From Halobacteriovoraceae bacterium (GTDB taxonomy: Bacteria > Bdellovibrionota > Bacteriovoracia > Bacteriovoracales > Bacteriovoracaceae), in contig PASN01000010.1 in assembly GCA_002711995.1 (NCBI GenBank), forward strand, positions 318,485 through 382,484: a stretch of DNA of 64,000 bases, in the 5' to 3' direction. Made by a program: the position numbers and the translations under genes. This document shows positions 1-64,000 of this stretch, in pieces (the first letter of the stretch is position 1; the number at the start of each line of letters is the position of its first letter). The notes below the pieces were generated by a model. That model did not search any database. It was not told the DNA's origin and saw only the letters and a program-made list of their open reading frames with translations.

Positions 1-2019
1 CAGTTTAATGGTTCCTCGGGATTTTTATCTACTGGAGTCTACCCTGTGGTTGGTTCAACCCCTAGAACTGTTACTGCTTGGATCAAAACTTCGGATGATG
101 GGCTTAAAAAGACAATTGTGGACTGGGGCCCATCCAATGTTGGCGAGAGGTTCAATTTTCAAGTTAGAGGTAATGTCATAAGAGTTGAATCGCAAGGAAA
201 CGGCGAAAATGGAACGATGCTTATTGCGGATCAAGCTTGGCACTTTGTGGCCGTAAGCTGCACTGGCGCAAACATTAATACTTGCAAACTATATGTCGAC
301 GGAAAACTTGATAAAGAAGTCTCCACGTCAAATCCTATAAATACAGGAAACACTGCGGATCCATTAAGAATTGGAGCGGCCACTTCCTACTCTGCTTATT
401 TTGTAGGCAAGCTAGATGAGGTCGCTATTTGGCAGACGGCGCTGACGGAGTCAGAAATCAAGGCCATATATGAAAAACAGAAACAAAAGCAAGTCTCATC
501 TTACGACTCCCCTGTTATAGACTTGGGAAGTAGTCAAAGCATTACAAATCTAACACCGACAACTGATCTTCCATTCTTAAAAGAGATTGGACTCACAAGC
601 GAGAGCTCTTCTGACTACTCTTCACTAACCGCAGACCTTTCTACCAATTTATTTGCCGCGTGGGAGTTAAACGAATCCACAGGCAATCCAGTAGAGTCCG
701 TCTCGTCTAGTGCCTCTGCGATAGTTGGAGGAGTTGCTCAAGGCAATTCAGGTATTCTTGCAGGCTCATATTCTTTTGATGGCACAACTGGATACATCAA
801 TGCTGGCACTCTTGGAAATCTTGGAAATGACATTATTAATGGTTTTACCACATGTGCTTGGGTTAGAACCGGAAGTTCAGTTAAACAAAGTGTAATTGGC
901 AACTATGATGGCACAACACCAGATTCATCCACTTTTCAACTTCAGATAAACAGAGGTCTATCGAATGCAAATTTAAAAGGTGCGGTTTTTGCCTATGTAC
1001 GTGATGCTGGTGGTGGATCTTACCAAACTCTTACAGGAGTGGTAAACGCTGACACAGGAATCAGTGACGGTAAGTGGCATCACCTATGTGCCAACTATAA
1101 TGTTCCCGCTCAGCAGATCAATATATATATCGACGCTGTACCTCAATCCGTGACTTATGAAAATCAAGGAAGCCTTGGTGCCACAGCGCCGTTTGACAGA
1201 GATATCTTCATTGGAGCAAATAACGCTCAGGGTTCTCCAAACAACTTCTTTAGAGGTAGTTTGGACTCTGTAAATATTTGGACCACCAACCTCAGTGCGA
1301 GTGAAGTCCTAGAGCACTATCGTCGAGGAGCAAACAGAGTAAAGTATCAAATAAGAACTTGCTCAGACTCAAGCTGTTCAGGAAGTCCAGAGTGGAAAGG
1401 CCCAGGTGGTGATTCATCGACTTTCTTTTCTGAGCTCTATAACAGAAGCAGTGCTTCGCTAGATTCTATTTTCTCGACTTGTTATGTTTCTTCTCAGGAT
1501 GTTTGTGACCATTCAGAGTTCTCCATTTTTGGATCCAAAGAGACAGGTCCGCTGGACCTCCTTCTCTCAGACTTTCCAGTCTTTGATGAGTCGCCTCTTC
1601 AATCCAGATATTTTCAGTACCGTGTGATTATGGAGGCACAGAAGAACCAATCATGTTCAGGTGAAGCGTGTGTACCTAGCTTGAATTCATTGAACTTCTC
1701 ACCCAGTGTTTACCATACCGGCGGCCATAGTATAACAGGCACAACAGCAGTTACCATTGATGGCGAGATAGAAAGCTTCAGCGAAACTGTTAGCTCGGGC
1801 TGTACTGTGAAATACCAATTTTCAAAAGATGGCACTAATTTCTCTTATTACAATTCTGGTTGGACGGCCGCCACCGACAGCTCTTCAGAAGCAAACACCG
1901 CATCAGAAATAAGCTCAGTGTTAAAAGATTTTATCTCCACAGGTTCTTTGTACTTTAGGGCCTATCTTGTATCTGATGGTTCCCAGGCATGTGAGCTTGA
2001 AGAGATAAATATAAATTAA
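1..2019 (+). CDS. LamG-domain surface/secreted protein, 5' partial
   Basis: The reading frame is open from the first base of the window, so the gene starts upstream; the GTG at 46 is internal. Codons 1-15 already read as a LamG strand (FNGSSGFLSTG). Two LamG/concanavalin A-like jelly-roll domains are visible, one covering roughly codons 1-150 (WIKTSDDG, WHFVAVSC, YVDGKL, KLDEVAIW) and one codons 210-445 (FDGTTGYINAG, CAWVRTG, WHHLCANY, SLDSVNIW). A Cys-rich C-terminal part without a recognised domain follows. LamG domains bind carbohydrate or protein ligands at the cell surface. The piece is only the C-terminal end of what is probably a large exported protein; the export signal would lie outside the window. 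Confidence 0.85.
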   Translation, partial: QFNGSSGFLSTGVYPVVGSTPRTVTAWIKTSDDGLKKTIVDWGPSNVGERFNFQVRGNVIRVESQGNGENGTMLIADQAWHFVAVSCTGANINTCKLYVDGKLDKEVSTSNPINTGNTADPLRIGAATSYSAYFVGKLDEVAIWQTALTESEIKAIYEKQKQKQVSSYDSPVIDLGSSQSITNLTPTTDLPFLKEIGLTSESSSDYSSLTADLSTNLFAAWELNESTGNPVESVSSSASAIVGGVAQGNSGILAGSYSFDGTTGYINAGTLGNLGNDIINGFTTCAWVRTGSSVKQSVIGNYDGTTPDSSTFQLQINRGLSNANLKGAVFAYVRDAGGGSYQTLTGVVNADTGISDGKWHHLCANYNVPAQQINIYIDAVPQSVTYENQGSLGATAPFDRDIFIGANNAQGSPNNFFRGSLDSVNIWTTNLSASEVLEHYRRGANRVKYQIRTCSDSSCSGSPEWKGPGGDSSTFFSELYNRSSASLDSIFSTCYVSSQDVCDHSEFSIFGSKETGPLDLLLSDFPVFDESPLQSRYFQYRVIMEAQKNQSCSGEACVPSLNSLNFSPSVYHTGGHSITGTTAVTIDGEIESFSETVSSGCTVKYQFSKDGTNFSYYNSGWTAATDSSSEANTASEISSVLKDFISTGSLYFRAYLVSDGSQACELEEININ

Positions 2020-2028
2020 AAATATTCA

Positions 2029-2052
2029 GGGGGTGCTGTTCATCGCGCCCCC
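2029..2052 (+). terminator. weak hairpin after LamG gene
   Basis: GGGGGTGC pairs with GCGCCCCC (one G-T pair) across an 8-base loop, 9 bases after the LamG stop. No T-run follows on the plus strand, so termination there is uncertain. Confidence 0.3.
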
Positions 2053-2171
2053 CACTGCCCTGTATAAGAATTTTCTAAGTTCAAAACACATGTAGAAGAC
2101 ATGAAACCAATACCAACAGAGAATTTTTGGTGCTATCCTTAAGAGACTTAAGTTCTAACAGTTGGATAAAA

Positions 2172-3758
2172 ATGGATAAAGCATCTCCCGATTTCAAAAA
2201 CATTATAAAGTCACTACCTGGTCTATATCTCATCATTGAACCTAACGCGCCAAAGTATACTATTGTATGCGCTAGCGATGCCTACACTAGACAGACATTG
2301 ACTAAACAAGATGAAATAAAAGGGAAAGGTCTTTTTGAGGTGTTTCCAGACAATCCGGAAGATAAGAATGCTAACGGCGAATCAAACCTTTCAGCTTCAC
2401 TCCTGAGAGTTCTTGAGACAAGAAGCCAAGATGTTTTACCAGTTCAAAGATACGATATCAGAAGACCTCAAAACATGGGCGGGGGATTTGAAGAAAGGTA
2501 CTGGACCCCCACCAATACCCCTGTTCTAGATGAAGAAGGAAAGGTTTCTTACATCATCCACCAAGTAGAAGATGTTACAGAGAGAGTAAAGCTTAAACAA
2601 ACCGGGGAAGAACTTGATGCGAAACTAGTTACTTACAACCATAAATTAAGCGAGGCGCACGCCCAGCTAAAAGAGTCCAATCGAAGAAAAGACATCTTTT
2701 TGGCGACCCTGGCACATGAGCTAAGAAACCCTCTGGCCCCTATTCGTTCGGGTGTTGAGCTTTTAAAAATGGATGTGAATATAATGGAATTGCTTCCAAC
2801 TATGGAGCGTCAAATTTCACACTTGGAAAAGCTCATTGACGACCTGACCGAAAGCTCCAGAATAAGCAGGGGCAAACTAAACCTCAACCTGCAGGAGTTG
2901 GAAGTATCAAAGCTAATTGAAGAATTGGTTGATTCTTTAAAAAAGACTTCGCCAGGAGAGCTGGACAACTTAGAGCTCGTTCTACCTGAAGAAGAGTTAT
3001 GGATAAAGGCCGACCCAGTTCGTATAAGCCAGGTTATAAACAATTTAATAAACAACTCTCAAAAGTTCACTCCCAATGACAAAACAATAAGGCTTACCAT
3101 CTCGCAAGACAATGGCAATGTCCTACTCTGCATCAAAGATGAGGGTGTGGGGGTTGAGAAAGAAAATTTATCGCAAATTTTTGAAATGTTTGTACAAGTT
3201 GACAAGCCTGGCATGCATCAAGGACTAGGGCTTGGACTTTCAATTTCAAAAATGCTTATAGAGATGCATAAAGGCACAATCAAAGGTGAAAGTGAAGGGC
3301 TGGATAAAGGCCTGGAGGTATCGATTGAGCTTCCATTGATTGAAGCTCCCAAGGAAATAGACAAAAATGACCAAGATGCAAAAGGTTCGAACAATTTAAA
3401 AATACTAATCGCCGATGACAATGTTGACGCCGCATATATCCTAAAATTGGCCTTAGAGAAATTTAACAACTGCGTTGAGCTTGCAAAAAATGGCGAAGAG
3501 GCATTGATCCGAGCTAAAGAATTCCGCCCCAACCTAATACTTATGGACCTTGGTATGCCAGTAAAAGACGGACATCAAGCGGCAACAGAGATTCTAGAAA
3601 AACCTTGGGGCAAGGACATATCGATCGTGGCGCTATCAGGTTGGGGCCAAGAAGAAGATAAAGAACGCACAAAAAAACTTGGTTTTAAAGGTCACTTGGT
3701 AAAACCTGTTAGTTTGAAACAAATTCAAGAACAAATTAGCAATTTATTTGAGGTCTAA
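2172..3758 (+). CDS. PAS-type hybrid sensor histidine kinase/response regulator
   Basis: Cytoplasmic signalling protein with no membrane segment. A PAS-like sensor domain (about residues 10-150 counted from the upstream TTG) is followed by HisKA with phospho-acceptor His in LATLAHELRNPL (residue 197). Next come a HATPase_c domain (INNLINNSQKF, DEGVGV, GLGLGLSISK) and a C-terminal receiver from about residue 425 with phosphorylatable Asp in LILMDLGMPVKDG. The kinase can therefore pass phosphate to its own receiver; no output domain or DNA-binding partner adjoins it. An in-frame TTG at 2127 would add 15 residues. I prefer the ATG at 2172, where homology begins, although neither start has a good Shine-Dalgarno. 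The gene converges on the next one, overlapping it by 4 bases. The signal is unknown. Confidence 0.88.
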   Translation: MDKASPDFKNIIKSLPGLYLIIEPNAPKYTIVCASDAYTRQTLTKQDEIKGKGLFEVFPDNPEDKNANGESNLSASLLRVLETRSQDVLPVQRYDIRRPQNMGGGFEERYWTPTNTPVLDEEGKVSYIIHQVEDVTERVKLKQTGEELDAKLVTYNHKLSEAHAQLKESNRRKDIFLATLAHELRNPLAPIRSGVELLKMDVNIMELLPTMERQISHLEKLIDDLTESSRISRGKLNLNLQELEVSKLIEELVDSLKKTSPGELDNLELVLPEEELWIKADPVRISQVINNLINNSQKFTPNDKTIRLTISQDNGNVLLCIKDEGVGVEKENLSQIFEMFVQVDKPGMHQGLGLGLSISKMLIEMHKGTIKGESEGLDKGLEVSIELPLIEAPKEIDKNDQDAKGSNNLKILIADDNVDAAYILKLALEKFNNCVELAKNGEEALIRAKEFRPNLILMDLGMPVKDGHQAATEILEKPWGKDISIVALSGWGQEEDKERTKKLGFKGHLVKPVSLKQIQEQISNLFEV

Positions 3759-4648
3759 GCAGTCTTCTCAAGGTCCGAGTTATAAGTAAGTCTTTTGACT
3801 CTTCTGTAAACATCATACGGGTTGAGGACTGAGCGAAAAATGTTTTTGTTAAATTTAGACTGCACTCCCATGGACGATGCAGTTGCAAAAACAATATTGC
3901 CAGAGCCCCATATCCTTTGAAGAACACTTACACTCACAGTAAGGTCTGTGACCTTGTCATAGTCTATAGAATGAAAATCAATTCCAAAAAACCCTGTTGA
4001 GATGATTAATCTTTTGGAGGTTAAAACGTACAAGACATTCTTGTAGTTGATATAAATAAACACGCCAATCACTAGGGCCAATAGTAAACTTGTTAGGAAG
4101 GCCCCACCAGGGATATTTGCGCCACGAACCGAGAGCAAACCAATGACAACTCCAGGAATAATGGAGATTGGAGCAAGCCCGAGAATATAAGTAATTAGAT
4201 GAGGTTTCTCGGCCCAAATAACACTTTCATCACTCTCCAGGACGTTTGTAAAAAACTTGGGTAATTTCCTTTTTAGACTCCTGCGATTACTTCTAAGTAA
4301 CTTTGCGTAATTTGAATTAGGCCTGTTCAGATTTAACTTTTTCAACTCCCCTTCATCCAAAAAATAGCCATTGCACTTTGAACAATTTTCTACAAGAATC
4401 CCAGTCTTACCTACAAGTCCAGAAGAGAGATGAATAGCGCAGTGAGGACATGTTCTTTTGGACTTATGAAGGTTTTTCAATCCATTGGTATTCAACTCTT
4501 TAAGAACATTGTCATTTCTTAGAACAAGGTTCAATTCATTATCATCAAACCAAAGACCTTCACAACCAGAACATTTCTCCACTAAAAGACCATCAAAGTC
4601 CTTAACCTTGTAAGTTTTTAGTGATTCTTCACACGCAGGGCACTTCAT
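3755..4648 (-). CDS. Two zinc-ribbon (zf-TFIIB-like) domains plus membrane PH-like domain protein
   Basis: Two tandem Cys4 ribbons open the protein: CPACEESL...CSGCEGLWFDDNEL (residues 3-40) and CPHCAIHL...CSKCNGYFLDEGEL (about 67-105). This spacing and the W/YF-x-D-x-x-EL signature are typical of the zf-TFIIB small-ribbon family. A pair of hydrophobic segments (about 155-175 and 180-205) follows, then a bacterial PH-like region (YVLTSKRLIISTGFFG, IDYDKVTDLTV, WGSGNIVF). The order suggests a membrane protein with a cytosolic metal-binding head; the function is unknown. The start is supported by AAGGAG about 7 bases upstream of the ATG. Confidence 0.75.
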   Translation of the reverse strand: MKCPACEESLKTYKVKDFDGLLVEKCSGCEGLWFDDNELNLVLRNDNVLKELNTNGLKNLHKSKRTCPHCAIHLSSGLVGKTGILVENCSKCNGYFLDEGELKKLNLNRPNSNYAKLLRSNRRSLKRKLPKFFTNVLESDESVIWAEKPHLITYILGLAPISIIPGVVIGLLSVRGANIPGGAFLTSLLLALVIGVFIYINYKNVLYVLTSKRLIISTGFFGIDFHSIDYDKVTDLTVSVSVLQRIWGSGNIVFATASSMGVQSKFNKNIFRSVLNPYDVYRRVKRLTYNSDLEKTA

Positions 4649-4722
4649 AACTCTCCTTCAATAATTCCATTATACACACAAGCATATTTTGAAGAAGAGT
4701 TTATTGAAAACCTTAATGAAAT

Positions 4723-6510
4723 TTAATAATTCATTGAGCAAAACTTTTGAAAAACCTCTTTATGTTTGGCCAGGTCCACTTCGGGAGACATTGACACTCT
4801 AACAATATAGTCTTTATCCCCCTCTTTCGTTGTTCCCTGAGTAGAGGTCGCTGGTATTGTCCAATAAGAGCCTTTCAGTTGCCCATAACTCACACAGTGT
4901 TTACTGCCGCCTGGGATCTCATTGATCATTAGTGTAATTAGCTTTTGATTTAACTCTCTCTTATAGGACTCTTTCTCTTCTGGTGTTGATCCTTTTGTTG
5001 GAAGGTCGAGGGAAAATACAGATGGTGTAAATCCAGCTTCTACGATCTCTTTAGGCACAAAGTTGATTTTTGCTTCCGGAAGAGTTTCCTCGATATAGTC
5101 CACAAATTCGCGGGTGTTTTTATACGCCGCCTTTATTCTCTCAACCATAGAAGGCATTTGTTGAGTGAGAGTTTCAATTTGAAACGGAGTTGCTCCGTTG
5201 TCACAAAGCTCGAGGTGCTTTTCAACGTATGGCATGTAGTCTTGTGCTAGATTATTTGCCACAACATAGCCTGCAGTACACAAACCTCCACTTGGGAACT
5301 TCGAGCCGCTTACATAAGAAAGCGCTTTTGAGCTTCCAAGGTAGTCTTCTTCTCCCAGAAACTGAGTGTCCGGACAAAAGGTCTGATCTAAAATGAAAAC
5401 AGCCTCAATAGCGTCCTCGCCAGAAGGGGTCTTTCTCTTTTTTGAAAGAGTCGCCTTAAGTCTTCCAAGGTCTGGGACTTCAACTCTTGGGTTGGTCGGG
5501 ATCTCAGCGATGATATATGGAACAGCATTTGTTCTAGCAAGATCTTCTAAGATGGTGTCTATGCCCACCACCATATCATTGCCGCTATCAACTTTTAGAT
5601 CAATTATCTCAACATGCTCTATACACGCGGCCACTCTTCTTGCTTGGTCATTGGTTCCGCCATAGCAGTTTGGAGGAACGATAAATTTAATCTCTTTTCC
5701 AGGGTGGAGTTGTTGTGCGTGATCAACTAGTCCCATCATAATTGCGTATTGAGCGGAAAGACCACAAGAGCTAATACTCACCTGGCCTGTGGTGTTTGTT
5801 ATCTTTTGAATAGTGCTTTCCAGCTCTGAGCGATCAGCTTTGAATGGTTTAGTTGTCGTGCCGTCCACAAACTCTGTAAGGACTTTAAAGCAGTCATGTG
5901 GAGTCATGGCAATGGATTCTCTTCTTCTCACATGCTGAATCTCAGAAACATAAGAATCAAGGTTTGCGATAACAACGCTTCCAAGTTCTTTGTGCATGCA
6001 AATTGTGAAGTCAGAGTCCATCTTATCTTCAGCCCATGCATTTTCAAAATTTGTCAGAATAACCGTCAGGCCTTTAAAGCTAGGATCAAGCTCGTTAACA
6101 AACTCAAACTTGTAGCCATATACAGACTTTAAAAGCTCAGGATTAAAACTTTCAGGAAGCTCAGTTTTATTTAGGATTTGAATATTTGTCCCCTCAAAGT
6201 GGGCCTTTCTTAATATCGCAAGAAGTGGCATAGTCTGCGAGGAAAATGAAACGACATTGTTTACGTTGATATTTTTGATATTTCCTATAGTCCACTCGAG
6301 AATACTAGAGAGCGGATGCCCAAGACGAATATAGTCATAGGCAGTAGGCAGATCTTCAAGGCGCTCACCTTTTTCAAAGTGGTTTAAAAAATCAACCTTT
6401 GCCATCTCTTCGTTGTAAATATCAAGTCTGTGAGTAGTCAGTCTTAGCCAATCACTTGGCATATTTTGTATTACATTTTCAATTCGATTTTTGATTTCAG
6501 TCTGCGTCAT
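4723..6510 (-). CDS. Long cystathionine gamma-synthase-like PLP enzyme
   Basis: Fold-type I PLP enzyme of the Cys/Met metabolism family. Visible signatures are the cofactor-stacking region (SISSCGLSAQYAIMMG), IVPPNCYGGTNDQ, AEIPTNPRVEVPDL and the Schiff-base lysine in YVSGSKFPSGG. Family members use activated homoserine or cysteine/methionine substrates by gamma- or beta-elimination and replacement. At 595 residues it is about 200 longer than bacterial MetB/MetC; the extra length is an N-terminal region (about 1-220) that lacks a domain I recognise. Long forms are known among fungal cystathionine gamma-synthases. A Shine-Dalgarno AAGGA precedes the ATG. No methionine genes adjoin it, so the exact reaction is open. 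Confidence 0.75.
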   Translation of the reverse strand: MTQTEIKNRIENVIQNMPSDWLRLTTHRLDIYNEEMAKVDFLNHFEKGERLEDLPTAYDYIRLGHPLSSILEWTIGNIKNINVNNVVSFSSQTMPLLAILRKAHFEGTNIQILNKTELPESFNPELLKSVYGYKFEFVNELDPSFKGLTVILTNFENAWAEDKMDSDFTICMHKELGSVVIANLDSYVSEIQHVRRRESIAMTPHDCFKVLTEFVDGTTTKPFKADRSELESTIQKITNTTGQVSISSCGLSAQYAIMMGLVDHAQQLHPGKEIKFIVPPNCYGGTNDQARRVAACIEHVEIIDLKVDSGNDMVVGIDTILEDLARTNAVPYIIAEIPTNPRVEVPDLGRLKATLSKKRKTPSGEDAIEAVFILDQTFCPDTQFLGEEDYLGSSKALSYVSGSKFPSGGLCTAGYVVANNLAQDYMPYVEKHLELCDNGATPFQIETLTQQMPSMVERIKAAYKNTREFVDYIEETLPEAKINFVPKEIVEAGFTPSVFSLDLPTKGSTPEEKESYKRELNQKLITLMINEIPGGSKHCVSYGQLKGSYWTIPATSTQGTTKEGDKDYIVRVSMSPEVDLAKHKEVFQKFCSMNY

Positions 6511-6653
6511 AATTTATCCTTATTCAGATTAAATATAACGCATATGTCACGTCCTTTAAACTCATTATTTATAGTACTGGCCCATAGGGTCAAGTAACAA
6601 AAACTATTTGGTCTATAGCTTTTATTTTTGGCTACTAAGAGGAGTACATTTCC

Positions 6654-6975
6654 CTAGTTGGTAGGCATTACTTCTATTTCTCTAACGGTACTTCTTTGGG
6701 GGGCACTTAAGGCAAAAACCACAGCATCAGCAATATCTTCAGGTTTAAGTTTATCAGGCTTAGGTTCATCAAAAAAATCAGTGTCTACCATGCCAGGACA
6801 AATGACCGCACACCTTCCACCCCACTCCTTCACCCACTTCTTGAACGATCTCATTTAGTTTATTTTCCCTTCTGGCCAAAAGTGCCAGTTTGTAACCCTC
6901 TTTCGCAGCTTTTAGTGCCGTTGCACGTCCAATACCACTAGATGCACCAGTAATTAGCAAAACTTTTTCATTCAT
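6654..6975 (-). pseudogene. SDR oxidoreductase pseudogene with internal deletion
   Basis: The N-terminal 48 codons (GASSGIGRATALKAAK, LALLARRENKLNE) and C-terminal 58 codons (KEWGGRCAVICPGMVDTDF, VREIEVMPTN) match the intact short-chain dehydrogenase at 11826-12503 almost residue for residue and without gaps. Everything between, including the NAG motif and the catalytic Ser and Tyr-x-x-x-Lys, is missing. The remnant is 322 bp against 678 bp, a 356-bp deletion that also shifts frame, so neither 65-codon piece can be an enzyme. The junction (about 6825-6840) lies in a GTGGGT/GTGGGG sequence, consistent with deletion between short repeats. It is probably a decayed tandem or dispersed duplicate. 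Confidence 0.9.
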
Positions 6976-7167
6976 AAAATACTCCTAAGATGAGCTTATT
7001 AAACATAGGTCAAATTCAAAAATCGGTATAAGAATAATCAAATGGGATTTTAAAATGTGGGTTTATATAAAAAAGAACTGTTTAACTTTTGTGAGCCGAT
7101 AGTCCACTCAAATATGAGCTATATTTTCTTCATAGCACGCTCTAGGCTTTCGTGAGAATATAGATTC

Positions 7168-7875
7168 ATGCAAACTATAGTAACAAATAGAAAAAACCAA
7201 ATAATTCTACAGTCCATCAAAGATAATTTTGCTTTGGCCTTAAGTTCATTTCCTTTTGGAATTGTGATGGGAGCAACAGCCTATAAGTTCACTTTAAATA
7301 CTCAAGAATTTCTATATATGAATTTGTCGCTAAACGCTGGTGCATCTCAACTGGCCTTCGTAGATCAATACAAGAACAACATCAATTTTCTGGTAATATT
7401 AGTTTCCTGCACTTTAATAAATTGCAGAATGTTTTTATATAGTCTTTCGCTCCATAGTGATTTTAAAGAGCTTGGAACTTTTAAAAAGATGCTGTTGTCT
7501 TTTTTTGTCATCGATCAAACTTACGCAACCTTTGAAACCAATAAAGATACACTCATCACAGAAGAAGAAAAGTTCTGGTATTTTTTGTCATCAGGAATTC
7601 TTCTTTTATCCTTCTGGCAGTTGGGCTCAATAATGGGCTTTTTTGCAGGAGATAACTTGCCCTACGGCGAACACTTGGATTTCTTGGTTCCATTGGCCTT
7701 CATAGGAATCTTTGGACCAAAGCTTAAGGACAGGATAAATATTAGTGTCTTTTTAGTTGCTGTGAGCCTTTCGGTTATCCTCTACAAGGTGCCTTTTAAC
7801 TTGGGACTTCTTCTCTCCACAATTGGGGCCATGGCCACTGGTGTATTTTTAGAAAAGAGAAAAGGTTCAAAATGA
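7168..7875 (+). CDS. azlC: AzlC-family branched-chain amino acid exporter, large subunit
   Basis: Polytopic inner-membrane protein of 235 residues with the AzlC landmarks: an N-terminal FPFGIVMGATAY segment, LNAGASQLAFVD, a conserved NCRMFLYSLSL motif and FFVIDQTYATFE. AzlC works with AzlD as an LIV-E-type exporter of branched-chain amino acids or analogues. It overlaps azlD by 4 bases (ATGA), so the two are translationally coupled. Start at the ATG preceded by a weak purine-rich stretch. Substrate specificity is inferred from the family only. Confidence 0.85.
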   Translation: MQTIVTNRKNQIILQSIKDNFALALSSFPFGIVMGATAYKFTLNTQEFLYMNLSLNAGASQLAFVDQYKNNINFLVILVSCTLINCRMFLYSLSLHSDFKELGTFKKMLLSFFVIDQTYATFETNKDTLITEEEKFWYFLSSGILLLSFWQLGSIMGFFAGDNLPYGEHLDFLVPLAFIGIFGPKLKDRINISVFLVAVSLSVILYKVPFNLGLLLSTIGAMATGVFLEKRKGSK

Positions 7876-8177
7876 AATACTACATACTAATTACCATCTT
7901 GATTTTGGTGACTTATTTTATTCGCTCTTCCTTTATCTTATTTGGCCATAGGCTTACATTTTCTAAAGATGCCAAATTGGCATTGAGTTTTTTAGTGATT
8001 TCAATTCTTCCAGCGATGATTTTTCCTGGAATATTAGTTAAGTACGAACCTGTTCATATTTTTAACGAGCGCCTTGTGGCCAGTATATTTGCAATAGGAA
8101 TCTCTCTAAAATCCAAAAATATCATGACCACAATGATAGGAGGATTCTCCATGCTTTTATTTCTGCACCAGTTCTAA
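7872..8177 (+). CDS. azlD: AzlD-family exporter small subunit
   Basis: Small (101 residues) membrane protein with four hydrophobic segments. It carries the AzlD-type TYFIRSSFILFG motif near the N-terminus and the LAFLVISILPAMIFPGIL-like centre. It starts inside the azlC stop region (4-base overlap) and ends just before a hairpin terminator. Together with AzlC it should form the branched-chain amino acid export complex. Confidence 0.82.
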   Translation: MKYYILITILILVTYFIRSSFILFGHRLTFSKDAKLALSFLVISILPAMIFPGILVKYEPVHIFNERLVASIFAIGISLKSKNIMTTMIGGFSMLLFLHQF

Positions 8178-8184
8178 ACAAAAA

Positions 8185-8205
8185 AGGGTGATTAGATCTC
8201 ACCCT
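8185..8205. terminator. Bidirectional terminator between azlD and the old mdaB operon
   Basis: AGGGTGA pairs with TCACCCT over a 7-base loop. The minus strand leaves the hairpin into six T, and the plus strand into ATAATTTT. It sits between the azlD stop and the end of the old yellow enzyme remnant on the opposite strand, so it can serve both. Confidence 0.75.
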
Positions 8206-8211
8206 ATAATT

Positions 8212-8343
8212 TTAAGCAAATTCTGGATAATCGGTATAACCCTCTTCTGCCCCGCCAAAGAAAAATTCAGGTCTAGGTTGGTTTAGCTTCGTTCCTCTTT
8301 CAAAGCGAAACGGTAGATCAGGATTTGCTATGAAAGGCCTGCC
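8212..8343 (-). pseudogene. C-terminal remnant of old yellow enzyme / NADH:flavin oxidoreductase
   Basis: These 43 codons plus stop read GRPFIANPDLPFRFERG then FFFGGAEEGYTDYPEFA. This is the invariant end of alkene/N-ethylmaleimide reductases of the old yellow enzyme family (GRPFIANPDL; GGxEGYTDYP). There is no start codon and nothing of the roughly 320 upstream residues. The fragment abuts a truncated LtrA reading frame in another frame, so a deletion seems to have joined the two genes. It ends at the bidirectional hairpin, which was presumably the terminator of the original operon. Confidence 0.85.
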
Positions 8344-8750
8344 CCAACAAAAATAGATTTTGCAATAGACTTATTAAATCCAACATTGGATTTATTTATA
8401 TAGTAAAGAATGCCAAGGGTGAGCCTCGTTAGAAAATATAGAAAGGCAAAATACTTAAAACCAACTCCCTCTATAGTCTTAATTGTTGCAGACATGGAGA
8501 TTATCAAGGCCATTACCATCAAGTGGACTATCCTATGCACTCGATCGTCTCTTTCATATTTATTAGCGTAGATTGTGAAAGAGGACCAAACCCACCATAT
8601 TGGTGCGAACAGAAGAACGACCTGCACTAGGGATTTATAATCAAGATGCCCACTGTGTAAATGTCCCAGTTTGTGCGTCAAGATACCTATCAGTGCAACA
8701 AATACTAAATCAAAAAATAGCTCCAACCATGTGGCCTGTCTCATCTCCAC
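8328..8750 (-). pseudogene. Truncated low-temperature-requirement A (LtrA) family membrane protein
   Basis: The 140-codon frame starts with the LtrA N-terminal signature (RQATWLELFFDLVFVALIG) and has about four membrane segments (FAPIWWVWSSFTIYANKYERDD, LMVMALIISMSA). LtrA proteins normally run 350-400 residues. Here the frame runs straight into DNA of an old yellow enzyme and stops after VGAGLS. Start is GTG 8750 (or ATG 8744) with TAGGAG upstream, 9 bases after the peroxiredoxin frame ends, so it was part of the same operon. The remaining piece is unlikely to be functional. Confidence 0.8.
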
Positions 8751-8759
8751 ATCTAACTC

Positions 8760-9296
8760 CTAGCGATAGGTTCCCCTTATGGGGTAATTATTTTGAGGGT
8801 CTCTAATCCAGTTTAGCCCTGACAATAAAGCGTTTAATTCTGGCCTTACAAAAGGGTTATTGGAAATATCAACAACATGAAGGTTAAAATCTTCATTTAC
8901 AACAAATAGACCTGGTTCAGCGAAAGGACGATCTGTCTATTGTGGGGACCTTGGGTTGGAGATATAAACACCCAGTTGCTGCATTTGCTCTATGGAGAGG
9001 TCATAGCCAACTTCAAATGTTAGTCCTAGTTTGTCCTGAGCTTGAACTTTTGCCTTTTCTTCTGTGTCTGCTGAAACTGCCACAATATCGACACCTGCTT
9101 GCAAGAAGGCATCTTTCATTTCTGCTATCTGCGCCAAATACTTTGTGCATAGTGGACAGTGCTTTCCTCTATAAACAACAACCATTTGCCAGGTTGCCCC
9201 ATTTTTAGGAACTCCTAAAGTTATCTCTTCACCATTAAGTGTTTTAACATTTATCTTGGGAAATTTATCGCCTGCTGCAAGTTTAGTTACGCTCAT
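8760..9296 (-). pseudogene. AhpC/TSA-type peroxiredoxin interrupted by an in-frame amber codon
   Basis: Codons 1-119 (9296-8940) encode a thioredoxin-fold peroxiredoxin-like protein with active-site VYRGKHCPLCTKYL (Cys47, Cys50). A TAG at 8939-8937 interrupts the frame after ISNPRSPQ. The same frame then continues without change through DRPFAEPGLFVVNEDF to NYPIRGTYR and ends at TAG 8762-8760, as full-length (about 178-residue) homologues do. A single base change explains it. The truncated product would keep the active-site cysteines but lose the last strand and helix. It overlaps mdaB by 4 bases in an operon under a divergent HxlR regulator. A sequencing error or stop readthrough cannot be excluded from the sequence. 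Confidence 0.85.
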
Positions 9297-9880
9297 TTAA
9301 ATACCTCCATAAGATGCTGATCCAATCTTTTAAAATCATTTTCAATATCCACGTTTTTCATAACGTCATAGCAAGCAAAGGTAGGTAGTGGTTTCATTCC
9401 AAAAAATCTAAAGTTCATGTGTTGAGGAAAAAACAGATCATCTACACTCTTACCTTGGAATAAATACTCATCTTTTTTGTTGAATGCCTGTTCAGGGGCA
9501 TTAAAAGTTAAAGACATCATATATTTGGTGTTGGTTAGCAGTCCACCTGCTCCGTAATTCTCCTTTGGAGCATCTTCACTTCTTCCATCCCCTGCACAAA
9601 GTTGGCCAAACATACCTGCAGTATAAACTTCATCCATGTATTTTTTAAAACTCCACGGCACACCCATCCAGTTTACGGGTGATTGTAAAACAACTAGATC
9701 GGCCCATAGATGTTTTTCAATTTCATCCTCGGTGTTCCACTCATCTTTCATAGTTGTCGTCTTAGTCTCAAAACCTTTCTCCTTAAGAAAGGTCTCTATT
9801 TTCTCAGCAATAGTCTTGTTAAGTTCACCTTTTGCAAAGGGGTACTCTTGATGTGCATTGATAATCAAAGCTTTTTTCAT
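9293..9880 (-). CDS. mdaB: NAD(P)H:quinone oxidoreductase, MdaB-like flavodoxin fold
   Basis: Flavodoxin-like protein of 195 residues. It begins [11 protein letters not shown] and shows the FAD/FMN-site region [29 protein letters not shown], in pieces typical of MdaB and mammalian NQO-like quinone reductases (length also typical). It should reduce quinones by two electrons using NAD(P)H in the cytoplasm, limiting redox cycling. It is the first gene of an operon with the broken peroxiredoxin, ltrA and old yellow enzyme genes. AGGGAG lies about 7 bases upstream of the ATG. It is transcribed divergently from an HxlR regulator with palindromes between them. Confidence 0.87.
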
Positions 9881-9898
9881 TTCTATCTCCCTAATTGA

Positions 9899-9970
9899 TT
9901 GTGGTTATCCATTGTGTTAATATAAATCACTGGTAAAAAAAGACGACCAGTATACTTTTAGTAACCACAA
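9899..9970. promoter_or_regulatory. Nested inverted repeats between mdaB and hxlR genes
   Basis: Inner dyad: ACTGGT (9929-9934) and ACCAGT (9946-9951), 11-base spacer. Outer dyad: TTGTGGTTA (9899-9907) and TAACCACAA (9962-9970), both perfect. The inner dyad abuts a TATACT -10-like hexamer (9951-9956) for the HxlR gene and lies upstream of a TATATT-like element for mdaB. This is the layout expected for an HxlR-family operator controlling both directions. The centres of the two dyads differ by about 5.5 bp. Confidence 0.6.
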
Positions 9971-9978
9971 AGGTTTTT

Positions 9979-10344
9979 ATGCAGAAAATAGATAAGAGAG
10001 CGGAAACAAACAGAAAAAGAAAAAAAACGGTGCAAAAATCTTGTGCTGAACCATGCCCAATTGAGCGAGGAATGCGCTTAATTGGTGGTAAATGGAAGGG
10101 CTCCATACTTTGGCATTTAAAAGACAAACCAATACGCTTTAATGAGCTTTCAAGGTTATTGGGTGGGGCCAGTAAAAAGATATTAAACGAAAGACTTAAA
10201 GAGATGGAAGAAAATGGTTTGCTTAAAAGAGTGGTAATAAGTGATAGGCCAATTGCCGTATCATATGAGCTGACAAACTTCGGTAAAACTGCTCTCAACA
10301 TTTTGGAACAATTAATGGACTGGTGCGAGGAGCATGAGCTCTAA
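9979..10344 (+). CDS. HxlR-family winged-helix transcriptional regulator
   Basis: The protein is 121 residues and matches the HxlR core: CPIERGMRLIGGKWKGSILWHL, RFNELSRLLGGASKKILNERLKEME (in two stretches), ENGLLKRVV and YELTNFGKTAL. The Cys pair in SCAEPCPIE near residue 33 could act as the redox- or quinone-sensing thiol, as in YodB/QorR relatives of this family. It is divergent from the mdaB operon across a region with nested palindromes, so it probably represses that operon and itself in response to electrophiles. The N-terminal 25 residues are Lys/Arg-rich. Confidence 0.88.
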   Translation: MQKIDKRAETNRKRKKTVQKSCAEPCPIERGMRLIGGKWKGSILWHLKDKPIRFNELSRLLGGASKKILNERLKEMEENGLLKRVVISDRPIAVSYELTNFGKTALNILEQLMDWCEEHEL

Positions 10345-10405
10345 TTACATGATCAAGCTGATTTCTCTACAATAAAGGTTTTTTACAAATATCCGATCAG
10401 TAAGC

Positions 10406-11140
10406 ATGCGTATTGCCCTCATTCTTTCTTTAGCAATTATTTTAAGCACTTATGCTCAAAGCCCATGTAGTGTGTGGTTTTTAAATTCGCCTACCCAGAT
10501 TGGGTTGTTTCTTGAAAAGAATGTCTCTTGGTTCTCAAGGATCCAAGAACTGCAGTTAAGTGATGACTTTGTTAAGTCTTTGGCAGACCTTCCACAAGAA
10601 GTGCAAGGAAGGGTGTCCGCAGGAATCTTTAGGGCCACAACGGACGAAGGGGACTTTGTTTTAAAGTTCCTCCCTGGCCACATTCAGATTGACCAATACG
10701 CCCATAAAATACTCATGCAAAAGCACCTAAGCGAATTCGGCCTATCGCCGAAAGTGAAAGGTGTGTTTTTTAGAAAATCCATAAAAGATTTAAAAGAAAA
10801 ATTTCCTCAAATAGACCCAAAAACCAATGTGGGTATTCTCATGGAGAATGTGGACGGTGTCATGATTAAGCAGGCCTTCATAGAAGGTGGCAAACTTCCA
10901 GGCATTGGCAAACTTCCTCTATCTCCTGAATTTAATGAGAAGGTTCGAGCTAATCTGCATTCACTTGAAAAGGCGCTAAATGATCTAGAAGTCTCAATCA
11001 TGGACGCCCAAATGATTATTACTAAGTCTGGTGAAGTTAAGCTTATTGACTTTGACTTCTATGAATGGTCACCCGATGAAATCATGCGTGAAAACAGAAG
11101 GGAAGCAGACTTTAGAAATATCTTAGATTTATTTCGATAA
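10406..11140 (+). CDS. Exported protein with eukaryotic-like/APH kinase fold, function unknown
   Basis: A 17-residue hydrophobic signal-like N-terminus (MRIALILSLAIILSTYAQS) precedes a region arranged like a phosphotransferase. It has a possible ATP-binding lysine in GDFVLKFLPG (Lys87), a hinge-like GILMENVDG (about 143-151), and a catalytic-loop-like IMDAQMIITKSG (Asp200) followed by VKLIDFDF (Asp215, Asp217), which resembles the metal-binding DFG/DxD step of aminoglycoside and Ser/Thr kinases. There is no glycine-rich P-loop I can point to. If the signal is real, the kinase fold acts outside the cytoplasm, where ATP is normally absent. It stands alone between convergent and divergent neighbours. 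Confidence 0.55.
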   Translation: MRIALILSLAIILSTYAQSPCSVWFLNSPTQIGLFLEKNVSWFSRIQELQLSDDFVKSLADLPQEVQGRVSAGIFRATTDEGDFVLKFLPGHIQIDQYAHKILMQKHLSEFGLSPKVKGVFFRKSIKDLKEKFPQIDPKTNVGILMENVDGVMIKQAFIEGGKLPGIGKLPLSPEFNEKVRANLHSLEKALNDLEVSIMDAQMIITKSGEVKLIDFDFYEWSPDEIMRENRREADFRNILDLFR

Positions 11141-11212
11141 GCTTAATCAACGAAGCTCTGGCATATTCATGCCAGTTGCAATTGATTAGAATATCCTTAA
11201 AGGGAGAACGTT

Positions 11213-11836
11213 TTGACAATTCTACATGACCTAAACAATTCAAGATCCCAAAGAGTGGCATGGCTATTAAAAGAGCTTGGACTTGAATTTGAAACAAAAG
11301 ATTATAAAAGAGACCCAAAGACTATGAGGGCGCCAGACTCGTTAAAGTCTGTTCACCCTCTAGGGCTAGCTCCCATATTGGAAGATGGACAAGTTAAGCT
11401 AGCTGAGACAGGAGCAATCTTTCAATATCTTCTAGATAAATATGATGTTGAGGGCAAGCTTCATCCCCTTCCAGGCACAGAAAAGTACTATGACTACATC
11501 TACTGGCTGCATTTTTCCGAGGGCACTCTTATGCCTCCGCTTTTAATCCGCCTACTGCTCTCAAAAGTAGTAGAGAAAGTCCCAGTATTTATAAAGCCTT
11601 TCGCCATTGCAATCTCTAAGGGAATTGAAGCTGCCTATGTGGGAGACCAGATCAAGCGACTTTTCACTTTCATGAACGAGCGCCTTGGTGAGAATCCTTA
11701 CTTCTTGGGATCAGAGCTAAGTGCTGTGGATATTATGATGAGCTTCCCTTTAGAGGCCTCTCAAGAGAGAGTGAATCTTGAACTTTATCCCAATATCAAA
11801 AGCTTTCTAAAGGCCATAGAAAAAGTTAGTTCGTAG
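11213..11836 (+). CDS. Glutathione S-transferase family protein
   Basis: The N-terminal thioredoxin-like domain (LHDLNNSRSQRVAWLLKELG, residues 3-22) holds the catalytic-region Ser/Arg. The cis-proline motif LGLAPILEDG and ETGAIFQYLLDKY follow. An all-helical C-terminal domain covers about 90-200 (NPYFLGSELSAVDIMMSFPLE). It should conjugate or reduce electrophiles with glutathione in the cytoplasm. The start is TTG at 11213 behind AAAGGGAG; no in-frame ATG gives the complete first strand. The gene overlaps the convergent SDR by 11 bases. Confidence 0.85.
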   Translation: MTILHDLNNSRSQRVAWLLKELGLEFETKDYKRDPKTMRAPDSLKSVHPLGLAPILEDGQVKLAETGAIFQYLLDKYDVEGKLHPLPGTEKYYDYIYWLHFSEGTLMPPLLIRLLLSKVVEKVPVFIKPFAIAISKGIEAAYVGDQIKRLFTFMNERLGENPYFLGSELSAVDIMMSFPLEASQERVNLELYPNIKSFLKAIEKVSS

Positions 11837-12503
11837 GCATAACCTCAATCTCTCTAACAGTGCTGTGGTGGGGAGCGTTTAGGGCAAAAACTACAGCGTC
11901 TGCGATATCGTCTGGTTTAAGCTTGTCTGGTTTTGGTTCGTCGAAGAAGTCTGTATCCACCATGCCTGGACAGATAACGGTGCAACGTCCACCCCACTCT
12001 TTCATCTCTCTAGCTAGATTGTGCCCAAAGCCAGAGGCAAACCATTTTGAGGCTCCGTAAACTGAGCCTGGCAAATAGATTTTCCCTGCAACCGAGCTGG
12101 TTATAAGAAAGTGCCCTTTAGTTTGTCTTAAATGCTGCATTGTCATCTTCGCTGTCCACAGGAGAGCTTTGACATTGAGATCAATGAGCTGATCCCACTC
12201 TCTTGGATCGCCGTGCTCCGTGCCCGCTTTTTCAAGCCCCTTCCCAGCATTCGCATATACAGCATCAATTTTTCCAAACTTCTCCACTGTTTTATGAATG
12301 GCCTTTCCAAGCTCTTCAAGTTTTGTCACATCAGTGGGAAGCGCTATCGCATTATCTGCACCCACCTCATTTACAACCTCTTTTAGTTTGTTTTCCCTTC
12401 TTGCAAGAAGCGCAAGTTTGTAGCCGTTCTTAGCAGCTTTTAAGGCAGTGGCCCGTCCAATTCCACTTGACGCTCCTGTAATCAACAAGACTTTATCACT
12501 CAT
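11826..12503 (-). CDS. Short-chain dehydrogenase/reductase
   Basis: Classical SDR of 225 residues. It has the Rossmann motif TGASSGIGRATA (9-20), an NADP-favouring ARREN after strand 2, NAG at YANAGKG, catalytic Ser in ITSSVAG, and Tyr-Lys in YGASKWFA. GMVDTDFF follows as in the family. It reduces a carbonyl or oxidises an alcohol with NAD(P); the substrate is unknown. It is the intact paralogue of the deleted copy at 6654-6975. Its 3' end overlaps the GST gene on the opposite strand by 11 bases. The start ATG follows AAGGAG. Confidence 0.9.
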   Translation of the reverse strand: MSDKVLLITGASSGIGRATALKAAKNGYKLALLARRENKLKEVVNEVGADNAIALPTDVTKLEELGKAIHKTVEKFGKIDAVYANAGKGLEKAGTEHGDPREWDQLIDLNVKALLWTAKMTMQHLRQTKGHFLITSSVAGKIYLPGSVYGASKWFASGFGHNLAREMKEWGGRCTVICPGMVDTDFFDEPKPDKLKPDDIADAVVFALNAPHHSTVREIEVMPTN

Positions 12504-12665
12504 GAGAACTCCTTCAAGCTAGCAAACTGCTTCTTTTTTAAATCATATTACCAAGTAATTTTTCATCTACTCAATCACATTGGCACAGATTGAAGGTTTG
12601 TCTAACATTTTGACTTAATAAGGAGTGTGGGACTTGTTTAAATTAACTTACTAAACGTTTTTGAT

Positions 12666-13187
12666 TCAAGAGTTTTCAGGGTTTCGAAAGGCCTCGAAGA
12701 ACAGTAATCTTTCTTTAGAGTTTCCCTTTAGATCGGGATTATGTTTCATTCCAATTTTATTTAAAACAGATATGGATTTGACGTTATCTTCAAGTGTCGT
12801 TGCTATGATTTTTTGGATTCCTTGTTTGAAAGCATATGCAATGATTGCTCTAGCGACTTCAGTTGCAAGGCCCCTTCCCCAATTTTTCTTTGGAAGCATA
12901 AATCCAAGCTCTGGTTGCTCATACCTTTGCGTTTTAAGCATGAACCACCCTATAAACTCTCCATTGCCCACGGCCTCCGCACACCACACGCTCCGGTCCT
13001 TTTTCCAGCCCTCTAGGCTTTTATGGACTTGCTCTATAGTTTGAGTCTTTTTAAATCCAGTATACTTCATGACTTCAGGCTCCGACATCATCGAGAACAG
13101 CTCCTTAAAGTCGCCATCGCGAAATGGTCTTAGGAGCACTCTTCCAGTCTTTAGAACATACTCAGAGGATTCTTCTGTTTTTTGCAT
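12666..13187 (-). CDS. GNAT acetyltransferase, RimJ/RimL-like
   Basis: The protein is 173 residues and of the Acetyltransf_3 type. It starts with LKTGRVLLRPFRDGDFKELF, continues with GEFIGWFMLK and ELGFMLPKKNWGRGLATEVA (the acetyl-CoA pyrophosphate loop, here GRGLA), and ends with the VLNKIGMKH motif. It transfers acetyl from acetyl-CoA to an amine such as an N-terminal residue or a small molecule. It lies 9 bases downstream of the 970-codon gene on the same strand and is probably cotranscribed with it. Confidence 0.85.
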   Translation of the reverse strand: MQKTEESSEYVLKTGRVLLRPFRDGDFKELFSMMSEPEVMKYTGFKKTQTIEQVHKSLEGWKKDRSVWCAEAVGNGEFIGWFMLKTQRYEQPELGFMLPKKNWGRGLATEVARAIIAYAFKQGIQKIIATTLEDNVKSISVLNKIGMKHNPDLKGNSKERLLFFEAFRNPENS

Positions 13188-13196
13188 GCTATAAAA

Positions 13197-16109
13197 TCAA
13201 TTCTTCAACTCTTTAACATCCATTAAAGCAGATAGATGAGATGAAAAGACTTCTTGATAGATAGGACTGCTTTTATCCGGGTCCTTTAAATCAATGGCCC
13301 CCACAATATTCTTAGGGTCAGTTTTTAAGTCCCCGCAACTCTCACCTTTAGATTTATAGAATGCGGTGGCGACACCATCTTTAACCATGAAGCAATTGGA
13401 AACTTCTTTGCCATTGAACTCCATTTTTACTTCATTTTCATAAACATCACTAAAGTGGTACTGGTTGTTTCCTCTGTTTTTAAAGTTATACAGTTCTGCA
13501 TCACTGTTGCCTAAAGTGGCCTTATGATTTTTGGCCACTTGTTCGACCATCGCGGCAGAGCTGGTCATTTTACTCATAAGCTCGAACGAGTCTTCCAAGT
13601 CATCTGGAATCAGCGCCTCTTTAAGAGAGTTTACTGGACTGTGAAAGATACCCGGCTCAAGAAAGTCTTCTATTTTGTCGGCCTCATTTAAGACGTAAAC
13701 CACACCATCTTTTTCATAAATAGTTGGGACTCTTTTAAATTTTGTCACGCGGTTAACATATATATTTTCAGGAATGACATCTGCAATTGTGGCCCTGTCA
13801 GCAAATACCACCTTATTGCCACCCAATTGAAAGTTATTGCTGTAAATCACGGACAAGAGAGCGTCTTGCATACACTTATCTTTGTCGGCCACTTCATCAC
13901 ACTCTTCTGGACGTGTGGGAGTGAAATCACTGGGAACCTTGTGACCAAAGTCGAAGTCGGTCATTTTTTCCAAAACACCCAGGCTTACTTTAAGATCAGT
14001 CCCGGAGAAATTAAAGGCCTTCTCTCCAAAGCCTAAAAATGTTGTTGGATCCTCATTTAAAATGACTCTTCTCCCCTTCAAAGTCTTAAGGCCATAGTTT
14101 GCTGTTAGGAATTTTAGATACATTTTAAGACCTTCCTGCTCTTTGCTAGACAGTGCGTTTAAATCAAAGTCTAAAATAACACCGGCATCCTGCAATTCAG
14201 AAACAATATTAGCGAGATCTTTATCAACATTGTCACCAGACACTGATTTCCTCTTAAGAGAGTAATCAACCTTACTCTTTTCCACATCAAACAGGCGATC
14301 ATTAAAGTTTCGAACAATCAGGACACCATCGGAAGTAAGCTCATTCTTCTTTGTTCCGCCTCCAGAGAGGTCAACTCTTACGCCCTTGACTCCCTTACCT
14401 TTTGCAAATAAGTAAGGCTGCAGCCTTCTTGATAGAAAGAAGTTATACTCCTGCGCGGCCCTTTTACTATCAAGCGGCAGACTCTCTATAACAATGGGGG
14501 CAACACTGTTGATGTATTTTTCTTTTTTAAAGATGTCTTTTCTGATTTTATTAATATCCTCTGGATATTGGTATAGTTGAAAGTGATACTGATCAGGATC
14601 TTCGCTTGAGGCAACCTTTCTCAGGCCTACCAGATTACCATTATCCAACCGATAGAACTCGCCCTGTCTCATCATGTTAATGGTTTTAATATCGATAAGG
14701 CCATCAGCTGGAAAAATGCTTGTTACAGACATAGTGCATGAGGTCCCATATAGTTCAGGGCAACCAGGCTGGGAATAAAACTCTCCTCCGCCCTGACTAA
14801 TACAAACTCCATTTTTCTTTTTGACGCCATTTTTCTCTTGAGAGAAGTACCCAGTGCACAACCCTGCACCTCCCAATGTTGAGGCCTGGGCTCCAACAGT
14901 TAGCCCCTTGGAGTCTCCAATATCGTATGTGGCCGTTACGGTGGAATTAAGACCATAACTTCCGTATACGTCGATATCATCATTTACCCTCATATGGCCT
15001 GTGGCCCTAAGGTCATAGCCATTTCCGGTGGAAAATGAATTGTTTAGTTTCAGCGTAACGTCTTTATTGTCATCAATGCCTTTGGAGACAATACTGTGCA
15101 GCCCCACTCTGGTCATTTGTTGGGCGAAGTCATCTAGTTTATAGCCTGTGCTTTCTTCTAAATAATTCTTCCCTCCAACTTCAGCTCCTACGGCGTAAAG
15201 AGAGGTACTGCCGTCGATATTGTTGTCTTTAAGGTAGCTCTTAAAATTTTTCTTTGTCTCATCAGACATTAGCATGGAGGACATTAGACCATTTGCCGTA
15301 ACTGGTGCTTCAGCATAAAGACTCATAACATTGCCGATAACACTGACAGTGTAAGTTGCGCCAAGCTTTGGCCCATTTAAATTTAAACCCGCACTGGCAC
15401 TTGCCCCCACAAAGCTTGTGCCAAAGTTGCCGGATAAAACTTCAATGTCTTCGATGTTAAACGATCCATCTTTTATAATTTTAAAATTATTATTTTCATC
15501 ACTTGAAAATGCCACAAGCTCGACTTCCTTGTCGTCCTTAAGACAAGAAACATTGTTGGCAAATTTTGAAAGAGCAGATTCGGAATATGTGGCCTGCTTG
15601 GAGGTTCTAAGTATCTCGTCCAGAATTTCAGGTTTAAATGAAATAAAACATTGCTTGTTGTCTATTCTTGCCTCAAGTATAACACTTGGAACAACGCCAG
15701 CACCTTTGGCCATAGTTTCATCAGGGCAAGAATAAGACATACTGTAAACTTCAGTCCTATCACCCCACATTTTCACTGTTGGGTCTAGATCCAAACCTTC
15801 TCCACAATTTAAATCCTCCACACCCATTTCAGATAAAACATCAGTGAATGGTTTTGTGCCAGACTCAATGAGTGACAGCTTTAGAAAGCTTGCCCATTGA
15901 GTATCATCCTCAGCTTCGCTTTTATTGGCCCCAGTGGCGCAAGGGCCTTTAGTTAGCTTTTGGGTTAAATCATCTTCTCCCCTCACAACCATTTCTACTT
16001 CAACTAGATCCTCAAGGATTCTCCTAACGGGTACTTTGCCAATCTCCGCAGAAGAAGAAAAAGCGCCTGTGCTCCAGAATAAAAAGATTGTGAAAAGAGT
16101 AAATTTCAT
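13197..16109 (-). CDS. Large exported protein of unknown function (970 residues)
   Basis: A Sec signal peptide is clear (MKFTLFTIFLFWSTGAFSSS, cleavage near residue 18-20), with TAGGAG before the ATG. The first 190 residues hold three or four Cys pairs (GPCATG, NCGEG, SCPDE, NKQCF). From about 225 to 440 the sequence alternates polar and small hydrophobic residues with many Gly, Tyr and Thr (GASASAGLNLNG, GAEVGGKNYL, YGLNSTVTATYDIG), which looks like beta-strand or barrel structure. The C-terminal half is mixed, Lys-rich and without a recognised domain. Likely location is the periplasm or outer membrane. A 9-base gap couples it to the downstream GNAT gene. I do not recognise the family. Confidence 0.75.
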   Translation of the reverse strand: MKFTLFTIFLFWSTGAFSSSAEIGKVPVRRILEDLVEVEMVVRGEDDLTQKLTKGPCATGANKSEAEDDTQWASFLKLSLIESGTKPFTDVLSEMGVEDLNCGEGLDLDPTVKMWGDRTEVYSMSYSCPDETMAKGAGVVPSVILEARIDNKQCFISFKPEILDEILRTSKQATYSESALSKFANNVSCLKDDKEVELVAFSSDENNNFKIIKDGSFNIEDIEVLSGNFGTSFVGASASAGLNLNGPKLGATYTVSVIGNVMSLYAEAPVTANGLMSSMLMSDETKKNFKSYLKDNNIDGSTSLYAVGAEVGGKNYLEESTGYKLDDFAQQMTRVGLHSIVSKGIDDNKDVTLKLNNSFSTGNGYDLRATGHMRVNDDIDVYGSYGLNSTVTATYDIGDSKGLTVGAQASTLGGAGLCTGYFSQEKNGVKKKNGVCISQGGGEFYSQPGCPELYGTSCTMSVTSIFPADGLIDIKTINMMRQGEFYRLDNGNLVGLRKVASSEDPDQYHFQLYQYPEDINKIRKDIFKKEKYINSVAPIVIESLPLDSKRAAQEYNFFLSRRLQPYLFAKGKGVKGVRVDLSGGGTKKNELTSDGVLIVRNFNDRLFDVEKSKVDYSLKRKSVSGDNVDKDLANIVSELQDAGVILDFDLNALSSKEQEGLKMYLKFLTANYGLKTLKGRRVILNEDPTTFLGFGEKAFNFSGTDLKVSLGVLEKMTDFDFGHKVPSDFTPTRPEECDEVADKDKCMQDALLSVIYSNNFQLGGNKVVFADRATIADVIPENIYVNRVTKFKRVPTIYEKDGVVYVLNEADKIEDFLEPGIFHSPVNSLKEALIPDDLEDSFELMSKMTSSAAMVEQVAKNHKATLGNSDAELYNFKNRGNNQYHFSDVYENEVKMEFNGKEVSNCFMVKDGVATAFYKSKGESCGDLKTDPKNIVGAIDLKDPDKSSPIYQEVFSSHLSALMDVKELKN

Positions 16110-16464
16110 AAGTGTCTCCTAAGGAGCTTATCGGTGTAACTCATCGAAAATATGAATTTTTTGAGTCTTCCTGTAATAAAAAAATCAAGTTCTAAATAAA
16201 AACTAATTACATAAAAATCCTCTTAACATCAAAGACCTGCATGTTCTTGAAATTAGGCAGTACGGGGGGCATCGTCCTAGAACATCATTAAGTCCCAACG
16301 GAATGAGTGGATGATTTATAGAGTCTTCAAATTCAATGAAATCAATAGATTTAATTACAGTACTTACAAAGAGCATGTAAATTTTGGGGCACAGCATTAC
16401 GCAGAGCACCAAAGTGGGGTAAAAGATAGAAAAAACAAATTACCGTGCCAACCTTGAGAAAGGA
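16110..16464. other. Non-coding gap between divergent exported-protein genes
   Basis: This stretch of about 355 bases is AT-rich and must carry the promoters of the 970-codon gene (leftward) and the 16492 gene (rightward). A 69-codon leftward frame (16203-16412) has no ribosome site and no protein-like pattern. I see no strong palindrome, RNA or repeat in it. Confidence 0.5.
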
Positions 16465-16491
16465 ATGAATAGCGCCGGAAAAGGATTAAAT

Positions 16492-16971
16492 ATGAAATTA
16501 ATAACACTATTAGTAATGTCTCTATTCTTTTCTACTACGATTAACGCGGAAATTATAGACGTTGATCAAGTCTCTAAGAGCAAGTTATCAAACATCCTTG
16601 AGGATATTGATATAAAGTTTAAAATTTCACATAGCGGTATAAAAAAAGAACACGAGCCTAACCTAAGATTGCACATCTCCAAGTACTTCGAAGTTATTTT
16701 TATGCCAGGAAACTGGGAAACACACACTTCATGCGACCTTGTGAAAAACAACGATCACTATGAATGCACAATCAAGAATGTCGACATGGCAAACTTCACA
16801 CGAACTTTAATGACAAAGCACTATCAATTTTCGGTACACGTGCCATATGGCAAAAAATATTGCAATGATATCGATTATTACAAGGATGATCTAAAGATTG
16901 AAAAAGAAGGGGTATTTTTTCCTAACTACACTTTGCTAGTTGAAATGGATGAATGCAGCTTCACAAAATAA
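16492..16971 (+). CDS. Small exported protein, unknown function
   Basis: The start is set at the ATG at 16492 because AAAAGG lies about 8 bases upstream and the frame then opens with a clean Sec signal peptide (MKLITLLVMSLFFSTTINAE). The longer frame from 16465 would add nine polar residues before it. The mature part is about 140 residues with four Cys (CDLV, CTIK, YCND, DECS) that could form two disulfides. It resembles no family I know. A strong hairpin terminator follows 5 bases after the stop. Confidence 0.75.
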   Translation: MKLITLLVMSLFFSTTINAEIIDVDQVSKSKLSNILEDIDIKFKISHSGIKKEHEPNLRLHISKYFEVIFMPGNWETHTSCDLVKNNDHYECTIKNVDMANFTRTLMTKHYQFSVHVPYGKKYCNDIDYYKDDLKIEKEGVFFPNYTLLVEMDECSFTK

Positions 16972-16976
16972 CAACT

Positions 16977-16997
16977 AAGGCCCGATCATCGGGCCTT
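16977..16997 (+). terminator. Rho-independent terminator
   Basis: AAGGCCCGAT and ATCGGGCCTT form a perfect 10-bp inverted repeat about a single central base, followed by TTTCA. It lies 5 bases after the stop of the small exported protein gene. Confidence 0.8.
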
Positions 16998-17069
16998 TCA
17001 CCTCTCCCCCTATAACATTTGTATAAGCTTGAGAAAGCATAGATAGAATTTTTTTGATATCTCTTATTT

Positions 17070-17846
17070 ATGAACACAGAGATTATAGAAATCACAAATA
17101 ACTTTTGGAACATTCGCGGCTCTTTTAAGATAAAAGGCCTAATTGATATTGGAACCCACGCCTCCTTAGTTAAACTGGCCAGTGGAAAGTTTGTGTTTTT
17201 GGACTCTTTAACTTTGGACAATGACACGCTGGAGAAAGTCAACAGACTTACCAAAGATGGAGATGACTTAGAGGCGGTGATTAACCTCCATCCCTTTCAC
17301 ACAGTTCACACAGAATGGATGCATAAGACATTTCCCAATGCCAAACATTATGGAACCAAAAGACATTTGGAGAAGTTTCCAAGTTTAAACTGGGAAGAGG
17401 TAAAAAGTGAGGATGAGAAGCTCCACAAGCTGTACTCATCAGACTTAGAGTTTTCTGTGCCGAAAGGAGTAGATTTTATTCCAGAGGATGAGAACCTTCA
17501 CTTCTCTTCTGTACTCGCCTACCACCCTAGTTCTAAAACCATTCATGTTGATGACACATTAATGTATATTCAGTTGCCTGCGCTTTTAAAGTTTTTTGGA
17601 GTCTCAGACCATCTAGGGTTTCATCCAACACTTTCTAAGGTTTTGCAAAAAAGAAGTGGAGCTGCGGACGAGTTTAATCTGTGGGCAAAAGAAATGGCAG
17701 CCTCCTGGGCAGGCGCTAAAAACCTTTGTACTGCTCATAAGGGCAATATTCTAGAGAACGAGGATAGAGATCTACATAAAGAAATACTCAAGGCCATCGA
17801 AAGTATTCAGATCAAGTTAAACTCTCACCGAAATAAATATACCTAG
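17070..17846 (+). CDS. Metallo-beta-lactamase-like (DUF4336-like) protein
   Basis: The protein is 258 residues. The order NFWNIRGSFKIKGLIDIGTH, FVFLDSLTL, then AVINLHPFHTVHTEWM with closely spaced His, then FPNAKHYGTKRH, and later HVDDTLMYI and TAHKGNI follows metallo-beta-lactamase-fold proteins of the DUF4336 kind. The HPFHTVH cluster could bind metal, although the canonical HxHxDH is not intact. Probably cytoplasmic, as no signal peptide is seen. It converges on the PLP decarboxylase gene with a 4-base overlap. No Shine-Dalgarno precedes the ATG. The fold assignment is tentative. Confidence 0.6.
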   Translation: MNTEIIEITNNFWNIRGSFKIKGLIDIGTHASLVKLASGKFVFLDSLTLDNDTLEKVNRLTKDGDDLEAVINLHPFHTVHTEWMHKTFPNAKHYGTKRHLEKFPSLNWEEVKSEDEKLHKLYSSDLEFSVPKGVDFIPEDENLHFSSVLAYHPSSKTIHVDDTLMYIQLPALLKFFGVSDHLGFHPTLSKVLQKRSGAADEFNLWAKEMAASWAGAKNLCTAHKGNILENEDRDLHKEILKAIESIQIKLNSHRNKYT

Positions 17847-19066
17847 CTCCAAAACTGAATAAGCTTATCGATAGTTTCTCGCTCTTTAATGATGCGTACT
17901 TTTCCAGAATCTACTCCCAATACCTTTGGGGTAAATCTTGAGCAGTGTCTAGACCACATGGAAAGGGTATAGGCGCCGACATCGTGTATGAGCAATAGAT
18001 CTCCCTCTTCAATTGTTGGCAAACAGACCTCTCTAGTGAGAAAATCGCCGCCAAAACATAGGGGGCCGGCCACACTGTAAGTCTTGGACTCTTTAGAGAT
18101 TATTTCTCCATCACTGCTTAAAGCGGACATTTGGTGGTACCAATCGTTTGGTTTATAAATCCTTCGAAGAAACATATCGGCACCAAGGTGAGCAACAATC
18201 TGTTTATCCTCTTTTACATATTCAACGTTTGACACAGCAATTGCCGTGTCAGAGTAAATGCGTCGTCCAAACTCAGTAAGCAGCTGAAACCTGCCAGAGA
18301 ATAATTCAGGCATCGCGCGCTCTAAGGCCTCTGTGTATTCTTTAAAACCAACCTTAGGGTCATCTTCTCTGTAAACCACAGGAAGTCCGCCACCCAAGTC
18401 AAAGCGCTCAAGCCCTGACAGATCTTTTGTGGCCTCAAAAACTTTTAAAGTTCCTGCAACAAGCTCATCAATGGCCATTGCCTGAGAGCCTATGTGAACA
18501 TGCACACCAACAAGCCAAGAGTGTTTATCAAACGCACTTTTAATCTTGTCCATCCAGTCGTTCAATTTTACTCCAAACTTGGAGTCTTTACCGGCCACCG
18601 AAGTGTCACCAATTTTTCCAACCCCAATTTGTGGGTTAATTCTTAGCCCTGCTTTGAATTCACTTTGTCCCACTAGAGAATTAACTCTATCCAGTTCCTC
18701 AAAACTGTCGATATTGATGTAAATATTCTTTTCGATACAGAACTGAATCTCACTTTTAGTTTTTGCAGGTCCATCAAAGATTATCTTTTCCGCAGGCACT
18801 CCGCTTGCCAGTGCGATTTGAACCTCCTCTAAAGAGGCCGCTTCTGCGCCAAGCCCGTTTTCTGCTTGTAATCTAAGCATAAATGGAAGCGGACATGCCT
18901 TAATTGCTATCCCATGAACGGTATTTTTAGGAAATGCATCCTTTAGTTCAGCATAGCGATCTTTAACCAAACCTAGGTCATAGAGGATATAGGCCGAATC
19001 ATCTTCAGATAATACTTCAGAGCTATTTATTAATTTTACTAGTTCTTGAGATTTATTGATTTGCAT
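17843..19066 (-). CDS. Ornithine/diaminopimelate-type PLP decarboxylase (fold type III)
   Basis: Alanine-racemase-fold decarboxylase of 407 residues. The Schiff-base lysine lies in HGIAIKACPLP (Lys53), a variant of the usual YAxKAN. Then come GLGAEAASLEEV, FDGPAKTKSEI, GLRINPQIG, the His of VGVHVHIGSQ, the phosphate-binding FDLGGGLPV, EFGRRIYSD and GPLCFGGDFL with Cys, as in LysA-like enzymes. It should decarboxylate an amino acid such as diaminopimelate or a related compound. Its start overlaps the upstream PLP gene by 14 bases with GAGGAAG as ribosome site, so the two are coupled. It may be lysA, but the pairing suggests another product. Confidence 0.82.
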   Translation of the reverse strand: MQINKSQELVKLINSSEVLSEDDSAYILYDLGLVKDRYAELKDAFPKNTVHGIAIKACPLPFMLRLQAENGLGAEAASLEEVQIALASGVPAEKIIFDGPAKTKSEIQFCIEKNIYINIDSFEELDRVNSLVGQSEFKAGLRINPQIGVGKIGDTSVAGKDSKFGVKLNDWMDKIKSAFDKHSWLVGVHVHIGSQAMAIDELVAGTLKVFEATKDLSGLERFDLGGGLPVVYREDDPKVGFKEYTEALERAMPELFSGRFQLLTEFGRRIYSDTAIAVSNVEYVKEDKQIVAHLGADMFLRRIYKPNDWYHQMSALSSDGEIISKESKTYSVAGPLCFGGDFLTREVCLPTIEEGDLLLIHDVGAYTLSMWSRHCSRFTPKVLGVDSGKVRIIKERETIDKLIQFWS

Positions 19067-20861
19067 TTACTTCTTCCTCAACCAGATCAAAAAGCTTGTT
19101 CAGTAGCTTTTGATCGTTGTTAATTAAATATTCAAGACAATCGTCAAAATTGTAACTGCTCGTGCCTCGGTAAGCGTCTGTTACGTTCTTTGCACCAAGT
19201 GCGACCCTAAGCGCAAACCTCTTCTTATCTCCGGTGGAGATTTGAACCGGCTGCCCTATTTCACAAACAATATCCTCGGGAAAGCGCTTAACAGTCATGG
19301 CCGCGTGAATCTTTTTAAGTTGATCCTGACTAAAGGCCGGAGTTGTTTCAATCTCGAAAGGTATAATACTGTTGGCCTGGGACAGGGAGCTGTCATCACT
19401 TGGTAAAAGAGCGCTCTCTTTTAAGATATTTACCTTAAACTTGCCAGACTCAATCATTTTCTCAACACGCTTTCCCCACTTCAAAATAAAGAGATTGCTA
19501 AACTCTACGGGTATGCTGTCAAACTGTTTCATTTCGTGAAGCGCCACTTCCCATCGCATATACAATCCCCAGTTGGACCAAGTTTTGGAACTAGGGCTTC
19601 TTTTGAAAATCTCATTTATGCCAAATTCGTCAAAGTACTGATCATATTCTGATGGAAGCTCCATCTTGGACTCAATTAGGGTTTTAGTGTCATGCTCATT
19701 TAACAATAAGGCACCTGAGAAAGGCGCTCCCCCTATAAACTTTGAACCAGTAACAATGACATTCATTCCAAGCTCAAGGTATTGCTCTACGGAGTCACTT
19801 CTTAAACGCATTTGAGCGGCATCAACAATCATTACAACTTTGTCGCCAAAGTCTTTTTTTATCTTCATGGCCATGTCATAGGAAGGAATGCAAACACCGG
19901 TTTTTGAGGCGTGCACATAGTGAAAAACAACAACCCTGTCATCCTCCACCTGCTCCTTAACTTTATCGTATAGTTTTTGCTCTGAAGCTTTTGAATTAAT
20001 AACGTTTGTTTGTTCATCCCTTGTGTGAAAACTTTGAACAATTACATCGAGATTTGAATCATCAACGACATTTTCTCCTTTTTTAAGATCATGCCCAATG
20101 GGTGCCCTTCCAGAGAAGTGATTCAGTCCTGCGGCAAGTTTTGTTCCAGAGCCAACTTCCAAATCTCCATTTACAAAAACACACACTTTCTTGTGCTCTT
20201 TCTTAAAAAGTTCTTCGTGGCGACTCAGTCCAAGCCAGGTGCAGAGAAATTCGACGTCAGTTCCCGACGGAGTGGATATCAATGACACCTTTTCCTTTAT
20301 CAAAGGAGAAACGTAAAAAGAGAATATCTCATCCCTTTGCTTGTGCAGCAAAGTCTCTTTGTCCAGTTCACCAATTGCGTGTGCCGCCATTAGCTCAAAA
20401 TGGTTTTGCTCAATATGAAGATATGTCTCCAGAGAAACGCTAGAGCTTGTGCAGCTTGAGCGCTGATAGTCATATAAAGGTAATGTGGATGTGTGATATT
20501 TGTTTTTAAGCGTATTAGGGTCAATCGTGCTTCGATCATCACCACCTTGAGAGAGCAGCAAAAATGTTGGCATGTATAGCCAGTCCTCATCGCTTTTAAT
20601 ATCTGAGACTAGATCCTCACCTTCTTTAAAGCGAATAAGCTTTTCTCTCATTTTGTTTGCGATATTGGCCTTAAGATCCTGACTTAATTCTTTGTTCGTT
20701 ACACCAAGTCGATAAGAGATGTAGTCTTCAAAGGTGTCTTCAGCGTACTTGCCGGATAGAAGTTCAAGGTAGTTAAGAACAGGGGCGCCGTCTTCAAAAA
20801 TATAGTAAACGCCATTCTTCATCAAACGTATGTTATTGTTTTTACTTAGCTTCTCTAGCAT
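19053..20861 (-). CDS. Fold-type I PLP enzyme, first gene of a two-PLP-enzyme operon
   Basis: The protein is 602 residues. The C-terminal two-thirds reads as a type I aminotransferase fold: SLISTPSGTDVEF (phosphate-binding loop), VFHYVHASKTG, the ring-pairing Asp in VVMIVDAAQMRLRSD, and the Schiff-base lysine in IVTGSKFIGGAPFSGALLL. The first 200 residues have no clear match. It resembles class V or group II PLP enzymes, but the reaction cannot be named. GAAGGA precedes the ATG. The downstream decarboxylase starts inside this gene, so both proteins are made together and probably act on one amino-acid-like pathway. Confidence 0.7.
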   Translation of the reverse strand: MLEKLSKNNNIRLMKNGVYYIFEDGAPVLNYLELLSGKYAEDTFEDYISYRLGVTNKELSQDLKANIANKMREKLIRFKEGEDLVSDIKSDEDWLYMPTFLLLSQGGDDRSTIDPNTLKNKYHTSTLPLYDYQRSSCTSSSVSLETYLHIEQNHFELMAAHAIGELDKETLLHKQRDEIFSFYVSPLIKEKVSLISTPSGTDVEFLCTWLGLSRHEELFKKEHKKVCVFVNGDLEVGSGTKLAAGLNHFSGRAPIGHDLKKGENVVDDSNLDVIVQSFHTRDEQTNVINSKASEQKLYDKVKEQVEDDRVVVFHYVHASKTGVCIPSYDMAMKIKKDFGDKVVMIVDAAQMRLRSDSVEQYLELGMNVIVTGSKFIGGAPFSGALLLNEHDTKTLIESKMELPSEYDQYFDEFGINEIFKRSPSSKTWSNWGLYMRWEVALHEMKQFDSIPVEFSNLFILKWGKRVEKMIESGKFKVNILKESALLPSDDSSLSQANSIIPFEIETTPAFSQDQLKKIHAAMTVKRFPEDIVCEIGQPVQISTGDKKRFALRVALGAKNVTDAYRGTSSYNFDDCLEYLINNDQKLLNKLFDLVEEEVNANQ

Positions 20862-20973
20862 TAATGTTCCTTCATTTCATTGAATATTAAGGATAGAACA
20901 GCTCAGTGCTGCTGACAAGGCGACAGAGCCCTTTAAAGGTGGAGTTATTAGGTATATTAAGACCCCAAAATGG

Positions 20974-22545
20974 CTACTTTTTCTTTTTTACCGAGCTCGT
21001 TCTTACGGCATCAGGGTAATAGTTTACGAGCTCTAACTTTGACTCTTCAATTTCGTTGTCTTTGTTTCTTTCGCACTTATTTCGGCAGTGCTTTTTACAT
21101 TGCAAAAAGTTTGTGCCTTTGCCTCCACATTGATTTCCTTTGGTGAAGTTAGTTCGTTTTTCACATGACTCAACTGGAAGTCCAAAAGACATATCATCAA
21201 GAATGTCCCTCTCCTCTTTTGTCATGGCAACTGAGAAATCGCTTGGGCACTTTACAGCACTCTTATCTTTTAGATCGCAACGTTCTTCAATGACTATTTT
21301 CCTTGCAGACTCTTCACAACTCTCGCCCACAAACTTTTCAGGCACTTCATTTTGTCTAAACATTTTTTTGTCAATGAGTACCCGCTTTATATTAATACCT
21401 GCTGTGGTCACACTATCCCATCCTTTTGGACCTGGAATAATGTGTCCGAATTTGTCACAGTGCCAGTCCCACTTAACAGCTCTCTTTTTGACAACCTTTT
21501 GACCCGCGTAACATAAACCTTTACATTTATGTTCCTTCACACTTCCGTAGGTCTGCCACTCGTCACCAGCTTTCTTTCCATGATCAGAGCATTTTACGGG
21601 ATTAAAAAACATGCTGGTCACCTGAAGTCCCATGCCATCAACACAACTCCACACACCAATACTGTCTTCTTCAGTAAACCGCGTAAAGAGCACTCCCCCC
21701 TCTGGAATTTTGGTGCGCTCCTTATCTTTTGCATTCTTTTTGATGCTGCAGTCCATTCTCTTTACCCATTGGTAAGGCTTTGACAATAGAACCACCTGAT
21801 TTTTCCTACATTCAAAATCGTATCGACGACTCCATTTCTGATTAGGACCACGTCTAATGTCATTACAAGTGATCCCGTTTATTACCGTATCTTTTTCCGG
21901 CCATTTAGGAAGTCCTTCGCAAAGTTTGTCATAAGTTCCACATCCTTTTTTCTCTTTAACTTCCACCACCTCTACAGGTTTGTCTTTCACGATTTCTTCC
22001 AGTTTTTTCTTATCGCTCTCACTTAGGTTTTCTACAATTTTATTATCTGTAGTTTTATTCAAGTGCTTCTTAGTCTTGTGGTAGGTATCAAATTGATTTA
22101 AGGCCACCCTATCTTCTTTATCCGCAAATACTATAGTGTTGTCTGAAGAGTCCAACTTAAGCTTAACCCCATAGTCTTTCAGCATCTGATTGACACTTCC
22201 AATATTGTTTTCAATTTGAGTCTTTGCCCCTTCTAGCTGCATAAGTCTTTCGCAGTTTCTGTGTATCAACTTCCCCAAGGTTGTGTTGGGTGTGACTGAA
22301 CTGTATTTTGGAAGGGTCTCTATCCCGTTGGAGCACTTATAGTCTATTGGCTTTTCTATTCCCCATAAGCTCTTATACTCATTCACATATTCATCAACAC
22401 TACTCTTAGTTTCACTGATTTTTTGTTTAGATACATCAAGCATTTCATATTGGGCCATTACCACCTTTTGAAAGGTCATATACTGCATGTCTTTGGCATG
22501 TGAACTAGAGAATATAAAAATTAACAGTGGTAAGAACTTTATCAC
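20974..22545 (-). CDS. Cys-rich exported protein, unknown function (523 residues)
   Basis: A signal peptide (MIKFLPLLIFIFSSSHAKD) leads into a predicted helical, Lys-rich region (about 25-200). A C-terminal two-thirds follows with more than 20 Cys in spaced pairs (GCGTYDKLC, CSIKKN, CKGLCYAGQ, CEESARK, CKKHCRNKC). Such a pattern implies disulfide-bonded folding outside the cytoplasm. The protein ends in VKKKK. I recognise no family. It is followed by a monocistronic-looking gap, and the upstream gene on the same strand is 163 bases away. Confidence 0.7.
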   Translation of the reverse strand: MIKFLPLLIFIFSSSHAKDMQYMTFQKVVMAQYEMLDVSKQKISETKSSVDEYVNEYKSLWGIEKPIDYKCSNGIETLPKYSSVTPNTTLGKLIHRNCERLMQLEGAKTQIENNIGSVNQMLKDYGVKLKLDSSDNTIVFADKEDRVALNQFDTYHKTKKHLNKTTDNKIVENLSESDKKKLEEIVKDKPVEVVEVKEKKGCGTYDKLCEGLPKWPEKDTVINGITCNDIRRGPNQKWSRRYDFECRKNQVVLLSKPYQWVKRMDCSIKKNAKDKERTKIPEGGVLFTRFTEEDSIGVWSCVDGMGLQVTSMFFNPVKCSDHGKKAGDEWQTYGSVKEHKCKGLCYAGQKVVKKRAVKWDWHCDKFGHIIPGPKGWDSVTTAGINIKRVLIDKKMFRQNEVPEKFVGESCEESARKIVIEERCDLKDKSAVKCPSDFSVAMTKEERDILDDMSFGLPVESCEKRTNFTKGNQCGGKGTNFLQCKKHCRNKCERNKDNEIEESKLELVNYYPDAVRTSSVKKKK

Positions 22546-22708
22546 ACAGGCCTCCAGTGCATTCCGTTAAATTATACCGTTTTCCAAGACAGCTATTGCA
22601 GTTTTAGTTAACTGCTTGAAACTACACTTAAAACACCCAAAACTTTAGAAAAAGGCGCCAATATTTATTTACAAGTTTTCATTCATATTAAGACTTGGAC
22701 ATCATATC

Positions 22709-23248
22709 TTAATATGCTGTAAACACACACGTGCCATCATTGAACCATGCTTCATGGCGATCACTGTGCTTCATAAGCTTAGAATCAATTATCTCTCCAG
22801 ATATATCAAGGTCAACTTCTTTAAACTTGCATACAGTTAGTCCATTGGTGGGTTTATCCTCTCTTACAATGCAAAGGTTCCCCTCTTCCCAAACGATTTC
22901 AACCTTAGTAATTCCGCCGAAGGGATCTTTAATTTCACAGGTGTAAGGAGAACATGAGAGAATACTTTTTGAGTAGTCGTTACAGGTTGTCTCGATCATC
23001 TCTAATAGATCATTATCAATATTAACGTTGATGTTTGTTTCTTTGCCTTTTTTATCTTGGTGGTTAGCTTTAAATGTGGTGAATTCTTTTTTGGGCAGGC
23101 CTTTCGTATCGTTAAGTCTCTTTAATCGCTCATATACCTCACAGCTTTTTTCGCTCTTTTCAACTTCACAACCGTGCTTTGCGTAGATCAAGGCCTCGTT
23201 AGCAACTCCTATGATAGACATGAATAAACAAATCAGAATAATTCTCAT
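22709..23248 (-). CDS. Small exported protein, unknown function
   Basis: The protein is 179 residues with an N-terminal signal sequence (MRIILICLFMSIIGVANEA). Eight Cys in the mature part include CEVEKSEKSCEVYERL and SCSPYTCEIKDPFGG, so disulfides are likely. The C-terminal half (VEIVWEEGNLCIV, AWFNDGTCVFTAY) looks beta-rich. No family recognised. The start codon has only a weak TAGG upstream. It is one of several exported Cys-containing proteins in this part of the window. Confidence 0.65.
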   Translation of the reverse strand: MRIILICLFMSIIGVANEALIYAKHGCEVEKSEKSCEVYERLKRLNDTKGLPKKEFTTFKANHQDKKGKETNINVNIDNDLLEMIETTCNDYSKSILSCSPYTCEIKDPFGGITKVEIVWEEGNLCIVREDKPTNGLTVCKFKEVDLDISGEIIDSKLMKHSDRHEAWFNDGTCVFTAY

Positions 23249-23289
23249 GCCTACTATTCGGTATAAACAAGTTATTTCTTAAACAAAGT

Positions 23290-24351
23290 TCATTTGTGCC
23301 GGTTGTCCTCATAGAAACTTTTATTTATTTCTCCAATCAGATGAGGGCCGTTGAAGATCATGCCTGAAATTAATTGGACGAGGCTTGCACCCAACTGCAT
23401 TTTTTCCATCGCATCCTTTACTTCGAGCACTCCCCCGCAGCCAATGATGGTAAGGTCCGGACAGTACTCCTTAGTTTTTCTTATCAATTCGTTGGATCTT
23501 TTTTGGCAGGGCCTTCCGCTTAGACCGCCTCTAAACTCTCCAGGTGGAAGCTCCTCTTTAAAATCAACCTCTTCATAGTTTTTATTAAGATTTCCAATTA
23601 CCACTCCTTGAAACCCAAGACCATGGATTACATCCAGAAGCAGTTTAAATTCACTCCATGGTTTATTGATTGGCATTTTTATATAAACAGGGCGTTTGCA
23701 TTCAATCTCTTTAAGTCGCATTAAAAGTTTTTCTAGAAGCTCTGGCCTTGCGAAGTCTTCACCTCCAAAGGCATTGGGACAAGAGATATTAATTGTGTAG
23801 TAGTCTCCCACTTCCTCTTCATTCAAACGTTTAAAACTATAGAAATAATCCTCTATACCTTCATTTACATCCGAGGACTGTTGATCATTTGTGCGAGCGA
23901 TGCTCACTCCTGTGACGAAGTTTTTTGGTGTGTTGAGAGACTTAAGCCTTTCAATAACACTGTCTACCCCATCGTTTTTAAGACCTTTAAAAACTTGGAT
24001 GCTTTTTGATTGAATTAACCGGGTGGTATTGGGTGGTGGATTTCCAGCGCATTTACGAGCGGTAACCGAACCAACCTCTTCACCTGCAAACCCTATATTC
24101 CACAGCGCAGGACCAAGGCGTCCATTGTAATCAAAACCTGCAGCTAAGAGCACAGGCCCAGAGTACTCAACCCCATCCACGGTGATCGTTTTTGTTCCAA
24201 GCGGCGCTCCATACACACCTTGCAAAAACTTTTTAAAAAAGAAATTCGTTTGCATCCTTTCACCTAGGTCAACAAACACTTCATGCACAACATCTGGGTG
24301 AAATTTAAACAGAATGGGCTTTAATCCTTTCTGGTATAGAAATTTAATCAC
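23290..24351 (-). CDS. pyrD: Dihydroorotate dehydrogenase, class 2-like with unusual active-site residues
   Basis: Flavin TIM-barrel enzyme for the fourth step of pyrimidine synthesis, dihydroorotate to orotate. A class 2-type helical N-terminal extension (residues 1-45, FHPDVVHE) suggests membrane association and quinone as acceptor. Motifs: VLLAAGFDYNG, GSVTARKCAGNPPPNTTRL, INISCPNAFGG, YIKMPINKP, GGLSGRP, IGCGGV. Two positions depart from standard class 2. The usual Lys of GLDKNG is Tyr75, and the catalytic-base Ser of NISSPN is Cys191, as in class 1 enzymes. The start is GTG with AAAGGAG 6 bases upstream. It could be a dihydroorotate-dehydrogenase-like flavoenzyme with another substrate. 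Confidence 0.8.
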   Translation of the reverse strand: MIKFLYQKGLKPILFKFHPDVVHEVFVDLGERMQTNFFFKKFLQGVYGAPLGTKTITVDGVEYSGPVLLAAGFDYNGRLGPALWNIGFAGEEVGSVTARKCAGNPPPNTTRLIQSKSIQVFKGLKNDGVDSVIERLKSLNTPKNFVTGVSIARTNDQQSSDVNEGIEDYFYSFKRLNEEEVGDYYTINISCPNAFGGEDFARPELLEKLLMRLKEIECKRPVYIKMPINKPWSEFKLLLDVIHGLGFQGVVIGNLNKNYEEVDFKEELPPGEFRGGLSGRPCQKRSNELIRKTKEYCPDLTIIGCGGVLEVKDAMEKMQLGASLVQLISGMIFNGPHLIGEINKSFYEDNRHK

Positions 24352-24424
24352 AATTGCTCCTTTAACTTTCTAGGTAAATGTACTCAAAATGAGAGTATTC
24401 AAACATGAGCAAAATTGCGTCTAA

Positions 24425-24444
24425 AACCTGACATTTGTCAGGTT
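24425..24444. promoter_or_regulatory. Perfect 20-bp palindrome in the pyrD/oxoprolinase divergent region
   Basis: AACCTGACA-TT-TGTCAGGTT is perfectly symmetric. It lies 74 bases from the pyrD start and 87 from the oxoprolinase start. The form is that of a dimeric repressor or activator site; the factor cannot be named from sequence. Confidence 0.5.
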
Positions 24445-24531
24445 GTAAGTTAGACAAGGCCTAGACCTTCAGCTCTTTTACAAGGTGCTCCATTCCTAGA
24501 CCTTTTGCTGATGAAAATGTAGGCTGAGAAT

Positions 24532-27500
24532 ATGAGTAAAAATAAATGGACATTTTGGATCGACTGCGGCGGAACCTTTACTGACATTGTTGCCATCAAT
24601 GACTCAGGTGAACACCGCGTTCACAAGCTTCTATCTCACTCCTCCCACTATGAATCAGCAGTGGTGCAAGGAATTTCCGATATAGTGGGACATACCGATT
24701 TCAAGAGCTCTGTCGCAGAAGTGAGACTGGGAACCACAGTTGCCACTAATGCCTTTTTAGAAAGAAGCGGTGTCGAGTGTGCTTTGATCACAACATTAGG
24801 CCATAAAGACTTGCTGGGGATTAGGAATCAAAGTCGCCCAGATCTATTTGAATTAGATATTAATAAAACTCCTCCTCTTTACAGCTTTGTCACTCATATA
24901 AAAGGACGCATGGACAGCAAGGGTGAGGAAGTCGTAGAACTTGATGAAGAAATCGCAAGATTTGAGCTGCAAAGAATTTTGGACAGAGGGATAAAGTCTG
25001 TTGCCATATCTCTTATGCATTCAACTGTTAATCCCGCTCATGAGTTAAAAGTTTGGGAAATTGCAAAAGATATGGGCTTTAGCTACATAAGTCTGTCCCA
25101 TCAGGTGAGTCCAATCGCGAAATACATCCCACGGACAGAGACTGCAGTAATTGACGCCTATCTTTCTCCCTACTTGCGTCAATATACTGAGTATCTTGAA
25201 AACAAGCTTCAAATACCAAACATCTACTATATGCAATCTGATGGAGGCCTTTGTTCAGGAAGCGAACTTAAAGGCTACAATGCTCTTCTTTCAGGCCCTG
25301 CCGGAGGACTAATTGGAGCTATAGATGTCGCTCGCTCTATGGGCCATTCCAAACTCATAACCTTTGATATGGGCGGAACTTCGACAGATGTTGCGATCTA
25401 TGACCAGGAGTTGTCAATAGATCCCTCCCCTGACTTTTATGGATTAAAACTTCTTTGCCCAATGGTTGATATACATACAGTTGCCGCAGGCGGTGGCTCC
25501 ATACTTAAATACGACAATGGCCGCTTTCAAGTTGGCCCTGAGTCAGCAGGTTCTACACCTGGCCCTGCATGCTACAGAAACGGTGGACCACTTACTGTTA
25601 CTGATGCCAATCTATACTTGGACCGACTTGAAGCTGACAAGTTCCCACACATTTTTGGTCCGAACCAAGATCGGCCTCTTGATCTAGAAATCGTTGATAA
25701 GAAATTCAAAGAACTGGAAGATAAAGTGGGAATGCCCGCAAAAGAGATCGCCCAGGGATTTCTTGATGTCGCAGTGGAAAGTATGAGCCGCGCCATTCGA
25801 AAGGTATCCATTGAGCGAGGACAGGATCCAAAAGACTTTTGTCTTGTAAGCTTTGGAGGCGCAGCAGGACAGCTTGCTCTTAAAGTGGCGCAGACTTTAT
25901 CAATGAGTGAGGTAATTATTCACCCATTAAGTTCTGTGCTCTCTGCATATGGCATTGGCAAGGCCCAACACCAAATGAGCTTCCAGGGAAGAAGTGAGTC
26001 AGACTTTAAAGAACTGGAAAGCAAAGCAAAAGAAAACTTTCCCTTCAAGAACCCAACTCTTCATAAACATTATCTTCTAAAGGCAAAAGGCAGTGATCAC
26101 GAAGTTGAGATCTCGGCGGATGATCAAGAAAAAGCTTTTGAAAAGTTTAGAAACTACCATCAAAAAACCTTTGGCCACCCGGCCAAAGAGATTGAGTGTG
26201 AAGCGGTTAAGCTTCAAATAACTTCCAAAGACTTTAAAGAGTTGCAAATCCATGCTGATTCTAAAGAGATCGAAGGGCCAAGCATCATCAGTGAGAACAA
26301 CACCTCCATTGTAGTGGAGTCCGGTTGGCAGGGCCAACGCCAAGATGATGGCCTTTGGGTTTTAAGATCCCATAATGCAAATAGCACTCAGAAAAGAGAT
26401 CCCAAAATTGAGCTTGAGATCTTTTACCAACGCTTTCAATTTATCGCTGAACAAATGGGAACAACACTTCAAAGACTTGCGGCCTCAATCAACATAAAAG
26501 AGAGAAACGACTTCTCCTGCGCTTTATTTACAAGAGACTGTGAATTGATCGCCAACGCTCCCCACATTCCAGTTCACCTGGGATCGATGGACAGAGCGGT
26601 CAGAGCTGTAAATGAAACATGTGATGTCTCACCAGGAGAAAGCTATATATTAAACTCCCCTGTATGCGGTGGGACTCACCTGCCAGATGTGACCATTATC
26701 ACTCCGGTCTTTAGTGAAGATGAGGTTATCATGTGGGTGGCCTCAAGAGGTCACCATGCGGACATTGGAGGCATAGCCCATGGTTCGATGCCTGGAAACT
26801 CAAAAAGCCTTAAAGAAGAAGGTGTAGTCATTACTCCCACAAAGATCTTTGCTAATGGAGAGCTGGATCTCCCCCTTCTAAAAAAGATACTGCAAGATTC
26901 AACATATCCGGTAAGAAATTTCGATATGAACCTGCACGACATAGAGGCCAAGATTTCTGCAAACCACAAAGGGGTCTCAGAAATCATACAGTTGGCAAAA
27001 CAGTACGGAGCTCAATACCTTGAACAAATGAGTGAGAGAATTCTAGACTACACTCACCAAAAAATTGTATCGATTCTAAACGAGTTCAAATCAAGCGAGA
27101 CCGAGAAGGTCATAAACAGCAAAAGGAAGCTCAAGGTTAAAATGCAAAGAGAGGGAGAAAAGACTGTCTTTGATTTCACAGGTTCCAGTGGACTCTTGGG
27201 AACAAATTTCAACGCTCCAGTTCCTGTGGTGCAGGCCTCTGTAATGTTCAGCCTACGCTCAATGATCGAAGAAAACATTCCACTTAACAGCGGCCTTATG
27301 CGAGCAATTGAACTGAAAGTTCCACAGGATTCGATGTTAAACCCTGGCGAGGACTCTCCCGTTGTTGCTGGCAACGTGGAAACATCTCAAGCGATCTGTG
27401 ACCTTATATTCCAAGCAATGGGTGTCAAGGCCAACAGCTATGGCAGTATGAACAATCTATCCTTTGGAAATGATGAGTTCCAATACTATGAGACAATCTG

Positions 27501-28362
27501 TGGAGGAAGCGGCGCTACTGCGAGTGCTCATGGCGCGAGTGCCGTGCAAGTAAACATGACAAATTCGCTACTAACCGATCCTGAAGTTTTTGAAACTCGC
27601 CTTCCAGTTAGAATTGAGCTTATGGGCATTCGCCATGGAAGTGGCGGTGCTGGTATGAATCATGGTGGGAATGGCGTGTACCGGAAGCTTTTATTTCTAA
27701 GTGATGTAAAAATAAATATGATAACCCAATCAAGAGAAGTTCCTCCTTCGGGAATCAAAGGCGGCGCAAAAGCGCAACGAGGAATGAATCTTCTTGAGGT
27801 GGACGGCGAATGGGTTGAGCTGCCGGAGTGTTTTGAAAAAGAAATTAGCGCCAATACCAGACTATGCGTTTGCACACCGGGCGGCGGTGGATATGGCGAA
27901 GGAAAAGATGAAACAAAACATCTTGTTTTTGGCTTTGGGTCTAATATGGATCTTGCGCAAATCAAAAAGCGCTGTCCAAGCAGCGAGCTAGTTAGAAGAG
28001 GCACTGTTAACGATCGCGAAATAAGATATACTCGCTACTCCCCTGTTAGAAAGGGCGGCGTTGCAGATATGTACAATGCTCCTGGGCATTATGTGTATGG
28101 ACTGGTCGTTTCAATGAACGACGAAGATTTAACGTTTCTTGATGATATTGAATGCGCTCAAAACGGCTATCAGAGAATTGAGACTAAGGCATTTGACGAC
28201 AACGGTGAAGAGTTCATTTGTCACAGCTATGATGTAATTGATAAAAAACCAGATATAGCGCCAACAAAAGTCTATGAGTGGCTGGTGTATTCGGGTGCCT
28301 ACAACTTAGGGGCCAACCAAAACTACCTAGACCGCCTCCAATTGGCCGGACATGTGCGATAG
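24532..28362 (+). CDS. 5-oxoprolinase (HyuA-HyuB) fused to gamma-glutamylcyclotransferase
   Basis: Single 1276-residue polypeptide. Residues 1-620 are the hydantoinase A half, with the ATP-binding actin-like motifs IDCGGTFTDIV (N-terminal) and FDMGGTSTDVAI (about 282). Residues 625-1125 are the hydantoinase B half (GTTLQRLAASINIKERND, GGTHLPDVT, RGHHADIGG). Together these are a complete ATP-dependent 5-oxoprolinase. From residue 1129 (base 27916) a gamma-glutamylcyclotransferase domain follows: LVFGFGSNMDLAQI, YVYGLVVSMN, LDDIECAQNGYQ with Glu1207 at the catalytic position, and an end like human GGCT (YSGAYNLGANQNYLDRL). The first activity would release 5-oxoproline from gamma-glutamyl compounds and the second would open it to glutamate. 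Cytoplasmic; monocistronic. Confidence 0.88.
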   Translation: MSKNKWTFWIDCGGTFTDIVAINDSGEHRVHKLLSHSSHYESAVVQGISDIVGHTDFKSSVAEVRLGTTVATNAFLERSGVECALITTLGHKDLLGIRNQSRPDLFELDINKTPPLYSFVTHIKGRMDSKGEEVVELDEEIARFELQRILDRGIKSVAISLMHSTVNPAHELKVWEIAKDMGFSYISLSHQVSPIAKYIPRTETAVIDAYLSPYLRQYTEYLENKLQIPNIYYMQSDGGLCSGSELKGYNALLSGPAGGLIGAIDVARSMGHSKLITFDMGGTSTDVAIYDQELSIDPSPDFYGLKLLCPMVDIHTVAAGGGSILKYDNGRFQVGPESAGSTPGPACYRNGGPLTVTDANLYLDRLEADKFPHIFGPNQDRPLDLEIVDKKFKELEDKVGMPAKEIAQGFLDVAVESMSRAIRKVSIERGQDPKDFCLVSFGGAAGQLALKVAQTLSMSEVIIHPLSSVLSAYGIGKAQHQMSFQGRSESDFKELESKAKENFPFKNPTLHKHYLLKAKGSDHEVEISADDQEKAFEKFRNYHQKTFGHPAKEIECEAVKLQITSKDFKELQIHADSKEIEGPSIISENNTSIVVESGWQGQRQDDGLWVLRSHNANSTQKRDPKIELEIFYQRFQFIAEQMGTTLQRLAASINIKERNDFSCALFTRDCELIANAPHIPVHLGSMDRAVRAVNETCDVSPGESYILNSPVCGGTHLPDVTIITPVFSEDEVIMWVASRGHHADIGGIAHGSMPGNSKSLKEEGVVITPTKIFANGELDLPLLKKILQDSTYPVRNFDMNLHDIEAKISANHKGVSEIIQLAKQYGAQYLEQMSERILDYTHQKIVSILNEFKSSETEKVINSKRKLKVKMQREGEKTVFDFTGSSGLLGTNFNAPVPVVQASVMFSLRSMIEENIPLNSGLMRAIELKVPQDSMLNPGEDSPVVAGNVETSQAICDLIFQAMGVKANSYGSMNNLSFGNDEFQYYETICGGSGATASAHGASAVQVNMTNSLLTDPEVFETRLPVRIELMGIRHGSGGAGMNHGGNGVYRKLLFLSDVKINMITQSREVPPSGIKGGAKAQRGMNLLEVDGEWVELPECFEKEISANTRLCVCTPGGGGYGEGKDETKHLVFGFGSNMDLAQIKKRCPSSELVRRGTVNDREIRYTRYSPVRKGGVADMYNAPGHYVYGLVVSMNDEDLTFLDDIECAQNGYQRIETKAFDDNGEEFICHSYDVIDKKPDIAPTKVYEWLVYSGAYNLGANQNYLDRLQLAGHVR

Positions 28363-28364
28363 AC

Positions 28365-28568
28365 TTATTTAAACATCCTAACAAGGATGCTTAATATGAA
28401 ACTTACAATTAAGCAGGTAACAATGGGAAAGTAAAAGCTCCCATTTTTACCTTCGATTCTTATATCTCCAGGAAGACGACCTAGAGGGATATGCTTAAAT
28501 AAACCAAAATGCAGCATTACTCCTGCAACTACAAGCGCAACACCAATAATGATTAATGCCTTTGCCAT
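28365..28568 (-). CDS. DUF2905 small membrane protein
   Basis: The protein is 67 residues with two membrane segments and the family-defining centre HIPLGRLPGDIRIEGKNG between them, followed by FYFPIVTCLIVS. DUF2905 proteins are widespread, and their function is not established. It converges with the oxoprolinase gene, 2 bases apart. Confidence 0.8.
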   Translation of the reverse strand: MAKALIIIGVALVVAGVMLHFGLFKHIPLGRLPGDIRIEGKNGSFYFPIVTCLIVSFILSILVRMFK

Positions 28569-28576
28569 AACTATTT

Positions 28577-29011
28577 TTATTTACAAGTGATAGATGCGCT
28601 CAAGGTGGACTTTACCTTATCCGAATAAGGATCTACTCCGTCACCTGTTACTGAGATATCCCCAGACATGGTTTGAAGATCAAGGTTTACTATTACATCC
28701 TGGTGATCAAAAAAGGATCCCCAAATGCTTGTCATAGAAACTATCCTAACTTTACTTTCTTTTACCTGGTACTTTCTTCTGTATAGTTCAGAAGTTGAAA
28801 TATGATTTCCACCCAGGCTGCCAGTTACAGAGGCCATGTCAGAGTTGGAATATATGCAAAGCTCTTCACCATCAGCATCACATGTATAAACATGCTCCAG
28901 TGTCACTCCCTCGTCGTCACCCTCACTCTCGTAAACAACATCAGTGCTCTGACATACAGCAAACGACTGAAGTGATGTTAAAAGAAGAATGATACCGGTG
29001 ATTGTTTTCAT
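28577..29011 (-). CDS. Small exported protein, unknown function
   Basis: The start is placed at the ATG at 29011, with GAGG 8-9 bases upstream, because it begins a Sec signal peptide (MKTITGIILLLTSLQSFAVC). The frame upstream to 29041 adds ten residues of no signal character. The mature part has about 125 residues and four Cys (VCQST, YTCDADGEELC, ITCK at the end) and looks beta-rich. No family recognised. It lies 8 bases before the DUF2905 gene on the same strand. Confidence 0.65.
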   Translation of the reverse strand: MKTITGIILLLTSLQSFAVCQSTDVVYESEGDDEGVTLEHVYTCDADGEELCIYSNSDMASVTGSLGGNHISTSELYRRKYQVKESKVRIVSMTSIWGSFFDHQDVIVNLDLQTMSGDISVTGDGVDPYSDKVKSTLSASITCK

Positions 29012-29085
29012 AAATATGCCTCGCAATGTTTCTACACACAATACTTAACATATGAAAAGGAATTCAGAGGGGTCGATTGTAAGGT

Positions 29086-29556
29086 TTATAAGGTCTCAAC
29101 ATCACATAACTTTTTGAATACAATGCTGAAACCAGCGAATTCACTCTCAAAGTCATAAAATGCATGGCCTTCTTCATCAAAGTTCAAGTCATGAATATTA
29201 AATTTTCTGGTCTTTGCCAAAAGGCGGCTTGGTATCAGAAAATCAATTTCTTCAACTTCAGCTCCTATGTAAAAGTCTCCACGATTATTCAAAATAAGCT
29301 CTTGAAAACCCTGTTCGGAGACAATATGGCCAACCTGACGATCCAAGAAATCTAGGTGATCCACACTTTCCACACTAATAACTTCGGCCTCAAACAAGTC
29401 TTTATTAGAATTGCTGTACAGTGAGAAGACTAGTTCCTCCTTGCCTACGTCATGTGAGCCTTTAACAGTATAAGTTATAGGAGCAACACTAAGAACACAC
29501 TCACTGGCAATCCCGTACAATGGTAAAAGCGCAAGAGCTAAAAGCAGTCCTTTCAT
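29086..29556 (-). CDS. Small exported protein, unknown function
   Basis: The protein is 156 residues with signal peptide MKGLLLALALLPLYGIASE and GAGGAG upstream of the ATG. Only two Cys remain in the mature part (ECVLS at the new N-terminus and KLCDVETL at the end) and could bridge the two termini. The pattern is beta-rich. I do not recognise the family. Confidence 0.65.
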   Translation of the reverse strand: MKGLLLALALLPLYGIASECVLSVAPITYTVKGSHDVGKEELVFSLYSNSNKDLFEAEVISVESVDHLDFLDRQVGHIVSEQGFQELILNNRGDFYIGAEVEEIDFLIPSRLLAKTRKFNIHDLNFDEEGHAFYDFESEFAGFSIVFKKLCDVETL

Positions 29557-29717
29557 TGGTAAATACTCCTCAATAAGTTATATGGGTCACACTATGACAT
29601 AAATCCTAGGGGCTTTGAACACCTTTGAAACATATACAATGCGGTGTCCAGGCCCTGTTCGGGTGACAACTCTCCTCATATCAGTTTAAAATCACAACGA
29701 TAACAAGGAGATACATC

Positions 29718-30245
29718 ATGCTTAAGGCCATAACCTGCTTAATCGCTCTTTCTATTTGCTCTGCAAACGCTGAATCAATCCATAACGTGAAATTAGAATC
29801 AGCTCAAGGCAAGACCCCCGTGGACCTTTCAAGCTTTAAGGGTTCACCTCTGTTAGTTGTCAATATCGCCACACGATGTGGCTACACTGGACAGTTGGAG
29901 GATTTAGAGTCTCTTTATAGGGAGTACAAGGATAAAGGATTGAAAATAGTTGGAATTCCATCAAACTCATTTGGTGGCCAGACTCCAGAAAAGAATCAGG
30001 AAGTGGCAAAGTTTTGTAGGCTAAAGTACGGGGCAAGCTTTCCAATAACTAAGAAGCAAAGCTTCAAGGGAGATGACATCTCACCAGTGGCAAGCAAACT
30101 TTTAAAGCTTAGCGACAGAAAAAGTGTTGGTTGGAACTTTGAAAAGTTTTTGTTCAATAAAAAAGGCGAATTCGTAAAGTGGTTTCCCTCTTCTACAAGT
30201 CCAGAAGATGAATCGCTAAAGTCAGAAATCAAAGGCCTTCTATAA
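29718..30245 (+). CDS. Periplasmic glutathione peroxidase-like thiol peroxidase
   Basis: Thioredoxin-fold peroxidase of 175 residues with an N-terminal signal peptide (MLKAITCLIALSICSANAES). It has the GPx signature VVNIATRCGYTGQ with catalytic Cys, IVGIPSNSFGGQTP carrying the Gln of the active site, and VGWNFEKFLFNKKG carrying the Trp and Asn. It reduces hydroperoxides; bacterial Cys-type members usually take electrons from thioredoxin rather than glutathione. The signal peptide places it in the periplasm, which suits peroxide defence near the envelope. AAGGAG precedes the start. Confidence 0.87.
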   Translation: MLKAITCLIALSICSANAESIHNVKLESAQGKTPVDLSSFKGSPLLVVNIATRCGYTGQLEDLESLYREYKDKGLKIVGIPSNSFGGQTPEKNQEVAKFCRLKYGASFPITKKQSFKGDDISPVASKLLKLSDRKSVGWNFEKFLFNKKGEFVKWFPSSTSPEDESLKSEIKGLL

Positions 30246-30250
30246 AAAAA

Positions 30251-30275
30251 GGGGGAATTTGACCTTAGTTCCCCC
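30251..30275 (-). terminator. Rho-independent terminator of the OsmC gene
   Basis: GGGGGAA and TTCCCCC pair over an 11-base loop. Read leftward the hairpin is followed by seven T, so it terminates the osmC-like gene. Read rightward there is no T-run. Confidence 0.7.
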
Positions 30276-30287
30276 CTATCTATAAAG

Positions 30288-30740
30288 CTATGCCCGGGCC
30301 TCAGTAGAGCTTCCCGTTAACTGCCAGTCCAGTGTGATTTCAGCGTTCAACAACTTTGAGATTGGACAGGTGTCTTTGGTTTTCTCAACGACATCTTGAA
30401 ATGTTTTATCATCTATACCTTCAACCTCGGCCTTTAGGAATAGATCAATCTTTGTCACTTCATACCCTTCGCCTATTTTCTCAAGAGAGACCGTGGCAAC
30501 AGCATCAAGGTCCTTTGCAGTGTATCCTTCTTTCTCAAGGTTGCCTGAAAGGGCCATGGCAAAGCATGAGGAGTGAGCAGCGCCAATTAGCTCCTCAGGG
30601 TTTGTTCCAGCGCCGTTTTCAAACCTTGCATTAAAGCCGTAGGGCTGAGCGCTAAGAGCGCTTGTTTCCGTGCTGACAAAGCCCTTTCCATCTTTAATCC
30701 CTCCACTCCAACGAGCGCTTCCTTTCTTTTGAATAGTCAT
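30288..30740 (-). CDS. osmC: OsmC-family hydroperoxide reductase
   Basis: The protein is 150 residues and has the OsmC/Ohr fold: KGSARWSGGIKDGKG, TNPEELIGAAHSSCFAMALSG with the first catalytic Cys, and ISKLL after DTCP with the second Cys (TKDTCPISKLL). The enzyme reduces organic hydroperoxides with its Cys pair. GAAAGGAG lies upstream of the ATG. It is convergent with the glutathione peroxidase gene, which puts two peroxide-detoxifying enzymes side by side. Confidence 0.88.
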   Translation of the reverse strand: MTIQKKGSARWSGGIKDGKGFVSTETSALSAQPYGFNARFENGAGTNPEELIGAAHSSCFAMALSGNLEKEGYTAKDLDAVATVSLEKIGEGYEVTKIDLFLKAEVEGIDDKTFQDVVEKTKDTCPISKLLNAEITLDWQLTGSSTEARA

Positions 30741-30791
30741 ATTGAACTCCTTTCATACTCTTGAATATATAATATGCAAATTCTGTCCCAA

Positions 30792-31241
30792 CTAATGCAG
30801 CGACTTGTGCTTTATTTTTAACTCTTTATAGGTGTCGTTATCCAGGGCGGCCTTATACTTTTTAAAAAAGATCTCTGCAGCTTGGGCCTTTTCGCAGGTT
30901 AGGGCATCACTGGCCTGCTGCTTTTTCTTCCCCTTGGAGTCATACTTCCTGCCGCTTGGATAGTTAGCGTAGCGCCTGGCCCGAGTCCAGCCCATTTGAA
31001 GAAACTTTCGCGCCATATCCATCCCTACGAAGTCTTCCTCTTTCCCATAGTCCAAGAACATTTGATAAATGTGCTCAGCAGATTTTTTGGCCTCTTCTAC
31101 ATTTTTAAAGCGCCAATGGGGCAGGATTTCGGACTTATATGGTTCTGCAATCAAGACCCCTTGTTCTCCTTTGCCAATGGGATACTTTTCTGGATGTTTT
31201 TTGAAGTCAATGTCTCGATAATTATCCGCGTATGAGTTCAT
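30792..31241 (-). CDS. DUF4385 family protein
   Basis: The protein is 149 residues and carries the features I associate with DUF4385: PEKYPIGKGEQGVLIAEPYK, ILPHWRFKNVEEAKKSA, DFVGMDMARKFLQMGWTRARRYANY (in pieces). No signal or membrane segment is present. Function unknown. It lies 51 bases upstream of osmC on the same strand and may be cotranscribed. Confidence 0.7.
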   Translation of the reverse strand: MNSYADNYRDIDFKKHPEKYPIGKGEQGVLIAEPYKSEILPHWRFKNVEEAKKSAEHIYQMFLDYGKEEDFVGMDMARKFLQMGWTRARRYANYPSGRKYDSKGKKKQQASDALTCEKAQAAEIFFKKYKAALDNDTYKELKIKHKSLH

Positions 31242-31395
31242 AAGTGGTTCTTTTAATGCAATTTAGTTGCCTGGTAGAGTTAGCTAAACACTTAAATAAT
31301 GGAAGGTTATATGTGCTTTTCGCAGTTTAGAGACAAAAGTATTTTTTTCTAATATCCTGTCACAGAAACGAATTTTAAATCGTAATACAAGGTAG

Positions 31396-31932
31396 ATGGT
31401 GACAAATCCATATATTAACTTAGAAGACAGGGAGCTTATGCTCAAGTATCAGGATGGAGACCATATGGCCTTTGATATTCTCTATTCAAGACACAAGGGT
31501 AAGGTATACGGCTACCTTAGGAAAAGGCTTCACTCTCAAAACGAGCTCGATGATCTTTTTCAAAAAGTTTTTGTAAAGTTTCACAAGTCCAGAAATCTCT
31601 ACCAGAAAAAGTACGAAGTTCTTCCTTGGATATTCACAATAACCAAAAGCGAATTTTTGGACTTTGTTAAAAAGAGAAAAATAGACACTGTGGAGTATCA
31701 AAATGAACACTCCCCTATACTCGATCCAACGGCCGATCAGTTATTCGACCTGGACGATCAAAAACAACTATCAACAAAAGAAAGAAGCGCCATTAAAGAG
31801 AGATATTACAACGACAAAGATTTTTCAGAGATTGCAGACTTGCTAAAAACCAGTGAATCAAACACTAGAAAGATTATCTCTAGAGGCATCAAGAAAATAA
31901 GAGCAAAGCTTAAAGGAGAAAACAATGAGTGA
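31396..31932 (+). CDS. ECF-type RNA polymerase sigma factor
   Basis: Sigma-70 family protein of 178 residues limited to regions 2 and 4. Region 2 reads FDILYSRHKGKVYGYLRKRL, DLFQKVFVKFHKS and VLPWIFTITKSEFLD; region 4 reads LSTKERSAIKERYYNDKDF and LLKTSESNTRKIISRGIKKI. The following gene overlaps by 8 bases and encodes a membrane protein, the usual arrangement of an ECF factor with its anti-sigma. AAGGTAG precedes the ATG. The regulon is unknown. Confidence 0.85.
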   Translation: MVTNPYINLEDRELMLKYQDGDHMAFDILYSRHKGKVYGYLRKRLHSQNELDDLFQKVFVKFHKSRNLYQKKYEVLPWIFTITKSEFLDFVKKRKIDTVEYQNEHSPILDPTADQLFDLDDQKQLSTKERSAIKERYYNDKDFSEIADLLKTSESNTRKIISRGIKKIRAKLKGENNE

Positions 31933-32443
31933 AGACTACAAAGACTTTCTCAATGACTCCCACAAAACACCCAAGCGCCTGGATGAATCAGTTCTACATA
32001 TGGTTCACAGCGACCTGGACCCTTCTCATAAGGTTGTCTTTATAAAGCTAGCTCTGATTCAAGGCTTTATTGGCGTTTTGACGATGCTATTTTGCCCACA
32101 ATTCAACCTAAGCCTTACTAACAACTACGACTTGTTCCATTATTTCCATACAAACTTTGGCCATGCCATTTGTATGATTATTTGTGGAAGTATTTTTTTA
32201 GGATCGGGGGCAATCTTTGCGGCGAGCATTCTCTCCAAAGCAGAGCTTAAAAAAATTCACTCCTGCGCTCCCCTCTACTACATGGGACTATCCATTATTG
32301 CCGTTTCCGCCTTTATGATTTTGGGAGCAGAGGTTTATCTTAACTTGCTGACGTTTTGGCTGCTTGGTGCGATCTGTAGTGGTTTACTTCTTTTCGAACT
32401 GGGGCGTTTAGCAAGAAAAAAAGCGAACCAAGCATTCAATTAG
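31925..32443 (+). CDS. Membrane protein, putative anti-sigma factor
   Basis: The protein is 172 residues. A soluble N-terminal 40 residues (YKDFLNDSHKTPKRLDES) precede four predicted membrane segments (IQGFIGVLTMLF, ICMIICGSIFLGSGAIF, LYYMGLSIIAVSAFMILG, LLTFWLLGAICSGLLLFEL). Overlap with the sigma gene and this topology, cytosolic tail plus membrane anchor, suggest it restrains the ECF factor. The Zn-binding HxxxCxxC motif of ZAS anti-sigmas is absent, so the assignment rests on context. Confidence 0.6.
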   Translation: MSEDYKDFLNDSHKTPKRLDESVLHMVHSDLDPSHKVVFIKLALIQGFIGVLTMLFCPQFNLSLTNNYDLFHYFHTNFGHAICMIICGSIFLGSGAIFAASILSKAELKKIHSCAPLYYMGLSIIAVSAFMILGAEVYLNLLTFWLLGAICSGLLLFELGRLARKKANQAFN

Positions 32444-32453
32444 GCTTAAAAGA

Positions 32454-33626
32454 CTAATTTTTCGGTGTTGGAGTATACATTTTTTTCATATAGACACCCG
32501 CCCACACTAATGCACCAATAATTAAAACTAGAGCAGCATATCCCAAGTGTTGCACATATGAACCTTTAATAAGGTGAGCGCTGGCCCTGGTCAAAGCTGC
32601 CAATACTACAAATAATCCTACGAGAAGATAAGGCCACTTTTTAAATTCAATATCAAGCGACTCATCACTATGGGCGACTATAACTCTGCTGGCCACCATA
32701 AGTGTCATTAAACAATAGCTTCCAATATAAATTAAATGCTTAATATGGATTGCTTGCTCAACTGAAAAACACAAGGTCCATGATCCTACAAGCAACATAA
32801 AGCATGAAAGCTTCAACATTTTTCCATGCCATTTCTCGGATTTGACTTTTTCATGCAAACGCCAGTACTTAATTGAGAAGTATGTTATGACGGTCGCTCT
32901 AAGAAAGAATGCCACCATCAAAGCCCCTGCTCCCTCAATAATAAGGCTTGCAACAAAAACAATTAAAGAAACAATGATATCTATAGGAATGACTGAGAGG
33001 AAAGGCAATGTTTTTTCATAAACCTTTCTTTGTCCAGAGACAATCTCAACAAAACCAAGTATTCCCGGTATAAGTCGGCCTCCAACTCCCAATATGAAAG
33101 ATGTCACCATAGCATCATAAAATAAAAGCTTTCCCCATGGCCTTAGAGCACCAAATATTCCCATCTCAAATTCAGATAAAAAGTTAATAAAACTTCCTAA
33201 AAGACCAAATATCACTCCACATCCAACGAAAACAAAAGTATAGGGAGGGTTTTGCTTTCTAAATAAAAAACGAGGCACTGCAAAGCATAAAAACATCACC
33301 CATCCAGAAGCTATACTTGCCCAAAAAAAAGTAAGGTTACCTAGAAAGTAGAAGATAAGAACACAGAGAGTTATAAAGATGAAAACCGACAACTCCTGCT
33401 TGGACAGAAAGTCTGTTCCTGTGAACCTTGGGACAGCGGTCAATAAAAATCCAATAATTGAGAAATACAAAAACCCGCCAATAAACAGGTTTGCATGTTG
33501 ACTCAAGGGAAAACCCCCAACTTCGAAAAATACATCCCCCAACCACAAACAACAAGAATAGAGCATGCTAATGATGGCGATGGGAAAAAATAGTTTAAAT
33601 GGATCTTTGCAAATCTTTTCAATCAT
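32454..33626 (-). CDS. nnrS: NnrS family membrane protein
   Basis: Polytopic protein of 390 residues with about twelve hydrophobic segments. NnrS features are present: KDPFKLFFPIAIISM at the start, SQHANLFIGGFLYFSIIGFLLTAVPRFTG (in pieces) and LGVGGRLIPGILGF. NnrS is a haem-copper membrane protein linked to nitric oxide stress during nitrate and nitrite respiration. It overlaps nrfA by 4 bases, so it is the last gene of the nrfHA-nnrS operon. Here it would protect against NO formed as a by-product of nitrite reduction. Confidence 0.85.
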   Translation of the reverse strand: MIEKICKDPFKLFFPIAIISMLYSCCLWLGDVFFEVGGFPLSQHANLFIGGFLYFSIIGFLLTAVPRFTGTDFLSKQELSVFIFITLCVLIFYFLGNLTFFWASIASGWVMFLCFAVPRFLFRKQNPPYTFVFVGCGVIFGLLGSFINFLSEFEMGIFGALRPWGKLLFYDAMVTSFILGVGGRLIPGILGFVEIVSGQRKVYEKTLPFLSVIPIDIIVSLIVFVASLIIEGAGALMVAFFLRATVITYFSIKYWRLHEKVKSEKWHGKMLKLSCFMLLVGSWTLCFSVEQAIHIKHLIYIGSYCLMTLMVASRVIVAHSDESLDIEFKKWPYLLVGLFVVLAALTRASAHLIKGSYVQHLGYAALVLIIGALVWAGVYMKKMYTPTPKN

Positions 33627-34957
33627 TTTTGAAGAAGCTCCTCACCCTTTCTAATTAGATTGAGAGATTTTAGTAAAACTCTTGCAGACTCTTGAGGTGC
33701 GTGGAAACCGTTTGAGTTTTCCGCTTCAACAAAGTCAAATAAGAATTGTGCGTCTCTTTGAATCTTTTGCATCTTTTTTATCTTAGGATGATTGGAATTG
33801 TTTTCCACTTTCTTGATGTAAGACACCAAGGCGTCAAATACAATATCCTTCATCTCGTGGTTTTTATCTTGAATATTATTTACTCGCTCAAGAAGCTTGT
33901 CTTCTGATATGTTGTGACAGGTTCTACACGATCTATTTGTTTTTAACATTGGGCTGTTCACATGATGGTCAGTGATTTTTATGGCCCCCACCTTTTTATA
34001 GGGCATATGGCAGTCCACACAGCTAACACCGCTTTTAGCGTGAATCCCCTGAGAGTAAGTTTCAAACTCGGGATGCTGCGCCTTAAGCACTTCCGCTTTT
34101 GTGAGCTTATGTGTCCAATCTTTAAAGCCCATTTCATTATAATACTCAAGCATATCATCGGCCTTTAGGCCTTTTGACCACGGATAAGTGAGTGTTTTGC
34201 CTTCTCCCTTAAAGTAGTACTCCACATGGCATTGGGCGCAAGTATAAGTTCTCATCTCCTGTCGAGACGCCATTTTATTTACATCGTAGTCATGAATTCC
34301 CTGCAACTTTTTAAAGGTCTTGATGCCTTCCATGAAGGCTGGACGAGTAACTCTTAGACTCATGTCTTTAGGGTTATGGCAGTCAATACAACTGACAGGG
34401 TGTTTGACATTTTTGGCCGCTTCAAAGTATGGAAGTTTGTTCAAAGCGTGAAAGCCTTTGTTTAAATCTCCATCTCCCAATTTCATCATGGCGCTGTAAG
34501 TGGATGCGTGACAATTGATACAAGTTCCAGGCTGGCCTACTTTCTGTCTTTTAGTGTGAATTTGGTCCTCTAACATGTAAGCATGCCCTCTTTCCTCTCT
34601 AAAATCTTTTGAAAAGGCGTACCCAGACCACATTGTGATAAAGCGCTTATCCAGTTTTAATTTGTCTTGGGCAACGACCGATCTAGGGTCATCACCATCA
34701 GGAACTCTCTGAATGGCCTCACTTCCGCCATAGCGGGTTCGCACCTGATCCACACTTTTTAGATAATCTTCATATTGGTAAGGAAAGTTTACTCCCCACA
34801 CTGCAGGATCGTCTTCAAGAGGTCCTATCGGTTTTAGGTGAACGATTTGATACTTTGATTCAACCTTTCTTTCAAAGATATTTAGAATCAGTAGTATGCA
34901 ACTCACAATTGTTACAAATGACGCCAGGCCAATAATTAAAGTCTTTTTTGTTTTCAT
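33623..34957 (-). CDS. nrfA: Ammonia-forming cytochrome c nitrite reductase NrfA (all-CXXCH type)
   Basis: Pentahaem periplasmic enzyme reducing nitrite to ammonium with six electrons. The N-terminal 28 residues form a signal/anchor. Five haem sites are visible: CINCH (146-150), CIDCH (190), CAQCH (240), CVDCH (313), CRTCH (344). The active-site haem, which carries Lys (CXXCK) in E. coli NrfA, here has His. Catalytic-region residues are present in CAQCHVEYYFK (Tyr) and YSQGIHAKSG (His). At 444 residues it is of normal length. It overlaps nrfH upstream and nnrS downstream by 4 bases each. Confidence 0.9.
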   Translation of the reverse strand: MKTKKTLIIGLASFVTIVSCILLILNIFERKVESKYQIVHLKPIGPLEDDPAVWGVNFPYQYEDYLKSVDQVRTRYGGSEAIQRVPDGDDPRSVVAQDKLKLDKRFITMWSGYAFSKDFREERGHAYMLEDQIHTKRQKVGQPGTCINCHASTYSAMMKLGDGDLNKGFHALNKLPYFEAAKNVKHPVSCIDCHNPKDMSLRVTRPAFMEGIKTFKKLQGIHDYDVNKMASRQEMRTYTCAQCHVEYYFKGEGKTLTYPWSKGLKADDMLEYYNEMGFKDWTHKLTKAEVLKAQHPEFETYSQGIHAKSGVSCVDCHMPYKKVGAIKITDHHVNSPMLKTNRSCRTCHNISEDKLLERVNNIQDKNHEMKDIVFDALVSYIKKVENNSNHPKIKKMQKIQRDAQFLFDFVEAENSNGFHAPQESARVLLKSLNLIRKGEELLQK

Positions 34958-35463
34958 TTCATATGTCCTACTTCGGAGTGGCAGTGGATACAGTTTGTTT
35001 CTACTTTGGAATGTTTATGGCCTATGAGTTCGCCGTGACATTTTAAGCATGCCCTATTGGTAATATCTTTGTTGTATTGTGTAATCTTTAAAGGCCATGG
35101 ATAATTGCCGGTAGTGAAGGCCACACCATGATTCCAGCCGTTGATTGCCTTGGATGCATACTTTTTTATAAAACCATCTGGAGTGTGACAACTATTGCAA
35201 TTGGCAACATTATGATGGGAAGACTTCTCAAATCCATAAAAGTGATCCTGCATAACATGGCAGTTAACGCATGCTTTAGGATCATCAGATAAATAGGAAT
35301 AACCTTTTGAGTAAATGAAGGTAGAGACCACAAAGCTTGGAGGGGCAACAATGGCAAAAAACCAAATAACCGTTCCAAACGTGCTAAGTGCTGAAATTGA
35401 TAAAAATACATTTTTAATTTTCAAATCAAATAACTTTAAGTAGTCCAAACCTAAGACATGCAC
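34954..35463 (-). CDS. nrfH: Tetrahaem cytochrome c NrfH, quinol-oxidising partner of NrfA
   Basis: NapC/NirT-family protein of 169 residues. It has one N-terminal membrane segment (ISALSTFGTVIWFFAIVAPP) and four haem sites CVNCH, CNSCH, CLKCH and CIHCH. It takes electrons from menaquinol and passes them to NrfA on the periplasmic side. The annotated GTG start at 35463 lies in the loop of a 10-bp inverted repeat. A TTG about 16 codons further in would give the more usual short cytosolic tail, so the start is uncertain. First gene of the nrfHA-nnrS operon. Confidence 0.88.
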   Translation of the reverse strand: MHVLGLDYLKLFDLKIKNVFLSISALSTFGTVIWFFAIVAPPSFVVSTFIYSKGYSYLSDDPKACVNCHVMQDHFYGFEKSSHHNVANCNSCHTPDGFIKKYASKAINGWNHGVAFTTGNYPWPLKITQYNKDITNRACLKCHGELIGHKHSKVETNCIHCHSEVGHMK

Positions 35464-35474
35464 CTGTCTTAGGT
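35449..35474. promoter_or_regulatory. 10-bp inverted repeat over the nrfH start
   Basis: ACCTAAGACA and TGTCTTAGGT are perfect complements separated by 6 bases, and the putative GTG start of nrfH falls in the loop. It may be an operator near the start of the nitrite-reduction operon, or an mRNA hairpin hiding the start codon. It does not match the FNR consensus (TTGAT-N4-ATCAA). Confidence 0.5.
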
Positions 35475-35602
35475 ATAATATTCAACTGGTAGTTATATCC
35501 TACTTATTGTCTCACATTTACGAAAGGGTCTTATAGGGTTGAAACCATGATTTATCTCAGGTTTAAGAAGACCTTACATGACACGCAACCAACATTTAAT
35601 GT

Positions 35603-36349
35603 TTATGCCTCACCACCTACAATTCGTGAAGCAAAGACCACTTTATCATCAGACCTTCTAATACCTTGATAGTAAGAAGTTGGCATTTTGGAGTCTTCAT
35701 CCTTTAACATAAGAATATCAATTTCATCTCCAAGTTTTGCCTCCGAGATAAAGTTAATATCAAATTCTTTAACAACAAAGCTTCGGTGATACTCTATTGG
35801 GATGGTATCAAGAATCCATTGAGAATACTTTGTGTTGTTCACATGGTTGTTCATATCGAGATCGCTGTTTCTAACAGTAATCGTATTCTCAACTTTCATG
35901 TTTTCAGGAACCATTACTTTTTCAGGAATAATATGAAGCTCTGTTTCAGAAATTCCTTGAACGATACTCTCATCGAGCTTTGGCTGCACAGGCCTTCGTG
36001 TTGTCCCATCCAGAACCATAAATGTAGCGACAGACTCACCGATCTGTTCCTCTTCTAAATGAATGGTGTAGTCCCTGTAGGCCTTTAGGCCATGGATCTT
36101 TCTAGGCCATGTTTTCACAAGTATTTTGTCTTGCCACTTTGGCCATTTGGTCATGATGAGCTTTTGCTGAGTAAAAACCCAAAAAGCGTTGTTCTTAATC
36201 ATCTCTTCCATGCCAACACCCATATGCTCGGCATGGATAGTTCCCACATCTTGGAGGAAGCCAAGCATTCCAAAAAGCCCAAGTCTTTTATTGATGTTTA
36301 TATTTACGCTATTAACTTCGTATTCTTTTTCAAAATATGATTCATTCAT
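35603..36349 (-). CDS. Acyl-ACP thioesterase
   Basis: The protein is 248 residues with two hotdog domains, as in the FatA/FatB-like Acyl-ACP_TE family. The first has FGMLGFLQDVGTIHAEHMG, FWVFTQQKLIMTKWPKW and WPRKIHGLKAYRDY; the second has RNSDLDMNNHVNNTKYSQW with the catalytic Asp/Asn/His region. It releases free fatty acids from acyl carrier protein in the cytoplasm. GAGGG lies upstream of the ATG. It is separated by 140 bases from nrfH and is presumably its own unit. Confidence 0.87.
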   Translation of the reverse strand: MNESYFEKEYEVNSVNININKRLGLFGMLGFLQDVGTIHAEHMGVGMEEMIKNNAFWVFTQQKLIMTKWPKWQDKILVKTWPRKIHGLKAYRDYTIHLEEEQIGESVATFMVLDGTTRRPVQPKLDESIVQGISETELHIIPEKVMVPENMKVENTITVRNSDLDMNNHVNNTKYSQWILDTIPIEYHRSFVVKEFDINFISEAKLGDEIDILMLKDEDSKMPTSYYQGIRRSDDKVVFASRIVGGEA

Positions 36350-36533
36350 AAAATAGGCCCTCTAAGTGGGAAAAGTATAACAAATATAAAGATAAAGGTC
36401 TAAATGATCATTTAGACGAAATATTGTTATCTGAAATGAAAATTGAAATTAAATGCTTAGATGGGAAGTTTTAGGCACTCAATCAAAATCTGATATAAGA
36501 GAGTGCCTAATTATAAGGGTATTTTAACCCTTC

Positions 36534-36959
36534 TTAGTTTACCAAAACACAATCGAGTTTAACATCTTCTAGAGATTCAAGTTCAGGCACATGTCTTTGG
36601 CTAAATCTAGCATTGTACTTAAATGTGAAGCTCACGTTGTAAAAGGCGGGATGAGAAGGACCTTTCTCGCCGACGATACTCGCTTTGGCAGTACCAAAGC
36701 TGAAGTAACTTAAGTCAATCTTTGTTTCAGAAATCTCACCTTTGAACAAATCGAACTTTCCTATAACGAGGTTTCTGAATTCATCAGAGACATGTTTATC
36801 AGCGACAAATTTATAACCATCACCAGCGGAATATAGAGAAAATACTTCAGCACTACCATCAACGGTCATACATTTTAATTTTTCATCTTCAGGGTTTATT
36901 CTAGAGAAGGCGTTTACAGATAAAAGTAAAAGGCTAAGTCCAAGTAGTAGTTTTTTCAT
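36534..36959 (-). CDS. Small exported protein, unknown function
   Basis: The start at 36959 opens a classical Sec signal (MKKLLLGLSLLLLSVNAFS). The longer frame from 36998 would put 13 residues before it. The mature part is about 122 residues with a Cys near each end (KLKCMTVDG and KLDCVLVN), probably one disulfide, and alternating hydrophobic strands. No family recognised; the layout resembles the other small exported proteins of the window. Confidence 0.65.
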   Translation of the reverse strand: MKKLLLGLSLLLLSVNAFSRINPEDEKLKCMTVDGSAEVFSLYSAGDGYKFVADKHVSDEFRNLVIGKFDLFKGEISETKIDLSYFSFGTAKASIVGEKGPSHPAFYNVSFTFKYNARFSQRHVPELESLEDVKLDCVLVN

Positions 36960-37115
36960 AGTTTTCTCCAATAAAGAGCAGGCAAAACTGCTAAACAATT
37001 ATAGAATGCAAATTAGAATATTATTGACACACGATCCCATCTCAATCAACACTATTAGAGTCTTAGGGTAAATGTTACATATATGAAGTGGAGTTTAGGA
37101 TACTTTAAGGTAGGT

Positions 37116-38027
37116 TTAAAATACCTTCTTCGCCATCTCATAGGTTCCAGTGTAGGCCTTAACAGTCTCAGCGATATCTTTTGAGTACCCACCGCCCAAG
37201 GCCATAGTCACAGGTATTTGGTTTCTTTTAGCAAACTCAAATACCATTCGATCTCGCTCCTTTAGACCTTCATGACTCATCGACAGCTTTCCAAAGGCAT
37301 CTCCTTTTAAAGAGTCTACTCCCGCTTGATACAAAAGATGCTGAAATCCCATCTTAGAGAATTTAGAGAGGTCCTCACTTAGAGTTCTCAAATACTCTTC
37401 ATCACCCGTACCATCAGCAAAGCTTCGATCTAAGTGGGAAGGCACTTTTCTGTATGGATAGTTATGCTTTCCATGATAGCTTGTGATAAACACGTCTTTA
37501 TCTTTATTTAGGATCGAACTGTTTCCGTTTCCTTGATGAACATCCAAATCCAGAATTAATATTTTATATCCCGGCCTTTCACGATGAAGCCTACGCACGT
37601 TGACGGCAAAGTCGTTGAAAAAGCAAAACCCTTCACCAGAATCGGCATGAGCGTGATGAGTCCCCCCGGCAAGTGATGCAGAAAACCCAGTATCCAAAGA
37701 GCTGGTTATCGCTTGCCAAAAAGCTCCCTGGCTTCCAAGCGCTCTCCTTACCATCTCCTCAGTTAGAGGTAGTCCTATAGCGCGGGCCTTTTGGCGACTT
37801 AGAGAAAGATCAAGCACCTGTTCAATATAATCAGGAGTGTGTGCTAGATACAGATGATCAATATTGATTAAATCAGCAGCTATAATCTGAGAGTTTTTAA
37901 CAATTCCCTTCTCGATTAAACTCTTTCTAAGCAGGGAGTATTTATTCATCGGAAAGCGATGATTTGGATCTAACTCAACTTCATAGTGGTCTGAATAAAA
38001 AAAGTGATAATCGTCCCAACTCACCAT
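37116..38027 (-). CDS. Histone deacetylase superfamily amidohydrolase
   Basis: Zn-dependent deacetylase fold of 303 residues: FFYSDHYEVELDPNHRFPMNKY, SLAGGTHHAHADSGEGFCF (the tandem His charge relay), ILDLDVHQGNG (Zn-binding Asp and His), TSYHGKHNYPY, YQAGVDSL (second Zn Asp) and MALGGGYS. Bacterial members act on acetylpolyamines, acetoin-related compounds or other amides; the substrate here is not evident. The ATG follows TTAGG and lies 8 bases after the cupin gene ends, so the two genes are probably cotranscribed. Confidence 0.87.
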   Translation of the reverse strand: MVSWDDYHFFYSDHYEVELDPNHRFPMNKYSLLRKSLIEKGIVKNSQIIAADLINIDHLYLAHTPDYIEQVLDLSLSRQKARAIGLPLTEEMVRRALGSQGAFWQAITSSLDTGFSASLAGGTHHAHADSGEGFCFFNDFAVNVRRLHRERPGYKILILDLDVHQGNGNSSILNKDKDVFITSYHGKHNYPYRKVPSHLDRSFADGTGDEEYLRTLSEDLSKFSKMGFQHLLYQAGVDSLKGDAFGKLSMSHEGLKERDRMVFEFAKRNQIPVTMALGGGYSKDIAETVKAYTGTYEMAKKVF

Positions 38028-38035
38028 GGCCTAAA

Positions 38036-38518
38036 TTACTTTTCACCTTGCCAGAAATCGACTTGGTTTGATTTAACACCGACATGGCGAAAGCTTGAAT
38101 CATTTCGCGTTCCAACTGATGCGGCGTACTTATCAGAATCAGGGTATTCACACACCTCTACAGGCTCCATAGTTGAAAGACTTAAATAGCGAAGGTCTTC
38201 ATTTCCAGTATTGATAATTTGGTGAGCAACCTCTCGCCCCCCGGGAGGGCAAGCTATAATATCCATGGGTTTTAATTCGTACTCTTCTTCTCCAAAGCGA
38301 AGAAGTCCTGTGCCGGAAAATATAAGAAACATTTCTTCGTTGATATGATGATTATGAAAAGGAGCTGCCTTTTTACCAGGCTCAACTACAGTCATCACAT
38401 AGCCAAGTTTTTTAGCACCTATTATTGAAGCAATGGGAGCATCGTGAGATTGAAAGCCTTCTTTTTTGAACTCTTCATAGTTCTCTAGCTCGTTTAAATT
38501 AACTACTGGCCTATTCAT
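38036..38518 (-). CDS. Cupin-domain protein
   Basis: Small protein of 160 residues with one cupin barrel. Motif 1 reads PGKKAAPFHNHHINEEMFLIFSG with metal-binding His/His/Glu, and motif 2 reads PPGGREVAHQIINTG with the fourth ligand His. Such proteins are single-domain metalloenzymes or small-molecule binders; sequence alone does not tell. I place the start at the ATG at 38518, where AAGGGTGGG is correctly spaced. A GTG at 38527 is the alternative. Same operon as the HDAC-like gene. Confidence 0.8.
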   Translation of the reverse strand: MNRPVVNLNELENYEEFKKEGFQSHDAPIASIIGAKKLGYVMTVVEPGKKAAPFHNHHINEEMFLIFSGTGLLRFGEEEYELKPMDIIACPPGGREVAHQIINTGNEDLRYLSLSTMEPVEVCEYPDSDKYAASVGTRNDSSFRHVGVKSNQVDFWQGEK

Positions 38519-38618
38519 ATGTCCCACCCTTTTTTAACTCACGATATGCTTTAAACTTCACAATAATACTATACCCAAATTTATCCGCACAGAAATCATC
38601 ACTGCTATGCTAAAAAAA

Positions 38619-38996
38619 TTATTTATGGACAATTTTATTTCCGGAGACTACTTCACCTGACTTGGCCTTTTGGTAGGTAATAAACATATTGTCTCCCAAC
38701 CCTAGTGCCTCAGATAGAGTTTTAGATGCGATCAGTAAAAGCTTTTCAATTCTTTCAGGGTCATCAAGCTCAAAACAGGTCAACGTAGCTATCGGTGGAT
38801 GAGTATTTACAGGTTGGTTATCTACAGAGTTTTCACCTTCAAAGTAAAGGCCTGGCCTCAATTCTTCCCATGTTGCCCATACATGCTCTGGTTTACACTC
38901 ATAGAACTCAGCAATTGCTCTGCAGGTCTTTTTTAACGCAGGTGCGATTTTTGAACTATCCTTTTGGGGCAATGCTTTTACATGCAATATTGGCAT
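38619..38996 (-). CDS. Tautomerase superfamily-like protein
   Basis: The protein is 125 residues. It begins Met-Pro (MPILHVKALP), so an N-terminal catalytic Pro1 would be exposed after Met removal, as in 4-oxalocrotonate tautomerase relatives. Two beta-alpha-beta-like halves follow (PALKKTCRAIAEFY, PEHVWATWEEL; ERIEKLLLIASKTLSEALG, NMFITYQKA). TAGGAG precedes the ATG. Substrate unknown; the family assignment rests mainly on Pro1 and the fold pattern. Confidence 0.6.
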   Translation of the reverse strand: MPILHVKALPQKDSSKIAPALKKTCRAIAEFYECKPEHVWATWEELRPGLYFEGENSVDNQPVNTHPPIATLTCFELDDPERIEKLLLIASKTLSEALGLGDNMFITYQKAKSGEVVSGNKIVHK

Positions 38997-39017
38997 GAGA
39001 ATCTCCTAAGGTAACTG

Positions 39018-39437
39018 CTAACCTGACGTTGAGGTGGATTCGACGTGCGCTTTAAAGTTATTTAAAATGCACTGCCAACCTTGCTTTTGTTGTTCAGCAG
39101 AATTCTCGTCTTCGGCATCGAAAGACTCCACCACTCTAACTCCATTATCAGTTTGTTCAAAAGAAATAGAAACTCTTCTACCATCCTCTAAAGCATACTC
39201 TATAAACTCATTGGGTTTAATTTCTGTGAATGTCCCACTGAAGTCGAAACCCATTGATCCATCTTTTGCTTCCATTCTGTAGTTAAAATTCTTTCCAGGC
39301 TCCAGATCAATTTCTGTTTTGGGACAACACCACTCTTCCGAAGCAAAATTCCATGCAGTAATGTAAGCGGGTGTCGTCCATGCAGACCAGACCTTCTCTA
39401 AAGTTGAATCAATAATTGTTTCGATTGAAACCTTCAT
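39018..39437 (-). CDS. SRPBCC/AHSA1 family protein
   Basis: The protein is 139 residues with the START/Bet v1-like pattern of AHSA1 proteins: STLEKVWSAWTTPAYITAWNF at the start, KTEIDLEPGKNFNYRME, DFSGTFTEIKPNEFIEY and a C-terminal helix EQQKQGWQCILNNFKAHVES, in pieces. These bind hydrophobic ligands or act as small enzymes; the role is unknown. GGAGG precedes the ATG. It lies 21 bases upstream of the tautomerase-like gene and probably shares its transcript. Confidence 0.82.
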   Translation of the reverse strand: MKVSIETIIDSTLEKVWSAWTTPAYITAWNFASEEWCCPKTEIDLEPGKNFNYRMEAKDGSMGFDFSGTFTEIKPNEFIEYALEDGRRVSISFEQTDNGVRVVESFDAEDENSAEQQKQGWQCILNNFKAHVESTSTSG

Positions 39438-39467
39438 GCTACGCCTCCATCATTTGCTTTAGCTTAT

Positions 39468-40580
39468 TCAAAATCTGATTTTCGCCTCATACTGCTGGGT
39501 TGAGCCTGCTTTACCTATGTTAAGAGATAGGTTGTTTCTTTGCGCCAATCTGTAACAAATCTGTTCACCTATCCCCGAAGAGCTCGTGTAAGATTTGCTA
39601 AAAGGATATTGAATAGTAAGTGTATTTTCTTCCAAAAATACTTTTATTTTTTGATCGCTGTCAGTTATCGCCTTCATGGCATTCGAAAAGATATTTAGAA
39701 GAATTGTTTCAAAGTCTTGTTTGATGGCATGAACGTGGGTCTCTTCACTTAGGTCGACTTCCATAGACGCTTTGGAAACTCTCAAAAGCTCTATCGTATT
39801 GGCGATTGATTCTTTTATGTTTACCAAGTCACTGTCAGTTTTTTCCAGAACATTAAATTTGTTTAAGTATGAATGAATATTTTCCAATGTTTTCTTATTT
39901 TTAATTAGGTATTTTTCCAATTTCTGGGGATTGGAAACATTGTTCAACAAAATCTGATTTATCAAAAACTGTGATGACAGCATACTTTTTATATTATGCG
40001 CAAAGGTATTCAAGTCTTGTCCTATAACAGAAAACCTTTCTCTAAATTCCATTTCCTTTCTTCTTCTTTTACTAAATCCTTCAAAGATAACCATTATAAT
40101 AACCATGTATTCCAGTGCCATAAACACATAATCGAATGTTATGGCCTGCCTTGCATGGGTTATTTCTCCAACTTCTTTGAGGTACTGCATATAGAGCGTG
40201 GGAATCCCGCCAAAGGCTACAAACGGCAAGAGCGTTTTGGTTTTAGCTCGCAATAAAATAGAAAAACCAAGCATCCCCATTATAAATGCGTATAAATACA
40301 ACGGTGAGAAATATTCGCCTATGGCCGCATAAAAAGAGACCATCGCCATCACACCAGCGATTGCATATTGATTGTAAGGATTTTTTGTTAAAATATAAAA
40401 TAACGGAATAGATGCAAAAGAAGGCGCAAGCTTCAAAAACGTATACATATTAACAAGATCCTCAGGGATCAATGTTCTTTCGTAAGGAAAAACGAGAAGA
40501 GTTAACGATACATATAGAAGTCCAGAGAGATAGGCGTCCCTTTTATCTTCTGTGTCAATATAACTAGGAATTAGTTTCAA
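39468..40580 (-). CDS. Membrane sensor histidine kinase
   Basis: The N-terminal 175 residues form about six membrane segments (YVSLTLLVFPY, AIAGVMAMVSFYAAIGEYF, LYAFIMGMLGFSILLRA, VFMALEYMVIIMVIF). A helical dimerisation region with His in LNTFAHNIKSML follows, then a degenerate HATPase domain (LLNIFSNAMKAITDSD, SSGIGEQICYRLAQ). The ATPase G1/G2 boxes are shorter than usual. The start is TTG 40580 with AAAGG upstream. No response regulator adjoins it, so partner and signal are unknown. Confidence 0.78.
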   Translation of the reverse strand: MKLIPSYIDTEDKRDAYLSGLLYVSLTLLVFPYERTLIPEDLVNMYTFLKLAPSFASIPLFYILTKNPYNQYAIAGVMAMVSFYAAIGEYFSPLYLYAFIMGMLGFSILLRAKTKTLLPFVAFGGIPTLYMQYLKEVGEITHARQAITFDYVFMALEYMVIIMVIFEGFSKRRRKEMEFRERFSVIGQDLNTFAHNIKSMLSSQFLINQILLNNVSNPQKLEKYLIKNKKTLENIHSYLNKFNVLEKTDSDLVNIKESIANTIELLRVSKASMEVDLSEETHVHAIKQDFETILLNIFSNAMKAITDSDQKIKVFLEENTLTIQYPFSKSYTSSSGIGEQICYRLAQRNNLSLNIGKAGSTQQYEAKIRF

Positions 40581-40827
40581 GAATTTAACCTTTTGAACGA
40601 ACTGTTTAAGAGCTTTATACCATCTTCTACGATTAGTATTTTCACAGTTAAACTATAATACCCAGGGAATTAATCTGGCAATTCCTTTGAGAATGCGCAT
40701 CATGTTAAATTTGTTCCTGAACAAATCTTGAATCAAAGTATTAGATCAATCTCTGTAAGGCTTGTTTCAACTTCAGAAAGGGCCAGTTACAAGTACACCT
40801 TAAACGATGATTCGGGTTCAATCTTGG

Positions 40828-41190
40828 TTAGTTTTTTAGCCAAGTTCTGGCCGCCACTTCCTCATCCTTCTCAAAGGTCTTAATCTTTGCTCCTACAATG
40901 GGGCCGATAGCTTTAACAACCGCTTTGGTTGAAGAGTCTTTTGCGACAACTGCAAGTTTATCAATTTGATCATGGTGACTTCGCACAAAGTTGAAATGGG
41001 ACATTGCTGAGTCAATATTGTTCCAGCCGGGGAACTTATCGAACTTGATCAATACCCCCTTCAGCTTCTCATGAGATTTAAAATAGGGTTTAAGTTCCTC
41101 GTCGACTTTTTCAAAGTCTGTTGATCTCAACTTTTCTTGTGGCTCTAGAACCAGAATTCCGTTTTTTTCATCTAGGTTATGCACGATCAT
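40828..41190 (-). CDS. SpoIIAA-like/STAS-fold protein
   Basis: The start is the ATG at 41190 because GGAGG sits 6 bases upstream and the family N-terminus (MIVHNLDEKNGILVLEPQ) begins there; the longer frame to 41262 is rejected. The 120 residues match the SpoIIAA-like (formerly DUF3478) family: KLRSTDFEKVDEELKPYF, GVLIKFDKFPGWNNID, KLAVVAKDSST. A STAS-type phosphoserine switch is not obvious. Membrane recruitment or lipid binding has been suggested for relatives. Function unknown. Confidence 0.78.
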   Translation of the reverse strand: MIVHNLDEKNGILVLEPQEKLRSTDFEKVDEELKPYFKSHEKLKGVLIKFDKFPGWNNIDSAMSHFNFVRSHHDQIDKLAVVAKDSSTKAVVKAIGPIVGAKIKTFEKDEEVAARTWLKN

Positions 41191-41331
41191 AATTACCTCC
41201 AAGGTTATAAAATGTGCAGGCCACATGCCTGCGAATCCATTACTTATAACCAATTTTTTCAATGGACATAGAACTACCTTGCTAAAATACTCAGGAATTT
41301 TTAGAATCAGTGCACAAAGGAGACTTTTACT

Positions 41332-42858
41332 ATGATAACCAATCTTGTCGATAAGGCCTTAAACAAGGTCGAAAACGTCGGAAACAAGCTACCCGACCCT
41401 ACAACAATCTTTATAATCCTGACTTTCGCCATTTTGGCCATCTCTTGGCTTTTCTCGTTTATTGGAGTGAGTGCAGTGCATCCAGCAACGAAAGAAACCA
41501 TCTTAATAGAGAACCTTCTTTCCAGCGGGAATATTCAAAGAATTTTCACAGAAATGGTTCATAATTTTGCAAACTTCCCTCCACTAGGAATGGTTCTAGT
41601 AACTGTGGTTGGGATTGGTATTGCAGAAAAATCCGGACTTATTGACACGGCACTAAAAAAGCTTGTTACGGCGGTTCCAAAGAGTGCTCTGACAGCGACA
41701 TTGGTTTTTGGAGGGATATCAAGCTCCATGGCTGCGGACGCCGGCTATATTGTTCTTACTCCTCTTGGAGCAGTTTTATTTGCGGGCTTTGGAAGACATC
41801 CACTTGCAGGTCTTGCTGCTGCGTTTGCAGGTGTGTCTGCTGGTTTTAGCGCAAACCTTCTTCTAACTTCACTTGACCCTCTTCTATCAGGTCTTTCTAC
41901 TACCTCAGCACAGATTGTGGATCCAAACTATGAGGTTCACCCAACTGCCAACTACTACTTCATGATTGTTTCCACGTTTCTCTTAACAATTGTGGGCACT
42001 TTGGTTACTGATAAGATCGTCGAGCCTAGACTTGGAAAGTGGGAGCCAAAAGATACGAAGCTCGACACCACCCTTGGCAAGATATCAAGCAAAGAAAACA
42101 AAGGTCTTATTCTTTCAATTATTGCTTTTATCGCCTTTATGGTTGTTACAGCGATTATGGTTATTCCTGAAGGCGCAATTTTAAGAGACGCCCAAGGAGG
42201 ACTAGGACCGTTTTACAAAAGTTTGGTTCCTTTGATCATGATCCTCTTCCTAGTCTGTGGACTGGTATATGGGATTACTGCTGGAACAATTAAAAGTGAT
42301 AAAGACGCTGTAGGGATGGCCAATGAGTACATGGCGACTATGGCCGCATACATTATTTTATCTTTTGTTGCAGCTCAGTTTGTAACTTTCTTCTCTTGGT
42401 CGAATATGGGAATCGTTTCTGCGATTAAAGGAGCAGGGTTTCTTCAGGCGATTGGACTAAGTGGAATCCCTCTTATGATTGGATTTATCTTTGTTACAGG
42501 CACAATCAATATCTTCATTGGAAGCGCTTCTGCCAAATGGGCGATCATGGGGCCTGTATTCATTCCAATGTTTATGTTGATGGGCTTTTCTCCAGAGATG
42601 GTTCAAAACGTTTATCGTGTGGGAGATTCTGTAACAAACATTATCTCACCTCTTCTTCCATACTTTCCTATTATTATTGCTTTTGCTAAAAAGTACGACC
42701 CTAAGATTGGTTTAGGAACTTTGATCTCGACAATGCTTCCTTACTCAGTGGCATTTGCCATTATGTGGTCAATAGTGCTTTCAGTATGGATGCTTACAGG
42801 ACTTCCTCTTGGGCCAGAAGCTCCATCTTTTTACGATGCTTCACAGCTATCCAACTAA
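41332..42858 (+). CDS. abgT: AbgT-family transporter (p-aminobenzoyl-glutamate/antimetabolite type)
   Basis: Polytopic inner-membrane protein of 508 residues. AbgT-family signatures are LDKALNKVENVGNKLPDPTTIF-like at the N-terminus, PPLGMVLVTVVGIGIAEKSG, SSMAADAGYIVLTPLGAVLF, AAAFAGVSAGFSANLL and GSASAKWAIMGPVFIPMFML (in pieces). Family members import p-aminobenzoyl-glutamate or export sulfonamides. No abgAB peptidase genes adjoin it. AAAGGAG lies upstream of the ATG and a hairpin terminator follows. Confidence 0.9.
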   Translation: MITNLVDKALNKVENVGNKLPDPTTIFIILTFAILAISWLFSFIGVSAVHPATKETILIENLLSSGNIQRIFTEMVHNFANFPPLGMVLVTVVGIGIAEKSGLIDTALKKLVTAVPKSALTATLVFGGISSSMAADAGYIVLTPLGAVLFAGFGRHPLAGLAAAFAGVSAGFSANLLLTSLDPLLSGLSTTSAQIVDPNYEVHPTANYYFMIVSTFLLTIVGTLVTDKIVEPRLGKWEPKDTKLDTTLGKISSKENKGLILSIIAFIAFMVVTAIMVIPEGAILRDAQGGLGPFYKSLVPLIMILFLVCGLVYGITAGTIKSDKDAVGMANEYMATMAAYIILSFVAAQFVTFFSWSNMGIVSAIKGAGFLQAIGLSGIPLMIGFIFVTGTINIFIGSASAKWAIMGPVFIPMFMLMGFSPEMVQNVYRVGDSVTNIISPLLPYFPIIIAFAKKYDPKIGLGTLISTMLPYSVAFAIMWSIVLSVWMLTGLPLGPEAPSFYDASQLSN

Positions 42859-42875
42859 ATGATGACAATAACTAC

Positions 42876-42892
42876 AGGCGGCCAGTCCGCCT
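42876..42892 (+). terminator. Terminator after the AbgT gene
   Basis: AGGCGG and CCGCCT pair over a 5-base loop and run into TTTAGTT, 17 bases after the stop codon. Confidence 0.55.
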
Positions 42893-43147
42893 TTAGTTCA
42901 TACCCTCCAATTAATTTCTTCTTTAATCCTTTAATTCGTCTAACTGTTCGCAGCAGTAAACTAAGCGAAGACGAGTAATTATCCCAATTAAGTAAAAATA
43001 ATACTTCACAAATCTACTGATGCATTAGATCTGACTCACCTCGAAAGACCTCGTTAGAGATGTATTTCATCTAAAGGATATCCCACTTCCCAATCTTGAC
43101 CACACTAAGTAAGAAATTGAGAATGGGCCCAAAACAAAGGATACCCA

Positions 43148-45220
43148 ATGAGCAAAAACGAATTAACCGAGAAAAAGTACACAAATAAAAAAGTAAAAAC
43201 CGGCCATGGAGGAGAGGTTCGCCAACAGACCCAAGGCGATGTGATGACCACTCAACAAGGCACCGCGATCTCTGACGATCAAAACACCCTTAAGGCTGGC
43301 GAACGCGGCCCCGTTGCGATGGAAGATTTCGCCTTTAGAGAAAAACTCTTCCACTTTGACCACGAAAGAATTCCAGAGCGTGTTGTACATGCCAGAGGGT
43401 ACGGCGTTCACGGATACTTCGAAAATTATGAAGATCTTTCTGAGATCACTAGTGCGGACCTCTTCCAGCGGCCAGGCGAGAAAACAGATGTCTTCGTGCG
43501 GTTTTCCACAGTGGCAGGAAATAAGGGCTCTCCCGATCTTGCGCGAGATGTGCGGGGATTCGCCGTTAAAATGTACACCAAAGAAGGCAACTGGGATCTG
43601 GTAGGCAACAACATCCCGGTTTTCTTTATTCAAGACGCTATCAAGTTCCCAGATCTTATTCACGCTGCGAAGCCAGCTCCAGACAGAGGGTTCCCTCAGG
43701 CGCAAACCGCCCATGACAACTTTTGGGACTTTATCTCTCTTAGTCCCGAGGCCATGCACATGGTAATGTGGATTATGTCCGACAGGGCCATCCCGAGATC
43801 ATTTCGCTTTATGGAAGGCTTTGGGATTCACACCTTCCGCTTCGTAAACAAGGAAGGCAAGTCCACTTACGTAAAATTTCATTGGAAACCTAAACAAGGC
43901 CTGCAGTCCGTTCTATGGAACGAGGCCTTGAAAATAAACGGCGCGGACCCGGACTTCCACCGGCGTGACATGTGGGATTCAATCGAGGCCGGGGACTATC
44001 CTGAATGGGAACTTGGGATTCAGGCCTTCGACGATGACTTCGCAGACAAATTCGACTTTGACATCTTGGATGCCACTAAAATAATTCCCGAAGAAGAAGT
44101 TCCCGTGCGCCCTATAGGAAAGATGGTCCTCAACAGAAATGTGGACAATTTCTTTGCAGAGACTGAGCAAGTGGCCTTTTGTACCCAAAACGTGGTGCCT
44201 GGAATCGACTTTAGCAACGATCCCCTGCTTCAAGGCCGAAACTTCTCTTACTTGGACACGCAACTAAAAAGACTTGGCAGTCCGAACTTCACCCATATCC
44301 CAATTAATTCGCCAAAGTCCAAGGTTTGCAACTACCAACAGGATGGACATATGGCCATCCGAAATCCAAAAGGTCGCGTGAACTACGAACCTAATTCTTG
44401 GGATGAGGAGTCCGGTCCTAGAGAAAGTCTTGAGAAAGGCTTTAAATCATTTCCTGACAATATATCGGGTCAAAAGATGAGAGTGCGCTCCGAGACCTTC
44501 GCGGATCACTATAGCCAAGCAAGACAATTTTATAAAAGCCAAACTGATATCGAACAAGCTCACATGGCAAACGCAATGATCTTTGAGCTCAGCAAAGTTG
44601 TGAAATTAGAGATTCGTGAGCGCCTGGTAGGCCATTTACTAAACATCGATGAGGACTTGGCCAAAAAGGTCGCTAAAGGGTTGAGAATTCACAAAATGCC
44701 TGAGCCAGCGGAGCCGGCGATGAAACCTAAAGAACTTAGTCCATCTGAGCCTTTAAGCATACTTAAAAATGGGCCAAAGACCTTTAAGGGCAGAAGAGTT
44801 GGAGTACTGTTAGGTGAAGGTTTCGATGCTGATACTTTCAAAGAACTTAAACAGACAGTTGAGTCGGAAGGTGCAATGTTTGTAACCGCCTCGCTTATGA
44901 GCGGCAATCTCAAACTCAGTGACGGCACCGAAGTGAACGTTAATGAAAAAGTTGATGGTGCTCCTTCTGTCGTATTTGATGCTGTGGCACTCCTGGTGGA
45001 TAACCCCGATGACTTTAAACAAAATCAAGCGGCCAGAGACTTTGTCACAGACGCCGTTTCACACAAAAAGTTCATCGCTTATTCCGAGGGCGGCGAGAAG
45101 CTTATTACAGAACTATCCCACCTAGACAAAGTGGACGAAGGCATGTTCAAGGTCAAGGGCAAATCTGGTGCAAAAGATTTCGTAAAGGCGTGTGCCGATA
45201 TTCGCTTCTGGAGACGATAA
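43148..45220 (+). CDS. katE: Large-subunit (HPII/KatE-type) catalase
   Basis: Clade 2 haem catalase of 690 residues. An N-terminal arm (1-55) precedes the core with catalytic His in [52 protein letters not shown] (in pieces) and [19 protein letters not shown]-terminal flavodoxin-like domain from about 585 ([17 protein letters not shown]) marks the large-subunit type. It decomposes hydrogen peroxide in the cytoplasm. The DNA is visibly richer in G+C than neighbouring genes (33 of 60 bases in 43741-43800), which may point to recent transfer. The start ATG has only a purine-rich AAAGGATACCC upstream. Confidence 0.92.
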
Positions 45221-45244
45221 TGTAACGAGCTTCGAAATAGGCTA

Positions 45245-45273
45245 TTGCGGGTAACCTTGAAACGGGCCCGCAA
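45245..45273. terminator. Candidate hairpin between katE and convergent SDR
   Basis: TTGCGGG pairs with CCCGCAA over 15 bases in a 62-base space between convergent genes. There is no T-run on either side, so the terminator role is doubtful. Confidence 0.35.
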
Positions 45274-45282
45274 ACCCCAATT

Positions 45283-46227
45283 CTAAACTCTTTTTTCGCC
45301 ACCTTTATCTTTAACTTTTTTCTGTCCTGCTGTGACCTTGGTGTAAGCGCTGGACTTGGATACATGGTGGTCTTGTTCAGACCTTGTCTCGCCCATAGAG
45401 TGTTTTTGCTTCCCTTCTTTTTGCTGTTCAAACATTTTAAGTAGAAACTTATCGCTTAGTTTGGGAGCTATGGTCTCCATGACTGTAAATGCTCTCGATG
45501 CAAAACCAATATAAGCGTCACGCTGAGGTTTCTCTGCAGCTTTCAATATAGCCTTGGCGACAATAGACACATCATAAATTGGAGCGGGCAAGGAAGGGCC
45601 ACCCTCCTCAAGAGAGTTTTTAGCATGGTCAGCATATGGAGTGTTAATCGCCGCAGGTCTAACTAACGTAACGGACACCGGAGCCTTCTCTTTAGTAAGC
45701 TCCACCCTTAATGCGTCAGTGAATGCTTTGACCGCGTGCTTAGTTGCAGAATACATACCTTGTAGAGGAATAGCGACACCTGAAACCTCACTTCCAAGGT
45801 TGATTAGCGCCCCCTTTGACTTTTTTAGCTCCGGCAAGGCGACTAGAGATCCATGCCGAATTCCCCAAAAGTTTGTTTCAAACAAATCTTTTTCATCTTC
45901 CAATGAGGTATTGGTGAGTTTTCCAAAAATACTCTTTCCAGCGTTGTTTACCCAAGTATCAATACGGCCATAGGCCTTTATTGCGGTGTCCTTTAGTTTA
46001 ATATGGTCCTCATGCTTTCGAACATCCATGCCTATTCCAACAGCTTCTCCACCTCTGCTTCTAATGTCTTTCACAATATTTTGGATTTCGTCCTCGTGTC
46101 TCGCTCCTATCACGACTCTGGCACCAGCTTTGGCGGCAAGCCTCGCGGTCTCAAGCCCAATTCCACTAGAGGCACCAGTAATCACTATAACTTGGTCTTT
46201 AACAGGTTTAAGTTTGATATTTTTCAT
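45283..46227 (-). CDS. Short-chain dehydrogenase with basic C-terminal tail
   Basis: The protein is 314 residues. It has a classical SDR core: VITGASSGIGLETA, IDTWVNNAGKSIF, catalytic Ser in NLGSEVSG, and Tyr-Lys in YSATKHAVKAF. After about residue 255 comes a 60-residue Lys/Glu/His-rich tail (KEGKQKHSMGETRSEQDHH) ending KDKGGEKRV, probably disordered. The family often sits beside catalases in stress islands. Substrate unknown. GGGG precedes the ATG. It converges on katE and shares its higher G+C. Confidence 0.87.
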   Translation of the reverse strand: MKNIKLKPVKDQVIVITGASSGIGLETARLAAKAGARVVIGARHEDEIQNIVKDIRSRGGEAVGIGMDVRKHEDHIKLKDTAIKAYGRIDTWVNNAGKSIFGKLTNTSLEDEKDLFETNFWGIRHGSLVALPELKKSKGALINLGSEVSGVAIPLQGMYSATKHAVKAFTDALRVELTKEKAPVSVTLVRPAAINTPYADHAKNSLEEGGPSLPAPIYDVSIVAKAILKAAEKPQRDAYIGFASRAFTVMETIAPKLSDKFLLKMFEQQKEGKQKHSMGETRSEQDHHVSKSSAYTKVTAGQKKVKDKGGEKRV

Positions 46228-46327
46228 AATTCGCCCCTTTTTTTTCTAAAGAGATAGTGCAAGACCAAGGCCAGCAAAATATTTAACTTGGTACAAAACC
46301 TGCAGCAATATATGCAAAGGAGTCCAT

Positions 46328-46561
46328 ATGGATGATTTAGAAAGAAGAAAACATATAAAAAAACAAAGAAGAAAATACACAAAGGGAAGATATGCTTTCT
46401 TAGTCGTGCTTTTACTGATGTTTATAGTTTTCCTACCAGTGTGGCCTTATTCCGCCAACTGGGGCTACTACCCTTCCACGGGAGTCGGATTAATGTTTTT
46501 GGTATTTTTAATGTTTCTATTGGGCGTCTTTGCTATTACCGACGATGGCAGTTCGGCGTAA
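46328..46561 (+). CDS. DUF3309-like small membrane protein
   Basis: The protein is 77 residues: a basic N-terminus (ERRKHIKKQRRKYTKGR), two membrane segments, and between them the hallmark LPVWPYSANWGYYPSTGVGL that I associate with DUF3309. Function unknown. AAAGGAG lies 7-8 bases upstream of the ATG. It ends 2 bases before the next gene starts. Confidence 0.65.
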   Translation: MDDLERRKHIKKQRRKYTKGRYAFLVVLLLMFIVFLPVWPYSANWGYYPSTGVGLMFLVFLMFLLGVFAITDDGSSA

Positions 46562-46563
46562 AA

Positions 46564-46875
46564 ATGAATAGTGTAATACTTTTCAGTTTTCTTATATCAG
46601 GTATGCTCTTTTCTGGTGAATTTAGGGTTATTCAATGTGACGAGACTTATCACAATTTACAATCAAAGGTTTTGAAAAAAAATAAATTCTTAGCTAAGGA
46701 TCTCAAGCTACAATTACAACTGAAAAAGGAAATTCAAGGTTGTCAGTTAATTGGACTTGATGGCGGTGTTAAGGCAAGTTCTAAAAAGATTTTCAAATTA
46801 GAGACACTTGAAGCTTTGATAAACTCCATGCCTATGCGCCAAGCGGAACTTCGAGAACAAGGCCAAAATAATTAG
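46564..46875 (+). CDS. Small exported protein, unknown function
   Basis: The ATG at 46564 opens a signal peptide (MNSVILFSFLISGMLFSGE); the longer overlapping frame from 46441 would run through the DUF3309-like gene and lacks a signal. The mature part is about 85 residues, helical and Lys-rich, with two Cys (IQCDETY, IQGCQLI). The start codon is 2 bases after the previous stop, so translation is probably coupled. No family recognised. Confidence 0.6.
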   Translation: MNSVILFSFLISGMLFSGEFRVIQCDETYHNLQSKVLKKNKFLAKDLKLQLQLKKEIQGCQLIGLDGGVKASSKKIFKLETLEALINSMPMRQAELREQGQNN

Positions 46876-46886
46876 AGAATATAGCT

Positions 46887-47456
46887 TTAATCTGGCCTGC
46901 AAACGTTAACGCTTACATGATCATTGAAATCCGTCCAAGCTGAAACTGAATCACAACCTCCTTCATATTCACAGTCTGAGTCAGAAGAACACTCACTATC
47001 AGATCTCTCACATTTTCCAGATAAGCAGCTTCCTTCGTACATACAATCAGAAGAAAAGCTACATTCTCTACCTCCGTTGTCTTCGATCAATTCACTCCTT
47101 AGCTGCTCTCTCTTGAACTTTTCAAGCCCTACGGAGTATCCTTTTTTGAACTTAGGGTTGAGCTTTTCACACCTTGGATGTGGCGCTTCTCCATCTTCTC
47201 CAAGGTCTTGGCCATTTTCGTAAGTGCAGTATTTCTTAAGGCCAACCTGAAAGCCTTTTATGTAATCCTTGCCCTTGATCTGCATGCCGTATTCAGAGCA
47301 GTCATTTGCATATTCGCTAGTCTTAGGATTAGCTTCTCCACCCATTGCATCTGATCTACCAAGCTCAAACCAGTTTTGATTGGCACAATCCTCTTTGCTT
47401 AAAGAGCTACAACCATTTAAAAGGAGTATTATTAATAGATTAAATATTGCTTTCAT
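46887..47456 (-). CDS. Lipoprotein with DUF2799-like and Cys-rich regions
   Basis: A lipobox LLNGC (Cys16) ends a short signal sequence, so the mature protein is probably lipid-anchored. Residues 20-120 follow the DUF2799 pattern (CANQNWFELGRSDAMGG, CSEYGMQIKGKDYIKGFQVGL, YCTYENGQDLG). The last 65 residues carry paired Cys units (CSFSSDCMYEGSCLSGKC, CSSDSDCEYEGGC) resembling small disulfide-rich repeats. Location is likely the periplasmic face of a membrane. AAAAGG precedes the ATG. Function unknown. Confidence 0.72.
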   Translation of the reverse strand: MKAIFNLLIILLLNGCSSLSKEDCANQNWFELGRSDAMGGEANPKTSEYANDCSEYGMQIKGKDYIKGFQVGLKKYCTYENGQDLGEDGEAPHPRCEKLNPKFKKGYSVGLEKFKREQLRSELIEDNGGRECSFSSDCMYEGSCLSGKCERSDSECSSDSDCEYEGGCDSVSAWTDFNDHVSVNVCRPD

Positions 47457-47681
47457 TTGGAGACCTTTTTTTTATTAACTCACTTTACATCAAAGATTTA
47501 GATTATTTACCATAATCTTCTGATTAGACTCAATTTATGAGTTGAATATCCAGCTTGAAAGTGAACTCGCCATCATAAACCACAGATTAAAAGTTGTCTC
47601 TAAATCTGTAACGTCTTCCTTATTCTTACCTTAGTCCAGCAAGGGATGCAAAGTAAGTTGATTGGAAGCAAATCTTCCCAA

Positions 47682-48134
47682 TTATTTTAACTTTACCTGT
47701 AAACCATGCAAAAAATTTCGAAGAACCTGGTCCATGCACTTTCTAAAGTTTCTGTGGCCTGGTTTTCTAAAAAAAGCGCCTACCTCGCTTTTACTCATTT
47801 TAAAATCTGCCAATTGCAATACAGTGACGACATCATCCGACCTAAGACTAAAGGCTATCATAAGCTTTCTAAGCACAATATTATTGTTTAGTCGTGATTC
47901 AGGCTCCGGTGTATTGCCTTCCTTAGCTCCACGTTTTTTGATAATGAGTCCATTTAAAAAGGCCGCAAGCTCCCTGTCTTCGAGCTTAAGAAAGTCTGGC
48001 GCATCGTCTTTTTTAAGCCAACTACTCACCTGACTTCTACTGACTTCAGTTCCACCTAGAAGAAAAGTTTCGATCATTTCATCATCAGCAAAATTCAGTA
48101 TGTAACGAAGCCTTCTCAACACATCATTATTCAT
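47682..48134 (-). CDS. DUF1456 (YehS-like) protein
   Basis: The protein is 150 residues built of two repeats of a helix-turn-helix-like unit: NNDVLRRLRYILNFADDEMI...SRSQVSSWLKKDD (1-45) and NNIVLRKLMIAFSLRSDDVV...SKSEVGAFFRKPGH (83-125). This duplicated structure is diagnostic of DUF1456/YehS. Function is not established. AAAGG precedes the ATG. Confidence 0.85.
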   Translation of the reverse strand: MNNDVLRRLRYILNFADDEMIETFLLGGTEVSRSQVSSWLKKDDAPDFLKLEDRELAAFLNGLIIKKRGAKEGNTPEPESRLNNNIVLRKLMIAFSLRSDDVVTVLQLADFKMSKSEVGAFFRKPGHRNFRKCMDQVLRNFLHGLQVKLK

Positions 48135-48177
48135 TTATTAACCTTTATTTATTGGACTTTAAATTACGCTACTGCAA

Positions 48178-48540
48178 CTAAAGTGCTTGCTCAAGACCAA
48201 TAATGCTTCCACATGGATCTTTTATCTGAACAATCTTGGTATTGGTTTCTTTTACTTCTATTGGCCCTCTGAAAACTTCACCACCAAGTTCACTTGCTTT
48301 CTTTATAAAGTATTCCAAGTCATCTACTTGCCAATAGCCTATAGCGCCACCAGTTGAGCTAGGGTTCTTATCATCTTCCAGACATATTTCTAAAATGGAG
48401 TTTCCAATAAGAAATGAAACAAAGTTTTGCTGAACTTCGATTGGTTCCACATCAAAAAGCGGCTGATAAAACTTGCTACTATCAGAAATATTATTTGAGA
48501 TTAATCGCAATGTTCTTAGACCAAATACTTTCGACATCAT
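48178..48540 (-). CDS. VOC-superfamily (glyoxalase-like) protein
   Basis: The protein is 120 residues in the double beta-alpha-beta-beta-beta arrangement. It opens LRLISNNISDSSKFYQPLFD, has a middle IGYWQVDDLEYFIKKASELG, and ends IVQIKDPCGSIIGLEQAL, as in glyoxalase/bleomycin resistance proteins. Metal-ligand positions are only partly kept (Glu in LEQ). It may act as a small lyase or binding protein. No Shine-Dalgarno is seen; ATG codons at 48540 and 48537 are both possible. Confidence 0.8.
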   Translation of the reverse strand: MMSKVFGLRTLRLISNNISDSSKFYQPLFDVEPIEVQQNFVSFLIGNSILEICLEDDKNPSSTGGAIGYWQVDDLEYFIKKASELGGEVFRGPIEVKETNTKIVQIKDPCGSIIGLEQAL

Positions 48541-48841
48541 TGAAAGGTACCGGTAATTTTACGACTCAACAAGAACTAATACCCAGTGAAAGAAGCTAAA
48601 TTACAGGGCACACAAATTCTTTAATGCTGCTACTCACTTTTAAATTCAACCAGTTAGGGCGAAATTAGAATGAAGTGTATTCTATTTAGACACTTTCGGC
48701 CCTACAAGGAAAAGACTTCAATGAATCTGTTGCCATAAGAGATTGTCCCCTAAGATAAATGTAACTAAACATAAACTAAGGTCCATAGCCATGTAGTAAC
48801 TTTTGCGAGGACCTGTAGTAGCTTTTTAAAAGGAGCAAAAC
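48541..48841. promoter_or_regulatory. Intergenic region with a direct repeat before the 48842 gene
   Basis: The 301-base space separates divergent genes. TGTAGTAACTTTT (48792-48804) is repeated as TGTAGTAGCTTTT (48814-48826), spaced 22 bases start to start, two helical turns, and ends 15 bases before the ATG of the 48842 gene. This is a possible activator site or promoter duplication. The rest of the gap shows nothing I can name. Confidence 0.35.
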
Positions 48842-49435
48842 ATGAAACAAATTATTGCTACATTAGTCCTTCTAATTTCACTACCATCTATGGCCGACGT
48901 ATTTTTTGCTGGAGATGATGTCAATTTTATCAAAACAGATTCAAGTAGAAAGCATATTAAGTTAAGTCACTGTAGAGCGACTTCAGAGACATCGGCTTCA
49001 TGTGAACGACTTGTAAAGGTTGAAAAATCTCAGTTTCTCGGCATGAAGGCCTGTCTTTCTGGCAAGATGGCAATGAGAACGGTTCAAACAACATTTGCCG
49101 GTTTCATGTCGTTTGCATTTGCAATTAACATACCTCAAAGTGCAGGATTAACGGCACTACCTATGACATTAACAGTGCCAATGGCAGCAAATGGAGCTAA
49201 GGGTGTTTCTAGAGCTGCAAAGCAGTTTAGTGTTTATAGTTCTGATACAGCAAATGACAGAGACTACATTTCTTCAATCATGGACAGTGAAGACTTCATT
49301 AGTCTACTCGAGGAATCATTGTACAAAACCTATGACTGCGATGTTCACGGTGCTTGGGAAGAAACAACTGGCTTGTTTGAGTTTAATATGTCTAGAGCTC
49401 AGAAAAACAATCTAAAAATGGCCGCTAAGAGTTAA
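48842..49435 (+). CDS. Exported protein of unknown function
   Basis: The protein is 197 residues with a signal peptide (MKQIIATLVLLISLPSMADV) and AAAAGGAG upstream. The mature part has an N-terminal Cys pair (SHCRATSETSASCERL), a central hydrophobic stretch (MSFAFAINIPQSAGLTALPM, about 90-110) that could insert in a membrane, and a Cys near the end (DCDVHGAW). No family recognised. A strong hairpin follows the stop. Confidence 0.65.
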   Translation: MKQIIATLVLLISLPSMADVFFAGDDVNFIKTDSSRKHIKLSHCRATSETSASCERLVKVEKSQFLGMKACLSGKMAMRTVQTTFAGFMSFAFAINIPQSAGLTALPMTLTVPMAANGAKGVSRAAKQFSVYSSDTANDRDYISSIMDSEDFISLLEESLYKTYDCDVHGAWEETTGLFEFNMSRAQKNNLKMAAKS

Positions 49436-49452
49436 TCAAATATTAAAGTCCA

Positions 49453-49479
49453 CGGCCTTCTTTCTTTAAAAGAGGGCCG
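49453..49479. terminator. Hairpin between convergent genes
   Basis: CGGCCTTCTTT pairs with AAAGAGGGCCG (11 bp, one T-G pair) over about 5 bases in the 47-base gap between the 48842 and 49483 genes. Flanking T-runs are short. Confidence 0.55.
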
Positions 49480-49482
49480 ATG

Positions 49483-50031
49483 CTAACTTCCAACTTCGCC
49501 AACCTTTTGAAAACCGTACCTAAGATACCAATCCTTTTTCCAGTCATTTGCATCTGCCCTAAGACATAAAGAAAATACTTTTTCATCAAGTGCCAGATTA
49601 GAAATAGCATTTAACAGATTATTCCCAAGTCCTTGTCCTCTAAAAGAGCTGACAACATCAACATCCTGTAGTCTGTAGATAACTTTACCATTGTAGCTTA
49701 TAGGTATGATTCCAATCTCCCCAACACACTCTTCGTTCAAATAGGCCAAGAACCATTTTCCATGATTGTTCTCAACTTGATGTTTAATAGCTGAAATCAT
49801 TTTCTTGATATCTTCACTAGAAAAGTCGCCAAACTCTTTTTCAACTTCAGACCTTAAATTAAACATCTCATTCCAAAGAGGTTCTGAGTTAACTTCCTTA
49901 AGCTCCAACCTAGTGTCTTTCCTATTAGATAACTCCAACCACATAGACCAAGACGGAGTTTCATATATCTTGTGTGGGTTTACAAGATCTTCCGAGATCA
50001 TAAAAATTTTCTGCAAGCTTGGATTTTCCAT
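49483..50031 (-). CDS. GNAT acetyltransferase
   Basis: The protein is 182 residues. The C-terminal half holds the acetyl-CoA site: GKWFLAYLNEECVGEIGII, YRLQDVDVVSSFRGQGLGNNLL (Q/R-x-x-G-x-G/A loop as FRGQGLG), and a closing DWYLRYGFQKVG. The first 60 residues are less conserved. It transfers acetyl to an unknown amine in the cytoplasm. Confidence 0.83.
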   Translation of the reverse strand: MENPSLQKIFMISEDLVNPHKIYETPSWSMWLELSNRKDTRLELKEVNSEPLWNEMFNLRSEVEKEFGDFSSEDIKKMISAIKHQVENNHGKWFLAYLNEECVGEIGIIPISYNGKVIYRLQDVDVVSSFRGQGLGNNLLNAISNLALDEKVFSLCLRADANDWKKDWYLRYGFQKVGEVGS

Positions 50032-50103
50032 CAGACCTATGGTCTAGCTAGTGAAATTTATGATGTAAAACAACAGGGTGTCTCAAACTATTACCGCTAA
50101 TCT

Positions 50104-50979
50104 CTACTTTAAAAGCTCTTGGATTCGTTTCAGGAACCAGTCATACTTTCTTCCCAAAGTTTTGTTTTCTTTTTGTATAAGGTAGTACTTATCAAAGACA
50201 GAAACCTTATTTTTCAAAATCGACAAGTTAAGCTCTTTTGAAAAGTTCTGTATAAATCTTTTAGGCATAACTGTAAAACCTAGCCCCATGGAGACTGGAA
50301 GAAGAATCTGATTGATCTGATTAATATAAGTGACGCTTGATATGGCGCTTGATCTTAGCTCATCCTTAAAATTGGCCCTTAATAGGCGTTCGAGGTAGGC
50401 CCTACCATCAGGGTGATCTACAAATCCAATCTCCTCAATAAGGCCTGGGCGCATTTTCAAACCTTTTGGATACACAATGCAAAGCTGTTCTTGTCCAACT
50501 TCTTTTTCTGTAATATTTGCTAGTTGAGTCTGAGTAGTTTTAATTCCGATATCCACTTCGCTATTTAAGACCATTTTCTCTATTAAATGATCTGGCGCTG
50601 CCTCGAGATGGACTTTTAGCTTAGGGTACTTTTTAGAACGCTCCAAGAAGCTAGGATATAAAATCATGGCCAATGTCCCAGAGCAGGCCACCCTTATCTC
50701 CCCCTCAGTTTCATCCTCAGATGAAAGTATATCCATTAACTCAATTTCATCTTCCCTCTTCTTCAATGCGAATTGATAAAGGATCTCTCCTTCTCTAGTC
50801 AGTTCAAAACTCTTTCCTGACCTTCTAAGCAGTAAATGGCCAAGGGACTCCTCTAACTTCTTAATATGTTGGCTTACCCCAGGTTGAGTCATGTGAAGGA
50901 TTTCTGAGGTCTTTGTGAAGTGTTTTTGTTCCACAAGGGTTGAAAATGTCTGTAACCATAGCTCGTTAATCATGAGCAT
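50104..50979 (-). CDS. LysR-family transcriptional regulator
   Basis: The protein is 291 residues with an N-terminal winged helix (WLQTFSTLVEQKHFTKTSEIL, MTQPGVSQHIKKLEESLG, SGKSFELTREGE) and a periplasmic-binding-like effector domain from about 90 (GEIRVACSGTLAMILYPSFL, DIGIKTT, VSMGLGFTVMPKRF). It is divergent from a VOC enzyme gene 89 bases away, with a T-N11-A site between them, so it probably controls that gene and itself. ATG codons at 50979 and 50973 are both possible. Confidence 0.88.
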   Translation of the reverse strand: MLMINELWLQTFSTLVEQKHFTKTSEILHMTQPGVSQHIKKLEESLGHLLLRRSGKSFELTREGEILYQFALKKREDEIELMDILSSEDETEGEIRVACSGTLAMILYPSFLERSKKYPKLKVHLEAAPDHLIEKMVLNSEVDIGIKTTQTQLANITEKEVGQEQLCIVYPKGLKMRPGLIEEIGFVDHPDGRAYLERLLRANFKDELRSSAISSVTYINQINQILLPVSMGLGFTVMPKRFIQNFSKELNLSILKNKVSVFDKYYLIQKENKTLGRKYDWFLKRIQELLK

Positions 50980-50992
50980 ACATTACACTAGA

Positions 50993-51007
50993 TTATCATT
51001 TGTATAA
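50993..51007. promoter_or_regulatory. LysR-type T-N11-A motif
   Basis: TTAT-CATTTGT-ATAA is a dyad of T-N11-A form 14 bases upstream of the LysR start in the divergent promoter region with the VOC gene. This is the expected place for a LysR recognition site. Confidence 0.45.
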
Positions 51008-51068
51008 AGTTTAATAATTTCTAACAATCATAGGAATAAGCTAATGTAGAGAAAACAAGGAGGAACAA

Positions 51069-51572
51069 ATGGCAAACAATGTCTACCCTAGAACGTTTTC
51101 ACATATAGGGATCTCGGTCCCGGATCTTGACGCGGCTGTTAAATTTTATACCGAAGTCTTGGGATGGTACCTTATTATGAAACCAACAGAAATAGTTGAA
51201 GACTCTTCGCCCATTGGAGAAATGTGCACAGATGTGTTCGGAGAAGGCTGGGACAAATTCAGAATTGCCCACCTTTCCACAGGAGATCGAATCGGAGTTG
51301 AGCTTTTTGAATTTAAGAACCAAACTAACCCCGAAAATAACTTTGAGTACTGGAAAACGGGAATTTTTCACTTCTGTGTTCAGGACCCTAATGTGGAAGA
51401 GCTTGCGGACAAGATTGTCGCAGCAGGTGGGAGGCGCCGTATGGAAGGGCCACGTTATTACTATCCAGGAGAAAAGCCATACAGAATGATCTATATGGAA
51501 GATCCATTTGGAAACATTCTAGAAATCTATAGTCATAGTTATGAATTGATTTATTCGGCTGGAGCTTACTAA
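51069..51572 (+). CDS. VOC-superfamily enzyme (glyoxalase/dioxygenase-like)
   Basis: The protein is 167 residues. It opens FSHIGISVPDLDAAVKFYTEVLGW, with metal-ligand His in SHIG, and repeats the module at FHFCVQDPNVEELADKIVAAGG. It ends YMEDPFGNILEIYSHSYEL, where Glu in LEI is the other ligand. Type I extradiol dioxygenases, glyoxalases and fosfomycin-type enzymes share this layout. GGAGGAAC precedes the start. The divergent LysR gene suggests induction by its substrate. Confidence 0.85.
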   Translation: MANNVYPRTFSHIGISVPDLDAAVKFYTEVLGWYLIMKPTEIVEDSSPIGEMCTDVFGEGWDKFRIAHLSTGDRIGVELFEFKNQTNPENNFEYWKTGIFHFCVQDPNVEELADKIVAAGGRRRMEGPRYYYPGEKPYRMIYMEDPFGNILEIYSHSYELIYSAGAY

Positions 51573-51633
51573 TTTAGTTTTAGCAGAATATTTCCCAATG
51601 GGGAAATTGTCTGGAGCTATTTTCATCTCCACT

Positions 51634-51659
51634 TAAGTCTCTATCTAGATAGAGACTTA
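51634..51659. terminator. Bidirectional terminator between convergent genes
   Basis: TAAGTCTCTATCT and AGATAGAGACTTA form a perfect 13+13 palindrome, followed rightward by TTATTTTAT. It lies between the VOC gene and the leftward exported-protein gene. A second small hairpin (ATTTCCC/GGGAAAT, 51590-51607) precedes it. Confidence 0.65.
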
Positions 51660-51667
51660 TTTTATGA

Positions 51668-52183
51668 CTATAAATCTTCGATTACTCGAGTTTTTAATCC
51701 TACGAATGATGTTGAACGTGTAAATACATCGACTTTTGAGTAAGAACACTCTCCAAAGCAAGCTGGATTTAACTTATCTACTAGAGCACGCCCATTGAAC
51801 CTTATTTTTTTTGAATATTTGTACTTATGCTCAACTTGATACCCCAATTCATCTAATACTGTTTCGATTGAGTAAGCCAATCCGTCTTCACTCCTAACAA
51901 AGTAAGGAGTGACACTAATCTTTGTACTATAGCCTACAATATCGACCCATTTGTCTGCAACAAAGTCCCTCTTCATAGAGGCAGTCAAGCTAACAAAAAG
52001 ATCCTGACATTTTGCGTTTTCAACAGCAACTCCTAGCTTATCAAGAGCTTGAATAAATATTGAACTCACTTCATGTTCACCATAGGCATGGCCACATAAG
52101 CGAAATGAACTAAACTCTATATCTGTAGCTGCAAAGCTCATTAATGGAGTTGAAACAAGTAAAGCAATTAATAATTTTCTCAT
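51668..52183 (-). CDS. Small exported protein, unknown function
   Basis: The protein is 171 residues with signal peptide MRKLLIALLVSTPLMSFAA and AAGGA upstream. The mature part contains a repeated-strand pattern (DIEFSSFRLCGHAYGEHEV, DLFVSLTASM, ISVTPYFVRSEDGL) and four Cys, two of them as CFGEC near residue 150. It may be a periplasmic domain of the kind that binds peptides or sugars, but I recognise no family. Confidence 0.62.
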   Translation of the reverse strand: MRKLLIALLVSTPLMSFAATDIEFSSFRLCGHAYGEHEVSSIFIQALDKLGVAVENAKCQDLFVSLTASMKRDFVADKWVDIVGYSTKISVTPYFVRSEDGLAYSIETVLDELGYQVEHKYKYSKKIRFNGRALVDKLNPACFGECSYSKVDVFTRSTSFVGLKTRVIEDL

Positions 52184-52239
52184 GTTTTATCCTTACATTA
52201 AAAAGTCCCAGGTTTGGTTACTAGGACCTCGACCAGAAT

Positions 52240-52752
52240 TTAAATACATGGCAGAGAGACAATGTTATATAAGAATCGACCCAAAAGCTTACCTTCGGTG
52301 TCAAAGTATTCATACACACCATTATTCGGGTAGTAGCCTCCATACCCTGCAACATAAGCTCTACCTCTTGCTATTTTGGAATAATCCAGGTCAGGATAAG
52401 CTATCCCAGACAATATTTTATCGGCCTTTGCCAAGTGATACATGAAAAGAGTTGAGTATAACGACTTTGTACTGCCATTCTCATATGGGGCATCTGGAGT
52501 TAGACTATCCATACAATCGTATTTCTTTGGGCCGCGCAGACAATTATTAACTTGCCTTCCATCCATTTCAACTTCGATTGTCTCAATGATTTCTCTATCT
52601 GGATTTCCGCTAACTAAGATATCATTATTATTAACTGTCACTCCAACTTCAACCCAGTTGTTATCGCCAGGCAAGTAGGAAGTACAAGAAAATTCGGAAG
52701 AAAACCCTAATGCAGAAGTAAAAAGAGCAATCCCAAAAATAAGTTTTTTCAT
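52240..52752 (-). CDS. Small exported protein, unknown function
   Basis: The protein is 170 residues with signal peptide MKKLIFGIALFTSALGFSSE and AGGAG 6 bases upstream. The mature part has Cys in FSCTSY, NNCLRGPKKYDCMD and SLPCI and is Gly/Tyr-rich in the middle (RAYVAGYGGYYPNNGVYEYF). No family recognised. It lies 56 bases upstream of the 51668 gene on the same strand. Confidence 0.62.
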   Translation of the reverse strand: MKKLIFGIALFTSALGFSSEFSCTSYLPGDNNWVEVGVTVNNNDILVSGNPDREIIETIEVEMDGRQVNNCLRGPKKYDCMDSLTPDAPYENGSTKSLYSTLFMYHLAKADKILSGIAYPDLDYSKIARGRAYVAGYGGYYPNNGVYEYFDTEGKLLGRFLYNIVSLPCI

Positions 52753-53021
52753 CTAGTTCTCCTATGTAATAAACGAATGTTTTTTAGTAATAATAAAATT
52801 CAATAATAAATATTCTCTCAGTTATAATGACTGGATGATATAGGCGTAGCTCAAATTACATGGGGGGTGTTAGGATTCTAACAGTGTTAAATCACCAAAA
52901 TCATGGAGAATTGAGGCTATTGGTTCTTTAGTTGGCATAAAAGATGGCCTGAGCTTTAAGCGGTTTGAGCTGATACAATTTTTGGTCTTTTAATAAAACC
53001 CACGTCTGATAAATTATTTTT

Positions 53022-53561
53022 CTACTTTAGAGTGCAAACTTCAAAATCTGTTGTATCAATTTCACCCTTAACAAGAATATGTGGAATAAAAGCAAACCAT
53101 AAATACTTTCCGCCGTCTCTACTTACTTCATTCCAAAAGTTTAAAGTTTCTTGAGGTACTTTTTCTATCTCTTGATACGACTTATTAAATATAGCGACTT
53201 CATTTTCACTAATTGAAAAGTCGCCTTTCTTTTGTTTTTTGTTTCTATTAAAGACAACTGCATCATACTTTCCAAGTATCTGATCTATATGCACTTTAAA
53301 ATACTCAGTCCTAACTAGTTTGAAGTCTTTTTCAATTCTTCTCAGGTGATTTACAATTTGTTGTGGGTCAAGTGCTGAAAACTGGACAACGTCATTCCAC
53401 TTGCAATTTAGTTTTGGGATTATTCCTTTCATTAAGTCTTCCCGACCTTTATATTTTCGAGCATGGCCTTTATATAAATCACTTTCCTTATCCATTTGAT
53501 TAAGAGGAATCAAAGAATCTCCTTCAAATGGGACAGGCTTCATATGGTAGATAAAGCTCAT
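53022..53561 (-). CDS. Uncharacterised cytoplasmic protein coupled to a GNAT
   Basis: The protein is 179 residues without signal or membrane segment. It begins MSFIYHMKPVPFEGDSLIPL and contains LNCKWNDVVQFSALDPQQIV. I know no function for it. Its start overlaps the last base of the upstream acetyltransferase stop, so the two are translated together, and its product may be the substrate, partner or successor step of that enzyme. Confidence 0.65.
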   Translation of the reverse strand: MSFIYHMKPVPFEGDSLIPLNQMDKESDLYKGHARKYKGREDLMKGIIPKLNCKWNDVVQFSALDPQQIVNHLRRIEKDFKLVRTEYFKVHIDQILGKYDAVVFNRNKKQKKGDFSISENEVAIFNKSYQEIEKVPQETLNFWNEVSRDGGKYLWFAFIPHILVKGEIDTTDFEVCTLK

Positions 53562-54025
53562 TAATTACCTTCAACAACTTTAATTAATAACTGACATGGA
53601 TTTGATTCATCCCATAGAGTTGGGAAAACTTCCAACTCTTTAAAACCAAACGATTTATAAAAAAGTCTTGTTTTCTTATAAAATTCACACTCTCTTTCAG
53701 CACTTAGAGTTTTGACCTGTAAAAACTCAATATTTTTCCTAAGTAAAACTTTCTCAGCTTCAATTAATAACTTCCTTCCAACTCCCTTTCTATGAAAAGC
53801 AGGTATAACTCCCATAACGTAAACTTCGGCAGCATATGGACTATGTTCTTTAAGAGACAAGAAACCAATAGTTTTCCCATTCTCTGTAGCAACCAGCATT
53901 GGAAGCCCTTTAGATTCTTTAATGTATGCTAATGTGGACTCTTCAAGGCCAAACCACTCAGGAACAGATCTAAGTACAAATTCACATACATCAGGGTTAC
54001 CCTTTTCAAGATACTCAAACTTCAT
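53561..54025 (-). CDS. GNAT acetyltransferase
   Basis: The protein is 154 residues with a complete Acetyltransf_1 domain: MLVATENGKTIGFLSLKEHS, AEVYVMGVIPAFHRKGVGRKLL with the acetyl-CoA loop RKGVG, and a terminal FYKSFGFKELEVFPTLWDES. It is the first gene of a two-gene unit with the uncharacterised 53022 gene. The substrate is unknown. Confidence 0.87.
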   Translation of the reverse strand: MKFEYLEKGNPDVCEFVLRSVPEWFGLEESTLAYIKESKGLPMLVATENGKTIGFLSLKEHSPYAAEVYVMGVIPAFHRKGVGRKLLIEAEKVLLRKNIEFLQVKTLSAERECEFYKKTRLFYKSFGFKELEVFPTLWDESNPCQLLIKVVEGN

Positions 54026-54244
54026 TCCTCATATCCTAATCTTTCCAGGTAATCACTAAGCGACACCTTAAACAGTTTGTTCTTCCTGATATTATTTCAC
54101 ATTTTTCTATTAAGTTGTAGGCCCTAGCAGATAAAATACAAGTACTGGCTACTTTTTTATGTACTTCATGTCTGTAAGAAAGACCTTCATGGAGGAGCTT
54201 CGCATTAGGCCTATGGTTGTTGTGTACCTACAAGACAGTATTTT

Positions 54245-54616
54245 TTAAACGATAACCTCAATTTCTTTTAATAGAGTATCAAGTTTTAGAGGTTTTTTAA
54301 GAATCTTAGGAGACAAAGGAAGAGCTTCGGTATTAGAGTCTCCCCTCAATGCTGTGGTGACAAGAATTGGTATGCGTGAAAACCGTTTTTCTTTCTCTAT
54401 ATGTTCTAAAAAGGTTCGGCCATCCATTACTGGCATCATAAGATCAAGAAGCATACAATCAGGCAACTCAGCATCATCCATGCCCTTCAATGAATCAAGG
54501 GCTTCTTTGCCATTATTTGCTGTGGAGACGTCATGGCCTTTTAGGGTCAACACTTTCGCAAAAACTTCACGAATTCCATGATCATCTTCAATAATAAGTA
54601 TTTTACAAGGTTTCAA
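54245..54616 (-). CDS. Single-domain response regulator
   Basis: The protein is 123 residues, a bare receiver domain: ILIIEDDHGIREVF with the acidic pair, CMLLDLMMPVMDG with phospho-Asp, ILVTTAL with Thr, and the closing KILKKPLKLDTLL with Lys. There is no output domain, so it acts by protein contact or as a phosphate relay. It overlaps the upstream kinase gene by 4 bases and is its natural partner. Confidence 0.9.
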   Translation of the reverse strand: MKPCKILIIEDDHGIREVFAKVLTLKGHDVSTANNGKEALDSLKGMDDAELPDCMLLDLMMPVMDGRTFLEHIEKEKRFSRIPILVTTALRGDSNTEALPLSPKILKKPLKLDTLLKEIEVIV

Positions 54617-56082
54617 CTCACTTCCTCACACCTCTCCATAGGCAGTCTAATGATAAAAGTGCTTCCCTTTCCTAGCTCGCTTTCAACCTCGATTCTTCCT
54701 TCATGTGCTATCACTATTCGGTTAGCTATATAGAGGCCTAGCCCCAATCCACTGACTTCGTTTTTGTCGATCGCTCTTTCAAACTTGTCAAAGATCAGCA
54801 TCATTTTTTCACTCGGAATTCCCCTTCCCTGATCTTTAACAACACATAGAGCTTCCTGTCCCTCGCAAGTCACTTTCACTTCTATTGGTTTTCCTTCACC
54901 ATACTTAATAGCGTTCGTTAATAGATTTGTGATCACTTGATCAATACGTGATTCATCCCAAAGGCCTACAACTTCTTTTTCAACAACTAACTTGGCAGGA
55001 GTGCCGGTATGTTTTTTAATGTCCATTTCTAGACGATCCACAGCATTTTTAGCGACTTTGCCAAGAAACACCTTTGACTTTTCAAGCTCAATGCATCCCG
55101 AGCTTGCTTTCGCGATATCCAACATTTGATCCAACTGGTTTGACATTCTAAGAAGCAAATCCTCGTTCTTGTCCAAATAGGAACGTATGCCTTCCACATC
55201 CAGTCCATCTTGAAGCTCTAATCTAAGCAACTCATTCTGCATTAAAAGTGTTGAAAGAGGGGTTCGAAGCTCATGAGAGGCAATTGATAAAAACTCATCC
55301 CGAGCGTTAATTGTTTTAATAAGCTCTCTTTGAGTTTCTTTAAGTTTATCGTACTCAACCTTTTCCCTTCTAAGAAGAGTTAATTCATCATGCAGCTTGG
55401 AGCCTACTTCGCATCTCTGCGCTTCAGGATCTTCCAACAGACGCTTTCTTAAACTCTCATGGTTCCTCATTAAAGCTTCCACGTCTTCCTCGTACTCCAA
55501 TTCAGGATGTGTAAGCGTCCAAAAGTGTGCCGTTTGGATAAAGGCAAGGTATCCCATGAGATATTCAAAGTTTTTACCTCCCAGAGCTTTCCTAAGGGTA
55601 TAGCGAAAGCCTTCTGAAGAATGAGGACTTAAAAAAATCTCTGAAGCACAGTTGAATAAAGCACTTTCTAATTCAGTGTCGGCCTCTGGCATAGATCTCA
55701 GAGGCTCTTTCAAGTTCTCTAGTAGATTAATGCTCTGTTTCAGCGCTTGTGCGTCCGGATATGGTCTTTTTAAAAGCTTTAGTGCATCTTCAACTGAAGT
55801 TAGCGGCGCGTTTTTGTCTCCAGCAGGCCTTCCGTGTCCGATTAAAAAACCACAGTGGCGCACAACGCAATATCTCACCTCACAAAACCTCGAGAGGTAC
55901 ACAAATAACCTTTCCTTAAAAAGCGAGGGTAATGGCAGGTCTAGGTAGGCCCCCTTTGCGAAGCTCCATAGCTGCGCAGTAAGTCCCGGTGCTTCTTTGG
56001 CGGTCTGAAAAAAAGAAGGTAAAACGCCAAAGCGTCCTCTTACCTCTTCATTTAACTCTTCCCTTTCAGAATTTTCTAACAT
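54613..56082 (-). CDS. Histidine kinase with AhpD/carboxymuconolactone decarboxylase-like N-terminal domain
   Basis: Soluble kinase of 489 residues. Residues 1-190 resemble the helical AhpD/CMD fold: RFGVLPSFFQTAKEAPGL, then KERLFVYLSRF and CEVRYCVVRHCGFLIGHG. The usual CxxC-x3-H redox site appears stretched to Cys67-x4-Cys72-x3-His76. A coiled-coil linker (about 225-260) leads to HisKA with His270 in LSIASHELRTPL and HATPase_c (TNLLTNAIKYG, VKDQGRGIP, GLGLGLYIANRIV). A cysteine-based redox or peroxide signal is plausible. A 4-base overlap links it to the receiver gene. Confidence 0.8.
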   Translation of the reverse strand: MLENSEREELNEEVRGRFGVLPSFFQTAKEAPGLTAQLWSFAKGAYLDLPLPSLFKERLFVYLSRFCEVRYCVVRHCGFLIGHGRPAGDKNAPLTSVEDALKLLKRPYPDAQALKQSINLLENLKEPLRSMPEADTELESALFNCASEIFLSPHSSEGFRYTLRKALGGKNFEYLMGYLAFIQTAHFWTLTHPELEYEEDVEALMRNHESLRKRLLEDPEAQRCEVGSKLHDELTLLRREKVEYDKLKETQRELIKTINARDEFLSIASHELRTPLSTLLMQNELLRLELQDGLDVEGIRSYLDKNEDLLLRMSNQLDQMLDIAKASSGCIELEKSKVFLGKVAKNAVDRLEMDIKKHTGTPAKLVVEKEVVGLWDESRIDQVITNLLTNAIKYGEGKPIEVKVTCEGQEALCVVKDQGRGIPSEKMMLIFDKFERAIDKNEVSGLGLGLYIANRIVIAHEGRIEVESELGKGSTFIIRLPMERCEEVS

Positions 56083-56166
56083 ATTGGGCCTCCTCGAACT
56101 GGCCTTTAAACTAAACCCGTGACAGCTTTAAAGGTTAGCCGTTTTGTTAATATGTATATATAAACT

Positions 56167-56181
56167 CCCTAAGTCTTAGGG
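56167..56181. promoter_or_regulatory. Short perfect palindrome upstream of the AhpD-kinase gene
   Basis: CCCTAAG-T-CTTAGGG lies 85 bases upstream of the kinase start. Half-site CCTAAG also occurs in the inverted repeat at nrfH. A regulator site is possible but untested. Confidence 0.25.
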
Positions 56182-56339
56182 TGCCACAAACACACTATTA
56201 AAAGACAAAGGCTAAGAAAAATTTAATCAATGTTGAATGAGAATAGGTTATGCAAAATATATATATAAATGGCATAAATTCTTTATTCAGAAGTGTAACT
56301 ACATATAATATCGGATTACTGAGAATTATATCAATAAGA

Positions 56340-57119
56340 CTAAAAATTGTACTGTAACTTTACTTCCGTGTGGGTTAGCACTTCAGAATCTCCATAGAAA
56401 TCAATACGAGAACTCTTTGAAAAACCTAAAGATATATCCCAATTTTTAGTCTGAGAGTTTATTGAGGCACCGACATGAGTCAAGGGCAATTCGTAGAACA
56501 TACCCAACACCCCATATTCAAGATTCAGATAGTATTGCTCATTAAAATAAAAAGTAGGCATTATTGTTAAAGAGTGTGTTTCAGGAGATCTCACTTCACT
56601 ATCAAAGGCATTTAATTTTGCTTCATACCAATAGGGATCTTCGCCTTTTATTGCAAATACCCTCTCTTTACCCAAGGGATCAGGCCTTAGAGAGTAAGGA
56701 CTATCTTCGTTATAAAACTTTTGATATCCATAAGAGATATTTATTCTAAGTTTATCAAAAACTCTATAAGCGGTATTTAATTTGATATAGACGTTTTCCT
56801 GTGAAAAGGAACTTACACCTTGTAGCTCAGGAACAGACTTGAAGTACCAAAAGTCAGTTCCAACACTCCAATTATCCCCACTGTATATTTGATACCTTGA
56901 AATCACAGAGTAGAAGTCATAGCTCAGAAATGCCATTGGAGAGACTCCCAAGGTCAGCCTATCAGTAATCCCATAACCAAATAGAACTGTTCCAACCGTC
57001 TTTTGGCCTTTTGGAAGAACTTCTGGCGTTCCTGTTACGAGATGCCCCCAATTAATTGCAAAGGCGGATGTACTGAGTATCAGGTTTAAAGTGATAAAAA
57101 ACAAGCTCGACTTTCCCAT
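56340..57119 (-). CDS. Outer-membrane beta-barrel-like protein
   Basis: The protein is 259 residues. A signal peptide (MGKSSLFFITLNLILSTSAFA) is followed by alternating amphipathic strands with aromatic girdles (YDFYSVISRYQIYSG, VGTDFWYFKSV, RINISYGYQKFY, YYLNLEYGVLGMFY, HTEVKLQYNF). The chain ends in Phe, the usual BAM recognition residue. This suggests an eight- to ten-strand outer-membrane barrel. No specific family recognised. The start has no clear ribosome site. Confidence 0.65.
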   Translation of the reverse strand: MGKSSLFFITLNLILSTSAFAINWGHLVTGTPEVLPKGQKTVGTVLFGYGITDRLTLGVSPMAFLSYDFYSVISRYQIYSGDNWSVGTDFWYFKSVPELQGVSSFSQENVYIKLNTAYRVFDKLRINISYGYQKFYNEDSPYSLRPDPLGKERVFAIKGEDPYWYEAKLNAFDSEVRSPETHSLTIMPTFYFNEQYYLNLEYGVLGMFYELPLTHVGASINSQTKNWDISLGFSKSSRIDFYGDSEVLTHTEVKLQYNF

Positions 57120-57215
57120 AGGAGCAATATTCTACCCATTCGTTTTAATGAAGTAAATTGATAGTGAGGTGGAGACGTTTATCATGAAAGGACTATATAA
57201 TACAAGCTAGCCATA

Positions 57216-58101
57216 TCAAGGTTTGTATTCATTCAATTCCCTGAGTGAGGCGACAAAGAACTCTTTTGACCACATCTCAAGGCCTTGCCTCTCCCTTTCA
57301 TCCAAGAAAATAAAAACATCAGCTTTGGCCTTTGCTATATCAAGCATTTCAAATTTCTTTACAAACAAGTTCTTAACTTTCTCAAGCGTTAACTCCCCGT
57401 CTGTGGTTAAATCCCAGTGCCCACTTTGCACCAATCTAGCTTCCAGATGGTTTACATTAACAGGAACTCTTTTTCGCAAATACCAAAGATAATCATAGAA
57501 GTCTCTTCCCTTCACTCTACCTTTCCACTCTCTGGCCAGGCAAGCATGACATTTTCCTGCAAACAAATCATGCATAGGCATGGTCTTCACCTGAAAAGGA
57601 ATAGGACGCATAAGATCCCTTACTTCGATATCAAAATCTCCTGGTGGCCTGGTATCAAGTTCAACCTTAATTTTTAAAACATGATTACCTTGAACCTTTG
57701 TAGAGATTTCTTGAGGAGCTGAAACCTTCATTAAATGTACTTTGGTTGATGCCTTAATGAAGGCAGACTCAACTTGGGATTCATTTTTTTTTATTCTTAG
57801 GAGTAATTTCTACTGAAAACCCAAATGACTCCAGCTCAGTCTTCATCGCTTTGTGATAAGGAGCAAGATCAAAATCTTCCTTGCAACTAAGAAGAGAGAA
57901 GTCTAAATCCTCAGAGAATCTTGGGAGCTTATACAAAATTCGAAGCGCCGTTCCACCATAAAACAGGCCATGTTCAAAAAACTTCGCCCGCCAAAGACCC
58001 AAAAGTGCAATCTCCTGCATTATTTCTTTTAAAGCATTCTCATAGTCATCACTGGATTCACACTGATAACCTTCAAGCATATCTAAAACAATATTATCCA
58101 T
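57216..58101 (-). pseudogene. AbiEii-family nucleotidyltransferase toxin split by a 9-A tract frameshift
   Basis: Codons from 58101 encode the nucleotidyltransferase core: HGLFYGGTALRILYKLPRFS and EDLDFSLLS, the GG-T-x-L and S-x-D-x-D type motifs of AbiEii/MenT toxins. The frame stops (TGA 57783-57781) directly after nine A (57792-57784 on this strand). Removing one A gives NKKNESQVESAFIKAST and joins the C-terminal half (57731 frame: ELDTRPPGDFDIEVRDL, HDLFAGKCHACLAREWKGRV, DFYDYLWYL), which is essential in the family. It could be a mutation, a phase-variable switch, or a site of transcriptional slippage that restores the frame in part of the mRNA. It follows the AbiEi gene by 9 bases. Confidence 0.82.
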
Positions 58102-58110
58102 TTTTTAGCC

Positions 58111-58743
58111 TCATGTTTTTATAAACCATTCAGAAAAATCTTTAACTGCCTTATTCCTATAGTACTTGGCCAATTGATCGACTTTCTCTTTATCTAAATT
58201 AACTATTTCATCCTCATCAATTCTTAAATCATCATAAAGAAACTCTTCATAGCTAACTGAGTCCCCCCACTTTTTAATTCTTAGAGCTATATAATCTAAA
58301 AGGGCCTTCTCAGCACAGGCTAGTAAAAAACCTTCTCCTGATTCATTCACAAATCTTTGCACCCCCCAAGGGTAGGCCTGCTTATGAGTGTGACAATACT
58401 CAAAGCCACCCACCGGAGTCTCAAAAAACTTATTCCTCTGACTGGTCACGGCAGTCACAACACTTACCCTTTCAGGAATAAGCCCATGAAATGAAAGTGC
58501 GTACTCCAAAGAGACATATGATGGCCCATAGATAAGATTACTTAAAATTTCTTTCGAGTAAGGAGACTTCCTAAGATCCTTTGACCATATATAAAGTCCT
58601 TTCTTAACTCGAATAATATATTTATCCCTTATTAATTTTCCTATATCACGGCGGACATGCCCACTCCCCTCGAGGGCCTGGGAGAGCTTTTGGTAATCAA
58701 AATAGTTACTTTTTATTTTGTTTGTAAGTGAAATTACATTCAT
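58111..58743 (-). CDS. AbiEi-type antitoxin/transcriptional regulator
   Basis: The N-terminal winged helix (DYQKLSQALEGSGHVRRDIG, KLIRDKYIIRVKKGLYIW) and C-terminal domain (GPSYVSLEYALSFHGLIPER, SVVTAVTSQR, FETPVGGFEYCHTH, ACAEKALLDYIALR) match AbiEi antitoxins of type IV toxin-antitoxin systems. These autorepress by binding inverted repeats and counter the nucleotidyltransferase. The start ATG at 58743 suits the family N-terminus; 58776 is an upstream alternative. Two palindromic sites lie just upstream. Confidence 0.85.
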   Translation of the reverse strand: MNVISLTNKIKSNYFDYQKLSQALEGSGHVRRDIGKLIRDKYIIRVKKGLYIWSKDLRKSPYSKEILSNLIYGPSYVSLEYALSFHGLIPERVSVVTAVTSQRNKFFETPVGGFEYCHTHKQAYPWGVQRFVNESGEGFLLACAEKALLDYIALRIKKWGDSVSYEEFLYDDLRIDEDEIVNLDKEKVDQLAKYYRNKAVKDFSEWFIKT

Positions 58744-58750
58744 TTTGACT

Positions 58751-58782
58751 CCAGTATGTGACACAAATTGTAACATATTGGT
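58751..58782. promoter_or_regulatory. AbiE operator copy proximal to the antitoxin gene
   Basis: CCAGTATGTGACA and TGTAACATATTGG form an imperfect inverted repeat over 6 bases, immediately before the preferred start of the AbiEi gene. It shares the ACCAGTATGTGAC core with the second copy 44 bases away, centre to centre. Confidence 0.65.
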
Positions 58783-58794
58783 CTAAAATTTTGA

Positions 58795-58827
58795 ACCAGT
58801 AAGTAACATAAAACGTCACATACTGGT
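58795..58827. promoter_or_regulatory. AbiE operator copy distal to the antitoxin gene
   Basis: ACCAGTAAGTAACAT and CGTCACATACTGGT form an inverted repeat with perfect outer ACCAGTA/TACTGGT arms. The two copies lie about four helical turns apart on one DNA face, as expected for cooperative AbiEi binding. Confidence 0.65.
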
Positions 58828-59163
58828 CAAACTTTCGAGAGATATGTGTTTAACTAGCTGTTTTTACGAGAATTATAATTATGATGCCACTGCCACCTTA
58901 AAGTTGTAGCTTATTAAGAGATATAGAGAAACATTGTGCTCGCGAATCTTTCTTGTTCCACTATTAACGTAATCTACATCAGTCTCATCCCCTTCACTAT
59001 CATAAGAAAAACCTAATTGAAGCTTAAAAAAGCCCCCTTTTCCTTAGGAATACGCCAGTGAAAGAGGGGGCTAAAAATATACGTAAAACTTTTAACAAGA
59101 CTGTTTGATTTTCTTCAAACATGAAAAGTTGCAATGACAATTAATCGAGCTAAAGCCCATGCG
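58828..59163. other. Gap between AbiE locus and FAD-oxidase gene
   Basis: These roughly 335 bases contain the hairpin at 59031-59072 and otherwise AT-rich sequence. The rightward 62-codon frame at 59134 lies mostly inside the leftward FAD-oxidase gene and is not real. I see no other gene, RNA or repeat. Confidence 0.5.
59031..59072 (-). terminator. Terminator of the FAD-linked oxidase gene
   Basis: AGCCCCCT and AGGGGGCT pair over a long loop. Read leftward, the hairpin is followed by six T. It lies 91 bases past the stop of the FAD-oxidase gene. Confidence 0.6.
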
Positions 59164-61566
59164 TTAATAGTCGTACAAATGCTCCAATACCCCTTGTTTT
59201 TCTATTTCAGGAAGTATCGAATGGAGCTTTTGAATAGGAACCAAAAGCGCATGTCGTTTCGATTTGAGTATTGTTACAACCTGGCTTTCAAAAAGCTTCA
59301 AGGAAGCCAAAGGCTCCACTAGCTTACTTTTAAATATTCCAGACACTAGGATTTCATCGTTGCCGGATATCTCAATAAATTGATACCCGCTTCCCACAAG
59401 TTTTGGAACAATTTCGGTAAACGGACCCCAGCGAGGAATTCCAATGAGCTTTTTCCCATCCTCTTCGGCTAGTAATTCTACCGACTCAGGCAGCTCGCCC
59501 TCTCCAGAGATGACAGCGTAGATTAATTTATCACTTGCCTCGTAGGCCGTTTTGGCGCCAAGGCCAATAAGTTCCGCATAAACGCTTTTGACCAAAAACT
59601 CAGCGGTAAAGAACAGCTTTCGCTCCGTCTTCCTTAAAAAGTTTTCGCCAAAAAAAGACGTTTCGCCCCACACCTTTTTCACCCAAGGCGAGAATTCAAA
59701 CTCATACCAGGCAGTGTGATAGATAAAGTCGCTATAGGCCTTATTTGCCTTGGCAATAATCTTCTCCTCCTTCGGAGTGTTATCATTGGCGGTGAAGGCG
59801 AAGAATCGCCCTATTGTATTCTCATAAATCCCTTTTATAAGATATTCCACGGTTGTGCTTACACCGATAACTTGAAGCATGGTCATATATTCGCCATTTT
59901 CAGGATAGGCCTTCGAAGTCAAAAAAGTGACCTTGTCGTACAAACTCCAGTACTCGTCAATGCTGGCAAAAAAAGGAAAGTCGCTCGGACTCTTCCCGCT
60001 CATTAAGAAGTCCGCATACTCTTTTGGATTAAAGACGAGATACCATTCCGGCACTGTTAAAAAAGTTTGCTCCTCGCCTCTGTAATATTGCGCCAAGGCG
60101 GAAATCTGGTCCCTAAGTTTCCCTTGGTTTGCCGGGTAATACTTATCCCAAAGCTTATTGGAGAATTTATTTTGGGGATCAAGGCGCTTTTTCAGGTCGA
60201 AAAACTCTTGGTGCCGAGGATAGACCTTAGCAAATTGCTTCTGCGTGGCATGGGGTTGGTATGGAAGGTAATAAGCTCCTCCCACATCGATTACCAAATC
60301 CACCATCTCCCGTGTCCACTTCTTTACTGCCGACCTCGCCTCTTCAGAAGTTTCCTGTTGATAGTAAACCACAAATGCGAATACTTCAGACTTTGCCCAA
60401 GCAAGAATAGAGCCTGGATCCTTGTTGGCATGCCTAATGGAGACATTAATGATATTCACATCGTTTTTGTTAAATATGTCCTTCATGCGAGGATAAAAGT
60501 CGTCAAACCTTTCAACCGGCACAAAGTATTCACGGAGGACATAGGTTTTGTCTTCCCTGGAAGACGGTTCAAGCTCTTTGACATCATAGCTTGCCTCCCA
60601 GTTTCTCCAAACTACTCTCTCGGAAGAATAGTAAGAAGGGTCAAAGATGTTCTTGCGGATCCATTTTCCGAAATCAAACCCAGCGACAAGCTCCACTAGA
60701 TAAGGTTGGAGGGGGTAATCGCGACCTTTTGGAATCATGCGCTCTTGGTGGGTCAGCTCCTTGTCCGTTTTATACCAACTGATATCCAAGACATCCTCGT
60801 AATCAGGGGGATAGATATCGGCGTTGGTAAAAACTATTTTTTTGTTACCTCTTATATTTTTAAAGAAATGGTCTTTGTAATCCTTAATCTTGAGCTCTTT
60901 TACCTTACGCTCAACTTTAACATTGTCATCAAGCTTAAGGGTCACCTCGCTTATAACTCCAAGACCTCCATACCCTCCAATCGCCCCATAAAAAATTCCA
61001 GAATTATCTTGGGGAGATGCACTAATAACCTCGCCATCGGCCGTCACCAGTGTAAAGCTCTCCACTGACCCGATCACCGGACCTTTTCCAAGGTAGCGGC
61101 CATGCACGTTAACACTAAGCGAGCCGCCTACAGTGAAGTTTGCGTAGGTTTGCATAATTTGAACCGAAAGGTTCTCTTTATCGATAACTTCTTGGAGATC
61201 TCGCCAAGTGATCCCGGCCTGGACAGTAACTTTTTTATCCTCGGGTTTGAATTCAACGACTTTGTTGTAACCTCGCATATCCAAATGTAAAGAGTTTCTT
61301 AACATCACCTGGCCGCCCTGGCTGTAATGCCCGCCCCCTATGCTGATCCTGCCGTCATGATTTTTTACCAATTCTGAAATCTCTTCTTCCTTGGTGGGAC
61401 GCTCGATCCGGGAGGCCTGCTCGCTGTAGAGATTTGTTACTTCCCTAACCCTTTTATCGCTGAGCGGGGCATTAAGATTGTGCCCTCCGCTCATTTTAAT
61501 AAAAATTAACAAGAAAGCGGCAATAAGAACGCTACCAATCAAAGAAACTCGAAGGAAGAATTGCAA
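59164..61566 (-). CDS. Membrane-anchored FAD-linked oxidase with unknown C-terminal domain
   Basis: An N-terminal membrane segment (FLRVSLIGSVLIAAFLLIF) is followed by a PCMH/VAO-type FAD domain: RISIGGGHYSQGG, AGITWRDLQEVIDKENL, ANFTVGGSLSVNVHGRYLG and GAIGGYGGLGVISEV, up to KLWDKYYP (about residue 510). The remaining roughly 300 residues (EQTFLTVPEWYLVFNPKEYADFL) match nothing I know and may be a second catalytic or binding domain. I place the start at TTG 61566, with AAAGGG 8 bases upstream; a frame open to an ATG at 61635 is the alternative. Coding overlaps the divergent promoter region. Confidence 0.78.
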   Translation of the reverse strand: MQFFLRVSLIGSVLIAAFLLIFIKMSGGHNLNAPLSDKRVREVTNLYSEQASRIERPTKEEEISELVKNHDGRISIGGGHYSQGGQVMLRNSLHLDMRGYNKVVEFKPEDKKVTVQAGITWRDLQEVIDKENLSVQIMQTYANFTVGGSLSVNVHGRYLGKGPVIGSVESFTLVTADGEVISASPQDNSGIFYGAIGGYGGLGVISEVTLKLDDNVKVERKVKELKIKDYKDHFFKNIRGNKKIVFTNADIYPPDYEDVLDISWYKTDKELTHQERMIPKGRDYPLQPYLVELVAGFDFGKWIRKNIFDPSYYSSERVVWRNWEASYDVKELEPSSREDKTYVLREYFVPVERFDDFYPRMKDIFNKNDVNIINVSIRHANKDPGSILAWAKSEVFAFVVYYQQETSEEARSAVKKWTREMVDLVIDVGGAYYLPYQPHATQKQFAKVYPRHQEFFDLKKRLDPQNKFSNKLWDKYYPANQGKLRDQISALAQYYRGEEQTFLTVPEWYLVFNPKEYADFLMSGKSPSDFPFFASIDEYWSLYDKVTFLTSKAYPENGEYMTMLQVIGVSTTVEYLIKGIYENTIGRFFAFTANDNTPKEEKIIAKANKAYSDFIYHTAWYEFEFSPWVKKVWGETSFFGENFLRKTERKLFFTAEFLVKSVYAELIGLGAKTAYEASDKLIYAVISGEGELPESVELLAEEDGKKLIGIPRWGPFTEIVPKLVGSGYQFIEISGNDEILVSGIFKSKLVEPLASLKLFESQVVTILKSKRHALLVPIQKLHSILPEIEKQGVLEHLYDY

Positions 61567-61599
61567 AATATGATCCCTTTTAACTATAATATAAGCATG
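61561..61599. promoter_or_regulatory. Bidirectional promoter with leaderless rightward transcript
   Basis: Rightward: TTGCAA (61561-61566), 18-base spacer, TATAAT (61585-61590), with the predicted start of transcription at about 61597, exactly the ATG of the exported methyltransferase gene. Leftward: TATATT (61593-61588 on the other strand) overlaps the same AT-rich core and would give a short leader carrying AAAGGG before the TTG at 61566. Confidence 0.5.
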
Positions 61600-62532
61600 T
61601 ACCAAAATTTTAATCGTAGACAATTTGTAAAGCAAGCAGTCATCTTCTTAAGTTCTCTTGAAGGACTTAAGTCTTTTGCCTTTGCCCCAGAGACACAAGG
61701 CAACTTTAAATATGTTTACGGAAACGACAAACTCTCAAACGATTTTTTTCCTTTCCTAGTAAACGTCTTCCACCTTTTTCCCGAGAAAGAGCTTCATGAG
61801 CTAATCAAAAAAGCTCAGTCAAAGCATGTATCCGACGAACAAATCTACAAAGAAGTTCAAGGCCAAATTTCGAAAATAAAACCTTTACTTGGCGATCTAA
61901 CTTACGCTCTTCCAGCCTTAAAGAAGCAAAAGAAGATCATGGGCAAACAGACCCAAAACCTCCTTGGCGACCAGAAGGAAATCAACGGCTACCTGGAGAT
62001 TGGCTCGTATGGCAGGTATCTCGACAATCTCGAAGAGCGCTTTTCCATAGAAAACATAGTGCTTATGGATGAAAAAGAGCCAGGTTTTGGACCCATCGAC
62101 ATCGTTGAACGAGGACAAATACGAAAAGCGGGAAAGCATATTGGGTTTAACGACTATGCCCCAATCGCTTTAAAAAGCAACTCCTTCGACCTTGCTACCA
62201 TGTACATTGGCATGCACCACTGCCCTGTATCACTTAGGGATGATTTTTTGCAAAATATTAGGCAGTCTCTTACCAAAGACGGAAGTTTCATTATCCGCGA
62301 CCACGATGCTCATAACGAAACACAGTCGCGCTTTGTGGCCTTGGCCCATGACGTATTTAACATGGGCACAATGGAGAGCTGGAATTTCAATCTTAAAGAG
62401 CGAAGAAACTTTTACTCATTGGAGTTTTTGGACCGATTAATGCTCAAAAACGGTTTTAAAAGAGCTAGTGAGCACATCTATCAACCTGGTGATCCTACCA
62501 AGAACGCTCTTATGAGATATATTAAAGCGTGA
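61597..62532 (+). CDS. Tat-type exported class I methyltransferase-fold protein
   Basis: The start at 61597 gives MYQNFNRRQFVKQAVIFLSS, a twin-arginine signal (RRQFVK) with a hydrophobic stretch ending FAFA. The mature protein (about 280 residues) has a Rossmann methyltransferase pattern: GYLEIGSYGRYLDNL as motif I-like (Gly-poor), a central LATMYIGMHHCPVSLRDDFL, and GSFIIRDHDAH after the fourth strand. Export of an AdoMet enzyme fold is odd, since AdoMet is cytoplasmic. Starts at 61561 or 61570 would put residues before the signal. It overlaps the PLD gene by 4 bases. Confidence 0.7.
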   Translation: MYQNFNRRQFVKQAVIFLSSLEGLKSFAFAPETQGNFKYVYGNDKLSNDFFPFLVNVFHLFPEKELHELIKKAQSKHVSDEQIYKEVQGQISKIKPLLGDLTYALPALKKQKKIMGKQTQNLLGDQKEINGYLEIGSYGRYLDNLEERFSIENIVLMDEKEPGFGPIDIVERGQIRKAGKHIGFNDYAPIALKSNSFDLATMYIGMHHCPVSLRDDFLQNIRQSLTKDGSFIIRDHDAHNETQSRFVALAHDVFNMGTMESWNFNLKERRNFYSLEFLDRLMLKNGFKRASEHIYQPGDPTKNALMRYIKA

Positions 62533-63905
62533 AAAGGCTTCTTAAATACATCCTCATAGCCTCGATCTCCTGTGTTTTTCTTATCTATGCGTTGATGTCG
62601 GGCTTTCTATGGTGGAGCGAGGCCAACCTTCCCAAGGACTCAGGCCTTGGCTCCCTACACATAAACTCTGAAGAACAGCACAAACTTCTTTTAATCGACT
62701 CAGGCAAGGAGGGCCTGAAAAGAAGAATCGATGCGATAGAATCTGCCCAAACCACAATTGAGCTTGAATACTTCATCTATGAGCTTGATCTCGCCTCGCA
62801 AATCATAACCCAAAAGCTTATTGAAGCTGCGTCGCGTGGAGTGGAAATCAAAATACTGGTGGACTTCTCTGCGCCCGTTTTCAAACTAAGGCCTCAATAC
62901 GCGAGCTTCCTCAATAAATACGGCATCAAGGTTCGCTATTACAATACCGCCCCCCTGTTTCAATTCATTAACATTCAACACAGAAGCCACAGAAAGTTTT
63001 TGATTGTCGACTCCAAAACCGTAATCACGGGCGGAAGGAATATAGGAAGCGATTATTTCGACCTTTCAACCCACTATAACTTTCTGGACACAGATATTCA
63101 GGTTACAGGCCCCATTGTAAAAGACATCAGGAAAAGCTTTAATTCTTACTGGGAATCTTCTTTAGCTAGTGAGCCTGAATTAATAACAGAGACCATTACT
63201 GGATTCGTTAACCAAACAGAAGTGAAAAGAGTCCTTTCAAGTTTGGACGCTCAAATATTCCCAAAGGCTGAATTCGAGTGCAATAACATCGACTTTGTTA
63301 CTGACTCTCCAGGGCTTGAGCTAAAAAATAGAAAGGTCTATTCATACCTAGAAAACAAATTAGCCAGCGCCAAAGAAAGCGTGTTTGGTGAATCTCCCTA
63401 CTTTGTCCTAAGACCTGATGGCCTAAACCTTCTGGCCTCACTTGCTGAACGGAACATCAAGCAAACGTACCTAACAAACAGTCTGTACTCCACCGACGCT
63501 TATTACACCGTATCCGCTTTTTTACCTGTAGCGGACAATCTCCTGGATCTAGGAATCAAGCTTTACCTCTACAATGGAAAGGCATTAGAGCCTGATCATC
63601 AATCACGCTGGGGACTTCACGCTAAAAGAGCGGTTATTGATGGCAGGCACACTTTAATTGGTACCTATAATATTGATCCTCGTTCAGCGAATCTTAATTC
63701 GGAGGTTTTAATTTCCTGCAACGATAACGAACTATTGGCCAAGAGAGTTTTATCTAGTATGAAAAGCAGACGAAAGAACGCTTGGCAGTTGCAAGATGCA
63801 AAAAGCGATGTTTATACGGTGATAACCAAGGAAGCGGCCTGGAGGCAGAAGATAAAAATGCTGGTCGTTCTGCCATTGGCAAAGATATTTGACTTTTTAC
63901 TGTGA
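62529..63905 (+). CDS. Phospholipase D-family (cardiolipin synthase-like) membrane enzyme
   Basis: The protein is 458 residues. An N-terminal membrane anchor (YILIASISCVFLIYALMSGF) precedes two HKD catalytic motifs: HRSHRKFLIVDSKTVITGGR with GSDYF after it (about 153-180), and LHAKRAVIDGRHTLIGTYNI with DPRS after it (about 365-390). The paired HxKxxxxD sites form one active site of phosphatidyltransferases such as cardiolipin synthase. It should act on envelope phospholipids. It is coupled by a 4-base overlap to the exported methyltransferase-fold gene. No gene is seen in the last 95 bases of the window. Confidence 0.87.
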   Translation: MKRLLKYILIASISCVFLIYALMSGFLWWSEANLPKDSGLGSLHINSEEQHKLLLIDSGKEGLKRRIDAIESAQTTIELEYFIYELDLASQIITQKLIEAASRGVEIKILVDFSAPVFKLRPQYASFLNKYGIKVRYYNTAPLFQFINIQHRSHRKFLIVDSKTVITGGRNIGSDYFDLSTHYNFLDTDIQVTGPIVKDIRKSFNSYWESSLASEPELITETITGFVNQTEVKRVLSSLDAQIFPKAEFECNNIDFVTDSPGLELKNRKVYSYLENKLASAKESVFGESPYFVLRPDGLNLLASLAERNIKQTYLTNSLYSTDAYYTVSAFLPVADNLLDLGIKLYLYNGKALEPDHQSRWGLHAKRAVIDGRHTLIGTYNIDPRSANLNSEVLISCNDNELLAKRVLSSMKSRRKNAWQLQDAKSDVYTVITKEAAWRQKIKMLVVLPLAKIFDFLL

Positions 63906-64000
63906 CACCTAGAGTGTAGCGACCACTTTTTGCTAATTCTCTATCTCTTTCCTCTCCCACGCGTTCATCATATGAGAGCATGCCTCCTCAAACCAACAAA

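Follow-up and report, generated by a model that had tools for sequence, protein, structure and literature searches.

Two overlapping genes in the window (the whole 64,000-nucleotide stretch of DNA that was analysed), from a Bacteriovoracaceae bacterium, probably encode a two-enzyme biosynthetic module, in which a PLP enzyme is followed by a decarboxylase whose substrate pocket is altered; the module would yield an amine or a shorter amino acid. We regard the pair as a new and unnamed branch of a known enzyme superfamily, together with a dedicated decarboxylase, and not as a new kind of system.

Organization and occurrence of the gene pair

The genes and their junction are as follows:

19053..20861, minus strand: gene of a 602-aa PLP enzyme, fold type I, without a Pfam, NCBIfam or PDB family name
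17843..19066, minus strand: gene of a 407-aa PLP decarboxylase, alanine-racemase fold (LysA/ODC type)
19053..19066, minus strand: 14-bp overlap of the two genes
19073..19079, minus strand: GAGGAAG, a Shine-Dalgarno-like string (putative role) within the 602-aa gene, ahead of the decarboxylase start

Both open reading frames, their overlap, and the strings VDAAQMR, VTGSKFIGG and AIKAC had been reported in a first-pass annotation made from the sequence alone; the overlap was confirmed, both genes lie on the minus strand, and all three strings were found in the translations. The annotation had further called the genes strictly co-translated. The overlap stands, but the wording is too strong, since the corresponding genes are separated by a 10-bp gap in genome G014; in genome G001 they overlap by 11 bp, and GAGGAAG can also be read at the junction. 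Translational coupling of the pair is likely.

A neighbourhood search, proposed in the annotation, revealed that the pair is conserved. The profile of the 602-aa protein matched 3 of 368 genomes of the phylum (the window genome, G001 and G014), and the decarboxylase profile (E<=1e-60) matched the same three. In each of these genomes the two genes are direct neighbours with a conserved order, and the proteins are 44-80% identical among these genomes, which represent two genera. Such recurrence is more than chance. It counts against the module that no more than three genomes carry the pair and that two of these are partial (82% and 66% complete, the latter being G014). When genome_contigs was scanned with a single-protein query, the G001 contig was the only match.

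The surroundings of the pair vary. The two genes that flank it in the window were not found in G001, G002 or G014, and the flanks in G001 and G014 differ from each other. No further pathway genes were recognised among the genes flanking the window pair, and the module would therefore need to act alone or with distant genes. A scan for promoters and terminators returned fewer sites than were found in shuffled sequences and was uninformative. Assignment to a defence system was rejected, as PADLOC gave no match for the pair or its two flanking genes, and so was a viral or phage origin, as no relative was present in viral_contigs or phages.

The 602-aa protein

Two features of this protein are referred to below:

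19740-19742, minus strand: codon of Lys374, the Schiff-base lysine
20577..20861, minus strand: N-terminal extension, residues 1-95, present in three Bacteriovoracaceae proteins and absent from rhizobial relatives

The 602-aa protein had no match among Pfam, NCBIfam or PDB sequence families; in a direct HMM comparison with PF00266 it fell below the Pfam gathering score, with no family at E<=1. A PDB profile search with seven relatives produced one match (E 0.021), to an unrelated protein. Profile-profile alignment with hhalign was performed against 25 class V sequences (from 30 Aminotran_5 loci, L034-L061 were taken and 25 were kept by length). The 602-aa family aligned with this set with a probability of 95.8 (P 8e-9), with Asp347, Gln350 and Lys374 in register, while the controls were negative (0.1 for seven LysA/ODC-type sequences and 0.2 for reversed class V sequences). 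The value for the PF00282 (Pyridoxal_deC) group, represented by 26 of 30 loci, was 27.6% (P 0.00065). The three cofactor-site residues are invariant in 12 of 12 relatives, and the family has invariant motifs of its own, GGDxR, ExGSG and SKT.

Structure prediction, another check that had been suggested, was run and yielded a poor model (mean pLDDT 52.1). Foldseek and VIA rows obtained with this low-confidence model were mostly PLP fold type I enzymes; the top VIA row had a Z of 9.0 (rmsd 3.5, 139 aligned), a value to be read with the low pLDDT of the model. The profile-profile comparison places the protein in PLP fold type I, nearest to class V (NifS-like). In the accessible portions of the literature on rhizobial NRPS/PLP, Y4yA, noncanonical amino acid PLP clusters and pSMED03, the 602-aa family was not recognised.

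The protein had been said to carry a 200-residue N-terminal part; the extra part is in fact about 95 residues long, and plasmid-borne relatives begin to align near residue 96. Predicted alone, the extension gave a model with a mean pLDDT of 58.6, in which three strands precede three helices. RRE domains have the same strand-then-helix order. The best Foldseek E for this model, at that pLDDT, was 1.2, and the best VIA Z was 3.2 (rmsd 2.9, 49 aligned). The structure rows of the extension contained neither RRE nor PqqD structures, an absence that does not exclude them, and hhalign revealed no significant match to a YcaO N-terminus, a PqqD-like protein of G001 or a 137-aa protein of the window genome. 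The predicted strand-helix order thus fits an RRE, but no sequence or fold match was obtained.

The decarboxylase

Residues of the decarboxylase that bear on its substrate are:

18899-18901, minus strand: codon of Lys56, the PLP lysine
18053-18055, minus strand: codon of Phe338, aligned with Glu315 of the Thermotoga DAP decarboxylase (Tm DAPDC)
Cys337: catalytic cysteine, preceding Phe338

The protein matches both PF02784 and PF00278. On TIGR01048, the LysA equivalog model, it scored 253.4 bits and did not reach the cut-off of 297.9; its counterparts in G001 and G014 scored 238.4 and 232.4 bits. Another protein of the same genome, the C15 LysA, passed this cut-off with 412.4 bits, and a SpeA above its cut-off is also encoded. 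The first-pass annotation had raised the case of this gene being the only lysA of its genome and the pair being found nowhere else; instead, a separate lysA was found and the pair is conserved.

In Tm DAPDC, Glu315 recognises the distal amine of the substrate, and two arginines of DAP decarboxylase hold the distal carboxylate (PMC8277567). The alignment indicates that the window decarboxylase retains the two arginines of the distal site, the catalytic Cys and the Tyr. At the Glu315 site, the proteins from the window, G001, G014, Arthrobacter and Streptomyces have Phe, and the LysA of the window genome has Glu. The register was checked by the spacing in that LysA (39-30-28), which matches the Tm numbering; the Lys-to-Glu spacing was 211 versus 200. 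The annotation had also pointed to AIKAC in place of AxKAN. The motif is there, but judging from the alignment it seems to say little by itself, because two actinobacterial relatives have AAKAI and AVKAA at this site; the informative change appears to be that from Glu to Phe next to the catalytic Cys. This change alone does not define a substrate, since an E315F variant of TmDAPDC retained some DAP activity (a decrease from 675 to 36 mU/mg with meso-DAP; PMC8277567). Given the missed LysA cut-off, another gene in the genome that passes it, and Phe338 in place of Glu315, the window decarboxylase is probably not the lysine enzyme. Its substrate probably lacks a free distal amine, as the two arginines are kept but the distal-amine glutamate is replaced by phenylalanine.

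Relatives on rhizobial plasmids

Distant relatives of the 602-aa protein (20-26% identity) are located on Rhizobiaceae plasmids. Thirty-three plasmid records contained a relative (36 with a Sinorhizobium query); ten were taken and the neighbours were read in nine, the remaining locus, L028, being a two-piece match used for alignment only. R. tumorigenes and R. rhododendri each carry a relative that overlaps by 1 bp a PF00282 decarboxylase, whose fold is unrelated to that of the window enzyme. In S. medicae, R. jaguaris and R. leguminosarum, an NRPS or AMP-binding gene immediately precedes the relative. Such partners are not obligatory, since in 4 of the 9 neighbourhoods neither a decarboxylase nor an NRPS gene adjoins the relative. 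The repeated pairing with a decarboxylase supports a two-step module leading from an amino acid to an amine. In both the window and R. tumorigenes, a convergent metallo-beta-lactamase (MBL)-like gene follows the decarboxylase; this likeness was taken as a coincidence because the window gene has only a weak best match (DUF4336, E 0.027) and no counterpart in G001, G002 or G014.

Proposed function and alternatives

In the proposed module, the fold type I enzyme near class V would act first and make or remodel a non-protein amino acid. The decarboxylase of the LysA/ODC fold, whose pocket appears unsuited to diaminopimelate, would then remove the alpha-carboxyl group, and an amine or a shorter amino acid would be released. 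A two-step route to an unusual amine or amino acid had been put forward in the annotation; a coupled route of this kind to an unusual amine is still the best reading, and has gained from the conservation of the pair, the separate lysA and the rhizobial decarboxylase overlaps. The data establish the gene pair, the geometry of its junction, its conservation, the profile-based fold assignments, the intact cofactor residues and the altered pocket; from these we infer the order of the steps, the substrate class, the product and the biological role.

It is unlikely that the decarboxylase is a second, diverged DAP or basic amino acid decarboxylase of ordinary lysine or polyamine metabolism, with the first gene as an unrelated neighbour. 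Diaminopimelate decarboxylases are its closest named model and its closest PDB relatives, and this is also how actinobacterial relatives that share the pocket are annotated, but LysA and SpeA are already encoded by the genome, the distal amine residue is Phe, and the gene is tied to the 602-aa gene in all three genomes. We give similarly little credence to tailoring of a peptide (a RiPP or NRPS product), whereby a residue bound to a carrier or a peptide would be acted on by the first enzyme and trimmed by the second. The NRPS or AMP-binding genes of the three rhizobia, the RRE-like order of predicted strands and helices in the extension, and a YcaO (SagD-like) gene ca. 140 bp downstream of the G001 pair agree with such a role. 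Against it, no RiPP gene was recognised flanking the window pair, a YcaO match is absent from G014 (66% complete), a GC-rich inverted repeat with a T-run separates the G001 decarboxylase from YcaO, and the extension lacks significant matches to the YcaO N-terminus, the PqqD-like protein or PDB folds. A RiPP pathway was set aside on the first three of these grounds.

Relatives of the host bacterium are predators, and a catabolic pair that degrades a scavenged amino acid would suit its scattered occurrence and isolated position. Actinobacterial decarboxylases with the same type of pocket adjoin an APC permease or a PucR-type regulator, an arrangement typical for genes of uptake and breakdown. 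This role is improbable, however: neither a transporter nor a regulator was recognised among the immediate neighbours of the pair in the window, G001 or G014, and the association of the rhizobial relatives with NRPS genes speaks for synthesis.

Beyond the biosynthetic module itself, we tentatively raise the possibility that the rhizobial relatives belong with the 602-aa protein to a PLP family that has not been described and has a chemistry of its own. The product of this family, a non-protein amino acid, might be handed to the next enzyme. In Bacteriovoracaceae the recipient would be a LysA-fold decarboxylase; in tumour-associated rhizobia, an enzyme of the glutamate-decarboxylase fold; and in Sinorhizobium and others, an NRPS. 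If so, two types of decarboxylase with unrelated folds would each have come independently to use one new building block. New amino acid chemistry is likely to be found among PLP enzymes that lack a named family, and to our knowledge the secondary metabolism of Bdellovibrionota is seemingly little worked out. Because the partner is conserved, the search is narrowed to alpha-amino acids that could be decarboxylated by a LysA-fold enzyme with a distal Phe. The rhizobial relatives beside NRPS genes, on plasmids of cultured symbionts, offer tractable strains for finding the building block.

Comparison with known systems

The window decarboxylase shares with LysA (TIGR01048) the alanine-racemase fold, both Pfam domains, the PLP lysine, the catalytic Cys, the Tyr and the two distal-site arginines, but remains below the equivalog cut-off (253.4 of 297.9 bits) and has Phe for Glu315, EFGR for EPGR and AIKAC for AxKAN. 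The 602-aa protein has in common with the class V group (PF00266: NifS, SufS, kynureninase, PvdN, Egt2) fold type I and the register of Asp347, Gln350 and Lys374, and the leading structure rows of its low-confidence model included PvdN and Egt2 besides further enzymes of fold type I; it differs in having no direct HMM match at E<=1 and in its GGDxR, ExGSG and SKT motifs.

In the Dat-Ddc pair, a fold-type I PLP enzyme, the class III aminotransferase Dat, stands beside a PLP decarboxylase, Ddc, of the PF00282 type, and an amine is the product. The window pair would work alike, its fold-type I PLP enzyme likewise adjoining a decarboxylase, but neither of its proteins matched Dat or Ddc models. 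The route of Dat and Ddc, the diaminobutyrate aminotransferase and decarboxylase, leads to 1,3-diaminopropane (PMC11531321). Recruitment of a LysA fold to a special substrate is exemplified by FslC/FigC and SbnH, decarboxylases of citrylamino acids (PMC7857480). No NIS synthetase was seen among the window neighbours, as judged by reading and not by a model search. The window decarboxylase shares the LysA fold with these enzymes and scored 74.2 bits on the FslC model, below its cut-off of 500.

An overlapping pair of PLP enzyme genes

The genome that holds the window (G000, Bacteriovoracaceae; 3.7 Mb, 23 contigs) carries two adjacent PLP enzyme genes, as the first-pass annotation correctly observed.

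19053-20861, minus strand: gene A, 602-aa fold type I PLP enzyme
17843-19066, minus strand: gene B, 407-aa LysA-like decarboxylase, following gene A

Gene B does begin inside gene A, with a 14-bp overlap, and a GAGGAAG string lies within gene A ahead of the gene B start. In G001, another genome of the genus, the overlap is 11 bp and the string is again found at the junction; in G014, from another genus of the family, a 10-bp gap separates the genes. The overlap suggests translational coupling but is not by itself proof of it; the earlier wording, "strictly co-translated", is too strong given the gap in G014.

Of the 368 genomes in the phylum, three matched a gene A profile built from three sequences, and a gene B profile picked out the same three at E<=1e-60, a cut-off that we chose in order to exclude other decarboxylases. 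G001 and G014 also have the pair; their gene A products are 80% and 44% identical to that of the window, and their gene B products 75% and 47%, respectively. Both genes are missing from G002, the third genome in this genus. Among genomes at least 90% complete, the pair was found in 1 of 234, the window's own; G001 and G014 are 82% and 66% complete, and absence from incomplete genomes elsewhere is soft. Neither gene flanking the window pair had a match in G001, G002 or G014, and the G001 neighbours (an outer-membrane-like protein and a YcaO gene) differ from those in G014, which we take to include secreted proteins. Since the flanks differ among the window, G001 and G014, the pair stays together while its surroundings vary.

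The G001 YcaO (SagD-like) gene (L008, 8480-10105) lies ca. 140 bp after the pair, beyond a GC-rich inverted repeat with a T-run, and is truncated by the contig end. Another such gene, on G001 contig C375 (L018), adjoins an 89-aa gene of PqqD-like type, and the two probably mark a thiazole/oxazole peptide cluster. G000 contig C4 (L013) has a short YcaO-like gene with a 137-aa gene upstream and, presumably, a glycosyltransferase-like neighbour. The window also encodes a fusion protein with a gamma-glutamyl cyclotransferase-like C-terminus, which, judged by its domains, could make and open 5-oxoproline within one chain.

24532-28362, plus strand: 1276-aa protein with Hydant_A_N, Hydantoinase_A and Hydantoinase_B domains (5-oxoprolinase type)

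The decarboxylase and its substrate pocket

Both LysA/ODC-group Pfam domains are present in the gene B product, whose closest solved relatives by sequence are diaminopimelate (DAP) decarboxylases (E 7.6e-41). The protein scores 253.4 bits on the LysA model TIGR01048, below the cut-off of 297.9, as do its G001 and G014 counterparts. G000 has four PF02784 genes: gene B, a LysA gene on contig C15 (412.4 bits; adjoining what we take to be pyrE/pyrF-like genes), a SpeA gene on contig C14 that exceeds both SpeA cut-offs, and a 400-aa LysA-like gene. Gene B is therefore not the sole lysA candidate in the genome.

L004 (contig C14), 1108-2310: second LysA-like gene, 400 aa, LysA score 201.9 bits

In the L004 product, Thr occupies the distal amine site, and FQWGN replaces the HxGSQ of the others; its gene presumably adjoins dapA/dapD-like genes.

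In the Thermotoga DAP decarboxylase, according to PMC8277567, the distal carboxylate is held by Arg249 and Arg285 and the distal amine by Glu315, and the E315F substitution reduces meso-DAP activity from 675 to 36 mU/mg. By alignment, both arginines are conserved in the gene B product, as Arg268 and Arg301, and Phe338 occupies the Glu315 site. The same combination occurs in G001, G014 and two actinobacterial relatives (34% identity), and all five proteins, the gene B product included, share EFGR instead of EPGR; the own LysA of G000 has Glu. Residue spacing in the own LysA served to check the alignment register: 39, 30 and 28 match the Thermotoga numbering, and the preceding Lys-to-Glu spacing is 211 versus 200. 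The alternative that gene B encodes a second DAP or polyamine enzyme agrees with its closest solved relatives; the aligned pocket speaks against DAP and favours a substrate that lacks a free distal amine, whose identity it does not specify. As an argument for the earlier reading of the pair, Phe338 is stronger than the AIKAC motif.

The fold type I enzyme and its rhizobial relatives

Neither Pfam nor NCBIfam had a family that matched the gene A product at E<=1, and a PDB sequence search returned a single match at E 0.14. A tblastn search against plasmids gave 33 records, all in Rhizobiaceae genera, with 25-26% identity in the 20 listed and alignment beginning at ca. residue 96. Twelve aligned family members have 48 invariant positions, including Asp347, Gln350 and Lys374. 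In hhalign comparisons, the family matched 25 class V sequences of relatives with a probability of 95.8% (P 8e-9), VDAAQ and the lysine being in register, versus 27.6% for 26 PF00282 sequences and, as controls, 0.1% for seven LysA/ODC-type sequences and 0.2% for reversed class V. An AlphaFold model from three sequences was poor (pLDDT 52.1). Even so, its Foldseek and VIA matches consisted largely of PLP enzymes of fold type I, and the first ones included PvdN, Egt2, kynureninase and SufS; its best Z of 9.0 (rmsd 3.5, 139 aligned) would be weak if taken alone. We conclude that the gene A product belongs to PLP fold type I and represents a distinct family close to class V.

Ten rhizobial neighbourhoods were fetched from the 33 records and nine were read. 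In three, an NRPS or AMP-binding gene lies immediately upstream of the relative; the two genes overlap by 4 bp in S. medicae and R. leguminosarum, and in R. jaguaris the relative starts 27 bp past the upstream gene. In R. tumorigenes and R. rhododendri, it overlaps a PF00282 decarboxylase gene by 1 bp (TGATG), probably a single event, the two relatives being 95% alike. Four of the nine have neither a decarboxylase nor an NRPS beside the relative.

L021, 10155-14906 (R. tumorigenes): operon-like row of an upstream TPR protein with a weak ATP-grasp-like match (Synapsin_C, E 0.00034, 20.6 bits, under the cut-off of 22.5), the gene A relative and the PF00282 decarboxylase

The R. leguminosarum Vaf10 plasmid carries, ca. 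14 kb from the relative, three YcaO-like genes together with SagB and a TOMM leader-binding protein (L031, 35044-41533).

Proposed role of the pair

Gene A family members are thus coupled to PLP decarboxylases of unrelated folds in two distant lineages. Such repeated pairing, expected from a common amino acid intermediate, is suggestive, the lineages being only two. The gene A enzyme would make or remodel an alpha-amino acid, which the gene B enzyme would then decarboxylate. The two-step route to an unusual amine proposed initially mostly stands, with the order of steps, substrate and product being inferred. Alternatively but less probably, the pair may serve peptide tailoring or catabolism. 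Gene A represents a PLP family that has no name, and it has a dedicated partner; the pair is present in few genomes.

The known system closest in logic is the Dat-Ddc pair, which leads to 1,3-diaminopropane, although by family scans neither the gene A nor the gene B product is a member. The 1,3-diaminopropane route is mentioned in the abstract of PMC11531321.

Follow-up and report, generated by a model that had tools for sequence, protein, structure and literature searches.

Within the 64,000-nucleotide stretch of Halobacteriovoraceae DNA analyzed here (hereafter, the window), a single open reading frame encodes a 1276-aa protein that is, judged from its sequence, a complete single-chain HyuA-HyuB 5-oxoprolinase-type enzyme followed by a gamma-glutamylcyclotransferase (GGCT) domain. 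A preliminary description, made from the sequence alone, had proposed this in-frame arrangement, which is borne out by five Pfam matches that all exceed curated cut-offs; NCBIfam models returned related enzymes only, far under their cut-offs. The features of the gene are as follows.

24532-28362, + strand: whole gene, 1276-aa HyuA-HyuB-GGCT fusion; single ORF with an ATG start and no internal stops.
24553-25074, + strand: Hydant_A_N domain, residues 8-181 (Pfam, 3.9e-50).
Inside the Hydant_A_N domain, + strand: phosphate-1 motif DCGGTFTD at residue 11 (motif search).
25132-25968, + strand: Hydantoinase_A domain, residues 201-479, the ATP-binding half (Pfam, 1.1e-91).
Inside the Hydantoinase_A domain, + strand: DMGGTSTD at residue 279 and GSTPGP at residue 340 (motifs as in PMC8453981).
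26404-27900, + strand: Hydantoinase_B domain, residues 625-1123, the metal-dependent ring-opening half (Pfam, 9e-165).
26509-26511, + strand: Asp660, equivalent to the CapB metal ligand Asp41 (alignment to 6yra_B).
26677-26679, + strand: His716, metal ligand (alignment to 6yra_B; ligands from PMC8453981).
26686-26688, + strand: Asp719, metal ligand (same alignment and source).
26752-26754, + strand: His741, metal ligand (same alignment and source).
27901-27924, + strand: short joint, residues 1124-1131, leading from the HyuB tail TPGGGGYG to the GGCT domain; its sequence differs among eight species.
27925-28341, + strand: GGCT domain, residues 1132-1270 (Pfam, PDB sequence match and predicted fold).
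27934-27948, + strand: FGSNM loop, residues 1135-1139, corresponding to human GGCT Tyr22-Gly23-Ser24-Asn25 with Tyr replaced by Phe (alignment).
28150-28152, + strand: Glu1207, equivalent to human GGCT Glu98, proposed acid/base catalyst (alignment; role from PMC7022552).

A dihydroorotate dehydrogenase gene lies upstream in divergent orientation, and unknown genes lie downstream in convergent orientation. Elsewhere in the window are a predicted protein of 970 aa (13200-16109, - strand), which begins with a signal-like segment and matches nothing in Pfam, a histone-deacetylase-family protein (37119-38027, - strand) and two adjoining genes, one for NnrS and one for a cytochrome c552 of nitrite reductase type (32457-34957, - strand). 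An ornithine/DAP/arginine-type PLP decarboxylase gene (17846-19066), not adjacent to the fusion, overlaps with the end of another gene (together 17846-20861, - strand) whose 602-aa product lacks a Pfam match and reads like a PLP-dependent transferase.

In the 5-oxoprolinase half, all three ATP motifs of the HyuA family (D.GGTFTD, DMGGT and G..PGP) are found, at residues 11, 279 and 340, and the CapB metal ligands Asp41, His99, Asp102 and His124 align with Asp660, His716, Asp719 and His741 as an Asp-His-Asp-His site (motifs and ligands taken from PMC8453981). The best plasmid homologues of this half are single-chain proteins from rhizobia and Paraburkholderia at 40-41% identity; one homologue at about 40% is annotated as a 5-oxoprolinase. 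Putative fragments of human OPLAH align with the same half at 41-43%, which serves as a lead only. ATP-dependent lactamases of the HyuA/HyuB family act on several rings, the superfamily taking in caprolactamase, N-methylhydantoinase and carboxylases, and many members annotated as oxoprolinases may use other substrates (PMC8453981). The HyuAB half could thus hydrolyze another lactam or hydantoin, with the fusion joining unrelated or differently ordered steps, but we regard this as highly improbable: caprolactamase and N-methylhydantoinase match this half much more weakly than do the single-chain proteins of putative 5-oxoprolinase type, at about 40% identity, and the pairing with GGCT, an enzyme whose product is 5-oxoproline, in itself speaks for that compound as the HyuAB substrate.

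The C-terminal region is matched in Pfam by both GGACT (residues 1132-1235, 2.8e-6) and AIG2_2 (residues 1188-1269, 6.1e-8). Among PDB sequences, the best match of residues 1123-1270 is human GGCT (E 8e-12), which a profile built from eight fused GGCT domains recovers at 1.4e-16. The structure of residues 1125-1276 predicted by AlphaFold2 from 19 aligned sequences has a mean pLDDT of 93.4. Human GGCT chains, among them 2i5t, 2rbh and 3cry, take the first six places among its PDB matches (TM 0.85-0.86, rmsd 1.8-2.0 Å, E 5e-16 to 4e-15); B. subtilis YkqA, ChaC2 and GGACT rank below them. The preliminary description had named the lack of a structural match to GGCT as grounds for refutation, and human GGCT proves to be the top fold. 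By both sequence and predicted fold, this part is clearly closer to human GGCT than to ChaC2 or GGACT.

The residues tell a similar story, with one departure. Human Glu98, described as the acid/base residue of the human enzyme (PMC7022552) and the residue altered in PDB entry 3cry, aligns with Glu1207, as anticipated in the preliminary description, and its equivalent is kept in 19 of 19 family sequences. Invariant in the eight fused and eleven stand-alone sequences are Phe1133, Gly1136, Asn1138, Ala1178, Gly1190, Glu1207, Tyr1213, Tyr1233 and Tyr1248, the three tyrosines corresponding to human Tyr105, Tyr125 and Tyr139 when counted on the alignment to human GGCT. The FGSNM signature noted earlier is present at 1135-1139, though nothing had been remarked about its first position: Gly1136 and Ser1137 of the Y-G-S loop are kept, and the usual Tyr is Phe1135. 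This change, found in all eight fusions, is the sole departure among the pocket and loop residues compared.

The Pfam matches to both GGACT and AIG2_2 leave room for an active GGCT domain that works on another substrate (gamma-glutamylamines, gamma-glutamyl-polyamines or glutathione) while still supplying 5-oxoproline to HyuAB. Family members share a fold yet differ in substrate (PMC12756093, PMC7022552), and the decarboxylase gene at 17846-19066, although not adjacent, could be read in the same direction. We consider this quite unlikely, as fold and sequence are both clearly nearer GGCT than GGACT or ChaC.

We find that the architecture is shared. A search of 129 genomes of the order identified it in seven further genomes at 57-68% identity, one copy being N-terminally incomplete on a short contig. 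A species-wide scan with two narrow peptide patterns (84,980 species) returned seven loci, all in Halobacteriovoraceae, Halobacteriovorax, Bacteriovorax or Bacteriovoracia MAGs, and these are the same seven species. Across the phylum, PF06094 matches occur in 103 of 369 genomes, and every match in a frame of more than 332 aa belongs to one of the eight fusions. Neither the rest of the phylum (369 genomes) nor the narrow-pattern scan of 84,980 species yielded a fusion outside the family. No plasmid fusion was found either: none of the top plasmid HyuAB homologues extends past the HyuB tail, and the three plasmid GGCT matches examined are free-standing frames of 126-188 aa; viral contigs gave no fusion match. 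The fusion thus appears restricted to eight species of one family (Halobacteriovoraceae/Bacteriovoracia MAGs), marine relatives of predatory bacteria.

Since seven further species have this architecture, with the joint common to eight independent assemblies, chance cannot account for it and misassembly or a frameshift is ruled out. Relative to the window protein, the GGCT part is 53-68% identical, HyuB 59-69% and the linker (residues 480-620) 28-40%, and third codon positions are near saturation in every part of the gene. The GGCT part is therefore conserved like HyuB and far above the linker, indicating that the domain is maintained by protein-level selection.

Two close relatives, in genomes G033 and G030, encode the 5-oxoprolinase without the GGCT part, having lost it or never had it. 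A tree built on HyuAB places the fused protein of G034 and the unfused protein of G033 as sisters (99/100) within the fused group. Grouping all fused proteins into one clade is rejected (p 0.0056), and all eight fusions share the same joint. The nesting of G033 together with the common joint makes a single gain followed by one or more losses the simplest account, in which relatives would show secondary loss of the GGCT part. This history is read from the HyuAB tree, in which the unfused G030 has no settled place; a tree of the GGCT part by itself gave no resolution. No GGCT remnants were found beside the unfused 5-oxoprolinase genes. The G030 protein terminates just past its TPGGGG tail, and its gene has an N, an ambiguous base, a few codons ahead of the stop, at about 4925-4940 of L011. 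Besides an unfused 5-oxoprolinase, G033 and G122 carry a free GGACT-type gene elsewhere; the generalization that no genome of the family has both parts separate holds for AIG2_2 and fails for GGACT.

The range of rings on which ATP-dependent lactamases act, noted above, counts against a bifunctional enzyme, and so do three further points: every fusion has Phe in place of the loop Tyr; the GGCT fold serves other functions elsewhere, as in allophanate hydrolase and Paulinella transit peptides, and the matched proteins 4iss, 5i8i and 9i09 use it non-canonically; and G033 and G030 show that the HyuAB half can do without GGCT. These three points favor an alternative in which HyuAB is an active 5-oxoprolinase and the GGCT-fold domain, weakly catalytic at most, binds 5-oxoproline or gamma-glutamyl compounds to regulate or feed it. 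Such a role is unlikely in our view, given that the catalytic Glu and the three pocket Tyr are invariant and that the domain is as strongly conserved as HyuB.

The genome to which the window belongs also encodes a glutamate-cysteine ligase, GshA (PF04262, 2.4e-148), a divergent GshB-like ATP-grasp protein (6.5e-22 to the E. coli GshB structure 1gsa, under the NCBIfam cut-off) and a gamma-glutamyltransferase (GGT) that scores over its cut-off and, with a lipoprotein-like N-terminus, looks exported. Neither the PxpA family nor the ChaC family (PF04752) is matched in this genome, and the fusion gene accounts for the only HyuB and the only GGCT-type domain found, which makes the fusion the only route found, and hence the only candidate here, by which gamma-glutamyl compounds would be turned into 5-oxoproline and then glutamate. 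These data suggest a complete gamma-glutamyl cycle in some Halobacteriovoraceae that does not involve ChaC or PxpABC. Neighboring genes vary between fusion genomes and no conserved operon partner was seen, so no partner gene is implied. The window holds a glutathione-peroxidase-family protein (29718-30242, + strand) and a glutathione-S-transferase-like protein (11213-11833, + strand), which are consistent with glutathione use by the organism, as well as an AbgT-family transporter of aminobenzoyl-glutamate type (41332-42855, + strand), a possible importer.

GGCT enzymes cyclize a gamma-glutamyl residue, HyuA phosphorylates a lactam with ATP and the HyuB metal site opens it. We propose that the fusion is probably a bifunctional enzyme that serves salvage within the gamma-glutamyl cycle; its two activities, the sequence in which they act and the precise substrate are inferred from sequence and model. 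Via Glu1207, the GGCT domain would cyclize the gamma-glutamyl moiety of a gamma-glutamyl-amino acid (or of gamma-glutamylcysteine), so that 5-oxoproline and the amino acid are set free; the HyuA domain would then phosphorylate 5-oxoproline with ATP, and the HyuB metal site would open the ring to give glutamate. The consecutive-step logic of the preliminary description is thus supported at the sequence level, while its suggestion that the fusion might channel a reactive intermediate found no support. 5-oxoproline is described as relatively inert in PMC13398684, which makes shielding an unconvincing reason for the fusion, and no channel is indicated; the HyuB+GGCT model (mean pLDDT 72, about 35-75 in the GGCT region) is too poor to place the domains. 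Joining the two enzymes may raise the local concentration of 5-oxoproline and fix the ratio of the two activities. A more speculative, and rather doubtful, extension is that the active sites cooperate, with 5-oxoproline passed from GGCT to HyuA and the ATP step pulling the cyclization. In that case one protein would be a machine dedicated to gamma-glutamyl salvage, in bacteria whose gamma-glutamyl cycle is otherwise complete, and glutathione acquired from prey is perhaps what it handles.

Each half looks functional and is of a known enzyme type, and their combination appears new and lineage-restricted. To our knowledge, GGCT and 5-oxoprolinase are separate proteins in other organisms. The author of the preliminary description knew of no account of the architecture, and we likewise found none in the open-access literature searched. 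Here, one protein joins enzymes for two successive steps of the gamma-glutamyl cycle, through which glutathione is broken down. That GGCT and 5-oxoprolinase are linked genetically in nature supports a physiological coupling of both reactions in bacteria, and the fusion provides one chain on which the coupling of the two steps, or channelling of 5-oxoproline between them, is directly testable.

Several known systems share parts of this design. The PxpABC proteins are unrelated to the HyuA-HyuB type, and the PxpA family is absent from the window's genome. This bacterial 5-oxoprolinase catalyzes the same reaction as is proposed for the 5-oxoprolinase half (PMC13274462). Caprolactamase CapAB (6yra) and N-methylhydantoinase (7hk5) belong to the HyuA/HyuB family, and the four metal ligands align with CapB, but they act on other substrates, are much less similar and lack the GGCT domain. 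Allophanate hydrolase/urea amidolyase (4iss, 5i8i) offers an architectural parallel, a GGCT-like fold inside an amide-cleaving enzyme, although its amidase half is unrelated and the fold match remote (TM about 0.5). Single-chain 5-oxoprolinases of the eukaryote type (OPLAH/OXP1-like) have the same HyuA-HyuB order in one chain, the ATP motifs and the metal ligands, whereas the Rhizobium and Paraburkholderia relatives examined stop at a TPGGGG or TPTGGG tail and the fusion adds GGCT. Finally, human GGCT (C7orf24; PDB 2i5t, 2pn7, 2rbh, 3cry) shares the fold (TM 0.86), the catalytic Glu and the three pocket Tyr with the fusion at 27-29% identity, with Tyr22 replaced by Phe1135; the human protein is free-standing, while here its counterpart forms the C-terminal domain of a larger enzyme.
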